A stretch of 46,973 nucleotides of DNA. Source: Alphaproteobacteria bacterium. Lineage in GTDB: Bacteria > Pseudomonadota > Alphaproteobacteria > Micavibrionales > Micavibrionaceae. The notes beneath the pieces were generated by a model. The model worked only from the letters and a program-made list of their open reading frames with translations, was not told the DNA's origin and made no database searches. Where the stretch lies: assembly GCA_021776075.1 (NCBI GenBank), contig JAJFGQ010000072.1:1-46973 (forward strand), read 5' to 3'. Below, one piece after another: positions 1 through 46,973 of the stretch; the first letter of the stretch is position 1; every line of letters begins with the position of its first letter. Both the position numbers and the translations under genes were made by a program.

Positions 1-1
1 T

Positions 2-901
2 CAGCAGGGAATGCCGCATCTGACGGAAAAGGGCCGTCCTCTGGGAAATGGACGTTTTTCCGAGGAAGAGCTGGGAATTGCAGCGGCTGTTGTCCGGCGG
101 GAGGAAGAAAAAAAGGCCGCGGAAATGGCAAAGCCCTATGAAGAAGAAATAGAGCGGAAACGTACAGAGAAAGTGCAGGAAAAAATGCGTACCAAAAATT
201 TGCAATCCCTCTTATCAAATATGGGCGGCACTCTGCAGGAGGAATTTCTTAAGGAGTCCACTGCGGGCAAGTTTGAGTTCTATTTGAAAGCGACAAAACT
301 GGAGAGCCATTTGCTTGATATACAGAGCGCTGTAACGGCAGCTTATAACGTGATTGGCAAATCAGGTTATGACAACTGGAAAGGTCTTGTGCGCCATAAT
401 AGACATAAAGGCCTCCATGATGAGCTCTGTGCGGCCCATCGTTTTTTTGATGAAGCTGCCGCCGTTTTTGAGACAGACAAACAGCCCGATTTTTTAAAAA
501 ATATGACGCTGGAGTTTCATGTTGTTGCTTCAGCCATTTTATTCCGTCTGTTACGTAATGTCAGTCATTTGGATGCGGGGTCTGAGAAAGAAGAGGGAAC
601 AGAGAAAACGTCAGATATCAGGACATGGTTTGAAGAGAGTTTTTGTAATGTCGAACTGGCAATGGAAGATATGGGCTTAAGCGCAGAGCGTATTGCAGCC
701 ATTCGTGCCGATGTTATGAAGCGAAGAGACTTTAAAGCGTGCAGAAATTTGTTAGTTAAATTTTTGGAAAATATCGATCAAAACAGGGAACGGTTATTAC
801 AGGCCGTTAATTATACTGTTGAACAGGATGAAAAAGCTTCCACTGTTGTTTCGGCAGAAACCTTATCACAGGCCTATAAAGAAAATGAATTAAGGCCATA
901 G
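2..901 (+). CDS. Paralogous family protein of unknown function (copy 1, 5'-truncated)
   Basis: Soluble-looking, charged, helix-rich protein of unknown function. The frame is open to the window edge: the codons before the ATG at 11 read QQG, and the residues from there (PHLTEKGRPLG) line up with residues about 156-166 of the next protein (PHLTEGGRPVG). The ATG at 11 is therefore internal and the true start lies upstream of the window, probably about 155 residues away. Other shared blocks with the downstream gene are KLESHLLDIQSAV against QLESCLRQAKHRI, a hydrophobic helix ending in LRNV in both, and a block ending FLENI near the C-terminus. No signal peptide or membrane segment is visible in the part present. 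It lies 10 bp upstream of its paralogue, so the two are probably co-transcribed. I do not recognise the family. Confidence 0.75.
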   Translation, partial: QQGMPHLTEKGRPLGNGRFSEEELGIAAAVVRREEEKKAAEMAKPYEEEIERKRTEKVQEKMRTKNLQSLLSNMGGTLQEEFLKESTAGKFEFYLKATKLESHLLDIQSAVTAAYNVIGKSGYDNWKGLVRHNRHKGLHDELCAAHRFFDEAAAVFETDKQPDFLKNMTLEFHVVASAILFRLLRNVSHLDAGSEKEEGTEKTSDIRTWFEESFCNVELAMEDMGLSAERIAAIRADVMKRRDFKACRNLLVKFLENIDQNRERLLQAVNYTVEQDEKASTVVSAETLSQAYKENELRP

Positions 902-911
902 GGCGCATAAA

Positions 912-2279
912 ATGAACATTTTTAAGAAAAAACCGAAAGAATTACCTGCCCCTGCCAAGCCCGCAGACAGGTTGAAGCTGATTCTTGATGCCGCCGCAAA
1001 GCAAAAAAAGGCAGAGCATGGTGAGTATTTTCGGACTCAGGGTTTTCAGATTAAATCCGGCGGCCTGAAGAATGAAACGCAATATATGGAAGCCTTATGG
1101 ATGAAGGATCGCCGTAACTGGACGGTTCAGAAGGTCATGAGTTATGAGGGGCTTCGTTTGCCCGCAGGGCGATCGACGCATGCGGATGATGTTAATGCTT
1201 TGCTCCAATCCAAAAACACATCTTACGTTCCTGTCAAAGAAGGGGTTTGTTTTTTTGAGGCCATGCATGAAGTGGCTATGTTTGAGGCGCTTCCACTGAA
1301 GGGTATGGAACGGCAGGAAGAGGATTTAAAGAGTGATCATTATATTGATTTTGCCCACAAAGAAGGCCTTATTTTTGATGAGAATGGTTTGCCACATCTG
1401 ACGGAAGGTGGCCGTCCGGTTGGTAAAGTGAAGATTCCACAGAGTGAACTGGATGAGCTGGAAGCGCGCCGGGCGTTACAAAAGAGTGATGAGGAGCCTT
1501 TTTCACCGACATGGCCGGGTATTGATGCGTTAGAAAATACGTTTAATCAACAATCCGGTGGCGTTGTGGATATGGAAGCCCATATGAAGATGGTGCAACT
1601 GGAAAGTTGCTTGCGACAGGCAAAGCACAGGATTACGGAGGCTATGGGTGCTTATAAGGCCCGTAACCATTATAATCATTATAACCATTCTTATGGAGAT
1701 TATAAAAAGCAGTCTTCCTGGAAGGAGGGCTGGGGCGGGGCTCCTAATCCTTATCAGGGGACATTTTATCGTTGTATGGACGGTGCGTCTGAAAGTTTGT
1801 CTAGACCTTTTTACTCTTCGATTCCGAAAGAGTTGTACCAACCTCTGAAAGACATCCAGCTGAATTTTTGTGTTTTGCGGAGCGTGGCTTATTATCATGC
1901 CTTGCGGAACGTGCAGAACCCTAAGGCATTTGGACACGAAGAGTCCAAGACAGATTTGCGGAAGCTCATGGATGAATCTATGGACGATCTTAATCGCCAT
2001 ACAGAGTATCGGGATAAAGACGAAAGATTCATGGCAAGAGTGAATGCTCGTATTATTCAGAAGCGTGAGTTTTCGGATGTTATGGATATGATAAAGGCTT
2101 ACGAAACGGGTCTTGGTCTGTTTTTAGAAAACATTACAAAACTGGTTGACCGTGATGTTGCGCAGGCCAGCTTGCCGTCTGTGGAACCAGTAAAGTTGCT
2201 GGAAAGGGCGGAGCCTGTATTGCAGGAACAGCCCCTTATTCCGCAAGGTGCTTATATTCCTCATTGTGATCTCATGTAG
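912..2279 (+). CDS. Paralogous family protein of unknown function (copy 2)
   Basis: A 455-residue protein without a recognisable domain. It starts MNIFKKKPKEL, much like copy 3 (MNMFKRTKSIEPKQL). Shared blocks with copy 3 are FFEAMHEVAMFEALPLKGM at about 119-137 (copy 3: FFEAIEKLALFENNPFPGM) and a KEG..FD..G.PH.T segment near 147-160. The centre carries an unusual His/Asn/Tyr-rich stretch (NHYNHYNHSYGDY, about residues 250-262) encoded by imperfect repeats of cattataa. No signal peptide or membrane segment is seen, so it is probably cytoplasmic. The ATG follows copy 1 by 10 bp with little Shine-Dalgarno sequence. The function is unknown; similarity to its neighbours is by eye only. Confidence 0.8.
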   Translation: MNIFKKKPKELPAPAKPADRLKLILDAAAKQKKAEHGEYFRTQGFQIKSGGLKNETQYMEALWMKDRRNWTVQKVMSYEGLRLPAGRSTHADDVNALLQSKNTSYVPVKEGVCFFEAMHEVAMFEALPLKGMERQEEDLKSDHYIDFAHKEGLIFDENGLPHLTEGGRPVGKVKIPQSELDELEARRALQKSDEEPFSPTWPGIDALENTFNQQSGGVVDMEAHMKMVQLESCLRQAKHRITEAMGAYKARNHYNHYNHSYGDYKKQSSWKEGWGGAPNPYQGTFYRCMDGASESLSRPFYSSIPKELYQPLKDIQLNFCVLRSVAYYHALRNVQNPKAFGHEESKTDLRKLMDESMDDLNRHTEYRDKDERFMARVNARIIQKREFSDVMDMIKAYETGLGLFLENITKLVDRDVAQASLPSVEPVKLLERAEPVLQEQPLIPQGAYIPHCDLM

Positions 2280-2294
2280 TTCTGTTGTTTTTTA

Positions 2295-2324
2295 TTGACA
2301 TAATACACAAAAGTAAGGCATGAT
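2295..2324 (+). promoter_or_regulatory. Candidate sigma-70 promoter for the 2356 gene
   Basis: A perfect -35 hexamer TTGACA (2295-2300) is followed after 18 bp by CATGAT (2319-2324). Transcription would start near 2330. It lies between the end of copy 2 and the small gene at 2356. If it is real, the upstream in-frame ATG at 2320 sits inside the -10 element and cannot be the start. Seen by eye only. Confidence 0.4.
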
Positions 2325-2355
2325 CGTTGTTATTGAAAACAGGGAGGCGGCGGAC

Positions 2356-2760
2356 ATGAAACATTTAAATATGACATCAATAGAGAACGATCTGAATAAG
2401 GATGACCCGCGCGATAATGAGAACAAAGCAAACGATAATGCGGTTCTTATGGGGAACGATCCAAATGGTAATAAGTGGCTCAGAGAGCTGACAGTCGGTC
2501 AGATACCATCCGGCAGTGCGGCCAAATTTATTGGCAGGAATGATTACAGCAGAAATGCTTTTGAGCTCGTTGGCGATGTTCCCTTTGAAACAACGGCGGG
2601 AAAAGCCACGCTTGATTTTGAACGTGTCACACAGTCAATTACACTCGGTGATGGTACGACATTGCAGGTCAGCAGCGCTTCCGCATTCAAAGTTTCCAGC
2701 GCGGACGGAAAGCCGGCTCCGGTTCAGCCCAACAACCAATCAGAATTTAATTTTGTGTAG
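2356..2760 (+). CDS. Small acidic protein of unknown function
   Basis: A 134-residue protein starting MKHLNMTSIEND. I chose the ATG at 2356 because a GGGAGG Shine-Dalgarno lies 8 bp upstream; an in-frame ATG at 2320 has none and overlaps the candidate promoter. The N-terminal 35 residues are Asn/Asp-rich and look disordered. The rest alternates polar and hydrophobic residues with Gly/Thr/Ser, suggesting beta structure (for example TLGDGTTLQVSSASAFKVSS). No signal peptide, lipobox or membrane segment is visible. It is followed directly by an intergenic repeat. I do not recognise it. Confidence 0.7.
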   Translation: MKHLNMTSIENDLNKDDPRDNENKANDNAVLMGNDPNGNKWLRELTVGQIPSGSAAKFIGRNDYSRNAFELVGDVPFETTAGKATLDFERVTQSITLGDGTTLQVSSASAFKVSSADGKPAPVQPNNQSEFNFV

Positions 2761-2774
2761 TCTTGGGCTGTGCT

Positions 2775-2847
2775 CATAACCAGACCCTCGCTGTTCTTAT
2801 CCTGCTATCACAGGATCGCGGGGGTGACAAGATTGTCTTATTCTTAA
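2775..2847 (+). repeat. Dispersed intergenic repeat, copy A (73-bp core)
   Basis: This 73-bp core matches 20478-20550 at 67 of 73 positions by hand comparison, in the same orientation, and a few preceding bases (gctgtgct) are also shared. Near each end sit ACCCTCGC and GCGGGGGT, an almost perfect inverted repeat that is perfect in copy B. It lies just after the stop of the 2356 gene. It is probably a small non-coding repeat family of the REP or MITE type. Confidence 0.75.
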
Positions 2848-2870
2848 ATGAAATGGCTATAATAATACAT

Positions 2871-2950
2871 CCGTCACCCCGGACGAACCAACCCGCGTCA
2901 TCCTTCGTTGATACAGGCTCAGATCCCTCGATTTTACTCGGGATGACGGG
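2871..2950. repeat. Palindromic intergenic element with terminal inverted repeats
   Basis: The left end CCGTCACCCCGGA (2871-2883) and right end TCGGGATGACGGG (2938-2950) are imperfect inverted repeats enclosing about 54 bp. Ends of the cgtcatcccg type are common in intergenic palindromes of Alphaproteobacteria. It stands immediately beside repeat copy A and downstream of gap, and together they fill most of the 222-bp spacer. A role as a transcription stop is possible, but there is no T tract. Confidence 0.5.
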
Positions 2951-2982
2951 AGAGGGCGTTTGTTTTATTGAGGACTGATGTC

Positions 2983-4017
2983 TCAGGCCGCTTCGGCTTT
3001 GGAATTATAGCCGACAGCATGCATTTGCGTGCCGGTGTCCAGCATCCGGTTGGAAAAGCCCCATTCATTGTCATACCAACTCATGATGCGAACCTGCTTG
3101 CCGCCGATAACCTTTGTGCCTTCTAGCGAGAAGATGGAGGAGAGTGGGTTGTGATTGAAGTCGCCGGAGACAAGCGGCTCATCATAACAACCGAGAACAC
3201 CTTCAAGCGTGCCACCTGCAAATTCCTTGATGATATTGTTGACTTCGTCCACCGTTGTGTCGCGGCTGGCCATGAAATTCAGGTCAACGACCGAGACATT
3301 CGGTGTGGGTACACGCATGGAAACACCGTCCAGTTTTCCATCCAGTTCGGGCAGCACTTTGCCAACAGCTTTGGCAGCTCCTGTGGAGGTCGGGATCATG
3401 TTTAGGGCACCGGAGCGGGCGCGGTGTAGATCGCTATGCATCGTATCCACAAGGCGTTGATCGCCGGTATAGCTGTGAATGGTCGTCATGAATCCGCTTT
3501 CGATACCGATTCTTTGGTTCAGGGCAAAAGCCACAGGCGCCAGACAATTCGTGGTGCAGGAAGCATTGGAAACGATTTTGTGATGAGCGTTTAGTTGATC
3601 GCTATTCACGCCGTAAACAACGGTTAGGTCTTCACCTTTGGCAGGAGCAGAGATAAGCACTTTTTTGGCGCCGGCCTGTAAATGCTTTTCAGCGCCTTCG
3701 CGGTTAGTGAATATACCCGTACATTCAAAGGCAATGTCGATATTCATCTCACCCCAGGGCAGAGCCGCCGGATCACGTTCTTGTGTGCATTTAATTTTTT
3801 TGCCATTCGCAATGATTGTATCGTTTCCTTCTGTGGAAACCTCAAAAGGCGAGGGGCCATGAACTGAGTCATATTTCAGGAGATGCGCATTGGTCTTGAT
3901 GTCGGCCAGATCGTTGATGGCGACGATTTCAATATCATTACGTCCTGATTCAACCCAGGCCCGGAAAACCAAACGGCCAATACGGCCAAATCCGTTAATT
4001 GCTACTTTTGCAGTCAT
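2983..4017 (-). CDS. gap: Glyceraldehyde-3-phosphate dehydrogenase, type I
   Basis: Interconverts glyceraldehyde 3-phosphate and 1,3-bisphosphoglycerate with NAD, in cytoplasmic glycolysis or gluconeogenesis. The 344-residue length is normal. It shows the N-terminal nucleotide-binding start [17 protein letters not shown], the catalytic block SNASCTTNC with the active-site cysteine at 154, and the C-terminal [15 protein letters not shown] signature. The start is the ATG at 4017, with AAGGAG about 7 bp upstream; the frame stays open for 34 more codons but that extension does not resemble GAPDH. It lies downstream of tkt on the same strand, a classical carbon-metabolism pairing, but a 223-bp spacer with a palindromic element separates them, so it may have its own promoter. 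The symbol gap is safe; gapA or gapB cannot be decided. Confidence 0.97.
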
Positions 4018-4070
4018 TAATTTTCTCCTTTTGCTGTTTGTAGATAGCGAAACAAATAACGCCCCTAATT

Positions 4071-4206
4071 CGTCACCCCCGCGGTCCGGTTCAGCCGGAC
4101 TAAAACAGCGGGGGTCCATGATGTCAGCGTACTTTGTCCGCTGTCTTTTCCGGATACCCGTTGTTCATACGCACCCTGACGGGTACGTCCCGGGTATGAC
4201 GGCGTA
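4071..4206. repeat. Complex palindromic element between tkt and gap
   Basis: Nested inverted repeats: ACCCCCGC (4075-4082) pairs with GCGGGGGT (4108-4115), and inside it GTCCGG (4084-4089) pairs with CCGGAC (4095-4100). Further on, TACCCGT and ACGGGTA form a second hairpin. The outer ends read cgtcaccccc and gggtatgacg. The ACCCCCGC/GCGGGGGT pair is the same as in the repeat at 20478-20550, suggesting related elements. In RNA transcribed from tkt towards gap it would form strong stem-loops and could attenuate read-through or stabilise transcript ends (inference). Confidence 0.6.
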
Positions 4207-4240
4207 GAGGCGTGTTGTTTATTCTGGTGATTGCAGGGCA

Positions 4241-6262
4241 TTAGTCCATTTTTTCTTTTGCAATTTTTACAATGGCTTCCGGTGTTATATTAAAGTGATT
4301 ATATAACTCCTGAGCCGGGGCTGAGTCACCAAAGCCAGTCATGCCGACAAAGCCGCCATGCGGGCCGATGAAACGGTCCCATCCTTGCCGTATACCGGCC
4401 TCAACAGCAATTTTGATGCTGTTATTGCAGAAGAGGCTTTGTTGATATTCGCTATCCTGTTCCCAGAATAATTCCATGCACGGCACGGAAACGAGCCGCG
4501 TGGCTATATTGTCTTTCGCCAGCATTGTTCCGGCTTCCAGCGCAATTTCGACTTCCGAACCGGAGGCGAATAGTGTTACCTGTGGCTCACCTTCACAATC
4601 GGCCAGTATATAAGCGCCTTTGGCACATAAATTCTCATCCGTCATTTCGGGACGAATGGTGGGAAGGGCTTGCCGTGTCAGAGCCAGCAAAGAGGGTGCG
4701 TCTTTCTTTTCCAGTGCAAATTGCCAGCATTCTGTTGTCTCCATAACATCACAGGGACGCATGACATACAAATTGGGAATGGCACGTAAGGCCGCTACAT
4801 GCTCAACGGGCTGGTGTGTGGGACCGTCTTCGCCTAAACCGATTGAATCATGCGTCATAACATAGATCACGCGTTGTTTCATAAGGGCCGACAAGCGAAT
4901 GGCCGGGCGGCAATAATCGCTGAATGTCAGGAACGTGCCGCCATAGGGGATAATACCGCCATGCAGGGTCATACCGTTCATTATCGCGGCCATGCCATGT
5001 TCCCGTACGCCGTAATAGATATATTGGCCGTTATAGTTGTTATCGGGGCTGATGGCCTCCGGGCCTTTGATTTTTGTGTTGTTGGAACCGGTCAGGTCCG
5101 CCGATCCACCAACCATGGACGGTAATGCCGGGACGAGTTTCTCCAGAACCATGCCGGATGCCTGACGCGTTGCCACGTTGGGACGGTCTTCAATGAATCT
5201 TTTTTTCAAGTCCTTGATAACGGGGGTTATAATCTCCGATACATCACCGGCTATGGTTTTCAGGAATTCATCACTGACTCTGTTTTCTGCCATGCGGTGT
5301 TCCCATTCTTCAAAGTCAGAATGGTGGCGTTCTCCGATCATGTGCCATTGTTCCATGATCTCCAGAGGAATATCGAACTCTCCATGAGGCCAATCCAGAT
5401 TCTCGCGCGCGCCGGCAATTTCTTTTTCGCCGAGCGGAGAGCCATGCGAAGAGGATGAATCCTGTTTTGTCGGCGCACCGTAGCCAATATGGGTTTTACA
5501 GCAGATGATGCTCGGTGTGTCTGTCGTGCGTGCGTTGGCGATGGCCTGATCAATTTGCGTATGGTCGTGACCGTCTATTTCCTGCACATCCCAGCCATAG
5601 GCTTCGAAACGCTTGCGTACATCATCGGAATAAGACAAAGACGTTGGCCCGTCGATGGAAATGCCGTTATCGTCATAAAGCAGAATCAGGCGGTCCAGCT
5701 TTAAATGCCCTGCCAGTGCACAGGACTCATGGCTAATGCCTTCCATTAAATCGCCGTCACTCGCTATGACGTAAGTATAATGGTCAACCAAATCTTCGCC
5801 GAAACGGTTATGCAGAATGCGTTCGGCCAGTGCAAAGCCCGCCGCTGTTGAGACGCCCTGTCCCAAAGGACCGGTTGTCATTTCGATACCACAGGCGGGG
5901 TCAACTTCCGGATGACCGGGTGTCAGGCTGTGTAGTTGACGAAAGTTTTTAATTTCTTCCAGCGACATTTTTTCGTAGCCCGTTAAATGCAAAAGCGCAT
6001 AAAGAAGCATGGAGCCGTGACCGGCAGACAGGATAAATCTGTCCCTGTCCGGCCATTCCGGATGGCGCGGGTCGTATTTCAGGTGCTTGCTAAAGAGTAT
6101 CGTGGCCACATCTGCCATACCCATGGGCATGCCCGGATGGCCGGAATTCGCTTTTTGCACGGCATCCATGGCCAGAGCCCGGATAGAATTTGCCATGTCT
6201 TTATAGCCGGCATTTTGAGATGTTTGTGGTTTTTGAGTCATACTTGCTGCCTGTGCGGTCAT
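4241..6262 (-). CDS. tkt: Transketolase
   Basis: Thiamine-diphosphate enzyme of the non-oxidative pentose phosphate pathway that transfers two-carbon ketol units between sugar phosphates. The 673-residue length is typical. Recognisable segments are AVQKANSGHPGMPMG near the N-terminus, the ThDP/Mg motif in SDGDLMEGISHESCALAGH with the following DDNGISIDG, and the pyrimidine-domain segments YYGVREHGMAAIMNG and MTHDSIGLGEDGPTHQPVEH. The start is uncertain: ATG at 6262 is taken, but in-frame ATGs at 6241 and 6196 also exist and none has a strong Shine-Dalgarno; conserved sequence begins at about residue 20. It is transcribed away from the zapA group and towards gap. Confidence 0.96.
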   Translation of the reverse strand: MTAQAASMTQKPQTSQNAGYKDMANSIRALAMDAVQKANSGHPGMPMGMADVATILFSKHLKYDPRHPEWPDRDRFILSAGHGSMLLYALLHLTGYEKMSLEEIKNFRQLHSLTPGHPEVDPACGIEMTTGPLGQGVSTAAGFALAERILHNRFGEDLVDHYTYVIASDGDLMEGISHESCALAGHLKLDRLILLYDDNGISIDGPTSLSYSDDVRKRFEAYGWDVQEIDGHDHTQIDQAIANARTTDTPSIICCKTHIGYGAPTKQDSSSSHGSPLGEKEIAGARENLDWPHGEFDIPLEIMEQWHMIGERHHSDFEEWEHRMAENRVSDEFLKTIAGDVSEIITPVIKDLKKRFIEDRPNVATRQASGMVLEKLVPALPSMVGGSADLTGSNNTKIKGPEAISPDNNYNGQYIYYGVREHGMAAIMNGMTLHGGIIPYGGTFLTFSDYCRPAIRLSALMKQRVIYVMTHDSIGLGEDGPTHQPVEHVAALRAIPNLYVMRPCDVMETTECWQFALEKKDAPSLLALTRQALPTIRPEMTDENLCAKGAYILADCEGEPQVTLFASGSEVEIALEAGTMLAKDNIATRLVSVPCMELFWEQDSEYQQSLFCNNSIKIAVEAGIRQGWDRFIGPHGGFVGMTGFGDSAPAQELYNHFNITPEAIVKIAKEKMD

Positions 6263-6297
6263 TTTCGGTTTTCCCCACTTTTCTGATGTCTGGCCTT

Positions 6298-6326
6298 ACA
6301 ATGCCGTTCTCCAGCGGTGAGGTCAA
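6298..6326 (-). promoter_or_regulatory. Candidate tkt promoter
   Basis: Read on the minus strand, TTGACC (6326-6321) is followed after 17 bp by CATTGT (6303-6298), giving a start near 6290 and a leader of about 30 nt to the tkt ATG. Found by eye; the -10 is weak. Confidence 0.3.
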
Positions 6327-6376
6327 TACTCAAGAGATTTTGTCAACAGGCTCAGAAAAAAATATAACATCAGTTC

Positions 6377-6405
6377 TTGACCAAACCATGGAATGGTTGC
6401 TATTC
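6377..6405 (+). promoter_or_regulatory. Candidate promoter for the zapA group
   Basis: TTGACC (6377-6382), a 17-bp spacer, then CTATTC (6400-6405), about 45 bp before the GTG start at 6454. If used, the in-frame ATG at 6388 lies in the promoter rather than in the message. Found by eye only. Confidence 0.3.
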
Positions 6406-6453
6406 ACCCACTCTAGTCAGGGACTCGATTTAGAAACAAGAGGGAGAAGGGCC

Positions 6454-6687
6454 GTGTCATCCATTCAACAAGCGTTGGGTAAGCTTTTTCAGTCTATTGA
6501 AACTCTGGACGCTGCCAGTCTGGACTGTGAGCAGAAGATACTGAAGGGCAATCAGCAGGATATGTTCAACAGTACTGCCGAAGGGGTTGTGAACGGTAAT
6601 GGCCATTTGGCGATTGATCCTTCTATTTTAGCGCAGAAACTTGACGTGACGATCGAACGGGTTGAACAGATTTTGAGGGAAGGCTGA
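6454..6687 (+). CDS. Small coiled-coil protein upstream of ZapA
   Basis: A 77-residue protein reading MSSIQQALGKLFQSIETLDA, ending in a helix with TIERVEQILREG. I chose the GTG at 6454 because AGGGAGAAGG lies just upstream and the more N-terminal in-frame residues look non-coding. In many Alphaproteobacteria a short coiled-coil gene (DUF4164-like) stands directly before zapA; the position, size and heptad-like pattern here fit that. The stop is 4 bp before zapA, so the two are surely co-transcribed. It may act with ZapA in division (inference from context). Confidence 0.7.
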   Translation: MSSIQQALGKLFQSIETLDAASLDCEQKILKGNQQDMFNSTAEGVVNGNGHLAIDPSILAQKLDVTIERVEQILREG

Positions 6688-6691
6688 GATT

Positions 6692-7045
6692 ATGGCTGAG
6701 ATCAATCTTGTTATTCATGGAAAATCATACGGTATTGCCTGCGATAACGGGCAGGAGCAACGCGTAGCCGATTTGGGGCACTATGTTGATCAACGTTTGC
6801 GTGAAATTTCTTCGGCAGGCGCGGCAACGAATGAGTCGCATTTGCTTGTGTTGACGGCTCTGGTTCTGGCTGATGAAATTTACGAAGCCAAAAATACTCA
6901 GAAGGATGGGCAGACTGATGGTGACGTGGTTCCTTTAAAAGAGCGTGTGTCCGAGAGCGAGGAACTTCAGATCGTGGAAGCTATCGAACATATGGCGGCA
7001 CGGATTACGTCTGTTTCCGGTCGGCTACAGAAGACAGGTTCGTAA
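6692..7045 (+). CDS. zapA: Cell division protein ZapA
   Basis: A 117-residue ZapA family protein that binds FtsZ and promotes bundling of protofilaments at the division ring. The N-terminal INLVIHGKSYGIACDNGQEQRV followed by LGHYVDQRLREI is the family's characteristic FtsZ-binding beta/alpha fold, and the rest is a dimerising helix (LLVLTALVLADEIYEAKN). An AGGGAAGG Shine-Dalgarno lies in the end of the preceding gene. It is convergent with rocD, with one base between the stop codons. In Proteobacteria zapA, the 6S RNA gene and fthC form a conserved neighbourhood; here rocD is inserted into it. Confidence 0.93.
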   Translation: MAEINLVIHGKSYGIACDNGQEQRVADLGHYVDQRLREISSAGAATNESHLLVLTALVLADEIYEAKNTQKDGQTDGDVVPLKERVSESEELQIVEAIEHMAARITSVSGRLQKTGS

Positions 7046-7046
7046 G

Positions 7047-8279
7047 CTAAAGACTTTCCTCTGTTTCTTTAAGAACAACTCGCATTTGCTGGATAGCCCA
7101 GTCTATATATTCTTTTTCAATTGTAAGCGGCGGGGCAAAGCGGACGACTGTGTCATGGGTTTCCTTGCACAGGATTCCTTTATGTTGAAGACGTTCGCAG
7201 ACGTTGCGGGCTGTTGTCTTTCCCGGATCAATATCCATACCAACCATAAGGCCCATGCCCCGTACATCTGTTACGAGTGAAGAGGTGATCGCCATGAGCT
7301 GTTCTTTTAAGTGATTTCCCAGTTCATGGCTGCGTTCGGCAAGTTTTTCATCCTTCAGCATACGAATAGATTCAAGGCCGATGGCTGCTGCAATAGGATT
7401 CCCGCCGAAGGTGGAGCCGTGGCTGCCCGGATCAAAGACATCCATAACATCATCGCGCGCCATAAAGGCTGACACAGGGTAGATACCACCGCCGAGCGCC
7501 TTACCGAGCAGTAGTCCGTCCGGTTTGTCAATTTCATGTTGAAAGGCAAAGTTTTTGCCGGTCCGCCCCATTCCTGTTTGTATTTCATCAAGAATAAGCA
7601 GCACGTTGTTTCGTCTACAAAGGGTCTGCACTTGTTTAAGCCAGCCGGAAGGGGGGATAATGATTCCGCCTTCACCCTGTATGGGTTCAACAAGAAAGGC
7701 GCAGGTTTCTTTCGTTATGGCTTTTTTTAGGGCTTCGATATTACCGTAAGGAATGCTGTCAAAACCGCCATCGAAGGGCCCAAAGCCACGGCGGTATTCT
7801 TCATCGGTAGAAAAGCCGACAATCGTTGTTGTGCGGCCATGGAAGTTTCCGTCGCACACAATAATTTTAGCCTGATTTTCAGGGATTCGTTTTGTTGCAT
7901 ATCCCCAGCGTCGGGCGGCTTTAATCGCCGTTTCCACGGCTTCTGCTCCCGTGTTCATGGGGAGCATTTTCTCCATTCCTGTTAAACCACAGAGCATTTC
8001 TGCGAATTCGCCCAGTCGGTCCGTATAAAAAGCGCGGGATGGAACATCCAGTATCTCAAGCTGGTTCAACAAGGCGTCTTTGATGCGTTTGTTTAGATGC
8101 CCGGCGCTGACCGCGCTATAGGCGCTCAGGAAATCCATATATTTGTTACCATCGCTGTCCCACAGCCATATACCGCTTCCCCTAGTCAGGACAACGGGCA
8201 GGGGACTGTAATTTTGGGCCAGATATTTATTCTCACGGTCTATGTATTCGCGGGTCGTGGCGAGCGCGTTATTTGTCAC
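7047..8279 (-). CDS. rocD: Ornithine aminotransferase
   Basis: PLP-dependent class III aminotransferase of 410 residues that converts ornithine and 2-oxoglutarate to glutamate semialdehyde and glutamate, linking arginine/ornithine and proline metabolism. Visible motifs are NTGAEAVETAIKAARRWGY at about 109-127, the cofactor aspartate in DEIQTGMGRTGK (D231) and the Schiff-base lysine in LLLGKALGGG (K260). The start is the GTG at 8279, with a perfect AAGGAGGA 7 bp upstream. The N-terminus YIDRENKYLAQNYSPLPVVL is typical of ornithine aminotransferases rather than acetylornithine or GABA transaminases. It interrupts the usual zapA/6S/fthC order. Confidence 0.92.
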   Translation of the reverse strand: MTNNALATTREYIDRENKYLAQNYSPLPVVLTRGSGIWLWDSDGNKYMDFLSAYSAVSAGHLNKRIKDALLNQLEILDVPSRAFYTDRLGEFAEMLCGLTGMEKMLPMNTGAEAVETAIKAARRWGYATKRIPENQAKIIVCDGNFHGRTTTIVGFSTDEEYRRGFGPFDGGFDSIPYGNIEALKKAITKETCAFLVEPIQGEGGIIIPPSGWLKQVQTLCRRNNVLLILDEIQTGMGRTGKNFAFQHEIDKPDGLLLGKALGGGIYPVSAFMARDDVMDVFDPGSHGSTFGGNPIAAAIGLESIRMLKDEKLAERSHELGNHLKEQLMAITSSLVTDVRGMGLMVGMDIDPGKTTARNVCERLQHKGILCKETHDTVVRFAPPLTIEKEYIDWAIQQMRVVLKETEESL

Positions 8280-8369
8280 GGGGGAATCCTCCTTGAATCA
8301 CGAGACTCATTTATACATCTCATTTTCTGGACCTGCCAGCAAATTAATGCTAAGAAAGGCGCGCTGCGC

Positions 8370-8516
8370 AGTGCGTGATATGCCTTTATTTCTCGGGTCT
8401 ATAAATTTTTCGCACGGGAGCTGTCACTGAATTGGACTGTGGTCCGGTATATACGGCGCCCACCTGGTTCGCGGGACCAGAGAAACACTGTATGCGTACA
8501 CGGCTGACGCGGCACT
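8370..8516 (+). ncRNA. ssrS: Probable 6S RNA (SsrS)
   Basis: 6S RNA binds sigma-70 RNA polymerase and mimics an open promoter. The evidence is position (after zapA, directly upstream of fthC, the classical site in Proteobacteria) and a hand fold. AGTGC (8370-8374) pairs with GCACT (8512-8516) as a closing stem. GGGAGCTGT near 8427-8435 pairs with ACGGCGCCC near 8453-8461. An apical hairpin is formed by the TTGGAC-TGTG-GTCCGG segment. The 3' side has the small CTGGT/ACCAG hairpin, and its end acacggctgacgcggcac resembles the 3' strand of E. coli 6S. The about 147-nt length fits alphaproteobacterial 6S. The exact ends are estimates, and no covariance search was possible. Confidence 0.6.
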
Positions 8517-8541
8517 TTAATTAAGCAAGCAGGGCAAGCTT

Positions 8542-9153
8542 ATGACGCCAGAAGAAGACACTGAAAAAGATACCGAAAAAGACACCCTGCGACACGAAGC
8601 AAAACGGCACCGCGACCGTATTGATCCCTTCAGTGAAGACCCGGATGCGGTCTGTGATCTGTTTTTCGACAAGATAAACCCTGAAAAAGAGCAGGTGGTT
8701 GCTCTGTATTGGCCGAAAGGGCGGGAGTTTGATCCCGGTTCTATTCTGGAGCGTTTGCTTAAGGAGGACTGGATTTGTGTCTTGCCCGTTGTCAGGAAAG
8801 AGACAAAGGCGCTTGGTTTTGTTCGATGGTCTGACGGCCAGCCTCTCAAAACCGGCCCTTTTGGTATAGAGGAACCGCTTGTCGATGAACAAACCGAATG
8901 GCTTGCGCCTGACATTATTATTGTGCCGATGCTGGCTTTTGACCGAAAAGGCCACAGGCTGGGCTATGGCGGCGGTTATTACGACGCCACATTGACGGCC
9001 TTGCAGGAACAGAAAGAGGTCTTGGCGGTTGGCGTTGCCTATGCGCAGCAGGCCGTTTTGTTTAACCTGCCCGTAGAGGCGCATGACGTGAAGTTGGACT
9101 GGCTTATTACGCCACAGGGCGCAACATGTTTTAAAAAGGTGACGCAGGTCTGA
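8542..9153 (+). CDS. fthC: 5-formyltetrahydrofolate cyclo-ligase
   Basis: Converts 5-formyltetrahydrofolate to 5,10-methenyltetrahydrofolate using ATP, recycling folate in the cytoplasm. The 203-residue length is normal. The diagnostic GYGGGYYD (141-148) is present, preceded by IIIVPMLAFDRKGHRLG, and VGVAYAQQ follows. The N-terminus has a short acidic direct repeat (EDTEKDTEKDT) ahead of LRHEAKRHRDRI. It lies 25 bp after the predicted 6S RNA, so processing of a joint transcript is likely, as known for ssrS-ygfA in E. coli. Its 3' end overlaps the convergent gene at 9131 by 23 bp. Confidence 0.93.
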   Translation: MTPEEDTEKDTEKDTLRHEAKRHRDRIDPFSEDPDAVCDLFFDKINPEKEQVVALYWPKGREFDPGSILERLLKEDWICVLPVVRKETKALGFVRWSDGQPLKTGPFGIEEPLVDEQTEWLAPDIIIVPMLAFDRKGHRLGYGGGYYDATLTALQEQKEVLAVGVAYAQQAVLFNLPVEAHDVKLDWLITPQGATCFKKVTQV

Positions 9154-10579
9154 AGAATTGAGAAAATCTAGAGCGCTCAGGAGGCGGCGGCTCAATTGGT
9201 GTTGGTGGAACTTCGGAAACAGGAGCAACAACCGTTTTGTGGCCTTCCCATTCCCGTTTAATCAGTTTTTCGCTTTGTTTAACCATGAGATCCAGATCAT
9301 CAGCCATTTGATAGTATTTGTCCCACGGGACGATGGACGGGTTAAAAGGCTCCGCATTCATGATGCTGGTTTCCAGTTGTTCAAATTCTTCTTCACTCCC
9401 GCCGCTTTTTTCGAAATATTCTTTGGTGTGGCCTATGTGACGTTCTAGGATCCCTATTTCCCTATTTGACTCTTTCGGCCCATCGCCGGAGACTTCTTTT
9501 AGGGCAAGAGCCGCTTTTTTGGCCAGAGCAAATAGGTGGAAAAAGCGAATTTCATGCGCTGTTTGTTTGAGTTGTCTTTCCAGTGTCTCGTCCTTATGGA
9601 GTCCAGATACCTTATTTTTGACTTTCTGAAGTAGTTCGTAGTCCATATCCACTGCTAGTTCTTTGAAAAGCTTTTCGGTCAGGGCCTTGGAAGGGAATCT
9701 TTTGCGCGTGTTTTCTCTAAATCTTAGACCGAAGGGGGAAAAAGAGATCACGCAGGCTTTTACCGAATCGTCTGTCCAGTATGTTTCTGTACTACTTTGT
9801 TCAATGCTCTGTCCTGTAAGGTTTTTAAACCGCTCTCTATCAAAATTATCCCAGTCAAAATCGGCTTCTATCATTAACTGCGTCCATGCGGCCTGAATTC
9901 TGAGAAGGGAAGCCATCGGTCCCATAATATCTTTATCATTATGGAGAGCGGATATTGCTTCAAAGCTGATTTTTTTATCCGTTTTATCCAGAATTTGTCC
10001 GACAAACGCTTTATCTATTTGGAGTTTATGAGGGCGTTGTATTTTTTTAACGGTTTGGCGTACCTCTTCCAGACTTTCCGTGGCGAATTGGCCGCTTGTT
10101 ATGATTTCACCGTTTAAAGTCGGATGCGGTGCGCCTTTCAGGTCAAACGCAATGCCTTCCTTTTTCGCCAGCGTTTTGAAATAGTCGTCACCGTGTTCAT
10201 CGGCTGTCATGCCTTTTGCCTCTGCCTTCATGCCGGGAAAAGGATTATTCTCAAAAAGGGCCAGTTTTTCAATGGCCTCAAAAAAGCTTATATTATTGCT
10301 GATGTCCTTTTGTTTTACAGAGGACTTTCCCAGAGGACTGTTTGGGTCAATGGTTATTTGAAAAACACTCCATCTTTTATTTGCCGGTGCGCCCGGCATA
10401 CGGACGGCCTTTTGCCGGACGAGTTTTCCGGTCTCCATACTGTTTTGAAAAGTAAGCGTGCAGCAGGATTTCCCAAAAGCGGAATCATTGAATTCCCGTA
10501 TTAAAGCTTCGGGAAAACGGCCTTTATGTTCAGGCAGTTGTTTCGGTTCTATGCTTTTTGTTCTTTTAAACATGTTCAT
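9131..10579 (-). CDS. Paralogous family protein of unknown function (copy 3)
   Basis: A 482-residue protein without a recognised domain. The N-terminus MNMFKRTKS, the block FFEAIEKLALFENNPFPGM (about 110-128) and the segment KKEGIAFDLKGAPHPTLNG (about 148-166) match copy 2 and mark them as distant paralogues; the C-terminal half is more diverged. The last 35 residues are Pro-rich (PPTPIEPPPPERS) and probably disordered. No signal peptide or membrane segment is seen. The start is the ATG at 10579; a second in-frame ATG at 10573 is possible, with AAAGGA about 11-17 bp upstream. The 3' end overlaps fthC antisense by 23 bp. It is divergent from ymdB, across a 129-bp spacer. Confidence 0.8.
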   Translation of the reverse strand: MNMFKRTKSIEPKQLPEHKGRFPEALIREFNDSAFGKSCCTLTFQNSMETGKLVRQKAVRMPGAPANKRWSVFQITIDPNSPLGKSSVKQKDISNNISFFEAIEKLALFENNPFPGMKAEAKGMTADEHGDDYFKTLAKKEGIAFDLKGAPHPTLNGEIITSGQFATESLEEVRQTVKKIQRPHKLQIDKAFVGQILDKTDKKISFEAISALHNDKDIMGPMASLLRIQAAWTQLMIEADFDWDNFDRERFKNLTGQSIEQSSTETYWTDDSVKACVISFSPFGLRFRENTRKRFPSKALTEKLFKELAVDMDYELLQKVKNKVSGLHKDETLERQLKQTAHEIRFFHLFALAKKAALALKEVSGDGPKESNREIGILERHIGHTKEYFEKSGGSEEEFEQLETSIMNAEPFNPSIVPWDKYYQMADDLDLMVKQSEKLIKREWEGHKTVVAPVSEVPPTPIEPPPPERSRFSQFFRPASPF

Positions 10580-10708
10580 TGACCGCTTTATCCTTTATCT
10601 GATAGCAAATGAACGTAGCTTATTATGGCAAAGAATGCAAGTTTTTAGTCCGTTTATCCGGGGTTATGTGCTAAGGAAGGCTCCATCTGAAAATCAAAGG
10701 AACGATCA

Positions 10709-11524
10709 ATGCGTATTTTATTTGCCGGTGATGTTATGGGCCGTTCCGGGCGGGAGGCTGTCGAGAAGCATTTGCCGGTTCTCAGGCAGCGTTTAAAAAT
10801 AGATGTGGCCATCGTGAACGGTGAAAATGCAGCGCAGGGGCGCGGTATTACGGGCAAGATATGTAAGCAATTCTATGAGTGGGGCGTGGATTGCATTACG
10901 ACTGGAAACCATGCCTGGAGCCAGCGCGATATTCTGACCTATATTGACGGCGACCCCCGGTTGCTGCGGCCTTTGAATTTCATTGCCGGTACGCCGGGCA
11001 GGGGGCTGTGGGAGCATATGTTGCCTGATGGCCGTAAAATCACCGTGCTTCACGCTATAGCGCGTTATGGTATGGATCTGAGCGATAATCCGTTTGCCGT
11101 TGTGAATGAGCTTTTGACGTCCCGTGTGCGTATGGGGGCAAAACATTCTGTCTTTGTCGATTTTCACGGCGAAGCGACAAGCGAAAAAATGGCCTTTGGT
11201 CATTATCTTGACGGGCGGGTTTCCGGTGTTGTCGGGACGCATACGCATGTTCCTACGGCCGATGCCCAGATTTTACCGGGTGGTACGGCTTATCAGACGG
11301 ATGCCGGTATGTGCGGCGATTATGATAGTGTTATCGGCTCGAAAAAAGAAATCCCCATCCAGCGTTTTACGCGTAACTTGCCCACTGAAAGATTCTCACC
11401 GGCAGATGGCGAGGGTACATTTTGCGGTGTATTCATTGAAACGGATGACAAGACGGGGCTGGCACAACGGATTGAACCTGTTCGTGTCGGTGGCCGTTTG
11501 AGGGAAGCGATACCTGACCTTTAA
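10709..11524 (+). CDS. ymdB: YmdB-family metallophosphoesterase
   Basis: A 271-residue protein of the TIGR00282/YmdB family, whose Bacillus member hydrolyses 2',3'-cyclic nucleotides. The dinuclear metal ligands are visible: D8 in LFAGDVMG, E39-N40 in VNGENAAQG, N67-H68 in TTGNHAW, and the His-rich GVVGTHTHVPTADAQILPGG, followed by AYQTDAGMCGDYDSVIG. AAAGGA lies 7 bp before the ATG. It is convergent with the 11521 gene; the two stop codons overlap. It often neighbours yebC and ruvC in Alphaproteobacteria, as here. The physiological role in Gram-negatives is not established. Confidence 0.9.
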   Translation: MRILFAGDVMGRSGREAVEKHLPVLRQRLKIDVAIVNGENAAQGRGITGKICKQFYEWGVDCITTGNHAWSQRDILTYIDGDPRLLRPLNFIAGTPGRGLWEHMLPDGRKITVLHAIARYGMDLSDNPFAVVNELLTSRVRMGAKHSVFVDFHGEATSEKMAFGHYLDGRVSGVVGTHTHVPTADAQILPGGTAYQTDAGMCGDYDSVIGSKKEIPIQRFTRNLPTERFSPADGEGTFCGVFIETDDKTGLAQRIEPVRVGGRLREAIPDL

Positions 11525-12096
11525 AACTCCGTGCTGTAATCCTGCTCTCTTAAATCTTTATCATCGGGGCGGCGTTCAAAGTAGCGGCGGCAGGCATCGT
11601 CCAGAGCATCCATAAGTTCTTTACCGTGTTGGCCGCCATCTCCCGTTATTTTGCCCATCACAACAGCTCTGAGTGTTGTGTGGAAGGCCAGAACAATCTC
11701 AACGGCATCAATGTCCGCCTTTTCAATGACCTCAAGGAAGTTAATTAATTTATCGGCAATCATGGAGACCAGCTGATAATGGAACATGCCGCCATTGGCT
11801 TTGAGCTGCATAGTGGGATAAAGCATGGAGGCAATAATGGCCTCATTTTCACCGTTTTCCAGAGTGTCTCTTGCTCGCTCAATGCCTTTCATTAATGTGT
11901 TCAGGTACATGTCTGCTAAAGGCTGGAAGTCTATGGCGTTGTTTTCCAGCAGCGCCTGCGCCTTGTCTAGTATTTGCTCGCTCAAACCACCGGAACCAAC
12001 TTTTGTTTTTAAGGTGTTGATCGGAGTCAGGAACTCTGCTTTCCGGCGACGTTCCTGATTGAAATAAAGAGCATTTTCTTCCTGTTCTTCTTGCAT
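11521..12096 (-). CDS. Helical protein co-transcribed with a response regulator
   Basis: A 191-residue mostly alpha-helical soluble protein of unknown function. The N-terminus is highly charged (MQEEQEENALYFNQERRRKA). The middle contains LLENNAIDFQPLADMYLNTL and a helix with a histidine, LAFHTTLRAVVMG, near 138-150. It starts 20 bp after the stop of the response regulator and is surely in the same operon, so it may be its output or phosphotransfer partner (inference only). The histidine does not sit in a clear HPt signature. I do not recognise the family. Confidence 0.75.
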   Translation of the reverse strand: MQEEQEENALYFNQERRRKAEFLTPINTLKTKVGSGGLSEQILDKAQALLENNAIDFQPLADMYLNTLMKGIERARDTLENGENEAIIASMLYPTMQLKANGGMFHYQLVSMIADKLINFLEVIEKADIDAVEIVLAFHTTLRAVVMGKITGDGGQHGKELMDALDDACRRYFERRPDDKDLREQDYSTEF

Positions 12097-12116
12097 CTTT
12101 TGTCCAGCGTTATGGG

Positions 12117-12743
12117 TTACATCAAGTCCGTATCTTTTAAGTCCAGATCAAATCTATCGCCCTTTTCCATGCCGGCCTGTTCCCTGATTCTTTTCAGGGT
12201 GGCGTGGGCTTCTGATTGCTGTTCCTGTAGGTGTTTTAAAACCTTAGGGTCGCTTAGCTCATCTTCTCTCCGTAAAGGGCCGCCATAGTCTTCCGTTGCC
12301 TTACGCCGTCGGTCCGGTCCGAAAAAATCTCCGGAACGGACAAATTGCCGTGGCCGTTCGATAACCTGTGTAATACGCTTGTAGAGATCCCGCGCATTAA
12401 ACGGTTTCACAAGAAATTCGGTGACACCGGAGTCGCGTGCCTGAAGGACGCGCCGCCGCTCACTGAAACCAGTCATAAGAATGATGGGGACGTAAGGGTT
12501 CGGGCTGAGTGGGTCGTTACGGACAACGCGCGTGAATGAAATGCCATCCATGGGCTTCATCATCCAGTCTGCAATGATAATATCCGGGTTTTCTTCACGA
12601 ACGCGTCGGAATCCTGATTCGCCATTTTGAGCGCCTATAACGTGCCCCACGCCAAACGTGGTCAGCAAGGATTTTGTAATATCCAGCATGGGCAGGTTGT
12701 CTTCTACAACCAAAACACTAATTCTGTGAAACTGATATGTCAT
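12117..12743 (-). CDS. Single-domain response regulator with C-terminal tail
   Basis: A 208-residue CheY-like receiver protein. The receiver (about 7-125) has the acidic pair E14-D15, the phosphoacceptor D59 in IIIADWMMKPMDG, T91 in LMTGFSE and K113 in LVKPFNARDL, so it should be phosphorylatable. There is no DNA-binding or enzymatic output domain; instead an about 80-residue polar tail begins RPRQFVRSGDFFGPDRRRK, a basic segment I associate with alphaproteobacterial receiver proteins. No histidine kinase is nearby. It is followed by the helical gene at 11521 and divergent from yebC. Confidence 0.88.
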   Translation of the reverse strand: MTYQFHRISVLVVEDNLPMLDITKSLLTTFGVGHVIGAQNGESGFRRVREENPDIIIADWMMKPMDGISFTRVVRNDPLSPNPYVPIILMTGFSERRRVLQARDSGVTEFLVKPFNARDLYKRITQVIERPRQFVRSGDFFGPDRRRKATEDYGGPLRREDELSDPKVLKHLQEQQSEAHATLKRIREQAGMEKGDRFDLDLKDTDLM

Positions 12744-12836
12744 TTTTTCTGCCGATTCTTATTAAGTATCTGTAATAATTCTTTTTTTACAATTATAGGC
12801 GGTAGCTGTTGATGAAGTGTTAAGATAGAGGCCGTG

Positions 12837-12865
12837 TTGACAATTATTCCCCAAAATCATAGCAT
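12837..12865 (+). promoter_or_regulatory. Candidate yebC promoter
   Basis: TTGACA (12837-12842), 17-bp spacer, TAGCAT (12860-12865). Predicted start near 12872, about 40 nt before the yebC ATG. It is the best sigma-70-like match in the 168-bp spacer between the divergent response regulator and yebC. Found by eye. Confidence 0.45.
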
Positions 12866-12911
12866 TTTTTTACGTTTTTTCAATTGAACCTTAATTTTTA
12901 GAGATAAAAAC

Positions 12912-13667
12912 ATGGCCGGACATTCAAAATTTAAGAATATTATGCACCGTAAAGGCGCGCAGGATAAAAAACGGGGCAAGATCTTTTCCAAATTAGGGCG
13001 TGAAATTACTGTTGCTACGAAAATAGGCGGCGGCGACCCGGATATGAACCCGCGTTTGCGTTTGGCCATAGTCACGGCGCGCGGGCAAAGCATGCCGAAA
13101 GATGGTATAGAACGCGCTATTCAAAAGGGTGCCGGTGAGGGCGAAGGCGACAATTACGAGGAAATGCGCTATGAGGGCTATGGTCCCGGCGGCGTTGCTG
13201 TGATTGTTGATACCCTGACAGACAATAAAAACCGGACGGCGGGCGAGGTTCGTTCCTCTTTTGCCAAATCGGGCGGCAATCTTGGCGAAAACGGATCAGT
13301 CAGCTTCATGTTCGACCGGGTCGGAGAGATCGTATATCCGGCGGACAAAGCCGATGCCGACAGCATGTTTGAAGCCGCAGTAGAAGCCGGTGCTTCGGAT
13401 TGTGAATCTGATGATGAAACGCATAGTATTATAACGGACCCGGACGGATTTTCAGCCGTTCGTGATGCCCTTGAAGCCAAATTCGGAGAACCGGAAAGCG
13501 GCGGCCTTATCTGGAAACCGAATACGAGAGCAGAAGTCGATGAGGACAAGGCTGCCAACGTCATTAAGCTTATTGATGTTCTGGAAGATAATGATGATGT
13601 CCAGACCGTGACAACGAATTTTGAAGTCAGCGATGAGGTCATGGAAAAATTACTGGCAGCCGGTTGA
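12912..13667 (+). CDS. yebC: YebC/PmpR family regulator (DUF28)
   Basis: A 251-residue member of the TACO1/YebC family; members act as DNA-binding regulators or, in more recent work, relieve ribosome stalling. The highly conserved N-terminus [20 protein letters not shown] is intact, followed by [14 protein letters not shown] and [14 protein letters not shown]. The Shine-Dalgarno is weak. The stop overlaps the ATG of the next small reading frame (TGATG). yebC upstream of ruvCAB is a conserved arrangement. Confidence 0.95.
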
Positions 13668-13936
13668 TGTTGTTTAAAAACCTGTTTGCAAAAAAAATGG
13701 GTTAAAGCACTGCTGATTGGGATGCCTGTTACAATCGTCTATGGAGGTGTTTGCTTTCTTGGTTTTTTTGTTACAGGAATAACTTCACATGGCTTGTCTT
13801 TTTTCTATTCAGCGGAGGAGCTTTTGACTCTCTTGGTACGTTTTTTCTTTTTACGCTGTTTCCTTTTCTGATTGCCCTCTACGGCGGGTGGTTAATGGTG
13901 ACGGCTGTCAGACCGCGCAAAGAAGAGGAGTTGTGA
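13667..13936 (+). pseudogene. Frameshifted two-TM small membrane protein between yebC and ruvC
   Basis: No single frame is intact, but three segments join into a convincing protein of about 88 residues. The ATG at 13667 overlaps the yebC stop and gives a basic N-terminus [10 protein letters not shown], then hits a stop after the A8 run (13690-13697). The +1 frame continues WVKALLIGMPVTIVYGGV as a first membrane helix and runs to about 13847. Frame 2 (-1) then gives a second helix FPFLIALYGGWLMV and the tail RPRKEEEL, ending in a TGA that overlaps the ruvC ATG. The second change occurs exactly at an in-phase U UUU UUC heptamer (13841-13847). It could be a decayed gene, two homopolymer errors, or recoding. 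Overlapping junctions with both neighbours suggest a once-functional gene. Confidence 0.55.
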
Positions 13937-14424
13937 TGCGCATATTAGGGATTGATCCGGGCTTGCAGAAAATGGGTTGGGGCATTATCGAATCCGAAGG
14001 GAGCAGCTTGCGTTTTCTAGCTTGCGGATTTGTTAAAACACAGACGGGTCTGCCGCTTTATGCGCGTTTGGCGGCTCTTGATGCCGGTCTTTCCAAAGTT
14101 GTACAGGACTGGACTCCTGATATTGCGGCCATTGAAGAAACATTTGTTAATCGTAATCCGGCTTCGGCTCTGAAACTCGGTCAGGCGCGCGGGGCAGCCA
14201 TTGTCGCGGTCGCGCGGACGGGGCTGGAAGTGCATGAATATGCCGCCAATCTTGTCAAAAAATCCCTTGTCGGTACGGGGCACGCGACAAAGGATCAGGT
14301 CGGCATGATGATCAGGACACTGCTTCCGGCCAGCGGTAAAATCACAGAAGACGAGGCTGATGCTCTCGCCGTTGCGATTTGCCATGCCCATCACGCGCAA
14401 TCTTATGCTAGGGTCAAAGCATGA
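13936..14424 (+). CDS. ruvC: Crossover junction endodeoxyribonuclease RuvC
   Basis: Holliday-junction resolvase of 162 residues that works with RuvAB. The acidic catalytic residues are present: D7 in ILGIDPG, E67 in AAIEETFVNRNP, and D139/D142 in ITEDEADALAVAICHAH. The start is the ATG at 13936, with AGAGGAG 5-6 bp upstream and the family N-terminus MRILGIDPG; the frame stays open 16 codons further back but without family sequence. ruvA begins within its last codons (ATGA overlap), indicating translational coupling. Confidence 0.97.
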   Translation: MRILGIDPGLQKMGWGIIESEGSSLRFLACGFVKTQTGLPLYARLAALDAGLSKVVQDWTPDIAAIEETFVNRNPASALKLGQARGAAIVAVARTGLEVHEYAANLVKKSLVGTGHATKDQVGMMIRTLLPASGKITEDEADALAVAICHAHHAQSYARVKA

Positions 14425-15074
14425 TCGCAAAACTTTCAGGCCTACTGGATTCGGTAGCGCAGAATTTCCTGATTCTGGATGTGAACGGCGTGGGCTATCA
14501 GGTCTTTGCCAGCCCCCGGACGTTATCGCGTGTCGGGCAGGCGGGTGATCCGCTTTCCCTGCTTATAGACACCAACGTACGGGAAGACGCCATAACGCTT
14601 TACGGCTTTGCCGATGCGGCTGAACAGCAATGGTTCCGCTTATTGACGAGTGTGCAGGGTGTCGGTGCGAAAGCCGGGATGGCTATTCTGGGCGTTTGTC
14701 CGCCGGATCAGCTCGGATTTGCCATTGCTGCCGGTGATGCAACGTCTTTACGCCGTGCCGATGGTGTCGGCCCCAAACTGGCCACGCGTATTGTAACCGA
14801 GTTAAAAGACAAAGCCGGTAAGATCGACTTGTCTCCTCAAAAGGGCGCTGTTCAGGCTGCGGATGTCACACAGACGGCCTCTTCCGCGCCTGACATTGAT
14901 GTTGCCAATGACGCGGTGTCTGCGCTTGTTAATCTGGGGTATGCCCGCACGGATGCCTATGCCGCCGTTATGCAGGCCCGGCAAAAGGCGAATGATAATG
15001 ACGGGGATAACAATGGGAACAGTGATGATTTACAGGGCTTGATCCGATTGGCATTGAAAGAGCTTGGGTCTTAA
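14421..15074 (+). CDS. ruvA: Holliday junction DNA helicase subunit RuvA
   Basis: Tetrameric Holliday-junction binding subunit of the RuvAB branch-migration complex, 217 residues. It has the N-terminal OB-type domain (MIAKLSGLLDSVAQNFLILD, VNGVGYQVF), the two helix-hairpin-helix motifs (VQGVGAKAGMAILG and ADGVGPKLATRIVTELKDK, about 77-130), an acidic flexible linker and the C-terminal domain III (AVSALVNLGYARTDAYAAV) that contacts RuvB. It overlaps ruvC by 4 bp. A 433-bp spacer separates it from ruvB, longer than usual. Confidence 0.96.
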   Translation: MIAKLSGLLDSVAQNFLILDVNGVGYQVFASPRTLSRVGQAGDPLSLLIDTNVREDAITLYGFADAAEQQWFRLLTSVQGVGAKAGMAILGVCPPDQLGFAIAAGDATSLRRADGVGPKLATRIVTELKDKAGKIDLSPQKGAVQAADVTQTASSAPDIDVANDAVSALVNLGYARTDAYAAVMQARQKANDNDGDNNGNSDDLQGLIRLALKELGS

Positions 15075-15507
15075 GACACAGCCTAATCCATTGTTTTGAA
15101 AAGGATAATGAGGCTCCTTCAGTCTGTTCGTAGTTTTTTTATTTTTGCCGTTGTTCTTCCCCTTATTAAAAACGACATAGCTCCGATGTTTACAACCTCA
15201 TTATAGGAAAATAAACCTAAAATGTCAAGGCGTATAAACAGCTATTCCGGTGTGAAATTGCTCTCTTCGGCAACGACTTGTATTTGATGGATGTCGGCAC
15301 GGTCCACTTGTTCTTGTGCCGTGTGAAGCGTGGTGTTTGCTTGTGTCTGTAAAGCCATATCTATGCCGTCTCACCCTTGTTTTTCTTTTACGTAAAGAAT
15401 AAAGGGCGCGGTTTAATATTCTCTTAACAGGAAAGACGACAGGAAAAGTCCTACAAAAATTTTGAAAATTGTGTGGTTTTCGGGCGTTTGGGGGTTAATA
15501 TAGCAAT
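15075..15507. other. Intergenic spacer between ruvA and ruvB
   Basis: 433 bp with no convincing gene on the plus strand. It holds a separated inverted repeat, ataatgagg (15105-15113) with cctcattat (15196-15204), an AT-rich stretch near 15140-15230, and a possible 38-codon minus-strand frame (15242-15358). ruvB presumably has its own promoter near 15400-15480, but I see no strong hexamers. Confidence 0.5.
15242..15358 (-). CDS. Possible 38-residue small protein
   Basis: An ATG frame reading MALQTQANTTLHTAQEQVDR, hydrophilic, ending in NFTPE. The composition looks coding and AAGGGTGAG lies 11 bp before the ATG, slightly far. There is no conservation evidence. It may be a chance frame in the ruvA-ruvB spacer. 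Confidence 0.3.
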   Translation of the reverse strand: MALQTQANTTLHTAQEQVDRADIHQIQVVAEESNFTPE

Positions 15508-16560
15508 ATGAATCAGCCGATACAAAAAAATCAGGATCTGGAGAAAGAGCAGCAGGAAACGGATTCTATGCCGGAGGCTAGTCTGCGTCCCTTGAAACTG
15601 TCGGAATTTATCGGCCAGCAGGGCGTGCGCGAAAATCTGGAGGTTTTTATCAAGGCCGCCAGCGCGCGGGGCGATGCGCTCGATCATGTGTTGCTTTTTG
15701 GACCGCCGGGGCTGGGAAAAACCACTTTGGCGCAGATTGTTGCACGAGAAATGGGTGTGGGCTTTCGGTCGACGTCTGGTCCGGTGATTGCGCGTGCGGG
15801 TGATCTGGCGGCGATCCTGACCAATCTGGAGCCTCATGATGTGCTGTTTATCGACGAAATTCACCGTTTAAGCGCGGTGGTGGAAGAAATTCTCTATCCG
15901 GCGATGGAAGACAATAAGCTGGATTTGATTATCGGCGAAGGTCCGGCGGCGCGTTCGGTGCAGATTGATTTGCCGCCTTTTACTTTGGTCGGGGCCACAA
16001 CGCGGAGTGGCTTGCTGACAAACCCCTTGCGGGACCGGTTTGGTATTCCGTTGCGACTGGAGTTCTATACGACGGAGGAACTGACCCTGATTGTTAAAAG
16101 AACGGCAGGGCTTTTGGATATGCCTATGACGGAGGAGGGGTGTGTTGAAGTCGCGCGGCGCTCCCGTGGTACACCGCGTATCGCAGGGCGCTTAACACGT
16201 AGGGTTAGGGATTTCGCACATGCTTTTGAATCTAAAGAAATAAATGAGACTGTAGCGGATCAGGCTTTGCAGAAGCTGGACGTTGACAAGCAGGGGCTTG
16301 ATTCCATGGACCGGCGTTATCTTTCCTGTATTGCGGAGAATTACGGTGGTGGTCCTGTTGGGGTGGAAACGTTGTCGGCAGCACTCTCGGATGAACGTGA
16401 CGTGATTGAGGACGTGATTGAGCCCTATTTGTTGCAGCAGGGTCTTGTGCAACGTACGCCGCGCGGGCGCGTGATCTCCGAAAAGGGGTTTAAATATCTG
16501 GGGCTGGAACCCAGAAAAACAGATCAGTTTGATTTATTGGGAACGGAAAGCGAGAGTTAG
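15508..16560 (+). CDS. ruvB: Holliday junction branch migration ATPase RuvB
   Basis: AAA+ hexameric motor of branch migration, 350 residues. Walker A GPPGLGKT (65-72), Walker B FIDEIHR (about 114-120), sensor 1 [10 protein letters not shown], arginine finger region [16 protein letters not shown], and the C-terminal winged helix ([20 protein letters not shown]) are all present. The first about 25 residues are a polar Gln/Glu-rich extension. The Shine-Dalgarno is weak (GGGGG about 14 bp upstream). ybgC starts 6 bp after its stop, so the ruvB-ybgC-tol genes probably form one operon. Confidence 0.97.
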
Positions 16561-16566
16561 ACTGAT

Positions 16567-16983
16567 ATGACCGTGCATGAATGGCCTATTCGCGTTTATT
16601 ATGAAGATACCGATGCCGGTGGTATTGTTTATTACGCCAATTATCTGAAATTTGCGGAACGGGGGCGTACGGAGCTCTTGCGTTCCCTTGGTTTTAGTAA
16701 TAAATCATTGATGGATGAGAAGGGTATTGCCTTTGTCGTGCGGCGGATAGAGGCCGATTATATTTCTCCGGCGCATCTGGATGATGAGTTGGTGATAAAA
16801 ACATCTGTGGATGAGATTAATAATGCCAGTTTTGTCATGAAACAGACACTTTTTCGTGGCAATCTCCTGTTGTTCAGTGTCGATGTTGTGCTGGTGAGTA
16901 TTAATGAAACAAAAAAACCGGTCAGGCTGCCGGATGATATAAAAGCAGCCCTGTCCGGGGATGTGGTGGAGCGGAGTGAATGA
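16567..16983 (+). CDS. ybgC: Tol-Pal system-associated acyl-CoA thioesterase
   Basis: Hot-dog fold 4-hydroxybenzoyl-CoA-type thioesterase of 138 residues, usually the first gene of tol-pal clusters. The active-site loop VYYEDTDAGGIVYYANYLKF (10-29) carries the catalytic aspartate (D16), and ERGRTELLRSLG follows. Its stop overlaps the tolQ ATG by 4 bp. It probably acts on acyl-CoA or acyl carrier protein in phospholipid turnover linked to the envelope (family knowledge). Confidence 0.93.
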   Translation: MTVHEWPIRVYYEDTDAGGIVYYANYLKFAERGRTELLRSLGFSNKSLMDEKGIAFVVRRIEADYISPAHLDDELVIKTSVDEINNASFVMKQTLFRGNLLLFSVDVVLVSINETKKPVRLPDDIKAALSGDVVERSE

Positions 16984-17744
16984 CGGATAAAATAACGAGA
17001 GCGGTTGATACGGCAAGCATAGGTGATAGTTTTTCCGGCGATATGAGCATGGTGGGCCTGTTCTTACAGGCTGACCTGATTGTAAAAATAGTCATGATGA
17101 TTTTGATTTTTGCATCGGTGTGGAGCTGGACCATTATCTTTGAAAAACGCGGGACCTTAAAAAAGCTCAATGGTCGGGCGGGTAAGTTCGAGGATTCATT
17201 CTGGTCGGGTGAACCCCTCGATAAGCTCTACCAACGTGTTAAGAAAGGCAAGCAAGACCCTCTTCTTAAAACATTTTGTACGGGCATGGAGGAATGGCAG
17301 AATGGCGTAGTGGACGGTCTGCCTTCCAAAGAAAGCATGCAGGCCAGCTTGCGGCAGCGGGTTGAACGGGCGATGTCCGTTATGATCAACCGGGAAATGA
17401 ATATATTGGAGCGCGGTATGACGTTTTTGGCCAGTGTCGGGGCGACAGCGCCTTTCATTGGCCTGTTCGGTACGGTCTGGGGCATTATGAACAGTTTTAC
17501 CGCCATTGCGCATACGAATAACACCAGTCTGGCCGTGGTTGCGCCGGGTATTGCGGAGGCTTTATTTGCGACGGCTCTGGGGCTTGTTGCGGCCATACCG
17601 GCTGTGATTGCCTATAACATCTACAGCAGCGGCCTCAACCGTTATGCGGACCGTCTGGATGCGTTCACCAGCGAATTTTCGGCCATTCTTTCGCGGCATC
17701 TGGAATCACAGGAAGTAACAACCGGCAAGAAGGCGGCGGCCTGA
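16980..17744 (+). CDS. tolQ: Tol-Pal system inner membrane protein TolQ
   Basis: A 254-residue proton-channel subunit of the MotA/TolQ/ExbB family that forms the force-generating complex with TolR in the inner membrane. Membrane segments are around 34-52 (LIVKIVMMILIFASVWSWTI), near 145-170 (FLASVGATAPFIGLFGTVWG) and near 190-215 (PGIAEALFATALGLVAAIPA). The family signature TAPFIGLFGTVWGIMNSF is intact. It starts inside ybgC and its stop overlaps the tolR ATG by one base. Confidence 0.96.
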   Translation: MTDKITRAVDTASIGDSFSGDMSMVGLFLQADLIVKIVMMILIFASVWSWTIIFEKRGTLKKLNGRAGKFEDSFWSGEPLDKLYQRVKKGKQDPLLKTFCTGMEEWQNGVVDGLPSKESMQASLRQRVERAMSVMINREMNILERGMTFLASVGATAPFIGLFGTVWGIMNSFTAIAHTNNTSLAVVAPGIAEALFATALGLVAAIPAVIAYNIYSSGLNRYADRLDAFTSEFSAILSRHLESQEVTTGKKAAA

Positions 17745-18199
17745 TGGGAGCATCATTACAATCATCCGGTCGTATCGGGCAGGCTGGCGGACGCAGCCGG
17801 GCCTATCGGCCTATGGCAGAGATCAATGTGACGCCATTTGTTGATGTAATGCTGGTGCTGCTGGTGGTCTTTATGATTACGGCGCCATTGCTGACGGCGG
17901 GCGTACAGGTTGACCTTCCGAATTCAGAAGCCAAGCCAATCAGTGAAGAGGATAACAAGCCGCTTGAGCTTACCTTGACGCAGGATGGTGATATTTTTAT
18001 TGGTGAAACAGCCGTGAAACGTGACCGTCTTATAAGCTTACTGTCAGCGATGACGAATAATGATCCGGATCGCCGTATTTTTCTGCGCGGGGATCAGGCC
18101 TTGTCCTATGGGCAGGTCATGGATGTTCTTGGCGCTTTAAACGGTGCCGGATTCCGTAAGGTGGCCCTTATTTCCGAACCTTCTACGAAAAGGCCGTAA
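17744..18199 (+). CDS. tolR: Tol-Pal system protein TolR
   Basis: A 151-residue ExbD/TolR protein with a single N-terminal membrane helix (about 33-53) preceded by MAEINVTPFVDVMLVLLVVF. The channel aspartate lies in FVDVML. The periplasmic domain has VDLPNSEAKP and ends in a segment of the type FRKVALISEP. One-base overlap with tolQ gives translational coupling. Confidence 0.96.
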   Translation: MGASLQSSGRIGQAGGRSRAYRPMAEINVTPFVDVMLVLLVVFMITAPLLTAGVQVDLPNSEAKPISEEDNKPLELTLTQDGDIFIGETAVKRDRLISLLSAMTNNDPDRRIFLRGDQALSYGQVMDVLGALNGAGFRKVALISEPSTKRP

Positions 18200-18201
18200 C
18201 A

Positions 18202-19077
18202 TTGCATAGTTTGCCCCGCTTTCCTTCTGTTGAGGTTGACGCTCATATGACGGGGCCTTTGACTTTTTCGGCTTTGTTTCATATTTCCGTGTTTATTCTG
18301 GCTGTGGTGGGGTTGCCGCATATCAAGCCGGATTTACCGATGATGCAAAATCCAATCAGTGTTGAAATTGTCGACATTGATGACATCACCCGGACGGATA
18401 AAAATCCGGCCTCTTCCTCGCATAAACGCAAAACAACAAAGCAGGAGCAGAAGCCGAAAAAAGATCCGCCACCCCGATTGCAGGCACCGAAAGTGACGGC
18501 GAAAACGCCGCCTAAACCGGTGGCACCTGTACGGCCTGATCCGGCGGACATTGTGGCTCTGCCGCGTGATAAAAAGACTCCCGCACCGGCTAAAGCGCCG
18601 CCCAAGCCCCGTAAACGCCCGACCCTGACCAGTCATGAAAAGCCGCCAGAGGAAGACTTTAAATCCCTTCTCCGTAATCTGGCGGATTCAGAGCCTGTGT
18701 CGAGTTCATCGTCTGATGCGCCGGATATTGCCGAAAAGCCTTCTCTTTTGGCGAGTTTTTCGCAGCGTTTAACGATGAGCGAACAGGATGCTTTGCGCCA
18801 ACAATTGAGTTCATGCTGGAATTTGATGGCCGGGGCTCGTTTTGCCGAAGATCTGGTCGTTGCAATCAAATTGTTTATGAATCCGGATAGAACGATACGG
18901 GAAGCTCGCATCGTGGATCAGTTTCGTTATAATCGGGATAGTTTTTTCAGGGCGGCAGGGGACAGTGCTTTGCGGGCTGTTATGAATCCCCGTTGCAATC
19001 CGCTTAATTTGCCGCCGCAAAAATATGAACAATGGAAAGAGATAACCATTCACTTCGATCCAAGGGAAATGCTGTGA
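18202..19077 (+). CDS. tolA: Tol-Pal system protein TolA
   Basis: Periplasm-spanning linker between TolQR and the outer membrane, 291 residues from a TTG at 18202 (AAAAGG 8 bp upstream), or 276 from the ATG at 18247. The membrane helix [20 protein letters not shown] contains the S-x-x-x-H motif (SALFH) needed for contact with TolQR. The middle (about 65-160) is Lys/Pro/Ala-rich. The C-terminal domain [20 protein letters not shown] to HFDPREML is the alphaproteobacterial TolA domain III. The tolB ATG overlaps its stop. Confidence 0.92.
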
Positions 19078-20408
19078 TGAGACGATTTTTGCCTGCTTTG
19101 TTTGTTGTTGTCCTGCTGACCGTGCCGTTTCTTGAGGCCCGTGCGGAGGTGGAGCTTAGTGTTACCTCCGGGCAGTTGGACCCTCTTCCTGTTGCGATTA
19201 CTACGTTTTACGCTGAAACACCAGAGGCGGATAGCAAGATCGCCCGTGAAATGTCGCAGGTCATTAGCAATGATCTGGAGCGCTCCGGTCTTTTTTCCCC
19301 TTTGACGCCCCGGGCTTTTATTCAGGATTCGGCATCTATTCATAAAGACGGGCCGCGCTTTCCCGAGTGGCGGGCGATTAATGTGCAGGCTTTGGTCACC
19401 GGGTCCGTGTCCCGCGCCAGAGACGGGCGAACACGGGTGGAGTTCCGCCTGTGGGATGTCTTTAGTCAGCAACAGCTCAGCGGTATGGCTTATACGACGA
19501 CGGAAAAAAACTGGCGGCGGATTGCTCATATTATTTCCGATGAAATTTACAAGCGTCTGACGGGTGAAGAGGGCTATTTTGATTCGCGGATCGTCTATAT
19601 TGCCGAAAGCGGGCCACCCTATGCCCGCATAAAGCGTCTGGCGATTATGGATCAGGATGGTCACAATCATCATTACCTGACAGATGGCAAAACGTTGGTT
19701 TTAACGCCTCGTTTTTCACCCAATCAGCAAATGATTACTTATCTGGCTTATTACAACAATAAGCCCCGCGTTTATTTGTACGACATTGATACCGGACGGC
19801 AGGAAGTGATGGGGAATTTCCCCGGCATGACTTTTGCGCCGCGCTTTTCACCAGATGGCAGCAAAGTGGCGATGAGTATGGCTAAAAACGGGAATAGTGA
19901 CGTTTTCATCATGGATTTGCGGACGAAACGGGCCGCACGCCTGACCCGGCATCATGCGATTGACACGAGTCCTTCTTTTGCGCCGGATGGCAAAAGGATT
20001 GTGTTTGAATCCGACCGGGGCGGTACACAACAGCTTTACGTGATGAATGTTGATGGCAGCAGCCCGGAACGGATTACATTCGGGCAGGGCCGCTACGCTA
20101 ATCCGGTCTGGTCACCGCGCGGGGATTTGATTGCGTTTACCCGGATGTATAAAGGCCAGTTTTATATCGGTGTTATTCGTCCTGACGGTAATGGGGAGCG
20201 TTTAATTACGAGCGCCTATCATGTGGAGGGGCCGACATGGTCGCCCAATGGCCGTGTGCTGTCCTATTTCAAGGAAACTCCGACCGGTCCACGTGGCGAA
20301 GGGCGTAAGGCAAAGCTCTATAGCATTGATATAACGGGTTATAATGAACGGCAATTGCCAACACCTACGGATGCGTCTGACCCGGCCTGGTCACCGTTGA
20401 ATCCTTAG
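19077..20408 (+). CDS. tolB: Tol-Pal system translocation protein TolB
   Basis: Periplasmic beta-propeller protein, 443 residues from the ATG at 19077. The signal peptide [20 protein letters not shown] is followed by a cleavage site near ARA-EVEL. After the N-terminal domain come WD-like TolB repeats with recurrent FSPDG/WSP motifs ([44 protein letters not shown]). The start is chosen because it overlaps the tolA stop and opens with the signal peptide; the open frame upstream lies within tolA. No pal or ybgF follows, unlike the usual cluster. Confidence 0.96.
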
Positions 20409-20423
20409 CATGTACAGATTGTC

Positions 20424-20444
20424 ATGCCCGCTTTATGCGGGCAT
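20424..20444. repeat. Perfect hairpin after tolB
   Basis: ATGCCCGC (20424-20431), loop TTTAT, GCGGGCAT (20437-20444): a perfect 8-bp stem 15 bp after the tolB stop. There is no T tract, so an intrinsic terminator is doubtful; it resembles the palindromes common in alphaproteobacterial spacers and lies beside repeat copy B. Confidence 0.5.
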
Positions 20445-20477
20445 CCGGCAAAACAAAGTGCGCAGCTGTGCTGCGTT

Positions 20478-20550
20478 CATAACCAGACCCCCGCCGTTCT
20501 TATCCTGCTATCGCAGGGTCGCGGGGGTGACGATATTGTCTTATTCTTAA
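20478..20550 (+). repeat. Dispersed intergenic repeat, copy B (73-bp core)
   Basis: Matches 2775-2847 at 67 of 73 positions, same length and orientation. It contains the perfect inverted repeat ACCCCCGC (20487-20494) and GCGGGGGT (20521-20528), also seen at 4075-4115. It sits between the tolB stop and the 3' end of the ankyrin gene. Confidence 0.75.
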
Positions 20551-20572
20551 CGGGAACGACTATACAATGAAT

Positions 20573-21628
20573 TTAAGGTTTCCCCAGCCTCGCGGGACGA
20601 GGTGCGGGCGGGCTTTTTCTGACCTGTTCAGCTTTTTCGAGCAGGGTCGCATTGACGGCGGCAAAATCTTTCTCCAAAAGATTCGGCTCATCTTCTCCGC
20701 TTTTGATTTCAGTAAAAAGAATCTGTGCGTTGAAGTCGAATATGTATTTCATGCGTGTTTTTGTTTCGGAGTCATATGTGACATGGAAGACTTTTTCTTT
20801 TTCCTGATCAGAAGAAACCGACCATTTATTAATTGATTTTAGAGTTTGCTTCTTTGCTTCTAAATCTTTTTTGTTCTGGAGTTTCTTATCCATGGCTGTT
20901 TTCAGGAGAGTTGCCATCTCGTTCTGATTCTGATTCTTCTGAGCCCAGTCCAACGCTCTACGGCCACCCTTGTCCTTTACGTCGAGATCAGCACCGGCTT
21001 CTACCAATAGGCTGAGAGAGTTCACATCTTCTGCTAGTATGAGCGCTGTGCAGTCAGCATCATTCTTCAGCTCTATATTAGCACCGGCCTTAAGCAATAT
21101 TTCGACAACGCCTGGATTTTTTTTATAAGCAGCCCACATCAGGGCTGTCTGTCTGAATTCGTTCCGTTCATTTATATTGGCTCCGGCTTTCAGCAACATT
21201 TTGACAATAGCGAATTCTTCGGTGGTTGCGGCTTTGAACAGAGGTGTGTTGCCTTTCTGGTCTCGTGTTTCAATATCAGCATCGGCCTTTATCAACATTT
21301 GGACAACAGAGGATTGTCCGGTATGGGCCGCTACAGAGAGAGCCGTAGCGCCATCTTTATTTGTGGTTTCGCAATCGATACCGGCTTCAAGGAATGTTTT
21401 GATCGCCACATTGTTTTGATTTTCGATCGCGGTCATGAACGATTTCCCTCCATAACCTTTGGAAAGCAAATATTTTGTGATTTCAATATTGCCTTCTTCT
21501 GCTGATTTTCGTACGAGTTTTTCTTTGGATAGGGTAAAGAAATGCTTATCCCATGTCCATTTCCGGAAGTCTTTCTCAGCCGTTTTGATCAAAGCCTGAG
21601 GGCTTGCTTTTATAATCTCGCCTCTCAT
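20573..21628 (-). CDS. Ankyrin-repeat protein
   Basis: A 351-residue protein with about five to six ankyrin repeats between residues 40 and 245, for example DGATALSVAAHTGQSSVVQM, KGNTPLFKAATTEEFAIVKM and FRQTALMWAAYKKNPGVVEI, each followed by LLKAGANI-type ends; one repeat near 200 is shortened. Ankyrin repeats mediate protein-protein contact. The C-terminal about 100 residues are charged and end in a Pro/Arg-rich tail (PPAPRPARLGKP). There is no signal peptide or membrane helix. AAGGAGG 8 bp upstream supports the ATG at 21628. It is a single gene convergent with tolB; the binding partner is unknown, and there is no secretion signal to show it is an effector. Confidence 0.9.
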   Translation of the reverse strand: MRGEIIKASPQALIKTAEKDFRKWTWDKHFFTLSKEKLVRKSAEEGNIEITKYLLSKGYGGKSFMTAIENQNNVAIKTFLEAGIDCETTNKDGATALSVAAHTGQSSVVQMLIKADADIETRDQKGNTPLFKAATTEEFAIVKMLLKAGANINERNEFRQTALMWAAYKKNPGVVEILLKAGANIELKNDADCTALILAEDVNSLSLLVEAGADLDVKDKGGRRALDWAQKNQNQNEMATLLKTAMDKKLQNKKDLEAKKQTLKSINKWSVSSDQEKEKVFHVTYDSETKTRMKYIFDFNAQILFTEIKSGEDEPNLLEKDFAAVNATLLEKAEQVRKSPPAPRPARLGKP

Positions 21629-21709
21629 AGAGGGGGCCTCCTTTTTACCATAAATAAAAACTTACGGAAATTGACACAGCTAGAGGAAAAAAGTCAAATG
21701 TTAAACCCC

Positions 21710-21737
21710 TTGACCTTGACGTAAAGCCCTCTATCCT
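21710..21737 (+). promoter_or_regulatory. Candidate promoter of the small lipoprotein gene
   Basis: TTGACC (21710-21715), 16-bp spacer, TATCCT (21732-21737), about 42 bp before the ATG at 21780. A second TTGACG directly follows the first. Found by eye. Confidence 0.35.
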
Positions 21738-21779
21738 CGTTACAAGCTTTTGTTGATTGTGAAAAGGGAGGACGTTCTC

Positions 21780-22025
21780 ATGAAAAAACTGACAGCGGCA
21801 TTTATATTGGCCACAGCGGCCTTTGTAGCGACGGGGTGTTCCGATGCGGAAATCGGGGATTGGACAACGCGTGGCAAGCTCGCCACGATAGAATGCGATA
21901 CGGGTAAGACCTATCGTTCCACGGGGAAGCCCGACCGGACCGATACGGGCTGGATTTTCAAGGATACAAAAACAGGGCAGATGCGTGAAGTCGGAAACAA
22001 CTGCACTGTCTCGTACGATCCTTGA
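21780..22025 (+). CDS. Small lipoprotein of unknown function
   Basis: An 81-residue protein starting MKKLTAAFILATAAFVATGC, a lipoprotein signal peptide with the acylated cysteine predicted at 20. The lipobox ATGC has Ala rather than Leu at -3, so it is slightly atypical. The mature part of about 60 residues contains two further cysteines (ECDTGK, NNCTVSY) that may form a disulphide, and DTGWIFKDTKTGQMREVGN. GGGAGG lies about 8 bp before the ATG. No family recognised. Confidence 0.8.
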   Translation: MKKLTAAFILATAAFVATGCSDAEIGDWTTRGKLATIECDTGKTYRSTGKPDRTDTGWIFKDTKTGQMREVGNNCTVSYDP

Positions 22026-22040
22026 GGCTCTCCCCCGAGA

Positions 22041-22508
22041 TCAGAGTAATTCTTTGAATGATTCGATGACTTCCGCGTATGTGTCGCGCTTAAACGGCAC
22101 GATCAGGTTCAGGATGTCGTCAAGATCGACCCATTGCCAGGCTTGAAATTCCTGATACCGGTATGAGCTGATTGAAATATCTTCATCTGTTCCTGTAAAA
22201 CGCAGAGCAATCCATGTTTGTTCCTGCCCTTTATAAGCGCCGCTAAACAGTTTTCTTTGCAGATGAGAAGGGAAATCATAATAAAGCGGTGTGTCGTGGA
22301 TTTTTAAAATGTCAGCCTTGTCCGTACCAATTTCTTCCATCATTTCGCGGAACAGGGCTTGTTCAATCGTTTCGCCTTCATCAATGCCCCCTTGCGGCAT
22401 TTGCCATGACCCCGGTGAATCGATGCGCTCTCCGACAAAGACTTTATTCTCCTGATTAAAAAGGGTAATGCCCACACTCAGACGGTAAGGAAGGTCGGGC
22501 TTGTCCAT
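22041..22508 (-). CDS. rppH: RNA pyrophosphohydrolase (Nudix)
   Basis: Removes pyrophosphate from the 5' end of mRNA to start decay. The Nudix box GGIDEGETIEQALFREMMEE (about 40-59) followed by IGT is complete, preceded by RIDSPGSWQMPQGG, characteristic of RppH/NudH. 155 residues is normal. It is the last gene of the ctpA group, 2 bp after the polysaccharide deacetylase stop, a pairing common in Alphaproteobacteria. Confidence 0.92.
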   Translation of the reverse strand: MDKPDLPYRLSVGITLFNQENKVFVGERIDSPGSWQMPQGGIDEGETIEQALFREMMEEIGTDKADILKIHDTPLYYDFPSHLQRKLFSGAYKGQEQTWIALRFTGTDEDISISSYRYQEFQAWQWVDLDDILNLIVPFKRDTYAEVIESFKELL

Positions 22509-22510
22509 AT

Positions 22511-23647
22511 TTACAACCCTGTCTGTGTTGATAATGGCGCCAGCGTGTAGCCTTTTTCTGAAAGACCCTCCAGCCAGCGCAGGGTAGCCTGATAGCTGAC
22601 AGGCAGAGGGTGAATAATCCCAATGGCAGAGCCTTTGTCGGCGGCGATTTTTTCCAGTTTTTCCAATGCTTTTTGGATATCTTCCTGCGTTGCAGACTGG
22701 TCAATAACAAGATCAATGCTGGCATAGGGGGCATGCATACCAAAGGCCATGGTTTGCGGCATTGTTTCCGGTATTTTGGAGCTGTCCACAAAAGCCAGCC
22801 CGCGTTCAAAAATATCATTGAGGATAGGGCGCATATCAGTGATTGATTTCATAAAAACAGGGTCCGGGGTTGTTACAAACCCGACATATCCGACAGCCCT
22901 CCCCAAAAGCCAGGAGAGTTTGTTTTTATTCTGTTGCAGCGGAGCGCGAATGAGCATTGTGTGCGGGCCGGGGTCATGCAGCGGGTATGTTTCTGATTCA
23001 AGGGGCAGACCAAGCCATACTTCATGTCCGCGCGCTTTTGCTTCATTCATCCAGAAGTCCGGCGCAGGAGAATAGGGCGATATAACAAACGAGACTTCCG
23101 GCGGCATGGTTCTTATCGCCGATTCCGTAGCGGCATTTGAAAGCCCCATATCCATGATCACAATAGAAACCAGCGGCTTGTCTGTGGCATAGCGGTCAAA
23201 GGGCCGCCGATAGGCCTGAGCCGGTGTTAAGCCGTCTTTCTTGCGGATGACGGGCAACCTCCCCTCTGGCGTGGTTTCAAACAACCCTTCCACGGGAGCT
23301 TTTAAAAAACCGCTTTCCATCGTTTCATGAGTGTTTGTTTCCGGATGTTCCGGTAAAGCGGCGTCTTTTGCCGCGTTCTCAGCGTGGTGAGTGTCCTGTG
23401 CTGGCGGTGGCGTGGATGAGTCATGGTGTGGCGCCGTCGTTGTAGGGGCTGTCGTTTTCTCAGCATGTGGGTGTTCAATCAGAACGGTCTGGGACACCAG
23501 TTTGCTCTGCTGCATTTCTGCCGTTTTTTTTGCAAAAACCCATATATAGGCGGTCGCTGCCAGATAAAGAAGCAGGACAACAGCCAGCCCCCGTAAAAAG
23601 GCTTTGCGAGAAAAGTTATTTTTGAGGCCTTCTATAGTCATTCCCAT
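22511..23647 (-). CDS. Divergent polysaccharide deacetylase family protein
   Basis: A 378-residue protein with one N-terminal membrane helix (GLAVVLLLYLAATAYIWVFA, about 20-39), a Thr/His/Pro-rich linker and a C-terminal divergent polysaccharide deacetylase domain (DUF610/YibQ-like) from about 150: VSIVIMDMGLSNAATESAIR, PPEVSFVISPYSP, ARGHEVWLGLPLESETYP. The first Asp of the usual family IDD motif is replaced (MDM), so catalysis is doubtful. It follows ctpA in the conserved ctpA-YibQ-rppH order and probably acts in the periplasm on the envelope. The start is uncertain: ATG at 23647 or 23641. Confidence 0.87.
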   Translation of the reverse strand: MGMTIEGLKNNFSRKAFLRGLAVVLLLYLAATAYIWVFAKKTAEMQQSKLVSQTVLIEHPHAEKTTAPTTTAPHHDSSTPPPAQDTHHAENAAKDAALPEHPETNTHETMESGFLKAPVEGLFETTPEGRLPVIRKKDGLTPAQAYRRPFDRYATDKPLVSIVIMDMGLSNAATESAIRTMPPEVSFVISPYSPAPDFWMNEAKARGHEVWLGLPLESETYPLHDPGPHTMLIRAPLQQNKNKLSWLLGRAVGYVGFVTTPDPVFMKSITDMRPILNDIFERGLAFVDSSKIPETMPQTMAFGMHAPYASIDLVIDQSATQEDIQKALEKLEKIAADKGSAIGIIHPLPVSYQATLRWLEGLSEKGYTLAPLSTQTGL

Positions 23648-23694
23648 CAATACTTATAAAGTGTGTGGCGGTCTCTGTATCCTGGCTCCGTATT

Positions 23695-25122
23695 CTAGTT
23701 TTGTGTTTTCAGGAGTCTTTTTTCGTAAAGAGAGACACCGCGAATTAAGTCCATCGCCCGTGCGAGTTGGTAGTCTTCACGCGTTTTGTCCTCTTCTGTT
23801 TTATCCGTTTTATTGTCAGCCTGAGGTTCCGGTTTTTTAGTTTTTTCTGCCTCTTCTTCTTTGTCTTTGTCTTTGTCTGGATTTGAAAGGGCGCCACGAA
23901 GGTCTGACTCATGGTAGCCTTTGACGGAAACGGATTCAATTTTTGCCGGTTCAACGATAATGTCAGGTTCGATTCCCTTGGCCTGAATGGAACGTCCGGA
24001 GGGTGTGAAATAGCGTGCGGTCGTCAGACGCATGGCGCCATGGCCGGGCAGGGGTATGACCGTTTGCACAGAGCCTTTGCCGAAGGACTGGGTACCTAAT
24101 AAAATTGCCCGGCGATGATCCTGCAGAGCACCGGCGACAATTTCAGAGGCCGAGGCCGAGCCGCTGTTTATCAGGACAACAATAGGCAGGCCATCAAGAA
24201 CGTCACCGGGGCTGGCGTTATCCCGTTTTGTATCTTTTTCATGGCGTCCGCGTGTCGAGACAATCTCCCCCTTGTCCAAAAAGGCATCGGAAACGGCAAT
24301 GGCCTGATCAAGAAGGCCGCCGGGGTTATTACGTAAGTCGAGAACCAAACCGGCGAAGTTATCGCCTAGTTCTTCTTTCATTTCGCTTACTGATTTTTTT
24401 AATCCGCTTTCCGTGTTCTGGTTAAAGGTGGTAATGCGGAGGTAACCAATATCCTCACCCAGAATTTTATGGCGCACGGAGCTTATTTTGATGATGTCAC
24501 GTGTAATGGTGAGATCCAGAGGTTCCGCTACATCTTTACGGCGTATGGTCAGTTTGATAGGTTCGCCCACTTTGCCGCGCATTTTGTCGACGGCTTCGCT
24601 TAACAGCAATCCAACGATAGATTCGTCATCCAGATGCGTGACATAGTCGCCTGCCAGAACGCCGGCACGGAAGGCCGGTGTGTCGTCAATAGGGGAAACA
24701 ACTTTCACAACGCCATTTTCCATCGTAACTTCGATACCCAGTCCGCCGAATTCTCCGCGGGTCTGGACTTGCATTTCCTTGAAAGCATCCTGATTGAGAT
24801 AGGAAGAGTGGGGGTCCAGACTAACCAGCATACCGTTAATCGCCGTTTCAATAAGCTCCTGATCGCCGACTTCCTCTACGTAATGGCCGCGTACGCGTTC
24901 AAAAACATCCCCAAACAGGTTGAGTTGCCTGTATGTCTCACTCGCATTTTCTGCGCTGTTCGACGTTTCCCCTGCTGTACGTTTCGTATCATCCTGCGCC
25001 TGCGCCACGGGTGTAAAAAGTAGGGCAAAGGTTAAAAGGGAAGAGAGAAAAACGATTCGGGCTGTTATCTTCCGGGCTGCTATCTTCCGAATTGTCTTTT
25101 TGTTCTGTCGGCATATACGCAT
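23695..25122 (-). CDS. ctpA: Carboxy-terminal processing protease (S41 family)
   Basis: Periplasmic serine protease with PDZ domain, 475 residues. Signal peptide about 20-42 ending PVAQA-QDD; PDZ domain about 115-205 (FGGLGIEV, PAFRAGVLAGDYVTHLD); S41 core with LDLRNNPGGLLDQAI, the catalytic serine region INSGSASASEIVAGAL (318-333) and the general-base lysine K349 in QSFGKGSVQ. The C-terminus is Lys/Glu-rich and low in complexity (about 420-450). AAGGA lies about 8 bp before the ATG. It follows the EnvC-like gene by 14 bp, as is usual for alphaproteobacterial cell-wall gene groups. Confidence 0.95.
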   Translation of the reverse strand: MRICRQNKKTIRKIAARKITARIVFLSSLLTFALLFTPVAQAQDDTKRTAGETSNSAENASETYRQLNLFGDVFERVRGHYVEEVGDQELIETAINGMLVSLDPHSSYLNQDAFKEMQVQTRGEFGGLGIEVTMENGVVKVVSPIDDTPAFRAGVLAGDYVTHLDDESIVGLLLSEAVDKMRGKVGEPIKLTIRRKDVAEPLDLTITRDIIKISSVRHKILGEDIGYLRITTFNQNTESGLKKSVSEMKEELGDNFAGLVLDLRNNPGGLLDQAIAVSDAFLDKGEIVSTRGRHEKDTKRDNASPGDVLDGLPIVVLINSGSASASEIVAGALQDHRRAILLGTQSFGKGSVQTVIPLPGHGAMRLTTARYFTPSGRSIQAKGIEPDIIVEPAKIESVSVKGYHESDLRGALSNPDKDKDKEEEAEKTKKPEPQADNKTDKTEEDKTREDYQLARAMDLIRGVSLYEKRLLKTQN

Positions 25123-25136
25123 TTTTGGAGTCCTTT

Positions 25137-26360
25137 TTAACTTTTCAAATCAGATATTTTAGCAGAGGGATTAACGGGTTGTCCCTTATAACGCAATTCA
25201 TAATATAACGCCGGATTCGTTCCGCGAGAAGAGGAAGAGGGTAATTGTCCCATAGGTTCTCCGGCGGCAACAGTTTGCCCCACCACTGTATCAATTCTTT
25301 CAAATCCTGCAAGCAGGCTGTGATAGCCTTTTTTATGTTCCAGAATAACCATATGGCCGTAATTTTTGAATGTGCCCGCAAAACGAACAACGCCGCCCAT
25401 GGGCGCCACAACGAGCGCCGCGGAGCGCCCCTGAATTGTCAGGCCCCGGCTTGTTGCTCCGATGCTGTCGGTTTCTCCGTAACCGGTCGTGATAATACCG
25501 GATACCGGTGTTTGCGCTTTCCCGTGGCCGGGCATAAAAAATGAGACGGTTTTTGTTTTACGGTTTGAGGACTGCGCTTTTTTTGCTTCTGCGGCCCTGC
25601 TTTTACTGCGTTCATTTTCAGCTAATTTTGTCAGCAAGTCCTGCAAGGAACGAGCTTCTTTGGCAATACGTTTAACATTCCGTGCGCTCTGCGCGTAATT
25701 GCTGTTCGTCTTTTTGTAGAGTTTTTCGCGCGTGTTCAGGAGATCGGCCATGGCCATTTTTTTTGTCTTGAGTTGCGTCTTTGTTTTCAGGGTGTCCTGA
25801 CGGTTTTGATCCAGCGTGGTACGGATGGTTTGCAGACGTTTCAGGTCTGCGGATAAAGATTCAGTCCGTTTATGAACGGAGGGCAGGACACTTTTCAGCA
25901 GCATGGCGGTTTGTGCTGTTTGTAGCGGCGCGCCGGGACGAATGATAAGGGCTTCCGGCGGGATACGACTCATGCGTTCCAGAGCCAGTATAAGATTGGC
26001 AATCGACCCGTAATCCTGTTCAAGACGTTGTTCTATACCTTTGCGCTCTGCCGACAGTGCCGTAATTTGTGTTTCCAGATTTTGCAGAGCCGCTTCATTC
26101 CTTTGTACCGATTTAGCAATTTTAAGAAGGTCAGCCTTTGTTTGTTTTAGTTTTTTTTTCGTGCTCTTTAGTTTTTTTTGCAGTGTCGATTTTTGATCTT
26201 TTTCCTGTTCCAGCCTTTCCTGAAGACTATTTAGCGCCTGCGTTTTACTGACGGGCAAAGGCGGGGCATCTGCTCTGGTTTCTGCGCCCGCAAAAATAAA
26301 AAGGAGGGCAACGGGGATTGCCAGTTTTATAAAAATGTTGATCTTATTTTTAAAAAACAT
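25137..26360 (-). CDS. EnvC-like murein hydrolase activator, degenerate LytM
   Basis: A 407-residue exported protein. After the signal peptide (about 1-30, ending TRADA) come long coiled coils (about 38-275) and a C-terminal M23/LytM domain (about 285-400: GIITTGYGE, VVAPMGGVVRFAGTFKNYGH, VILEHKKGYHSLLAG). The zinc ligands are lost: SRGLTIQG replaces the HxGxD motif and ALYYELRYKG lacks the HxH motif. As in E. coli EnvC, it should activate amidases at the septum rather than cut peptidoglycan (family knowledge). It lies between rlmH and ctpA. Confidence 0.9.
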   Translation of the reverse strand: MFFKNKINIFIKLAIPVALLFIFAGAETRADAPPLPVSKTQALNSLQERLEQEKDQKSTLQKKLKSTKKKLKQTKADLLKIAKSVQRNEAALQNLETQITALSAERKGIEQRLEQDYGSIANLILALERMSRIPPEALIIRPGAPLQTAQTAMLLKSVLPSVHKRTESLSADLKRLQTIRTTLDQNRQDTLKTKTQLKTKKMAMADLLNTREKLYKKTNSNYAQSARNVKRIAKEARSLQDLLTKLAENERSKSRAAEAKKAQSSNRKTKTVSFFMPGHGKAQTPVSGIITTGYGETDSIGATSRGLTIQGRSAALVVAPMGGVVRFAGTFKNYGHMVILEHKKGYHSLLAGFERIDTVVGQTVAAGEPMGQLPSSSSRGTNPALYYELRYKGQPVNPSAKISDLKS

Positions 26361-26369
26361 GAGAGGCTG

Positions 26370-26789
26370 CTATTCCCTGTGATACGGATGACCGGCGGTG
26401 ATTTGTTGAGCTCTGTAAAGTTGTTCGATCAGCATAACGCGGACCAGTTTATGAGGCCATGTCTGAATGCCAAATGATAGCAGAAAATCAGCTTGGTCGC
26501 GGAGCTTTTTGCTCAAACCATCGGCGGGGCCTATTACAAACTGAACATGAGTTTGTCCCCGTAGGGATAAGTCTTCCAGCTTTTGAGAGAATTCAAGACT
26601 TCGCAGGCTTTTGCCTTTTTCATCAAGGGCGATGAGATAGGCTTCCGGCTTTATTTTTTCCAGAATTTGTTTTTCAGTATCAATTTCATGGAGAGTTAGA
26701 GACCATTGCAGGCGCTTTTTGTATTTATGCCATTCGTCTGACAAGGGATCATTCCGCAGTTTTCCTGCGGCTATAATATCAATACGCAT
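26370..26789 (-). CDS. rlmH: 23S rRNA (pseudouridine1915-N3)-methyltransferase
   Basis: SPOUT methyltransferase that acts on helix 69 of 23S rRNA in 70S ribosomes. 139 residues; MRIDIIAAGKLRN start, LIALDEKGKSLRS, the knot segment FVIGPADGLSKKLR and the C-terminal MLIEQLYRAQQITAGHPYH signature are all present. It is paired with rsfS (17-bp gap), the universal arrangement for these two ribosome-associated factors. Confidence 0.96.
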   Translation of the reverse strand: MRIDIIAAGKLRNDPLSDEWHKYKKRLQWSLTLHEIDTEKQILEKIKPEAYLIALDEKGKSLRSLEFSQKLEDLSLRGQTHVQFVIGPADGLSKKLRDQADFLLSFGIQTWPHKLVRVMLIEQLYRAQQITAGHPYHRE

Positions 26790-26806
26790 AAAAGCAGACT
26801 ACCAGA

Positions 26807-27193
26807 TTACTGGAGTGGTTGTCCGGCAGAAACTTCCAAAAGATGAGGCGTGCTCCACATTTTTTCTATTTTATAAAAATCGCGCACTTCCGGGCGGAAA
26901 AGATGAACGATAACATCGCCGGCATCCAGAATAACCCAGTTACACTGCTCCATTCCTTCGGTGCGGATATGGTTGTGTCCTGTTGCTTTCAGGCGGTCTC
27001 TCAATTTTTCTGCCAAGGCGCCAACCTGTCGGGAGGATCGTCCTGAGGCGACAACCATATAGTCAGCAAGCGCTGTCTTTCCTCTTAAGTCGATAATTTC
27101 GATCTCTTCCGCTTTATCAGCATCCAGCGACTGTTCGATCAGTGCTTTTAGCTGTTCCGGACTTTTTGGTCCGTTTGTATAGGTGGTTAAAAT
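26807..27193 (-). CDS. rsfS: Ribosomal silencing factor RsfS, non-canonical start
   Basis: Binds L14 and blocks subunit joining during starvation. The conserved core EEIEIIDLRGKTALADYMVV followed by ASGRSSRQVGALAEKL and CNWVILDAGDVIVHLF is intact. The first in-frame ATG (27058) lies inside this core, so translation must begin upstream, yet no ATG, GTG or TTG occurs in frame before the stop at 27217. The best initiator is ATT at 27193, with AGAGAGG 6 bp upstream, giving 128 residues; ATT at 27196 is the alternative. Alternatively, an ATG at 27218 gives MTTTEREVNY and would enter the RsfS frame after a +1 shift near TTTT (27190-27194). The C-terminus is normal. Confidence 0.85.
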   Translation of the reverse strand: MLTTYTNGPKSPEQLKALIEQSLDADKAEEIEIIDLRGKTALADYMVVASGRSSRQVGALAEKLRDRLKATGHNHIRTEGMEQCNWVILDAGDVIVHLFRPEVRDFYKIEKMWSTPHLLEVSAGQPLQ

Positions 27194-27255
27194 AATTGAC
27201 CTCTCTTTCTGTTGTAGTCATTTCCATTTACTTTCTTCACATCGTTATTCGTCGA

Positions 27256-27438
27256 TCACGTACGGGATTTGTACGCTTCTCTTCTTATGCCTTGTGCAAA
27301 AAGTAAAGCAAAACGACTATAGGGTGTGAACTGACCATAATAAAAAGCGCCACAATGCACAAGCATTAAGGCGCTTTCAAAAAATACGGGTTCTTCAACC
27401 CTGAAGTCACATATGTTATGCCCCTTTAATAAGGCCAT
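27256..27438 (-). CDS. Possible 60-residue small protein between nadD and rsfS
   Basis: From the ATG at 27438 (AAGGGAG about 6 bp upstream) the frame reads MALLKGHNICDFRVEEPVFF and continues 60 residues; it is also open to an ATG at 27558 (100 residues) without a ribosome site. Aromatic residues and two cysteines are notable. No family is recognised. It fills most of the otherwise empty spacer between rsfS and nadD. Composition is not decisive. Confidence 0.35.
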   Translation of the reverse strand: MALLKGHNICDFRVEEPVFFESALMLVHCGAFYYGQFTPYSRFALLFAQGIRREAYKSRT

Positions 27439-27573
27439 ATACACTCCCTTTCTATGGTCAAGCAGTAAGCTCTTCTCATACTTCAATTTTACGCCTTTTT
27501 CGGGGGTTACGCAACAAAAAGGGAGCGTTTTTTCTTTATAAATTACATTAGAGTTCATGCCCAATGCATTGAT

Positions 27574-28182
27574 TTACAGTCTATTTCTTATTTCAGTTGA
27601 TGATATTTCTATCATATTTTCTTTCATAACCCAGTATGTTGTTTGTGGGGTTAACGGCGCTTTTTCAGCTTTATCCAGATAAACGTGATTCTGCGAAGGG
27701 AGACTTTTCAGAGGACTGTTTTCAACTTGGGACCATGATGGCGGGCGCGCAACAAAGACAGTTGCCGCTTCTTTCAGGATGTCTTTCCAGTGATACCATT
27801 CATGGAAAATATTGGCATTGTCTGTTCCGGCAACCAGCGCGAAATCTGTTTTTGGGTAATGCTTTTTAATTTCCCTGATTGTGTCATAGGTGCGGTTTAG
27901 GTCCAGTTTTTGCTCTATGTCAGAGACAAGAATTTTCGGATGTTTGGCGATTTCAAAACATAGTTTTAAGCGCTCATCATAAGGCGCCAGAATTTTTTTG
28001 TCTTTCAGGGGGTTATGGGGTGTGACCAGCCACCATACGGCATCCAGCTTCAGTGCCTTCAGGGCGATTGTGCTGATGTGAACATGACCTTCATGAGGCG
28101 GATTAAACGACCCGCCAAGTAAGCCAACACGTTTACCCTGCCATGCGGCGTTGTCAAAAAGATTGGGTGGAGATAAAGCCAT
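27574..28182 (-). CDS. nadD: Nicotinate-nucleotide adenylyltransferase
   Basis: Transfers AMP to nicotinate mononucleotide in NAD synthesis. 202 residues with GLLGGSFNPPHEGH (20-33), the nucleotidyltransferase HxGH motif (HEGH), VAGTDNANIFHEWYHW and the C-terminal ISSTEIRNRL. nadD directly before rsfS and rlmH is a conserved order in Proteobacteria; here a spacer with a doubtful small frame lies between them. Confidence 0.95.
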   Translation of the reverse strand: MALSPPNLFDNAAWQGKRVGLLGGSFNPPHEGHVHISTIALKALKLDAVWWLVTPHNPLKDKKILAPYDERLKLCFEIAKHPKILVSDIEQKLDLNRTYDTIREIKKHYPKTDFALVAGTDNANIFHEWYHWKDILKEAATVFVARPPSWSQVENSPLKSLPSQNHVYLDKAEKAPLTPQTTYWVMKENMIEISSTEIRNRL

Positions 28183-28257
28183 GGTCTACCAATTCATATC
28201 CTGTAAATAATGAACGGTATTATAGAAAAAGATGGGAATAAAGGAAAGGAAAATCGG

Positions 28258-28743
28258 TTACAGGCTATTCGCTACATTTTTGATGGAGTCATCAATTAAG
28301 CGGCTATTCGTTTTGTCATCCATTTTTTCAATAATGATTTCTCTTGTGGCTTGTACGGCCAATTGAGCTGCGTGAGTTCGAATTTCCTGCAAAGTTTTTT
28401 CTTCCATGCGGTGCAAGCGGTCCTGTAATTGTTGTTCGCGCCTGTTCATAAGCTCTTTTAATGAATCTTCTGCATCTTTACGAATTTTTTCAGCATGCTT
28501 TTTGGCAGAATCAACAATGGCCTGCGCTTCTTTTTTGGAATCGCGCTGTTTGCGTTGATATTGCGCCAGAAGCTCCTGAGCCTCTACGCGCAGGGATTCA
28601 GCTGTTTCAATTTCCTTACGAATCTCTTCAATGCGACCGTCCAGAATATTCAGAAAAGCCTGCCGGCCGTAACGGAAAGCGAGAACGGAAAAAACGACAA
28701 AGGAAATTGTCACCCATATTTGTGCGTCATGAAGGAATTCCAT
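28258..28743 (-). CDS. atpF: ATP synthase F0 subunit b
   Basis: A 161-residue peripheral-stalk subunit: N-terminal membrane helix (about 8-28, IWVTISFVVFSVLAFRYGR) and a long charged coiled coil. It is the second of two b-type genes and its ATG overlaps the stop of the b' gene. Together b and b' form a heterodimeric stalk, as in other Alphaproteobacteria. It is the last gene of the F0 operon. Confidence 0.92.
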   Translation of the reverse strand: MEFLHDAQIWVTISFVVFSVLAFRYGRQAFLNILDGRIEEIRKEIETAESLRVEAQELLAQYQRKQRDSKKEAQAIVDSAKKHAEKIRKDAEDSLKELMNRREQQLQDRLHRMEEKTLQEIRTHAAQLAVQATREIIIEKMDDKTNSRLIDDSIKNVANSL

Positions 28744-29384
28744 CAGGCGGCTTTCCTCCGGTTTAGGGCGTCAACAACGGTTTTAGCCTGTTTTATGTCT
28801 GTGGAGATACCGACAATTTTTTCAGCAGCTTCGCTGGCGAGTTCGGCGGCAATGGTGTTCATATCCTCCATCGCTTCTTTCTTCGCTTTGTGAAGTCGTT
28901 TTTCAAGGGCTTCAACGTTTTTGTCGGCTTCTTCACGAAAAAGTTTATAACTTCTGGCCGTTTTCGTTTTTATTTTGTCACTGACATCCATCGTGATCCG
29001 GGCAGCTTCCGTACGAGCCTTTTCAAGATTTTCTTCGTAAGATTTCTGGGCGTTCTCTGCTTCTGTCTTAATTTTTTCGGAGGTCTCCAGATCGCTTTGA
29101 ACGTGAAGGCGTCTGTTCTCCAGAATACCGGAAATATCCGGCAGGGTCTTATTCGCAAAAAAGACATAGAGAATAACAAAGGTTATGGTGAGCCAAAAGA
29201 CCTGACTGGCGTATGTCGAGGGGTCAAATTGCGGCAATCCGCCGCTGGACTCACCTGAGCCATGCGCCTCACCATGAGCTTCGGCAGCCATGAGGAGTGG
29301 TATCCTGAGGCATAAGGCACAGAACAGCCCGGTCGTTAAACCGGCCAGACGAAGTTTGAACATTTGTATTTTACAGACGGACAT
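28743..29384 (-). CDS. atpF2: ATP synthase F0 subunit b'
   Basis: A 213-residue b' subunit with an N-terminal hydrophobic segment (about 10-32), a His/Gly/Ser-rich linker (EAHGEAHGSGESSGG), the stalk helix anchor FWLTITFVILYVFFANKTLP and a coiled coil to the end. The first ATG is at 29384, 3 bp after the atpE stop; an in-frame ATG at 29291 would give the more usual MAAEAHGEAHGS start but has no Shine-Dalgarno. The additional N-terminal helix is therefore worth checking. Confidence 0.9.
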   Translation of the reverse strand: MSVCKIQMFKLRLAGLTTGLFCALCLRIPLLMAAEAHGEAHGSGESSGGLPQFDPSTYASQVFWLTITFVILYVFFANKTLPDISGILENRRLHVQSDLETSEKIKTEAENAQKSYEENLEKARTEAARITMDVSDKIKTKTARSYKLFREEADKNVEALEKRLHKAKKEAMEDMNTIAAELASEAAEKIVGISTDIKQAKTVVDALNRRKAA

Positions 29385-29387
29385 CAA

Positions 29388-29612
29388 TTATCCGAATAAA
29401 ATAACAAGCGAAATCACGAGCGCAAAAATTGCCAGTGCTTCTGTCAGAGCAAAAGTCAGGAAGAATTTTTTGTCCAGTATTTCTACCGCATTCGGGTTGC
29501 GACCCACAGCCTCATTATAAGAGGAGAAAATAAGGCCCAGACCAATGCCCACACCGATAATAGGCATCAGCGCAATGGCGGCGGCAATCAATTTAGCAGC
29601 TTCCAGTTCCAT
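29388..29612 (-). CDS. atpE: ATP synthase F0 subunit c
   Basis: A 74-residue hairpin proteolipid that builds the rotor ring. Helix 1 contains the glycine motif VGIGLGLIF, the polar loop has GRNPNAVE, and helix 2 carries the proton-binding glutamate E58 in FALTEALAIF. It has none of the extra polar ligands expected for a sodium ring as far as can be seen. It lies between atpB and the b' gene. Confidence 0.96.
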   Translation of the reverse strand: MELEAAKLIAAAIALMPIIGVGIGLGLIFSSYNEAVGRNPNAVEILDKKFFLTFALTEALAIFALVISLVILFG

Positions 29613-29682
29613 ACTCGTTTTCCTTTTCTTTTTCTTCTGTTGTAGTTGTAGTTATAATTATAATGACCGCGATCCTACACAT

Positions 29683-30429
29683 TTAGTGATGAAGATCAAC
29701 CGTATCTTTCAGGTAAATACAGGAAAGAACAGTAAAAACATAGGCGTGCAGCAAGGCAATTAAAATCTCAAAGGCGATCAATATTACGTTGAATAACATG
29801 GGGACCAATCCGACGACAAAGCCGCCAATGCCCATGCTGAGCATAGCCACACTGAATCCGGCAAAGACCTTGAGCATCAGGTGACCCGCCATCATGTTGG
29901 CAAAAAGACGAACAGAGAGCGTCACAGGGCGTACCATGAATGAAATCAGTTCAATCGGTATAATCAGCGGAAACAGCCAGAAGGGAACTCCCGGCGGCAC
30001 AAACAAGCTAAAAAAGGAAACGCCGTGACGGATAATACCAATCAGTAATACGGCAAAGAAAATCATCATTGCCAGCGCGCCGGTCACAATAATATGGCTG
30101 GTATAGGTGAAAGCGTAGGGAATCATGCCCAGTAAATTCCCCATCAGCACGACCATAAATAATGTAAAGACAAGGGGAAAATAGTGCCGTCCGCCTGAGC
30201 CGATATTCTCCCGAATCATATTGGCAACGAATTCGTAAAGCATTTCAGAGAGAACCTGTAAGCGGCCCGGAACAAGCGCTTTGCGGTTTGTCGCAAGGGA
30301 GAGTGTAATCGTTGACACCAGAATAGCCAAAACCATCATAACCGATGAATTGGTGAAGGAGAGGTCCACACCGCCAATTTCAAGCGGGATAATGGGCTGG
30401 ATAACAAACTGATGAATGGGGTCGGACAC
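29683..30429 (-). CDS. atpB: ATP synthase F0 subunit a
   Basis: A 248-residue polytopic stator subunit that forms the proton half-channels. The essential arginine is in VTLSVRLFANMMAGH, and the C-terminal helix FEILIALLHAYVFTVLSCIYL is typical. The start is a GTG at 30429 with GAGGGAAA 6 bp upstream. It follows atpI by 16 bp. Confidence 0.96.
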   Translation of the reverse strand: MSDPIHQFVIQPIIPLEIGGVDLSFTNSSVMMVLAILVSTITLSLATNRKALVPGRLQVLSEMLYEFVANMIRENIGSGGRHYFPLVFTLFMVVLMGNLLGMIPYAFTYTSHIIVTGALAMMIFFAVLLIGIIRHGVSFFSLFVPPGVPFWLFPLIIPIELISFMVRPVTLSVRLFANMMAGHLMLKVFAGFSVAMLSMGIGGFVVGLVPMLFNVILIAFEILIALLHAYVFTVLSCIYLKDTVDLHH

Positions 30430-30445
30430 GGTAGTTTCCCTCGTT

Positions 30446-30838
30446 TTACTCTTTGTCTTTACTTATATCTTTAGTTACATCTTCATCTACTGGCGCGTTT
30501 TTAGCGTCTTTTTCGTCTTTTTGCAAGGCCGCAAATCCAACCGAAGAGCCCATATTTTGTGTAATCCGGTAAATGTTCATGAAACCGGCGCCGATACCGG
30601 CCAAAAGAAAGATAATCAGGAAGAGCGGTTTTGTCTCCAGCCAGTTATCCAGTAACAAGCCGATGAACACGCCAGCACCAATGCTGACCACCAGTTCTGC
30701 CCCGGCGCGCATACCGGCATTCATATTATGCGCTTCACGTTCCTGTTTGGATTCGGCGTTTTCTTCAGCAGATCCCTGTGCTTTGAATTTCTTGATTTTA
30801 TCATCAAGGTTTTGGAGGTTATCGTCGCCGGTGCTCAT
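30446..30838 (-). CDS. atpI: AtpI-type ATP synthase assembly protein
   Basis: A 130-residue protein with two membrane helices (about 57-75 and 82-103, AGAELVVSIGAGVFIGLLLD and FLIIFLLAGIGAGFMNIYR), charged ends and a Lys/Asp-rich tail. AtpI helps assemble the c-ring. Its ATG directly abuts the smc stop codon, so smc and the F0 genes are probably transcribed together. Confidence 0.9.
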   Translation of the reverse strand: MSTGDDNLQNLDDKIKKFKAQGSAEENAESKQEREAHNMNAGMRAGAELVVSIGAGVFIGLLLDNWLETKPLFLIIFLLAGIGAGFMNIYRITQNMGSSVGFAALQKDEKDAKNAPVDEDVTKDISKDKE

Positions 30839-33800
30839 TTACGCTGCCTCATCCAGAAAATCCATTTGCTGGTTCATATCAACAGACACCAGTTGTGAAA
30901 CGCCCTTTTCCGACATGGTCACACCGTAGAGCCGGTCCATGCGTGCCATGGTCAGGCGGTGGTGTGTGATCACCAGAAAGCGCGTTTCGCCGCGATCGGA
31001 AAACTCATCAAGCAAATCACAAAACCGGTCGACATTGGCATCATCCAGAGGGGCATCAACCTCATCCAGCACACAAATCGGGGAGGGATTGGTCAGGAAC
31101 ATGGCAAAAATCAGGGCAATGGCCGTCAGGGTTTGTTCGCCGCCGGAGAGAAGAGACAGTGATTGCAAAGCCTTGCCCGGTGGCTGTGCAAAAATTTCAA
31201 GGCCGGCTTCGAGCGGGTCATCCGATTCAATTAGGGCTAAATGCGCTTTCCCGCCGTGGAAAAGACGGGTAAACATATCCCGGAAATGAGCGTTCACATG
31301 CTCAAACGCCGCATGAAGGCGTTCACGGGCTTCCTTGTTCAGTTTCTGAATGCCCTGCCGCAATTCCCCGATGGCTTCAATCAGGTCGTTCTTTTCATGC
31401 AGAAGGCCACTGAGTTCTTTTTCCAGTTCTTCCGCTTCCTGATCAGCGCGTAAATTCACAGGGCCGATCAAGTCACGATCACGCACAGCCTTTTCCCGTT
31501 GTTGTTTCAAGGCGTCCAGATCGGGAATGCTATTATCGCTGATGGCGGCTTCTGCGAATAATTCTTCCGGGCTCATATCAAAATGCTCAAGAATATGCTG
31601 GCGAATATCTTCGAGTTGCCGTTGCCGTTCGGCAGCGGTGGCCTGCGCATGGGCGCGTTCTTCACGAGCCTGACCCAGTACGGACTCGGCCTGTTTTAGA
31701 GCTTTTGTCGTTTCTGCCAGTTCGGTTTCGCAGCTTGCCAGTTTGTCAGAGACCAGTGTTTTATTTTGTTCCTGTTCAGTAATACGGGAGAGGAGCGTTT
31801 GGGTTTCTTGCCGTATAAGGGCAGGGCGTTGTTTTAGTTCTTCGGCTTTTGTTGTGAGCTGTTCTTCACGTTTATCCAGATCTTTCAGGCGTTCACGGGC
31901 CCGAATGCAACGGTTCTGGAGATTGACCCGTTCATCACCGATGGCGTGCAGCCGGGCTTTGCGGCGGCTGTGTTCCTGCTGGTGTATCTCATAGTCGCGC
32001 AAGGCGGTATGCCAGTCTTCTCGCGTTTTCTCCAGTATTGCGCGGGCCTGTTCCCTTTTCTGTTTCTGTTCTTCAAGTTTTTTGTCGTCAAAGGCTTTTA
32101 ATTCACGCTGATGTTTAATAAGGATTTCGTCTAAAGACTCGATGTCGCTTTCTGCAAGTACAAGCGTTTCATCCAGCTTGGCCAGTTCAGCCTGCCATGT
32201 GGCCTGTGCCTCGACTGTTGCATTTAAATCTTCGCGCCGGTTGCGGATTTCTATTTCAGCGTCGCGCAGGGCTGTTTGTTTTTCATTCAGTGTGGTTTGG
32301 GTTTCCTGAAAGGCCGCATTGGTTTTCTCCAGTATTTGTTGGGCTTTGTTTTTTTCTTTTCTAACAAGCGGTTCTTGTTTTTGCAATTCAAGCAGCCTGT
32401 TTTTTTGCTGAAGATGTGCGGCATGGCGATCCGTTGCCGCAGATTTGATTTGCAGCCCGTCCCAGCGCCAGTAAGCGCCCTCTTTTGATACAAGAGCCTG
32501 ACCGGGTTTGAGTCCTATGGCTAGTTTATGTCCCTGATCTTCATTTTCAACAACGCCGATCTGGGTTAAAGCAAGATGCAGGGCTGCCGGTGCCTTGACA
32601 GAGGGTTCCAGTGCTTTCGCTCCCTTTGGCAGGGGGTGTATATCAAAATCCTGTATGTTGCGGTCCAGCCAGATGACAGGCGCATTATCGTCTGTGGAGG
32701 CCATCAGGGTATCGCCCAGTGCGCGGGACAGCGCCGCTTCAAATCCTTTATCCGTACGAATATCATCAATAACGGGCTTGAAGTCACGCGTAGAATCAAG
32801 ATTAAGAACAGATTCCAACGCATTGATTTCAGCTATTAATTTTGATTCATTGCTTTCTTTTTCCTGAAGTGTTTTTTGCTGATCTTCACGGTTTTTTTGT
32901 ATCGTTTCAGAGGAGGCTTCAAGAGTCTGAATTTCATGTCTTAGCGTCTCTGCTTTTTTATCCCATGTGCCGATATTTTCCCGTAAGGCCGTGGCTTTAT
33001 TCTTTTCCTGACGGTTCGCGCTTTTTTCTGCCAGTTGTTTTTTTACGTCTGCTATGCGCGCTGTAATGGTTTCTTTGCGGTTCAGGTCCTGCTCACGTTG
33101 TTGTTCCAGGCTTTGGCGGCGGGCACGGTCTTCTGCCATTTTTTCCATCAGAACGGTGTATGACCCTTCGTTTTCCGTAAGCTTTGCTTTCAATTTTTCG
33201 TGCGTTTGTTCGCGCTCTTTTAGTTCCCGATCTTCCTGACCTTGATTTTTTTGAAGAGAACTTTCTTCACCTTCCAGACGTTCGAGAATATGCGTGTTTT
33301 CTTTCAGGGTTTGTTGTTCGTGCGTCCGGTCAGTGTGCATCTGTAGGAGTTGAGCTTTTATTTCTTCAATTTGGTGTGTCAGGCGCTGTTCTTCATCTTC
33401 CAGCCGTTGCAGGGCCAGCTTCTGCGCTTGTAAAGCCGCGGCCATTTCCGCTTCTTTCTGCCGCAGGTCGGGAAGGTCCTGTGCCTGTGTGGTCTGTGTC
33501 TTTGTTAGCTGCGTGACGACAATCAGGTGTTCAGCAACAGTTGTTTCTATTGTTGCAAATTTTCTTTCAATCTCCTGTAGCATTTCATGGCTGGTTTTCC
33601 ATTCCATACCGGCAATCATCACTTCCAGTTGTTTGATCTGGGCACTGAGATTGCGGTAGCGGTTGGCTTGACGCGCCTGTTTTTTAAGGGATTGAAGACG
33701 GGTATCCATACCGCCCAGAAGGTCTTCCAGCCGTTTTAAATTGTTATCTGTGGCCCGCAGCCGTAATTCGGCTTCATGCCGTCGGGCGTATAGCCCTGTG

Positions 33801-34318
33801 ATTCCTGCTGCTTCTTCCAGAATAAGGCGGCGTTCGGACGGTTTGGCCTGAATAATGTTTGTAATTTTGCCCTGAGAGACAAGAAATGGAGAATTCGCAC
33901 CGCTCATAATATCGGCATAGAGGAGCTGGACATCACGGGCACGAACGTTTTTACCGTTAATCCGGTAACCGGAGCCGTGGTCGCGTTCAATCCGGCGTAC
34001 AACTTCAATTTCATCGCTGTTATTGTATGGTCCAGGTGCTGAGCGGGTGCTGTTATCAAGAAGGAGCGAAACTTCGGCCATATTGCGAGAAGGGCGCTTT
34101 GCTGTACCGTTGAAAATGACGTCTTCCATACTGCCTGTGCCGCCACGCATGCGTTTGGAGGAGCTTTCTCCCATGCTCCAGCGCAAAGCCTCAACCAGAT
34201 TGGATTTTCCGCAGCCATTGGGACCGACAACACCTGTCAGCCCGGTGCCGATTTCCATTTCGGTCCGGTCAACAAATGATTTGAAACCCTGAAGGCGTAA
34301 CTTGGAAAACTGTATCAT
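30839..34318 (-). CDS. smc: Chromosome segregation protein SMC
   Basis: A 1159-residue condensin ATPase. N-terminal Walker A GVVGPNGCGKSNLVEALRWS (about 30-49), long coiled coils, a hinge region about 500-640, and the C-terminal signature LSLLSGGEQTLTAIALIFAM with Walker B PICVLDEVDAPLDDANV. The length and order are normal. It holds and organises replicated DNA for segregation. ATG at 34318 overlaps the stop of the DsbA-like gene (ATGA). Many of the antiparallel frames within it are shadows. Confidence 0.97.
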   Translation of the reverse strand: MIQFSKLRLQGFKSFVDRTEMEIGTGLTGVVGPNGCGKSNLVEALRWSMGESSSKRMRGGTGSMEDVIFNGTAKRPSRNMAEVSLLLDNSTRSAPGPYNNSDEIEVVRRIERDHGSGYRINGKNVRARDVQLLYADIMSGANSPFLVSQGKITNIIQAKPSERRLILEEAAGITGLYARRHEAELRLRATDNNLKRLEDLLGGMDTRLQSLKKQARQANRYRNLSAQIKQLEVMIAGMEWKTSHEMLQEIERKFATIETTVAEHLIVVTQLTKTQTTQAQDLPDLRQKEAEMAAALQAQKLALQRLEDEEQRLTHQIEEIKAQLLQMHTDRTHEQQTLKENTHILERLEGEESSLQKNQGQEDRELKEREQTHEKLKAKLTENEGSYTVLMEKMAEDRARRQSLEQQREQDLNRKETITARIADVKKQLAEKSANRQEKNKATALRENIGTWDKKAETLRHEIQTLEASSETIQKNREDQQKTLQEKESNESKLIAEINALESVLNLDSTRDFKPVIDDIRTDKGFEAALSRALGDTLMASTDDNAPVIWLDRNIQDFDIHPLPKGAKALEPSVKAPAALHLALTQIGVVENEDQGHKLAIGLKPGQALVSKEGAYWRWDGLQIKSAATDRHAAHLQQKNRLLELQKQEPLVRKEKNKAQQILEKTNAAFQETQTTLNEKQTALRDAEIEIRNRREDLNATVEAQATWQAELAKLDETLVLAESDIESLDEILIKHQRELKAFDDKKLEEQKQKREQARAILEKTREDWHTALRDYEIHQQEHSRRKARLHAIGDERVNLQNRCIRARERLKDLDKREEQLTTKAEELKQRPALIRQETQTLLSRITEQEQNKTLVSDKLASCETELAETTKALKQAESVLGQAREERAHAQATAAERQRQLEDIRQHILEHFDMSPEELFAEAAISDNSIPDLDALKQQREKAVRDRDLIGPVNLRADQEAEELEKELSGLLHEKNDLIEAIGELRQGIQKLNKEARERLHAAFEHVNAHFRDMFTRLFHGGKAHLALIESDDPLEAGLEIFAQPPGKALQSLSLLSGGEQTLTAIALIFAMFLTNPSPICVLDEVDAPLDDANVDRFCDLLDEFSDRGETRFLVITHHRLTMARMDRLYGVTMSEKGVSQLVSVDMNQQMDFLDEAA

Positions 34319-35037
34319 TCAGCCTCACTGGCAGAGTCACCGGATTTTTTCAACAACGGGTCAATAATCTTTTGAAAGGAAGAAAGAGACTGGCCACCTT
34401 TGAGAACTTGATTGCCGTTTACAATAAAGCTGGGTGTTGATTTGATTTCGTGCGATTTCCCGGCATTTTCCATGATTTCAACAAGCCCCTGACGTAAGTC
34501 CTGATTGTTCAGGCAGCTATCAAAAGCTTCGTCAGTCAGCCCTAAAAGTTTTGCGTTTTGTTTCAGGCTCTCCCGGTGCTTACGGCTAAAGGCCCAGTTA
34601 TCCTGCGTATCAAAAAGGAATTTGACGAATTGGAAGTAGCGGCTTTCCGGCAGGCAGCGGGAGATCATGGCCGCGTCCAGAGCCGGTGCATTTAAGGGAA
34701 AATCGGTGTAGGTGAAACGGATTTTTCCCGTATCGATATATTCTTTTTTCAACTTAGGAAAAACGTCCTTGTGAAAACGAGCGCAGTGACCGCAGCTCAG
34801 AGAAGCAAACTCTTCCACGGTTACAGGGGCATCGGCGTTTCCTAATGTGCGGGAGGCCAATGCCGCTTTCACGTCAAAGGCGTTTGTTTCAGAATGGGTG
34901 ATCGCGCCCATTTCGACACCGGCTGTGCTTTGTATGGCTGTTTGTGCTTCGGGTTGTTTCATGTTGAGGACAAAGGCTGACAAAGCAACCAGAACAACAA
35001 CAGCGCTCATGGCAATGATCCAACGGTTTTTTTTCAT
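34315..35037 (-). CDS. DsbA-like thiol-disulphide oxidoreductase
   Basis: A 240-residue protein with an N-terminal signal-anchor (IIAMSAVVVLVALSAFVLN) and a DsbA-type thioredoxin domain: SLSCGHCARFHKDVF with the redox pair C82-G-H-C85, and the cis-proline segment STPSFIVNG. It acts in the periplasm on disulphides. The start has AGGAGG about 10 bp upstream. A DsbA-like gene next to smc and DUF721 is a conserved alphaproteobacterial arrangement. Whether it is a DsbA oxidase or a DsbG/ScsC type is not decidable. Confidence 0.92.
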   Translation of the reverse strand: MKKNRWIIAMSAVVVLVALSAFVLNMKQPEAQTAIQSTAGVEMGAITHSETNAFDVKAALASRTLGNADAPVTVEEFASLSCGHCARFHKDVFPKLKKEYIDTGKIRFTYTDFPLNAPALDAAMISRCLPESRYFQFVKFLFDTQDNWAFSRKHRESLKQNAKLLGLTDEAFDSCLNNQDLRQGLVEIMENAGKSHEIKSTPSFIVNGNQVLKGGQSLSSFQKIIDPLLKKSGDSASEAE

Positions 35038-35175
35038 GGCTACGAACGCCTCCTTGTCATAAGTGAAATTAGTTCAATCTGTAAAAGGGTGTAGGGAAAA
35101 ATCAACCTAAAACATACAAAAGTCAATAAAACCGGGCATTATCAGGTCATTTTATCCACTATTCCATTTTATCCG

Positions 35176-36672
35176 TTATTTTTTGTGCGGATCGAAAAAG
35201 ACCAGATCAACGCGGTCAACAGGATCACGGTCAGTTTGCATGCCGAGTGCGCGGACATCCATACGGCGGGCTTCGATCCCCTGATCAAGCAGCCAGGAAC
35301 GAATGGAAAGAGCACGTGACAGAGAGGCTCTGCGGGCGCTACTCAGTCCGTTATCGGGCGGGCTGGCAAAAGCCTGTATTTGTATGCGCCAGTGAGGGTT
35401 GTCATCCAGCAATGGTAAAATGCGTCCATCCAAGGCCTCTGCTATGTCATCATTCAGTTCGTTTAGAGCAGCCGGGAAAGCTACGCTGATGAATTCCTGT
35501 TCATGGCTTCCCTGCGATGGCGGCGGCCGTGGGGTATTGCGTTTGTTGTGGGCCTCTTTCTTCTCTGTTCCTGCCGCCGGTTCGATCGTTGCAACAGAGT
35601 ATGAGGGCTTTTGCGCGAAGCGGGGCTTTTGTTTAGGCAGAGGGACATGTTTTGCCATGGCCGTCATTTTTGCTGTACGTGCCGGTTTTTTATCGGCAGC
35701 GGTTTGGTTGGCAATGGTTTGGATTGATTCAAGCAGGCTCTTTCTATCCGGTTCAAGCAATTGTCTGCCCAACGGGTCGTGTTTTAGGCTTTGTCGTGCA
35801 GCGGAATGGAGCGGTTCGGCGGCAACCCGCACCGCCGGTACGGCAGCAACGGCCGGGCCGTCTTTTTTTCCTTTTTTGATTTGGTGGTGCTGTTGTCTCT
35901 GTATTTCCTGACGGGCCTTACGCACAAACTCCTGAGATGCTCGTCGAATAACGGGGCGTCTTTTTGGAATAGGCGGTGTTTGCAGTAGGCTTTGTTTTTT
36001 GAAAGACTTGAGGGGCGGCTTATGTACAGGAAAGGGGTCCTGAGAAGAAGGGCTCTGGGGAAAGATTTTCTTGCCTACAGATTTTACGCGTGCTTTTACA
36101 GCTGTGGGCAGAGGGATCATCGTATTAATCTGAGCATTCATCCTGTCCGTATTTTTTTCAGCCCTTTTTATTGCCGGTCTATCGGGTGTTGAGGGCTTAT
36201 AAGGGCGCAAGGAAGGGTCTGATGAGTCTGTCCGTGAGTTTGTCTGGATCGGAAATTTTGTAACACGAGCCTCTGGAGGTTTTGGCTTTGCATATATCTT
36301 TGTCGGATCTGGCGATAAGGAAGACGGAATCAGTTTTGCGGGTTTTATTGGTTTTGGCCGGGACTGTACGGGAAGCTCTATACGCGGGACCACAGCTTGT
36401 TTTAAAGGTATTGGTCGTACTGATTGGACCGGCTGATAGGGTGTGTTTGTAACTTCCGGAGCTGTTAAGGCCGCACGGCGCGGTCTGTCTTGTGTAGGCC
36501 GGGAAAGCTGTTGTGGTTTATAGCGCTGTTGTTCCATCTCATGAAGGACGCCCATATCGACTTCAATTTCCGGCATTTCTTGATAATTCTGCGCATAGGC
36601 CATGGCACTGCCTAAAATTAAAGCCAGCGCCATATGAAGCAACATAACTTTGTAAAAAAGATTACGCCGCAT
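35176..36672 (-). CDS. Proline/lysine-rich protein with OmpA-like domain
   Basis: A 498-residue exported protein. Signal peptide MRRNLFYKVMLLHMALALIL to about AYA-QNYQ; then about 350 residues rich in Pro, Lys, Arg and Gln, probably extended (PKPIKPAKLIPS, RRPVIRRASQEFVRKA), and a C-terminal OmpA-like domain (about 395-495) with WRIQIQAFASPPDNGLSSAR, RALSIRSWLLDQGIEARRMD and VDLVFF. The usual NHTD-type residues are divergent, so peptidoglycan binding is uncertain. AGGGGAAAG precedes the ATG inside the suhB end (11-bp overlap). It may span the periplasm from the membrane to the wall. Confidence 0.85.
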   Translation of the reverse strand: MRRNLFYKVMLLHMALALILGSAMAYAQNYQEMPEIEVDMGVLHEMEQQRYKPQQLSRPTQDRPRRAALTAPEVTNTPYQPVQSVRPIPLKQAVVPRIELPVQSRPKPIKPAKLIPSSLSPDPTKIYAKPKPPEARVTKFPIQTNSRTDSSDPSLRPYKPSTPDRPAIKRAEKNTDRMNAQINTMIPLPTAVKARVKSVGKKIFPQSPSSQDPFPVHKPPLKSFKKQSLLQTPPIPKRRPVIRRASQEFVRKARQEIQRQQHHQIKKGKKDGPAVAAVPAVRVAAEPLHSAARQSLKHDPLGRQLLEPDRKSLLESIQTIANQTAADKKPARTAKMTAMAKHVPLPKQKPRFAQKPSYSVATIEPAAGTEKKEAHNKRNTPRPPPSQGSHEQEFISVAFPAALNELNDDIAEALDGRILPLLDDNPHWRIQIQAFASPPDNGLSSARRASLSRALSIRSWLLDQGIEARRMDVRALGMQTDRDPVDRVDLVFFDPHKK

Positions 36673-37471
36673 CTTTCCCCTGTTTTGCTGTGGTCAGTTG
36701 TTTTTTTATGTCCTGAAATAATGATTGATTGGCGGCCAGTACATTGCCTGTATAAATCGGGTTATCCCGGCTTTCTATATCTGAAACCAGCCCCCCGGAT
36801 TCTTTGATAATCAGGTAGCCGGCAGCGATATCCCATGGTTGCAAGTCGCGTTCCCAAAAACCTTCACAGCGACCTGCGGCAACATAAGCCAGATCAAGAG
36901 CAGCAGCCCCAAAACGGCGTACACTGTATCCGGCTTGTTGCATCGTTCTGTATTCTTCATTGAATTGTGCCCGGGATTCAGGCGCGCGTCTGGGCGCGCC
37001 GGTCGCAATCATTGAGTGTTCCGGGTCGCTGCGTCCCGAGGCGCGAAGGCGGTGGTTCTTCATAAAAGCCGCAATACCTTTTTCAGCACGAAAAAGTTCG
37101 TTTTTGATTGGATCGTAGACAACGGCTGCTGTGACTTCTCCTTTTTCCTCCAGAGCGATAGAAATGCACCAATGGGGAATGGCGTGCAGAAAATTAGTAG
37201 TGCCGTCAAGCGGGTCAACAATCCAGCGGGTGTCACTGTTGTTTTCCTTGACCTCGCCGCGTTCCTCCATCAGGAAATCATATTCGGGGCGCGCCCTTTT
37301 TAGCTCATTATAGATAATTTCTTCCGCACGCAGATCGGCAGAGGATACAAAATCACCGGGGCCTTTTCTTGAGACCTGAAGCTGCTCCACTTCGCCAAAA
37401 TCCCGTACGAGAGAGCGTCCGGCTTTTTCGGCCGCGCGGATCATGACATTCATGTTAGGGGAAAGCGCCAT
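36662..37471 (-). CDS. suhB: Inositol-1-monophosphatase family protein
   Basis: A 269-residue Mg-dependent phosphatase fold. Metal ligands are visible: E in FLMEERGE, D-x-x-D-G-T in WIVDPLDGTTNFLHAIPHWC, and D in QPWDIAAGYLIIKESGG. In Proteobacteria SuhB also binds RNA polymerase in the rRNA antitermination complex, so the physiological role may not be inositol metabolism. It is 8 bp after efp and overlaps the OmpA-like gene. Confidence 0.93.
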   Translation of the reverse strand: MALSPNMNVMIRAAEKAGRSLVRDFGEVEQLQVSRKGPGDFVSSADLRAEEIIYNELKRARPEYDFLMEERGEVKENNSDTRWIVDPLDGTTNFLHAIPHWCISIALEEKGEVTAAVVYDPIKNELFRAEKGIAAFMKNHRLRASGRSDPEHSMIATGAPRRAPESRAQFNEEYRTMQQAGYSVRRFGAAALDLAYVAAGRCEGFWERDLQPWDIAAGYLIIKESGGLVSDIESRDNPIYTGNVLAANQSLFQDIKKQLTTAKQGKDAA

Positions 37472-37479
37472 ATTTTTAT

Positions 37480-38046
37480 CTAGTCCTTTGCTCGTTCGAC
37501 ATAAGTACTGTCTTCTGTTTTAACAACGATTCGTACACCTGTATCAATATGCGGTGGCACCATAACTTTTTCACCATTTTCAAGGATAGCGGGCTTATAG
37601 GAAGAAGAAGCCGTCTGCCCTTTTACGACAGGTTCGGATTCAGCTATTGCCATTATAACCGTATCCGGCAACTGGACGCGTAATGGTTCGCCTTCGAATG
37701 TTTCAATGCTGACATTCATGCCTTCTTGAAGAAAGACCGCAGGGGAGCCGATGACTTCCTTTGTGACAGAAATTTGTTCATATGATTCATTATGCATGAA
37801 AGTAAAATCATCGCCTTCGCCAAACAGGAACTGGTAATCGTCCTGATCCAGCCGGGCGCGATCTACGGTCTCCTGTGTCCGGTAGCGGACATTATCTTTG
37901 TTACCGCTGCGCAAATCCCGCATTTCCACCTGTATAACAGAAGCGCCTTTGCCGGGCTGGATGATCTCGTATTTCGTAACAATCCATAGCTTGCCCTCAC
38001 GTTCAAGAACGTTGCCGGGGCGTAAAGTGATTGCGTTGACTTTCAT
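37480..38046 (-). CDS. efp: Translation elongation factor P
   Basis: A 188-residue EF-P that helps ribosomes pass polyproline stretches. Domain I has the modified-lysine loop YEIIQPGKGASVIQV with K34 at the canonical place, so beta-lysylation by EpmA/EpmB-type enzymes is likely (not encoded here). The usual C-terminal motif is present (PPHIDTGVRIVVKTEDSTY). It lies between DUF721 and suhB. The proline-rich gene downstream (35176) is a plausible client (inference). Confidence 0.96.
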   Translation of the reverse strand: MKVNAITLRPGNVLEREGKLWIVTKYEIIQPGKGASVIQVEMRDLRSGNKDNVRYRTQETVDRARLDQDDYQFLFGEGDDFTFMHNESYEQISVTKEVIGSPAVFLQEGMNVSIETFEGEPLRVQLPDTVIMAIAESEPVVKGQTASSSYKPAILENGEKVMVPPHIDTGVRIVVKTEDSTYVERAKD

Positions 38047-38093
38047 CTTTTATATCCTGTGTATTTTTCTTCGGTATCTTTTATAAAGCAAGA

Positions 38094-38573
38094 TTATTCA
38101 TCTTGCAAAATAGCCGTACCCAGACGTTTCAGACGTTCTTGTATCTCCGGATCATCAATATCGTCAAGCATATTAGAAAGTTCGTGCTTTTTGTCTTCTG
38201 TCAGGGGCTTTTTTTTCTTTTTTACAGGACGTGTTTCTGTTTCATTTGAGGCCATAGGGACAAAACGGATGGCTGTGATCCAGTTTTCACCGAAAATCCG
38301 GTTAATCCGTTCCAGAATTAAATCTTTCTGGTAATGAAGCAATGTAGCGTCTGCCGTGGGCGTGGCAATATCCAGTGACGCTGTAGCTTTTCCTTTGGCG
38401 TTGGCTTTTTTTTTCATGTAGCGGAGTTTAACCGGTTGTGTTTTATCGGCCAGCTCCGGACCGACAATATCATGCCAACGGGTGACAATTCGGCCCAGCA
38501 TGATATATTTCCGGCTGAACACCTTATCGGTGGCTTTGGGGATAGCTTCGGAAAGCAGGCGCAAACCGTACAT
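38094..38573 (-). CDS. DUF721 (DciA-like) protein
   Basis: A 159-residue DUF721 protein. DUF721 includes DciA, the ancestral loader of replicative helicase. The ATG at 38573 opens MYGLRLLSEAIPKATDKVFS, the core is LGRIVTRWHDIVGPELADKTQPVKL and LILERINRIFGENWI. The tail has Lys-rich and acidic parts. A longer upstream frame to 38696 lacks family sequence and enters mutY. In many Alphaproteobacteria DUF721 is next to mutY and precedes dsbA-smc; here efp, suhB and the OmpA-like gene are inserted. Confidence 0.87.
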   Translation of the reverse strand: MYGLRLLSEAIPKATDKVFSRKYIMLGRIVTRWHDIVGPELADKTQPVKLRYMKKKANAKGKATASLDIATPTADATLLHYQKDLILERINRIFGENWITAIRFVPMASNETETRPVKKKKKPLTEDKKHELSNMLDDIDDPEIQERLKRLGTAILQDE

Positions 38574-38640
38574 GAGTTCCAGTCGAAAGTTGAAATTGAA
38601 AGAAGGTGCTACTCTTCCATATCCACAGGGTGCGGACAAG

Positions 38641-39741
38641 ATGGCTGACTCTGATATTAACAGATTTCGTTCTGATTTGCTTGTCTGGTATGACAAAAAC
38701 CGTCGTGTTTTGCCCTGGCGTGCCGGAACAGGAGAGGTGGCCGACCCCTATCATGTCTGGCTTTCAGAGATTATGTTACAGCAAACTGTTGTTGCCGCGG
38801 TTATCCCTTATTTTCTGAAATTTCTAGCAAAATGGCCCGGTGTTCACGATCTGGCAAACGCTGAACAGGATGAGGTTATGTCTGCGTGGGCCGGTTTGGG
38901 GTATTACACACGCGCCCGTAATTTGTATAAATGCGCACAAATTATATCCCGTGATTCGAAAGGTGTGTTTCCAGATCAGCAGAAAGAACTTAAGGCGTTG
39001 CCCGGCATTGGCGATTATACGAGTGCTGCGATTGCGGCTATTGCTTTTGGTAAGCCTGCAACCGTTGTTGACGGTAATGTGGAAAGGGTTGTGGCTCGTT
39101 ATTTTGCAGAGGAAGCCCCCTTGCCGGATAGTAAGAAGCTCCTGAAACAATATGCTGCTATTCTGTCAGAGGGCAGGGCAGACAGACCCGGCGACTTTGC
39201 GCAAGCCATGATGGACCTTGGTGCGACGGTCTGTACACCCAAATCGCCGAAATGCGCCATCTGTCCGGTGCGCACGGCCTGTAAGGGTTATGAGTCCGGT
39301 ATGGCAGCCGGCTTACCGCGCAGGACATCAAAAAAGGAAAAGCCCCGCAAAGTGGGCTATATATACTGGATCAGGAATATAAAAGGGCAGGTTCTTTTTG
39401 AGCGTCGGCCTGAACGCGGTCTTTTAGGCGGTATGTTGGGTTTACCGACCTCGGAATGGGTCATTGTGCAGGAAAATATGGAACCCGTTCATCTTGATTT
39501 TGTCCGGAATAAAAAAAATAATTTTTGTTTGGACCGGAATTTAAAGGTTTTTCATAGCTTTACACATTTTGATTTGGAGCTTAATGGATTGATTTTGAAT
39601 GATTATTCATCCGATCTTCCAGAGAATGAACCGTGTTTTTGGGTGGAAGAAAGGGATGTATTTAATTTGGGTTTACCCACTCTTTTTAAAAAATTCGTAA
39701 ACCTTATGCTTCATGATGAAGGGAGTAAGGGGACAGGTTGA
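38641..39741 (+). CDS. mutY: A/G-specific adenine glycosylase MutY
   Basis: Removes adenine mispaired with 8-oxoguanine; 366 residues. Catalytic Glu region LSEIMLQQTVVAAVIPY, helix-hairpin-helix LPGIGDYTSAAIAAIAFG with the catalytic Asp in VVDGNVERV, the [4Fe-4S] ligands in CTPKSPKCAICPVRTAC (C-x6-C-x2-C-x5-C), and a C-terminal Nudix-like 8-oxoG recognition domain (about 230-355). The ATG at 38641 is chosen because the family sequence begins directly there; the frame stays open upstream into the divergent gene. 67 bp separate it from DUF721. Confidence 0.95.
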   Translation: MADSDINRFRSDLLVWYDKNRRVLPWRAGTGEVADPYHVWLSEIMLQQTVVAAVIPYFLKFLAKWPGVHDLANAEQDEVMSAWAGLGYYTRARNLYKCAQIISRDSKGVFPDQQKELKALPGIGDYTSAAIAAIAFGKPATVVDGNVERVVARYFAEEAPLPDSKKLLKQYAAILSEGRADRPGDFAQAMMDLGATVCTPKSPKCAICPVRTACKGYESGMAAGLPRRTSKKEKPRKVGYIYWIRNIKGQVLFERRPERGLLGGMLGLPTSEWVIVQENMEPVHLDFVRNKKNNFCLDRNLKVFHSFTHFDLELNGLILNDYSSDLPENEPCFWVEERDVFNLGLPTLFKKFVNLMLHDEGSKGTG

Positions 39742-39813
39742 AGCCAGATGATCCTTGGTAGTATAATGTTTTCAAGGCACGTAATGAATGGAATGGAGCA
39801 GAAAGGCGAGGGC

Positions 39814-40701
39814 ATGTTTTTAAGAAAAACTTTGTTACTGATATTGTTGGCGGTGGGGGCATCTCTGTTTGCAACGCCTTTGTCAGCGCAGGTGGATGCG
39901 GAAGCATTCAGTGAGCCCTCTGCGGTTCCTGTTGATGAGTTCTTTGACGAGAAGCCACTAGTTATCGCTGATAAGTATCTTCCGATGACTTACAAAAATC
40001 TTTCTAAATTATATTGGGCTCTGGCAACTCTGGATTTAAGAGATGACGATGCGATTGATAATTTTCTTCGCATCAATGAATGTGATCTTTTTGTGAAAAG
40101 TTATCATAACGATATTGAATGGGTTGAAATCAGGGATGCCGCCCGGGCCCATATACAAAAAGATATTGCAACATTTCCTAGATTCTTTGAAGCGATTATT
40201 CCGATCTCTCTGGGGCGGTACGATCCTGTTAATGAAGAATTTATTCTTGATGAGAGTTCGCAAAGGCGTGGTTCAAAAAAACTTGAGGTCATTACGAACG
40301 TAAAAAGTGACATCTGCGGTTCGGCAGGTCGTGAGATTGAGGGGTATCCTTTAAATGCTATCCTTCTTTTGAGCCGTCCTTTGACTCTGCTCAAGATCCC
40401 GGTCAAGCAGGAGCTTGCTGCGATTTACCTTGAAGAAGCAGCGAGAGAGTATGAGAATTTACCTCTGGACTTGCAACTCCACAGATACAGACGCATTGCT
40501 TATCTGCGTGTGAAGCTTAAGGTTGTTCAATATAAAGGGTTGGCGTTGAGCTCAGATCAAAGCTTAAGGGCTGTGGTTTTCGCTAAAATAGACGGCATAG
40601 AGATATATGCCGACCCTGAGTTGATGAAGTTAATGTATAAGGAGGACTTTAAGGGGCGCCGTTCTCGTCGTGTAAAGAAAAAGCCGGCGGAAGCGCAATA
40701 A
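39814..40701 (+). CDS. Exported protein of unknown function
   Basis: A 295-residue protein from the ATG at 39814, with signal peptide MFLRKTLLLILLAVGASLFA and cleavage near PLSA-QVD. The frame is open upstream to 39748, but the signal peptide argues for the later start, which has AAAGGCGAGG close by. The mature part is mixed alpha/beta with SKLYWALATLDLRDDDAID, FFEAIIPISLG and LRAVVFAKIDGIEIYADPEL. The C-terminus is Arg/Lys-rich (FKGRRSRRVKKKP). It might belong to a DUF4852-like family, but I cannot confirm that. It is convergent with folB. Confidence 0.8.
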   Translation: MFLRKTLLLILLAVGASLFATPLSAQVDAEAFSEPSAVPVDEFFDEKPLVIADKYLPMTYKNLSKLYWALATLDLRDDDAIDNFLRINECDLFVKSYHNDIEWVEIRDAARAHIQKDIATFPRFFEAIIPISLGRYDPVNEEFILDESSQRRGSKKLEVITNVKSDICGSAGREIEGYPLNAILLLSRPLTLLKIPVKQELAAIYLEEAAREYENLPLDLQLHRYRRIAYLRVKLKVVQYKGLALSSDQSLRAVVFAKIDGIEIYADPELMKLMYKEDFKGRRSRRVKKKPAEAQ

Positions 40702-40720
40702 AAAAAGATAAATAGCAGAT

Positions 40721-41161
40721 TTAGTTTTTATTTCCTGTCCTGAATATTTCGACACCGACAGAGCGGGTGAAGTCAAAAATATCAGGCTTTTCGACGCTTA
40801 CCTTTACCGTAGATACGGCATTGTTTTGTAAACAAAACGCGGCAATGTGTTCGGCATATGTTTCCACAAGATTGATATGACCGCGTTCAGCGATTGTCTG
40901 AATGGCAGATACGATCTCTCCATAGCAAACTACATTGTCGTGGTTGTCATCCTGCCAGCCTGATTGTTCCTCTATAGTGGCCTCAAGATTCACAATCACA
41001 GCCTGTTTTTTATTTTTCTCATGCTCATGAATACCAATCAGCATATCCAGTTTCATATCCCGAATTATAATTTTTGTGTAGGGCGCAGGTTCACGGCTCT
41101 GGTCTTGGCCCACAGGATCCAGAGAATTAGTGTTGGTTATCGTTTTAAAGAGCGTGTTCAT
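40721..41161 (-). CDS. folB: Dihydroneopterin aldolase
   Basis: Folate-pathway aldolase/epimerase of 146 residues. After a non-conserved N-terminal extension of about 28 residues, family sequence begins IIIRDMKLDMLIGIHEHEKN, with LVETYAEHIAAFCL and the KVSVEKPDIFDFT motif containing the catalytic lysine region. The ATG at 41161 lacks a Shine-Dalgarno; a shorter start at MKLDMLIGI would lose the first beta strand. It follows ccrM by 30 bp on the same strand. Confidence 0.85.
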   Translation of the reverse strand: MNTLFKTITNTNSLDPVGQDQSREPAPYTKIIIRDMKLDMLIGIHEHEKNKKQAVIVNLEATIEEQSGWQDDNHDNVVCYGEIVSAIQTIAERGHINLVETYAEHIAAFCLQNNAVSTVKVSVEKPDIFDFTRSVGVEIFRTGNKN

Positions 41162-41191
41162 TGTGGAAAGTTTTTTAGCAGTTTGATTGCG

Positions 41192-42422
<1,231 letters not shown>

Positions 42423-42494
42423 ATTTTATGGCTATTGCTATAGGGGTAATGATGTTGTAAAAAGATGTGGTTCAGATAAACAGGGAGAGAAATA

Positions 42495-42707
42495 ATGGGG
42501 CTTAGCGATATTTTTAACAAGCATACGGCACTGAATGCTTTGTTTACGATCGGGTTTGGTTTTTTTACAGCCGATAATCTTATGATCATGGCAAATCACG
42601 GTTTTGGCATGCGCGGGGTTTTGTCCACCTTGATTACGGGTGCGATTGCCGGTTATTCAGCCAATAACTGGAAAAGACAAGTCACCGGTCGCGGCTTTTT
42701 TGATTGA
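42495..42707 (+). CDS. Small membrane-associated protein of unknown function
   Basis: A 70-residue protein MGLSDIFNKHTALNALFTIG with GGGAGAGA 5 bp upstream. Two moderately hydrophobic segments (ALFTIGFGFFTADNLMIM and VLSTLITGAIAGYSA) separated by a Gly-rich turn suggest a hairpin in the membrane; the C-terminus is basic (NNWKRQVTGRG). It is divergent from ccrM. I do not recognise it. Confidence 0.7.
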   Translation: MGLSDIFNKHTALNALFTIGFGFFTADNLMIMANHGFGMRGVLSTLITGAIAGYSANNWKRQVTGRGFFD

Positions 42708-42716
42708 TTTATATGG

Positions 42717-42869
42717 ATTCCCGTAGGGTTTTTAGCCGTTTTAACGGCTGCGTCTGGTATGTTCGTTGCGTGCCATGATTTTTCCGAGGGCCTGAAAGAG
42801 CCGTTCAAGAAACCTGAGCAGAAGAAACCAGTGCTTGTTGCGGCAGAAAAGACTTCGCCGGAGCTTTAG
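42717..42869 (+). pseudogene. Lipoprotein-like small frame without a normal start
   Basis: The frame reads IPVGFLAVLTAASGMFVACH followed by a polar Lys/Pro-rich tail ending TSPEL. The N-terminal half looks like a signal peptide with a lipobox-like FVAC, but no ATG/GTG/TTG precedes it in frame after the previous stop at 42705. An ATG at 42713 (MDSRR) is one frame off and would need a +1 shift within ATTCCC. An in-frame ATG exists only at 42759, inside the hydrophobic part. Decayed gene, ATT start or sequence error are all possible. Confidence 0.35.
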
Positions 42870-42950
42870 CCCCTTACATAATACAAAATGGATTCCTATA
42901 TGATAGCGTTCTGGTTACGTCACAGGATTTTTAAAAGCTTGCACTCATTG

Positions 42951-42973
42951 TTATATTATGTTAAATAATATAA
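42951..42973. promoter_or_regulatory. Perfect 9-bp inverted repeat upstream of the 43002 gene
   Basis: TTATATTAT (42951-42959), GTTAA, ATAATATAA (42965-42973). It overlaps a possible promoter, TTGCAC (42939-42944) with TAAATA (42962-42967) 17 bp later, and lies 28 bp before the ATG. The layout is that of an operator for a dimeric repressor; no regulator is identified. Confidence 0.45.
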
Positions 42974-43001
42974 AGTGTATTTTTCAGACGAAGGGGGTTT
43001 T

Positions 43002-43685
43002 ATGCAGAGCAGAGAAGACATTAATAGAGAATTTTGTGATGCTTACGAACACGGATTTGTAAGGTACTTACAAGACGAATTTAGTCTTGTATCTAAAGGC
43101 CCGGTGAACCTAGAAGGGCAAATTGTAGAGCCTTTAAAGAAGATAACCATCATCGGTGGTAAGGCCGATCATTCCGGCAATGATATTGATGCTATAGAAG
43201 ACTTATTTGCCAGACTTTCTTTGGCCGGTATTCCCCTTCACCATGAGCCTGAGTTTGATATTGTAAATATTGACCCGAAATTTGGGGGTCGTGATTTTTT
43301 GAAAGAAACGGATGGCGAGGCAGATCTGATCATTTCCGGTTTTATCTTTAATCCGCCTAAGGAAGAGTTGAAAAATTACATCTCTCCCTCTCCCGTTTTT
43401 TCTCAGCTTATGGTCAGTCGAGATCATTTTGAACCGAGTATCTGGCATGATCGTGCCGTGGCGTTAAAGGCCAAAATGATCGCTGTTGTAGCTGCGGGTG
43501 AAGAGTCCGAAGTCGGAACAAATTTTTTTGAGGGCTCAAATTTCGTAAAAGCGTGTGCCGTTCATCAAGGGTCTCTGGGCTTGCTGCTAGAAAAAGACTA
43601 CCTCAATAAAATAAAAACTTTACCGGCGTTGAATGAACAAAACCCTCTTGGGAAAAATATTATAGAGGCCACTCTTAAACTCTAA
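43002..43685 (+). CDS. Protein of unknown function, 227 residues
   Basis: Starts MQSREDINREFCDAYEHGFV with AAGGGGG 5 bp upstream; a GTG at 42975 would add nine residues but lies inside the leader. Soluble, acidic, without signal peptide. Segments such as KKITIIGGKADHSGNDIDAI and ADLIISGFIFNP suggest alternating beta strands and helices, perhaps Rossmann-like, but there is no clear glycine-rich nucleotide motif. The last 4 bp overlap the convergent rnhB. No family recognised. Confidence 0.75.
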   Translation: MQSREDINREFCDAYEHGFVRYLQDEFSLVSKGPVNLEGQIVEPLKKITIIGGKADHSGNDIDAIEDLFARLSLAGIPLHHEPEFDIVNIDPKFGGRDFLKETDGEADLIISGFIFNPPKEELKNYISPSPVFSQLMVSRDHFEPSIWHDRAVALKAKMIAVVAAGEESEVGTNFFEGSNFVKACAVHQGSLGLLLEKDYLNKIKTLPALNEQNPLGKNIIEATLKL

Positions 43686-44323
43686 AAGTTCCCCTTAATC
43701 GGAGAAAATGATCGGCGGTGATAGTCGGTAATGCCGTGTTCTTTGATGCCGGCCAGATGCTGCGCCGTGCCGTATCCGGCATTATGATCCCAGCCATAGA
43801 CAGGGTGGTCATTATGCAGGCGGGCCATGATCCTGTCCCGTGTGACTTTTGCCAGGATAGACGCAGAGGCAATGGACAGTGACCTGTTGTCGCCCTTTAC
43901 AAGGGCTTCGGCATGAGGCAGCGGCAAGTCAGGTATAAATTTGCCGTCAACAAGCGCCGCATCGGGTTTGATCTCAAAATCGTTCAGCATACTATGACAG
44001 GCGCGCCGCATGGCTAGTAAGGTCGCATGATGGATATTGAGCGTATCAATTTCTTCCGGTGAGGCCATACCAATGCCAAAACAGGTATGCTCACGGATTT
44101 GGAGAAAGAGCACTTCCCGTTTCCGGGCGCTCAGCTTTTTGCTATCTCGCACTTCGGCCAAGAAACGACGGCGCTGCATTTTTTTTGGAATGTGAACGCA
44201 CGCAGCTAAGACAGGACCCGCCAAAGGGCCTCGTCCCACTTCATCAATGCCGCATACCGGACCGTTATATTTTTTTTCAAAGGTGAAATCCGGCTGCGAC
44301 TTATGTGCCAAACTCCCAGACAT
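43682..44323 (-). CDS. rnhB: Ribonuclease HII
   Basis: Removes ribonucleotides from DNA and RNA in RNA-DNA hybrids. 213 residues; catalytic acids in CGIDEVGRGPLAGPVLAACV, DAALVDGKFIP and the conserved SLSIASASILAKVTRDRIM segment, with YGWDHNAGYGTAQHL later. The length is normal. A polar N-terminal extension of about 25 residues precedes the domain. In many Alphaproteobacteria rnhB lies beside ccrM; here about 2 kb of small genes are inserted between them. Confidence 0.96.
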   Translation of the reverse strand: MSGSLAHKSQPDFTFEKKYNGPVCGIDEVGRGPLAGPVLAACVHIPKKMQRRRFLAEVRDSKKLSARKREVLFLQIREHTCFGIGMASPEEIDTLNIHHATLLAMRRACHSMLNDFEIKPDAALVDGKFIPDLPLPHAEALVKGDNRSLSIASASILAKVTRDRIMARLHNDHPVYGWDHNAGYGTAQHLAGIKEHGITDYHRRSFSPIKGNF

Positions 44324-44423
44324 GAGATATTCCCCAGACGTAACACTTCCAGTGTGCCTGAGTCGTCAAAGGATGGGAAGGGGGATGTTTATAACAAAGC
44401 CTCCAATTATTGGGACAGCATCG

Positions 44424-45017
44424 CTATCTAATCTGATCCAGTTCTTCAACAAAGCGTTCGACCTCGTATTGAAGGCGGGCGATGTAGTCTTCATCCCGAT
44501 AGGCGCGGTAGATCACAATGCGTTCACCGTCCGGCATTTCCGGGGCGAAGCTCGCAAAATCCCACCATTCCCGGCCACTGACCCATAAGTTACCCTGTAC
44601 CTGCGGCATATATTGCGACGGAATATAACCGCTCTGTAAATATTTGGTATGAGTGCTGATCAGCGGGCATTTGATTTCCAGTCCGCCATCATGATTAATC
44701 AGTCCGTCCGGTGATGCGCCAACCCGCCGTTTTTCATCGAGGAAGGTGATTCCCACTTCTTTAACGTCATGGCCCGTCTCAATTTCATAGGCCTTGCGGG
44801 CATGGGGTTCCAGATCGGTGCCCCGGCGCATGGCGTCGCTCCAGTAGCTTTCTGTTGGTTGTCCGGTTCTGATTTCTTCTGCCAGCCTCATCATATAGGC
44901 TTTGCGTGTTTTGCCCCCGCCTTTGGTTAAAACCAGTTTGAAGTTAGAGGCTGTCACCACGCCGCATCGGGCCTGCTGCCATTCTGTTGTTCCCTGTTCA
45001 TGGGTGCTTGTTATCAT
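44424..45017 (-). CDS. YqaJ-type (lambda exonuclease-like) recombinase nuclease
   Basis: A 197-residue protein of the YqaJ/lambda exonuclease family in the PD-(D/E)xK superfamily. The N-terminus EWQQARCGVVTASNF is typical, and the active-site residues are D104 in VGASPDGLI, E114 and K116 in GLEIKCP; a glutamine-containing helix YMPQVQGNLWVSG follows. Such enzymes digest one DNA strand for annealing recombination and usually sit in phages next to a RecT/Bet annealase. No such partner, integrase or phage gene is nearby; it is 6 bp after pepN and probably co-transcribed with it. The Shine-Dalgarno is weak. Confidence 0.88.
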   Translation of the reverse strand: MITSTHEQGTTEWQQARCGVVTASNFKLVLTKGGGKTRKAYMMRLAEEIRTGQPTESYWSDAMRRGTDLEPHARKAYEIETGHDVKEVGITFLDEKRRVGASPDGLINHDGGLEIKCPLISTHTKYLQSGYIPSQYMPQVQGNLWVSGREWWDFASFAPEMPDGERIVIYRAYRDEDYIARLQYEVERFVEELDQIR

Positions 45018-45023
45018 GTTGTT

Positions 45024-46973
45024 TCAGGTCCCCAGAGTCTTGCTGACAATTTCAAAGACATCCGGGGAGAGGTCGGGCAGAGCGAGGACGCGCTCGAGTG
45101 CGGCCTTCATTTTTCCCTGCCGGTCTGCTGTGTAACGTCGCCACTCCCGCATGGGGGTTAGCATACGGGCGGCAATCTGTGGATTGACCTGATTCAGCTC
45201 TATTACGGCATCGGTCAGGAAGTCATAGCCGCTGCCGCTTTCATCATGGAAGCAAACCGGGTTGTTCATGGCAAAGGCCGCATAAAGAGAGCGAACCCGG
45301 TTCGGGTTTTTCATGGTGAAATCTTCATGGCCCTTTAACGCGCGCAAATCGTGAAGCGTCTCTGTCCGTACGGCCATGGCCTGCAAGGAAAACCATTTAT
45401 TCACAACAAGGTCATAGGCTTTGAAACGGTTGTAAAAATCGGCAAAGGCTTCTGTGCGTTCATTTGTGCTCGTATCCGTCAGAACGTTCAGGGCCGCTAC
45501 ACGGTCGGTCATATTGTTGGCCTGATCATATTGTTTTTTGGCCAGCGCAATCATGGGGTCGCTGTGCGCTTTGCCCAGATAGGCAAGCAGTACATTTTGC
45601 AGGCTTCGCTGTGCGCGGGCGGCAAAGCTTGTCTCAATATGAGGGGGAGTCAGGTTATCATGGTAGAGATTTTCCAGCTTATCACGGAAAGTTTTCGTGA
45701 TGGCTTGTATCACAGCAAGTCGAACAACATAGATTTCATGAGGGTTCACGTGACGGCGTTGTTGGCCGATGATGGCGATATCCGGCAGGGACAAGGTCCG
45801 GGCGAGGAGTGCTTTGTCGGCCTTCGGCGCGGTCGCTTGATCCAGCAGCAGGCCGACACTATCCAGAAATTCAGGGTGGACCTCATAGTCCTGGCTCTTT
45901 TCCAGCGCATCAAGCATGCCATTCATCATGCGCAAGGCATAAGTTTGCCCGGCTTCCCAGCGATTAAAGCCGTCATTGTCATGCACCATCAGAAAACGCA
46001 GGTCGGCGTCTGTCAAATCCGAGGTTAGTTTTACCGGTGCTGAAAAGCCACGCAGGATAGAGGGCACAGGTTTTGAAGGAATATTTTCAAACGTAAAAGT
46101 CTGGTTTTCTTCGGTTAATTCTAAAAGCTCTGCGGCCATGTCATCCCCGTTCGGACCGACCAGCCCCATTTTTACGGGAATATGCATAGGCTTTTTATGC
46201 GGTTGACCGGGGGTCGGGGGCACATGTTGCTTTAGCTCCAGCGTATAACGGCGCGCCTCTTCATCATAAGTGCCGGAGGCCGTAAGCTCCGGTGTGCCGG
46301 CTTGCGAATACCAGAGCTTGAATTGTGAGAGGTCGATGGCGGACGCCTCTTCCATGCATTGGACAAAATCATCACAGGTCACGGCCTGTCCGTCATAGCG
46401 GTTGAAATAAAGGTCTGTGGCTTTGCGGTAAGTTTCCGGGCTCAGCAATGTGTGTTGCATGCGGATGACTTCCGCGCCCTTTTCGTAGACCGTGACGGTA
46501 TAGAAATTATTGATTTCCATGTAGTTGTCCGGGCGTACGGGGTGGGCCAACGGCCCGGCATCTTCGGCAAATTGCATCCGGCGTAGTGTCATCACATCGT
46601 CAATACGTTTGACTTCGGGTGAATTCATGGTGGCGCTAAATTCCTGATCCCGGAAGACGGTCAGGCCTTCTTTCAGGGAAAGCTGGAACCAGTCGCGGCA
46701 GGTTACACGGTTGCCGCTCCAGTTGTGGAAATATTCATGGGCAATCACGCCTTCGACGCGCTCGAAATCCGCATCTGTTGCCGTTTCAGGATGAGCCAGA
46801 ACAAGGGCCGTATTGAAGATGTTCAGCGAGGTGTTTTCCATCGCGCCCATGTTGAAATCACTGACGGCGACAATATTGAACCGGTCAAGCTGATATTCCC
46901 GTCCGTAAACATCCTCATCCCACTTCATCGCATTTTTCAGAGATTCCATGGCAAACCAGCATTGGTCCTGATC
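45024..46973 (-). CDS. pepN: Aminopeptidase N (5'-truncated by the window)
   Basis: M1-family zinc aminopeptidase. The frame runs to the last base; the eight residues before the first visible ATG (46949) read DQDQCWFA, and the following MESLKNAMKWDEDVYG matches the middle of PepN, so the gene starts outside the window and about 230-250 residues are missing. Present are the GAMEN substrate motif (FNMGAMENTSLNIF), HEYFHNWSGNRVTCRDWFQL with SLKEG (HEXXH-x18-E), the catalytic tyrosine region NNFYTVTVYEKGAEVIRM and the long helical C-terminal domain typical of the E. coli-type enzyme. Confidence 0.96.
   Translation of the reverse strand, partial: DQDQCWFAMESLKNAMKWDEDVYGREYQLDRFNIVAVSDFNMGAMENTSLNIFNTALVLAHPETATDADFERVEGVIAHEYFHNWSGNRVTCRDWFQLSLKEGLTVFRDQEFSATMNSPEVKRIDDVMTLRRMQFAEDAGPLAHPVRPDNYMEINNFYTVTVYEKGAEVIRMQHTLLSPETYRKATDLYFNRYDGQAVTCDDFVQCMEEASAIDLSQFKLWYSQAGTPELTASGTYDEEARRYTLELKQHVPPTPGQPHKKPMHIPVKMGLVGPNGDDMAAELLELTEENQTFTFENIPSKPVPSILRGFSAPVKLTSDLTDADLRFLMVHDNDGFNRWEAGQTYALRMMNGMLDALEKSQDYEVHPEFLDSVGLLLDQATAPKADKALLARTLSLPDIAIIGQQRRHVNPHEIYVVRLAVIQAITKTFRDKLENLYHDNLTPPHIETSFAARAQRSLQNVLLAYLGKAHSDPMIALAKKQYDQANNMTDRVAALNVLTDTSTNERTEAFADFYNRFKAYDLVVNKWFSLQAMAVRTETLHDLRALKGHEDFTMKNPNRVRSLYAAFAMNNPVCFHDESGSGYDFLTDAVIELNQVNPQIAARMLTPMREWRRYTADRQGKMKAALERVLALPDLSPDVFEIVSKTLGT

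Follow-up and report, generated by a model that had tools for sequence, protein, structure and literature searches.

The rsfS gene of the window (the whole stretch of 46,973 nucleotides of DNA that was analysed) has no canonical start codon upstream of its conserved core, an observation of the initial annotation that we confirmed. Its predicted translation from the AUU codon at 27193-27191 is well supported, because this start is conserved across the family, with related non-AUG starts across the class. Two features had been overlooked: the spread of such starts over most of a class, and the presence upstream of rsfS of a conserved leader with a terminator. We think it probable (about 0.78) that the AUU is a start disfavoured by IF3, like that of infC, so that RsfS would be kept at a low level and would rise upon a shortage of IF3 relative to 30S subunits, and that read-through of the upstream leader would constitute an additional layer of control. 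To our knowledge, few genes besides infC have conserved starts outside AUG, GUG and UUG; gene finders mostly ignore these codons. The rsfS start bears on the question of which targets, other than IF3 itself, are controlled by its policing of start codons, and this can be approached with reporters.

The rsfS frame and its start codon

The features of the coding region that are referred to below, with the evidence for each, are the following.

26807..27193, minus strand: rsfS coding sequence, from AUU start to stop (128 residues counted from ATT; TIGR00090 and Pfam RsfS matches; homology extends to the ATT codon)
27191..27193, minus strand: rsfS start codon AUU (AUU in 73 of 98 family genomes; codon-blind test of Shine-Dalgarno position)
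27200..27206, minus strand: Shine-Dalgarno (SD) sequence AGAGAGG, 6 bases 5' of the start (sequence; AAGGAG-type SD in relatives)
27056..27058, minus strand: first in-frame ATG, within the RsfS domain, rejected as start (the profile matches start some 26-29 residues before it)
27219..27221, minus strand: out-of-frame ATG (MTTTERE...), rejected rival start that needs a +1 shift (window-only insertion among 24 aligned leaders)

From stop to stop, the frame has 136 codons (26807..27217, minus strand). It matches TIGR00090 (E 9.8e-34, residues 25-121, 115.5 bits for a cut-off of 56.9) and Pfam RsfS, PF02410 (4.3e-32, residues 28-121, 110.7 bits for a cut-off of 21.6), and the top PDB match of its product is 3ups, an Iojap-like protein. 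In a pairwise alignment with E. coli RsfS, residues W86, D90 and R104 correspond to W77, D81 and R95, all identical; the latter are the three most conserved residues of the interface with L14 (PMC3400551). The predicted product is a member of the RsfS / Iojap family.

ATG, GTG and TTG are absent from the frame 5' of the ATG at 27058-27056, which is residue 54 of the frame and lies inside the RsfS domain. The start region reads AGAGAGG TCAATT ATT TTA ACC ACC TAT (minus strand), and the proposal that the ATT preceded at 6 bp by AGAGAGG is the best initiator was borne out by the SD-guided calls and the codon-blind test in the family (see below). The SD is a 5-base match, weaker than in most relatives. 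Another ATT is present at 27196-27194, merely 3 bases from the SD; relatives align with the second one, 27193-27191, and the tblastn matches to many of them start at this codon or directly after.

Two other ways of beginning the protein had to be weighed. The rsfS frame could be joined by a +1 frameshift to the ATG at 27221 (MTTTERE), the shift being either programmed or the repair of a sequencing error in the T run. This ATG exists, although at 27221-27219 and not at 27218 as first annotated (position 27218 opens its second codon), and its frame is open beyond the T run, which occupies 27192-27189 instead of 27190-27194. However, among 24 aligned family leaders it is found in the window only, inside an insertion, and the relatives, in which the T run was to be verified, have the SD and the AUU with an intact frame. 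A sequencing error or frameshift at rsfS was ruled out by that intact frame, and we regard the whole reading as highly improbable. Initiation at ATG 27058, the earliest in-frame ATG, has even less in its favour: the truncated RsfS would be short of some 26-29 residues covered by the family profile, and the protein sequence upstream of 27058 is conserved in relatives. The claim that at least 40 residues precede this ATG holds when homology to close relatives is counted (45 codons from the ATT to the ATG) but not by the profiles, which give the smaller figure.

Start codons in the family

Of 142 genomes sampled from the order, 135 had rsfS, and the analysis covered 134 loci (a genome with a fragment only and two extra partial matches were excluded), 98 of them from the window's family. 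The SD-guided calls for these 98 genomes gave ATT 73 times, TTG 18 times, ATC and ATG 3 times each and ATA once, three of the starts (L203, L231 and L233) being assigned by eye. Thus, 77 of the 98 have a conserved AUH start (AUU, AUC or AUA), outside AUG, GUG and UUG, with an SD in place. When the codon was chosen by SD position alone, blind to its identity, AUU, AUC or AUA came up in frame in 70 of 96 cases, whereas the two other phases gave 2/96 and 1/96.

At 46 of the 98 loci no ATG, GTG or TTG is available between the preceding stop and the RsfS core; the next gene, rlmH, taken as control, gave 0 of 121. Only this count of available canonical codons served as control, the SD-blind method being uninformative on rlmH because the gene, in this family, frequently lacks an SD or begins 5' of the first query residue. 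Directly downstream of rsfS, many family genomes indeed show an rlmH without SD and with a canonical codon 5' of the expected first residue.

The TTG and ATG starts of rsfS are confined to genera g3, g4, g18, g31 and g34 and to two g28 genomes. Since 21 of the 98 genomes use TTG or ATG, AUU is not indispensable. Another feature of the AUH-started genes is that, in 41 of 77, a stop in the +1 frame follows the start immediately (ATTTTAA or ATTCTGA type; 27187-27193 in the window), as if an upstream open reading frame were intended to end on the start.

Start codons across the class and phylum

The class sample consisted of 102 alphaproteobacterial loci, out of 273 genomes with rsfS, and only SDs of 5 bases or more were accepted. 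The start was AUA in 19, CUG in 13, AUC in 8, AUU in 6, ATG in 4, GTG in 3 and TTG in 2, with no call for 47. The in-frame totals of 33 AUH and 13 CUG out of 102 compare with 6 and 5 AUH, and 5 and 0 CUG, in the two shifted phases; by these calls, the predicted rsfS starts of Alphaproteobacteria are enriched for AUA, AUC, AUU and CUG. Reading by eye gave AUA for Skermanella and Rhodovibrio, AUC for Azospirillum, CUG for Roseicyclus and for MAGs of Rhizobiaceae and Phyllobacteriaceae, and TTG or ATG for Sphingomonadales; the automatic call conflicts with the eye reading at some loci, e.g. L071, L099 and L125. An apparent CUG start is seen in Rhizobiales and Rhodobacterales (L132, L143, L148, L381, L383, L384, L389 and others). 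Those of Ancylobacter are less certain because, at most of its loci, an in-frame ATG follows nine bases later. If the non-AUG start of rsfS is indeed Alphaproteobacteria-wide, the RsfS N-termini of many records need checking.

A draw from the phylum brought 26 newly fetched loci, 5 of which fell within the class; the remaining 21 loci of Pseudomonadota all had a canonical codon adjoining the RsfS core. The rsfS start of E. coli K-12 is TTG, as also stated in PMC10917681.

Start of infC and start usage in the window genome

As judged by eye, infC has an AUH start at 23 of 30 loci of the same order (2 had another start and 5 were unreadable) and at 24 of 30 loci of the class (5 not found, 1 ambiguous). 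In the window genome its start region reads GGAGATATAGCT ATT AGC AGA. Since infC and rsfS are both AUH-started, the 30S and 50S anti-association factors have in common a type of start outside the set that IF3 tolerates.

A general shift of start specificity in the window genome was considered and rejected: among the codons picked by SD, ATG was the most frequent (39 of 289), and it came top only in frame. ATT accounted for 9 of the 289 picks in this survey of 381,370 sampled bases, and most of the AUH and CUG picks had a canonical codon upstream; the survey is noisy, and exclusivity of AUH starts to infC and rsfS is not provable from it. A tRNA scan found no initiator tRNA in the sampled stretches.

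The leader upstream of rsfS

Between nadD and rsfS, the window contains five elements.

27509..27514, minus strand: -35 box of the leader promoter, TTGCGT (pattern match G000:C70:27476-27514; family alignment)
27486..27491, minus strand: -10 box of the leader promoter, TAAAAT (family alignment; pattern match)
27426..27479, minus strand: ORF1, predicted leaderless, 17 codons (MRRAYCLTIERECIWPY), its ATG 6 bases past the -10 (ORF1 of 13-24 codons in 58 family leaders)
27256..27438, minus strand: ORF2, 60 codons, overlapping the end of ORF1 and running through the terminator (38 of 47 leaders have an ORF2 that spans the terminator)
27342..27374, minus strand: intrinsic terminator 5' of rsfS, GCGCCTTAAT..ATTGTGGCGC followed by TTTTT (62 of 98 family loci have a terminator-like site no more than 90 nt before the start)

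Of the 98 family loci, 89 yielded a measurement of the nadD-rsfS gap, and 84 gaps were of suitable length for scanning. A promoter of the form TTGC, 17-18 bases, TAWAAT, followed by ATG after exactly six bases, was found in 56 of these 84; with this spacing the AUG of ORF1 is expected to be at, or adjoining, the start of the transcript. Adding the window (set by hand) and L004 (where the spacing is five bases) makes 58 leaders, all of which have an ORF1 of 13-24 codons. Terminator-like sites at most 90 bases upstream of the rsfS start were present at 62 of 98 loci, versus 2 of 98 within-gene control stretches. In the 47 leaders with a terminator after ORF1, 40-73 bases separate it from the ORF1 stop, and ORF2 passes through it in 38 cases, versus a mean of 19.6 and a maximum of 27 in 300 shuffles. 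The predicted anatomy of the leader (promoter, ORF1, ORF2, terminator, AUU) is conserved in the family.

In the window genome the promoter-ATGA pattern matches once only, at rsfS; over six genomes it gave ten matches, six of them at rsfS (one per genome), and its reversed control gave none. The leader goes with the AUH start: 56 AUH and 2 other starts with the leader, 17 and 14 without it (Fisher p 2.6e-6, uncorrected for kinship). It is not class-wide, terminator-like sites being found at 3 of 102 class loci.

RNAalifold, applied to 27 leaders, returned the terminator only and no conserved antiterminator hairpin of the classical trp type. Because these 27 leaders showed no conserved switch besides the terminator, the proposal of attenuation made below relies on the position of the ORFs. 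Two features of translation-coupled transcription attenuators are nonetheless present: an intrinsic terminator that separates the promoter from the structural gene, and a leader ORF so positioned that it could act on this terminator. An Rfam search of 27256-27514 gave nothing above the gathering score, with one weak chance match elsewhere. A generic promoter and terminator scan detected neither leader element, apparently because its rules require TTGACA-like boxes and an uninterrupted stem.

A possible link to IF3

AUU starts are discriminated against by IF3, AUU being outside the set of codons that it permits. Because of this behaviour, and of the AUH infC in the same genomes, we infer that IF3 would discriminate against the rsfS AUU, so that translation of RsfS would be low and would go up when IF3 is short relative to 30S subunits. 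The weak non-AUG starts found across the class suggest that RsfS production may be linked to IF3 in its role of policing start codons. RsfS prevents the subunits from joining (PMC3400551); as predicted from its family, the window's protein would do so on the 50S side, IF3 acting on the 30S side, and since the two would block opposite subunits, a common IF3-policed start would couple both anti-association factors. If this is true, the cell may link two subunit-separating routes to one sensor.

The leader could act in the same direction. The leaderless 5' end, the attenuation by translation and the physiological purpose set out here are, like the sensitivity to IF3, what we infer. The transcript would begin at or very near the AUG of the tiny ORF1, ORF2 would overlap the ORF1 end and cross the terminator, rsfS would be reached solely by read-through, and translation of the leader ORFs would disrupt the terminator. 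With ample IF3, ORF1 and ORF2 would be scarcely translated, the terminator would fold, and the few full transcripts would be poorly initiated at the AUU. If IF3 were in short supply compared with ribosomes, both barriers would relax and RsfS would be produced, one anti-association activity substituting for another. According to PMC2268962, an elevated level of IF3 is inhibitory to three kinds of initiation: at non-canonical starts, on leaderless mRNAs and by re-initiation that lacks an SD. The rsfS transcript appears, from its sequence, to use the first two, its re-initiation step often having an SD-like sequence. That the IF3-opposed events are stacked (leaderless ORF1, re-initiation into ORF2 over the overlapping stop, AUU of rsfS) into a cascade sensitive to free IF3, by which the 50S factor is produced once the 30S factor runs short, is a tentative extension that we consider doubtful.

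The same facts admit less elaborate interpretations. The AUU might, as has been proposed for pcnB, be a weak start whose sole effect is to limit RsfS, without responding meaningfully to the level of IF3: non-canonical starts generally reduce expression (PMC13009471), and TTG, likewise weak, takes the place of AUU in 18 of the 98 family genomes and is the start of E. coli rsfS. Yet codons outside the IF3-permitted set are retained in most of the family and enriched over the class, though UUG would have been a weak option as well, and infC has the same type of start as rsfS; we therefore find this interpretation somewhat unlikely. We have similar reservations about the view that the leader is a small RNA in its own right, or the tail of the nadD unit, and that rsfS has a separate promoter between terminator and SD. 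Such a promoter would fit in the window, where the terminator is 153 bases from the start, but in most relatives the spacing is just 30-67 bases, which leaves scant room for it, and the leader promoter, ORF1 and ORF2 are held at near-constant spacings in the family.

Relation to known systems

Conserved IF3-governed non-AUG starts are already known for infC, pcnB, sigR, ccpN and cvfC1; that of rsfS is apparently new, as we found no paper on it. Among the matches listed for the open-licence PMC literature, judged by their listing entries and abstracts, none reported a non-AUG rsfS start in Alphaproteobacteria, and a term search of the main text of a Sinorhizobium ribosome-profiling paper (PMC10117765) returned neither rsfS nor CUG. 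The count of switches to an AUU or a CUG start in PMC5622118 comes to no more than a handful.

The closest likeness is with infC of E. coli, which has an AUU start with an SD and codes for an anti-association factor (IF3), and which is AUH-started in the genomes studied here; however, its product autoregulates its own start, whereas control of rsfS would come from the product of another gene. The E. coli pcnB gene also has an expression-limiting AUU start (PMC13009471, PMC1780047) but does not code for a ribosome factor. In Streptomyces, sigR, which like rsfS is distinct from infC, has a GTC start repressed by IF3 (PMC5472188). As in rsfS, a conserved non-canonical codon is accompanied by a strong SD; codon and gene are different, and its conservation concerns one genus, whereas the rsfS starts extend over a class. 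The ccpN (AUA) and cvfC1 (AUU) genes of S. aureus have conserved non-canonical starts with an extended SD; they are again other genes, and a leader of the rsfS type is absent from the description available in PMC13009471. As for the leader, it resembles the pyrBI attenuator of E. coli, where a leader ORF also crosses an intrinsic terminator; there, however, a single ORF with an SD is involved and UTP is sensed, whereas rsfS has two overlapping ORFs, the first of which is predicted to be leaderless.

The window's own leader shows one peculiarity among the 24 aligned: an insertion of about 100 bases between terminator and SD (within 27341-27207, minus strand), apart from which it fits the family pattern. 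An inverted repeat is present inside this insertion, at 27259-27275.
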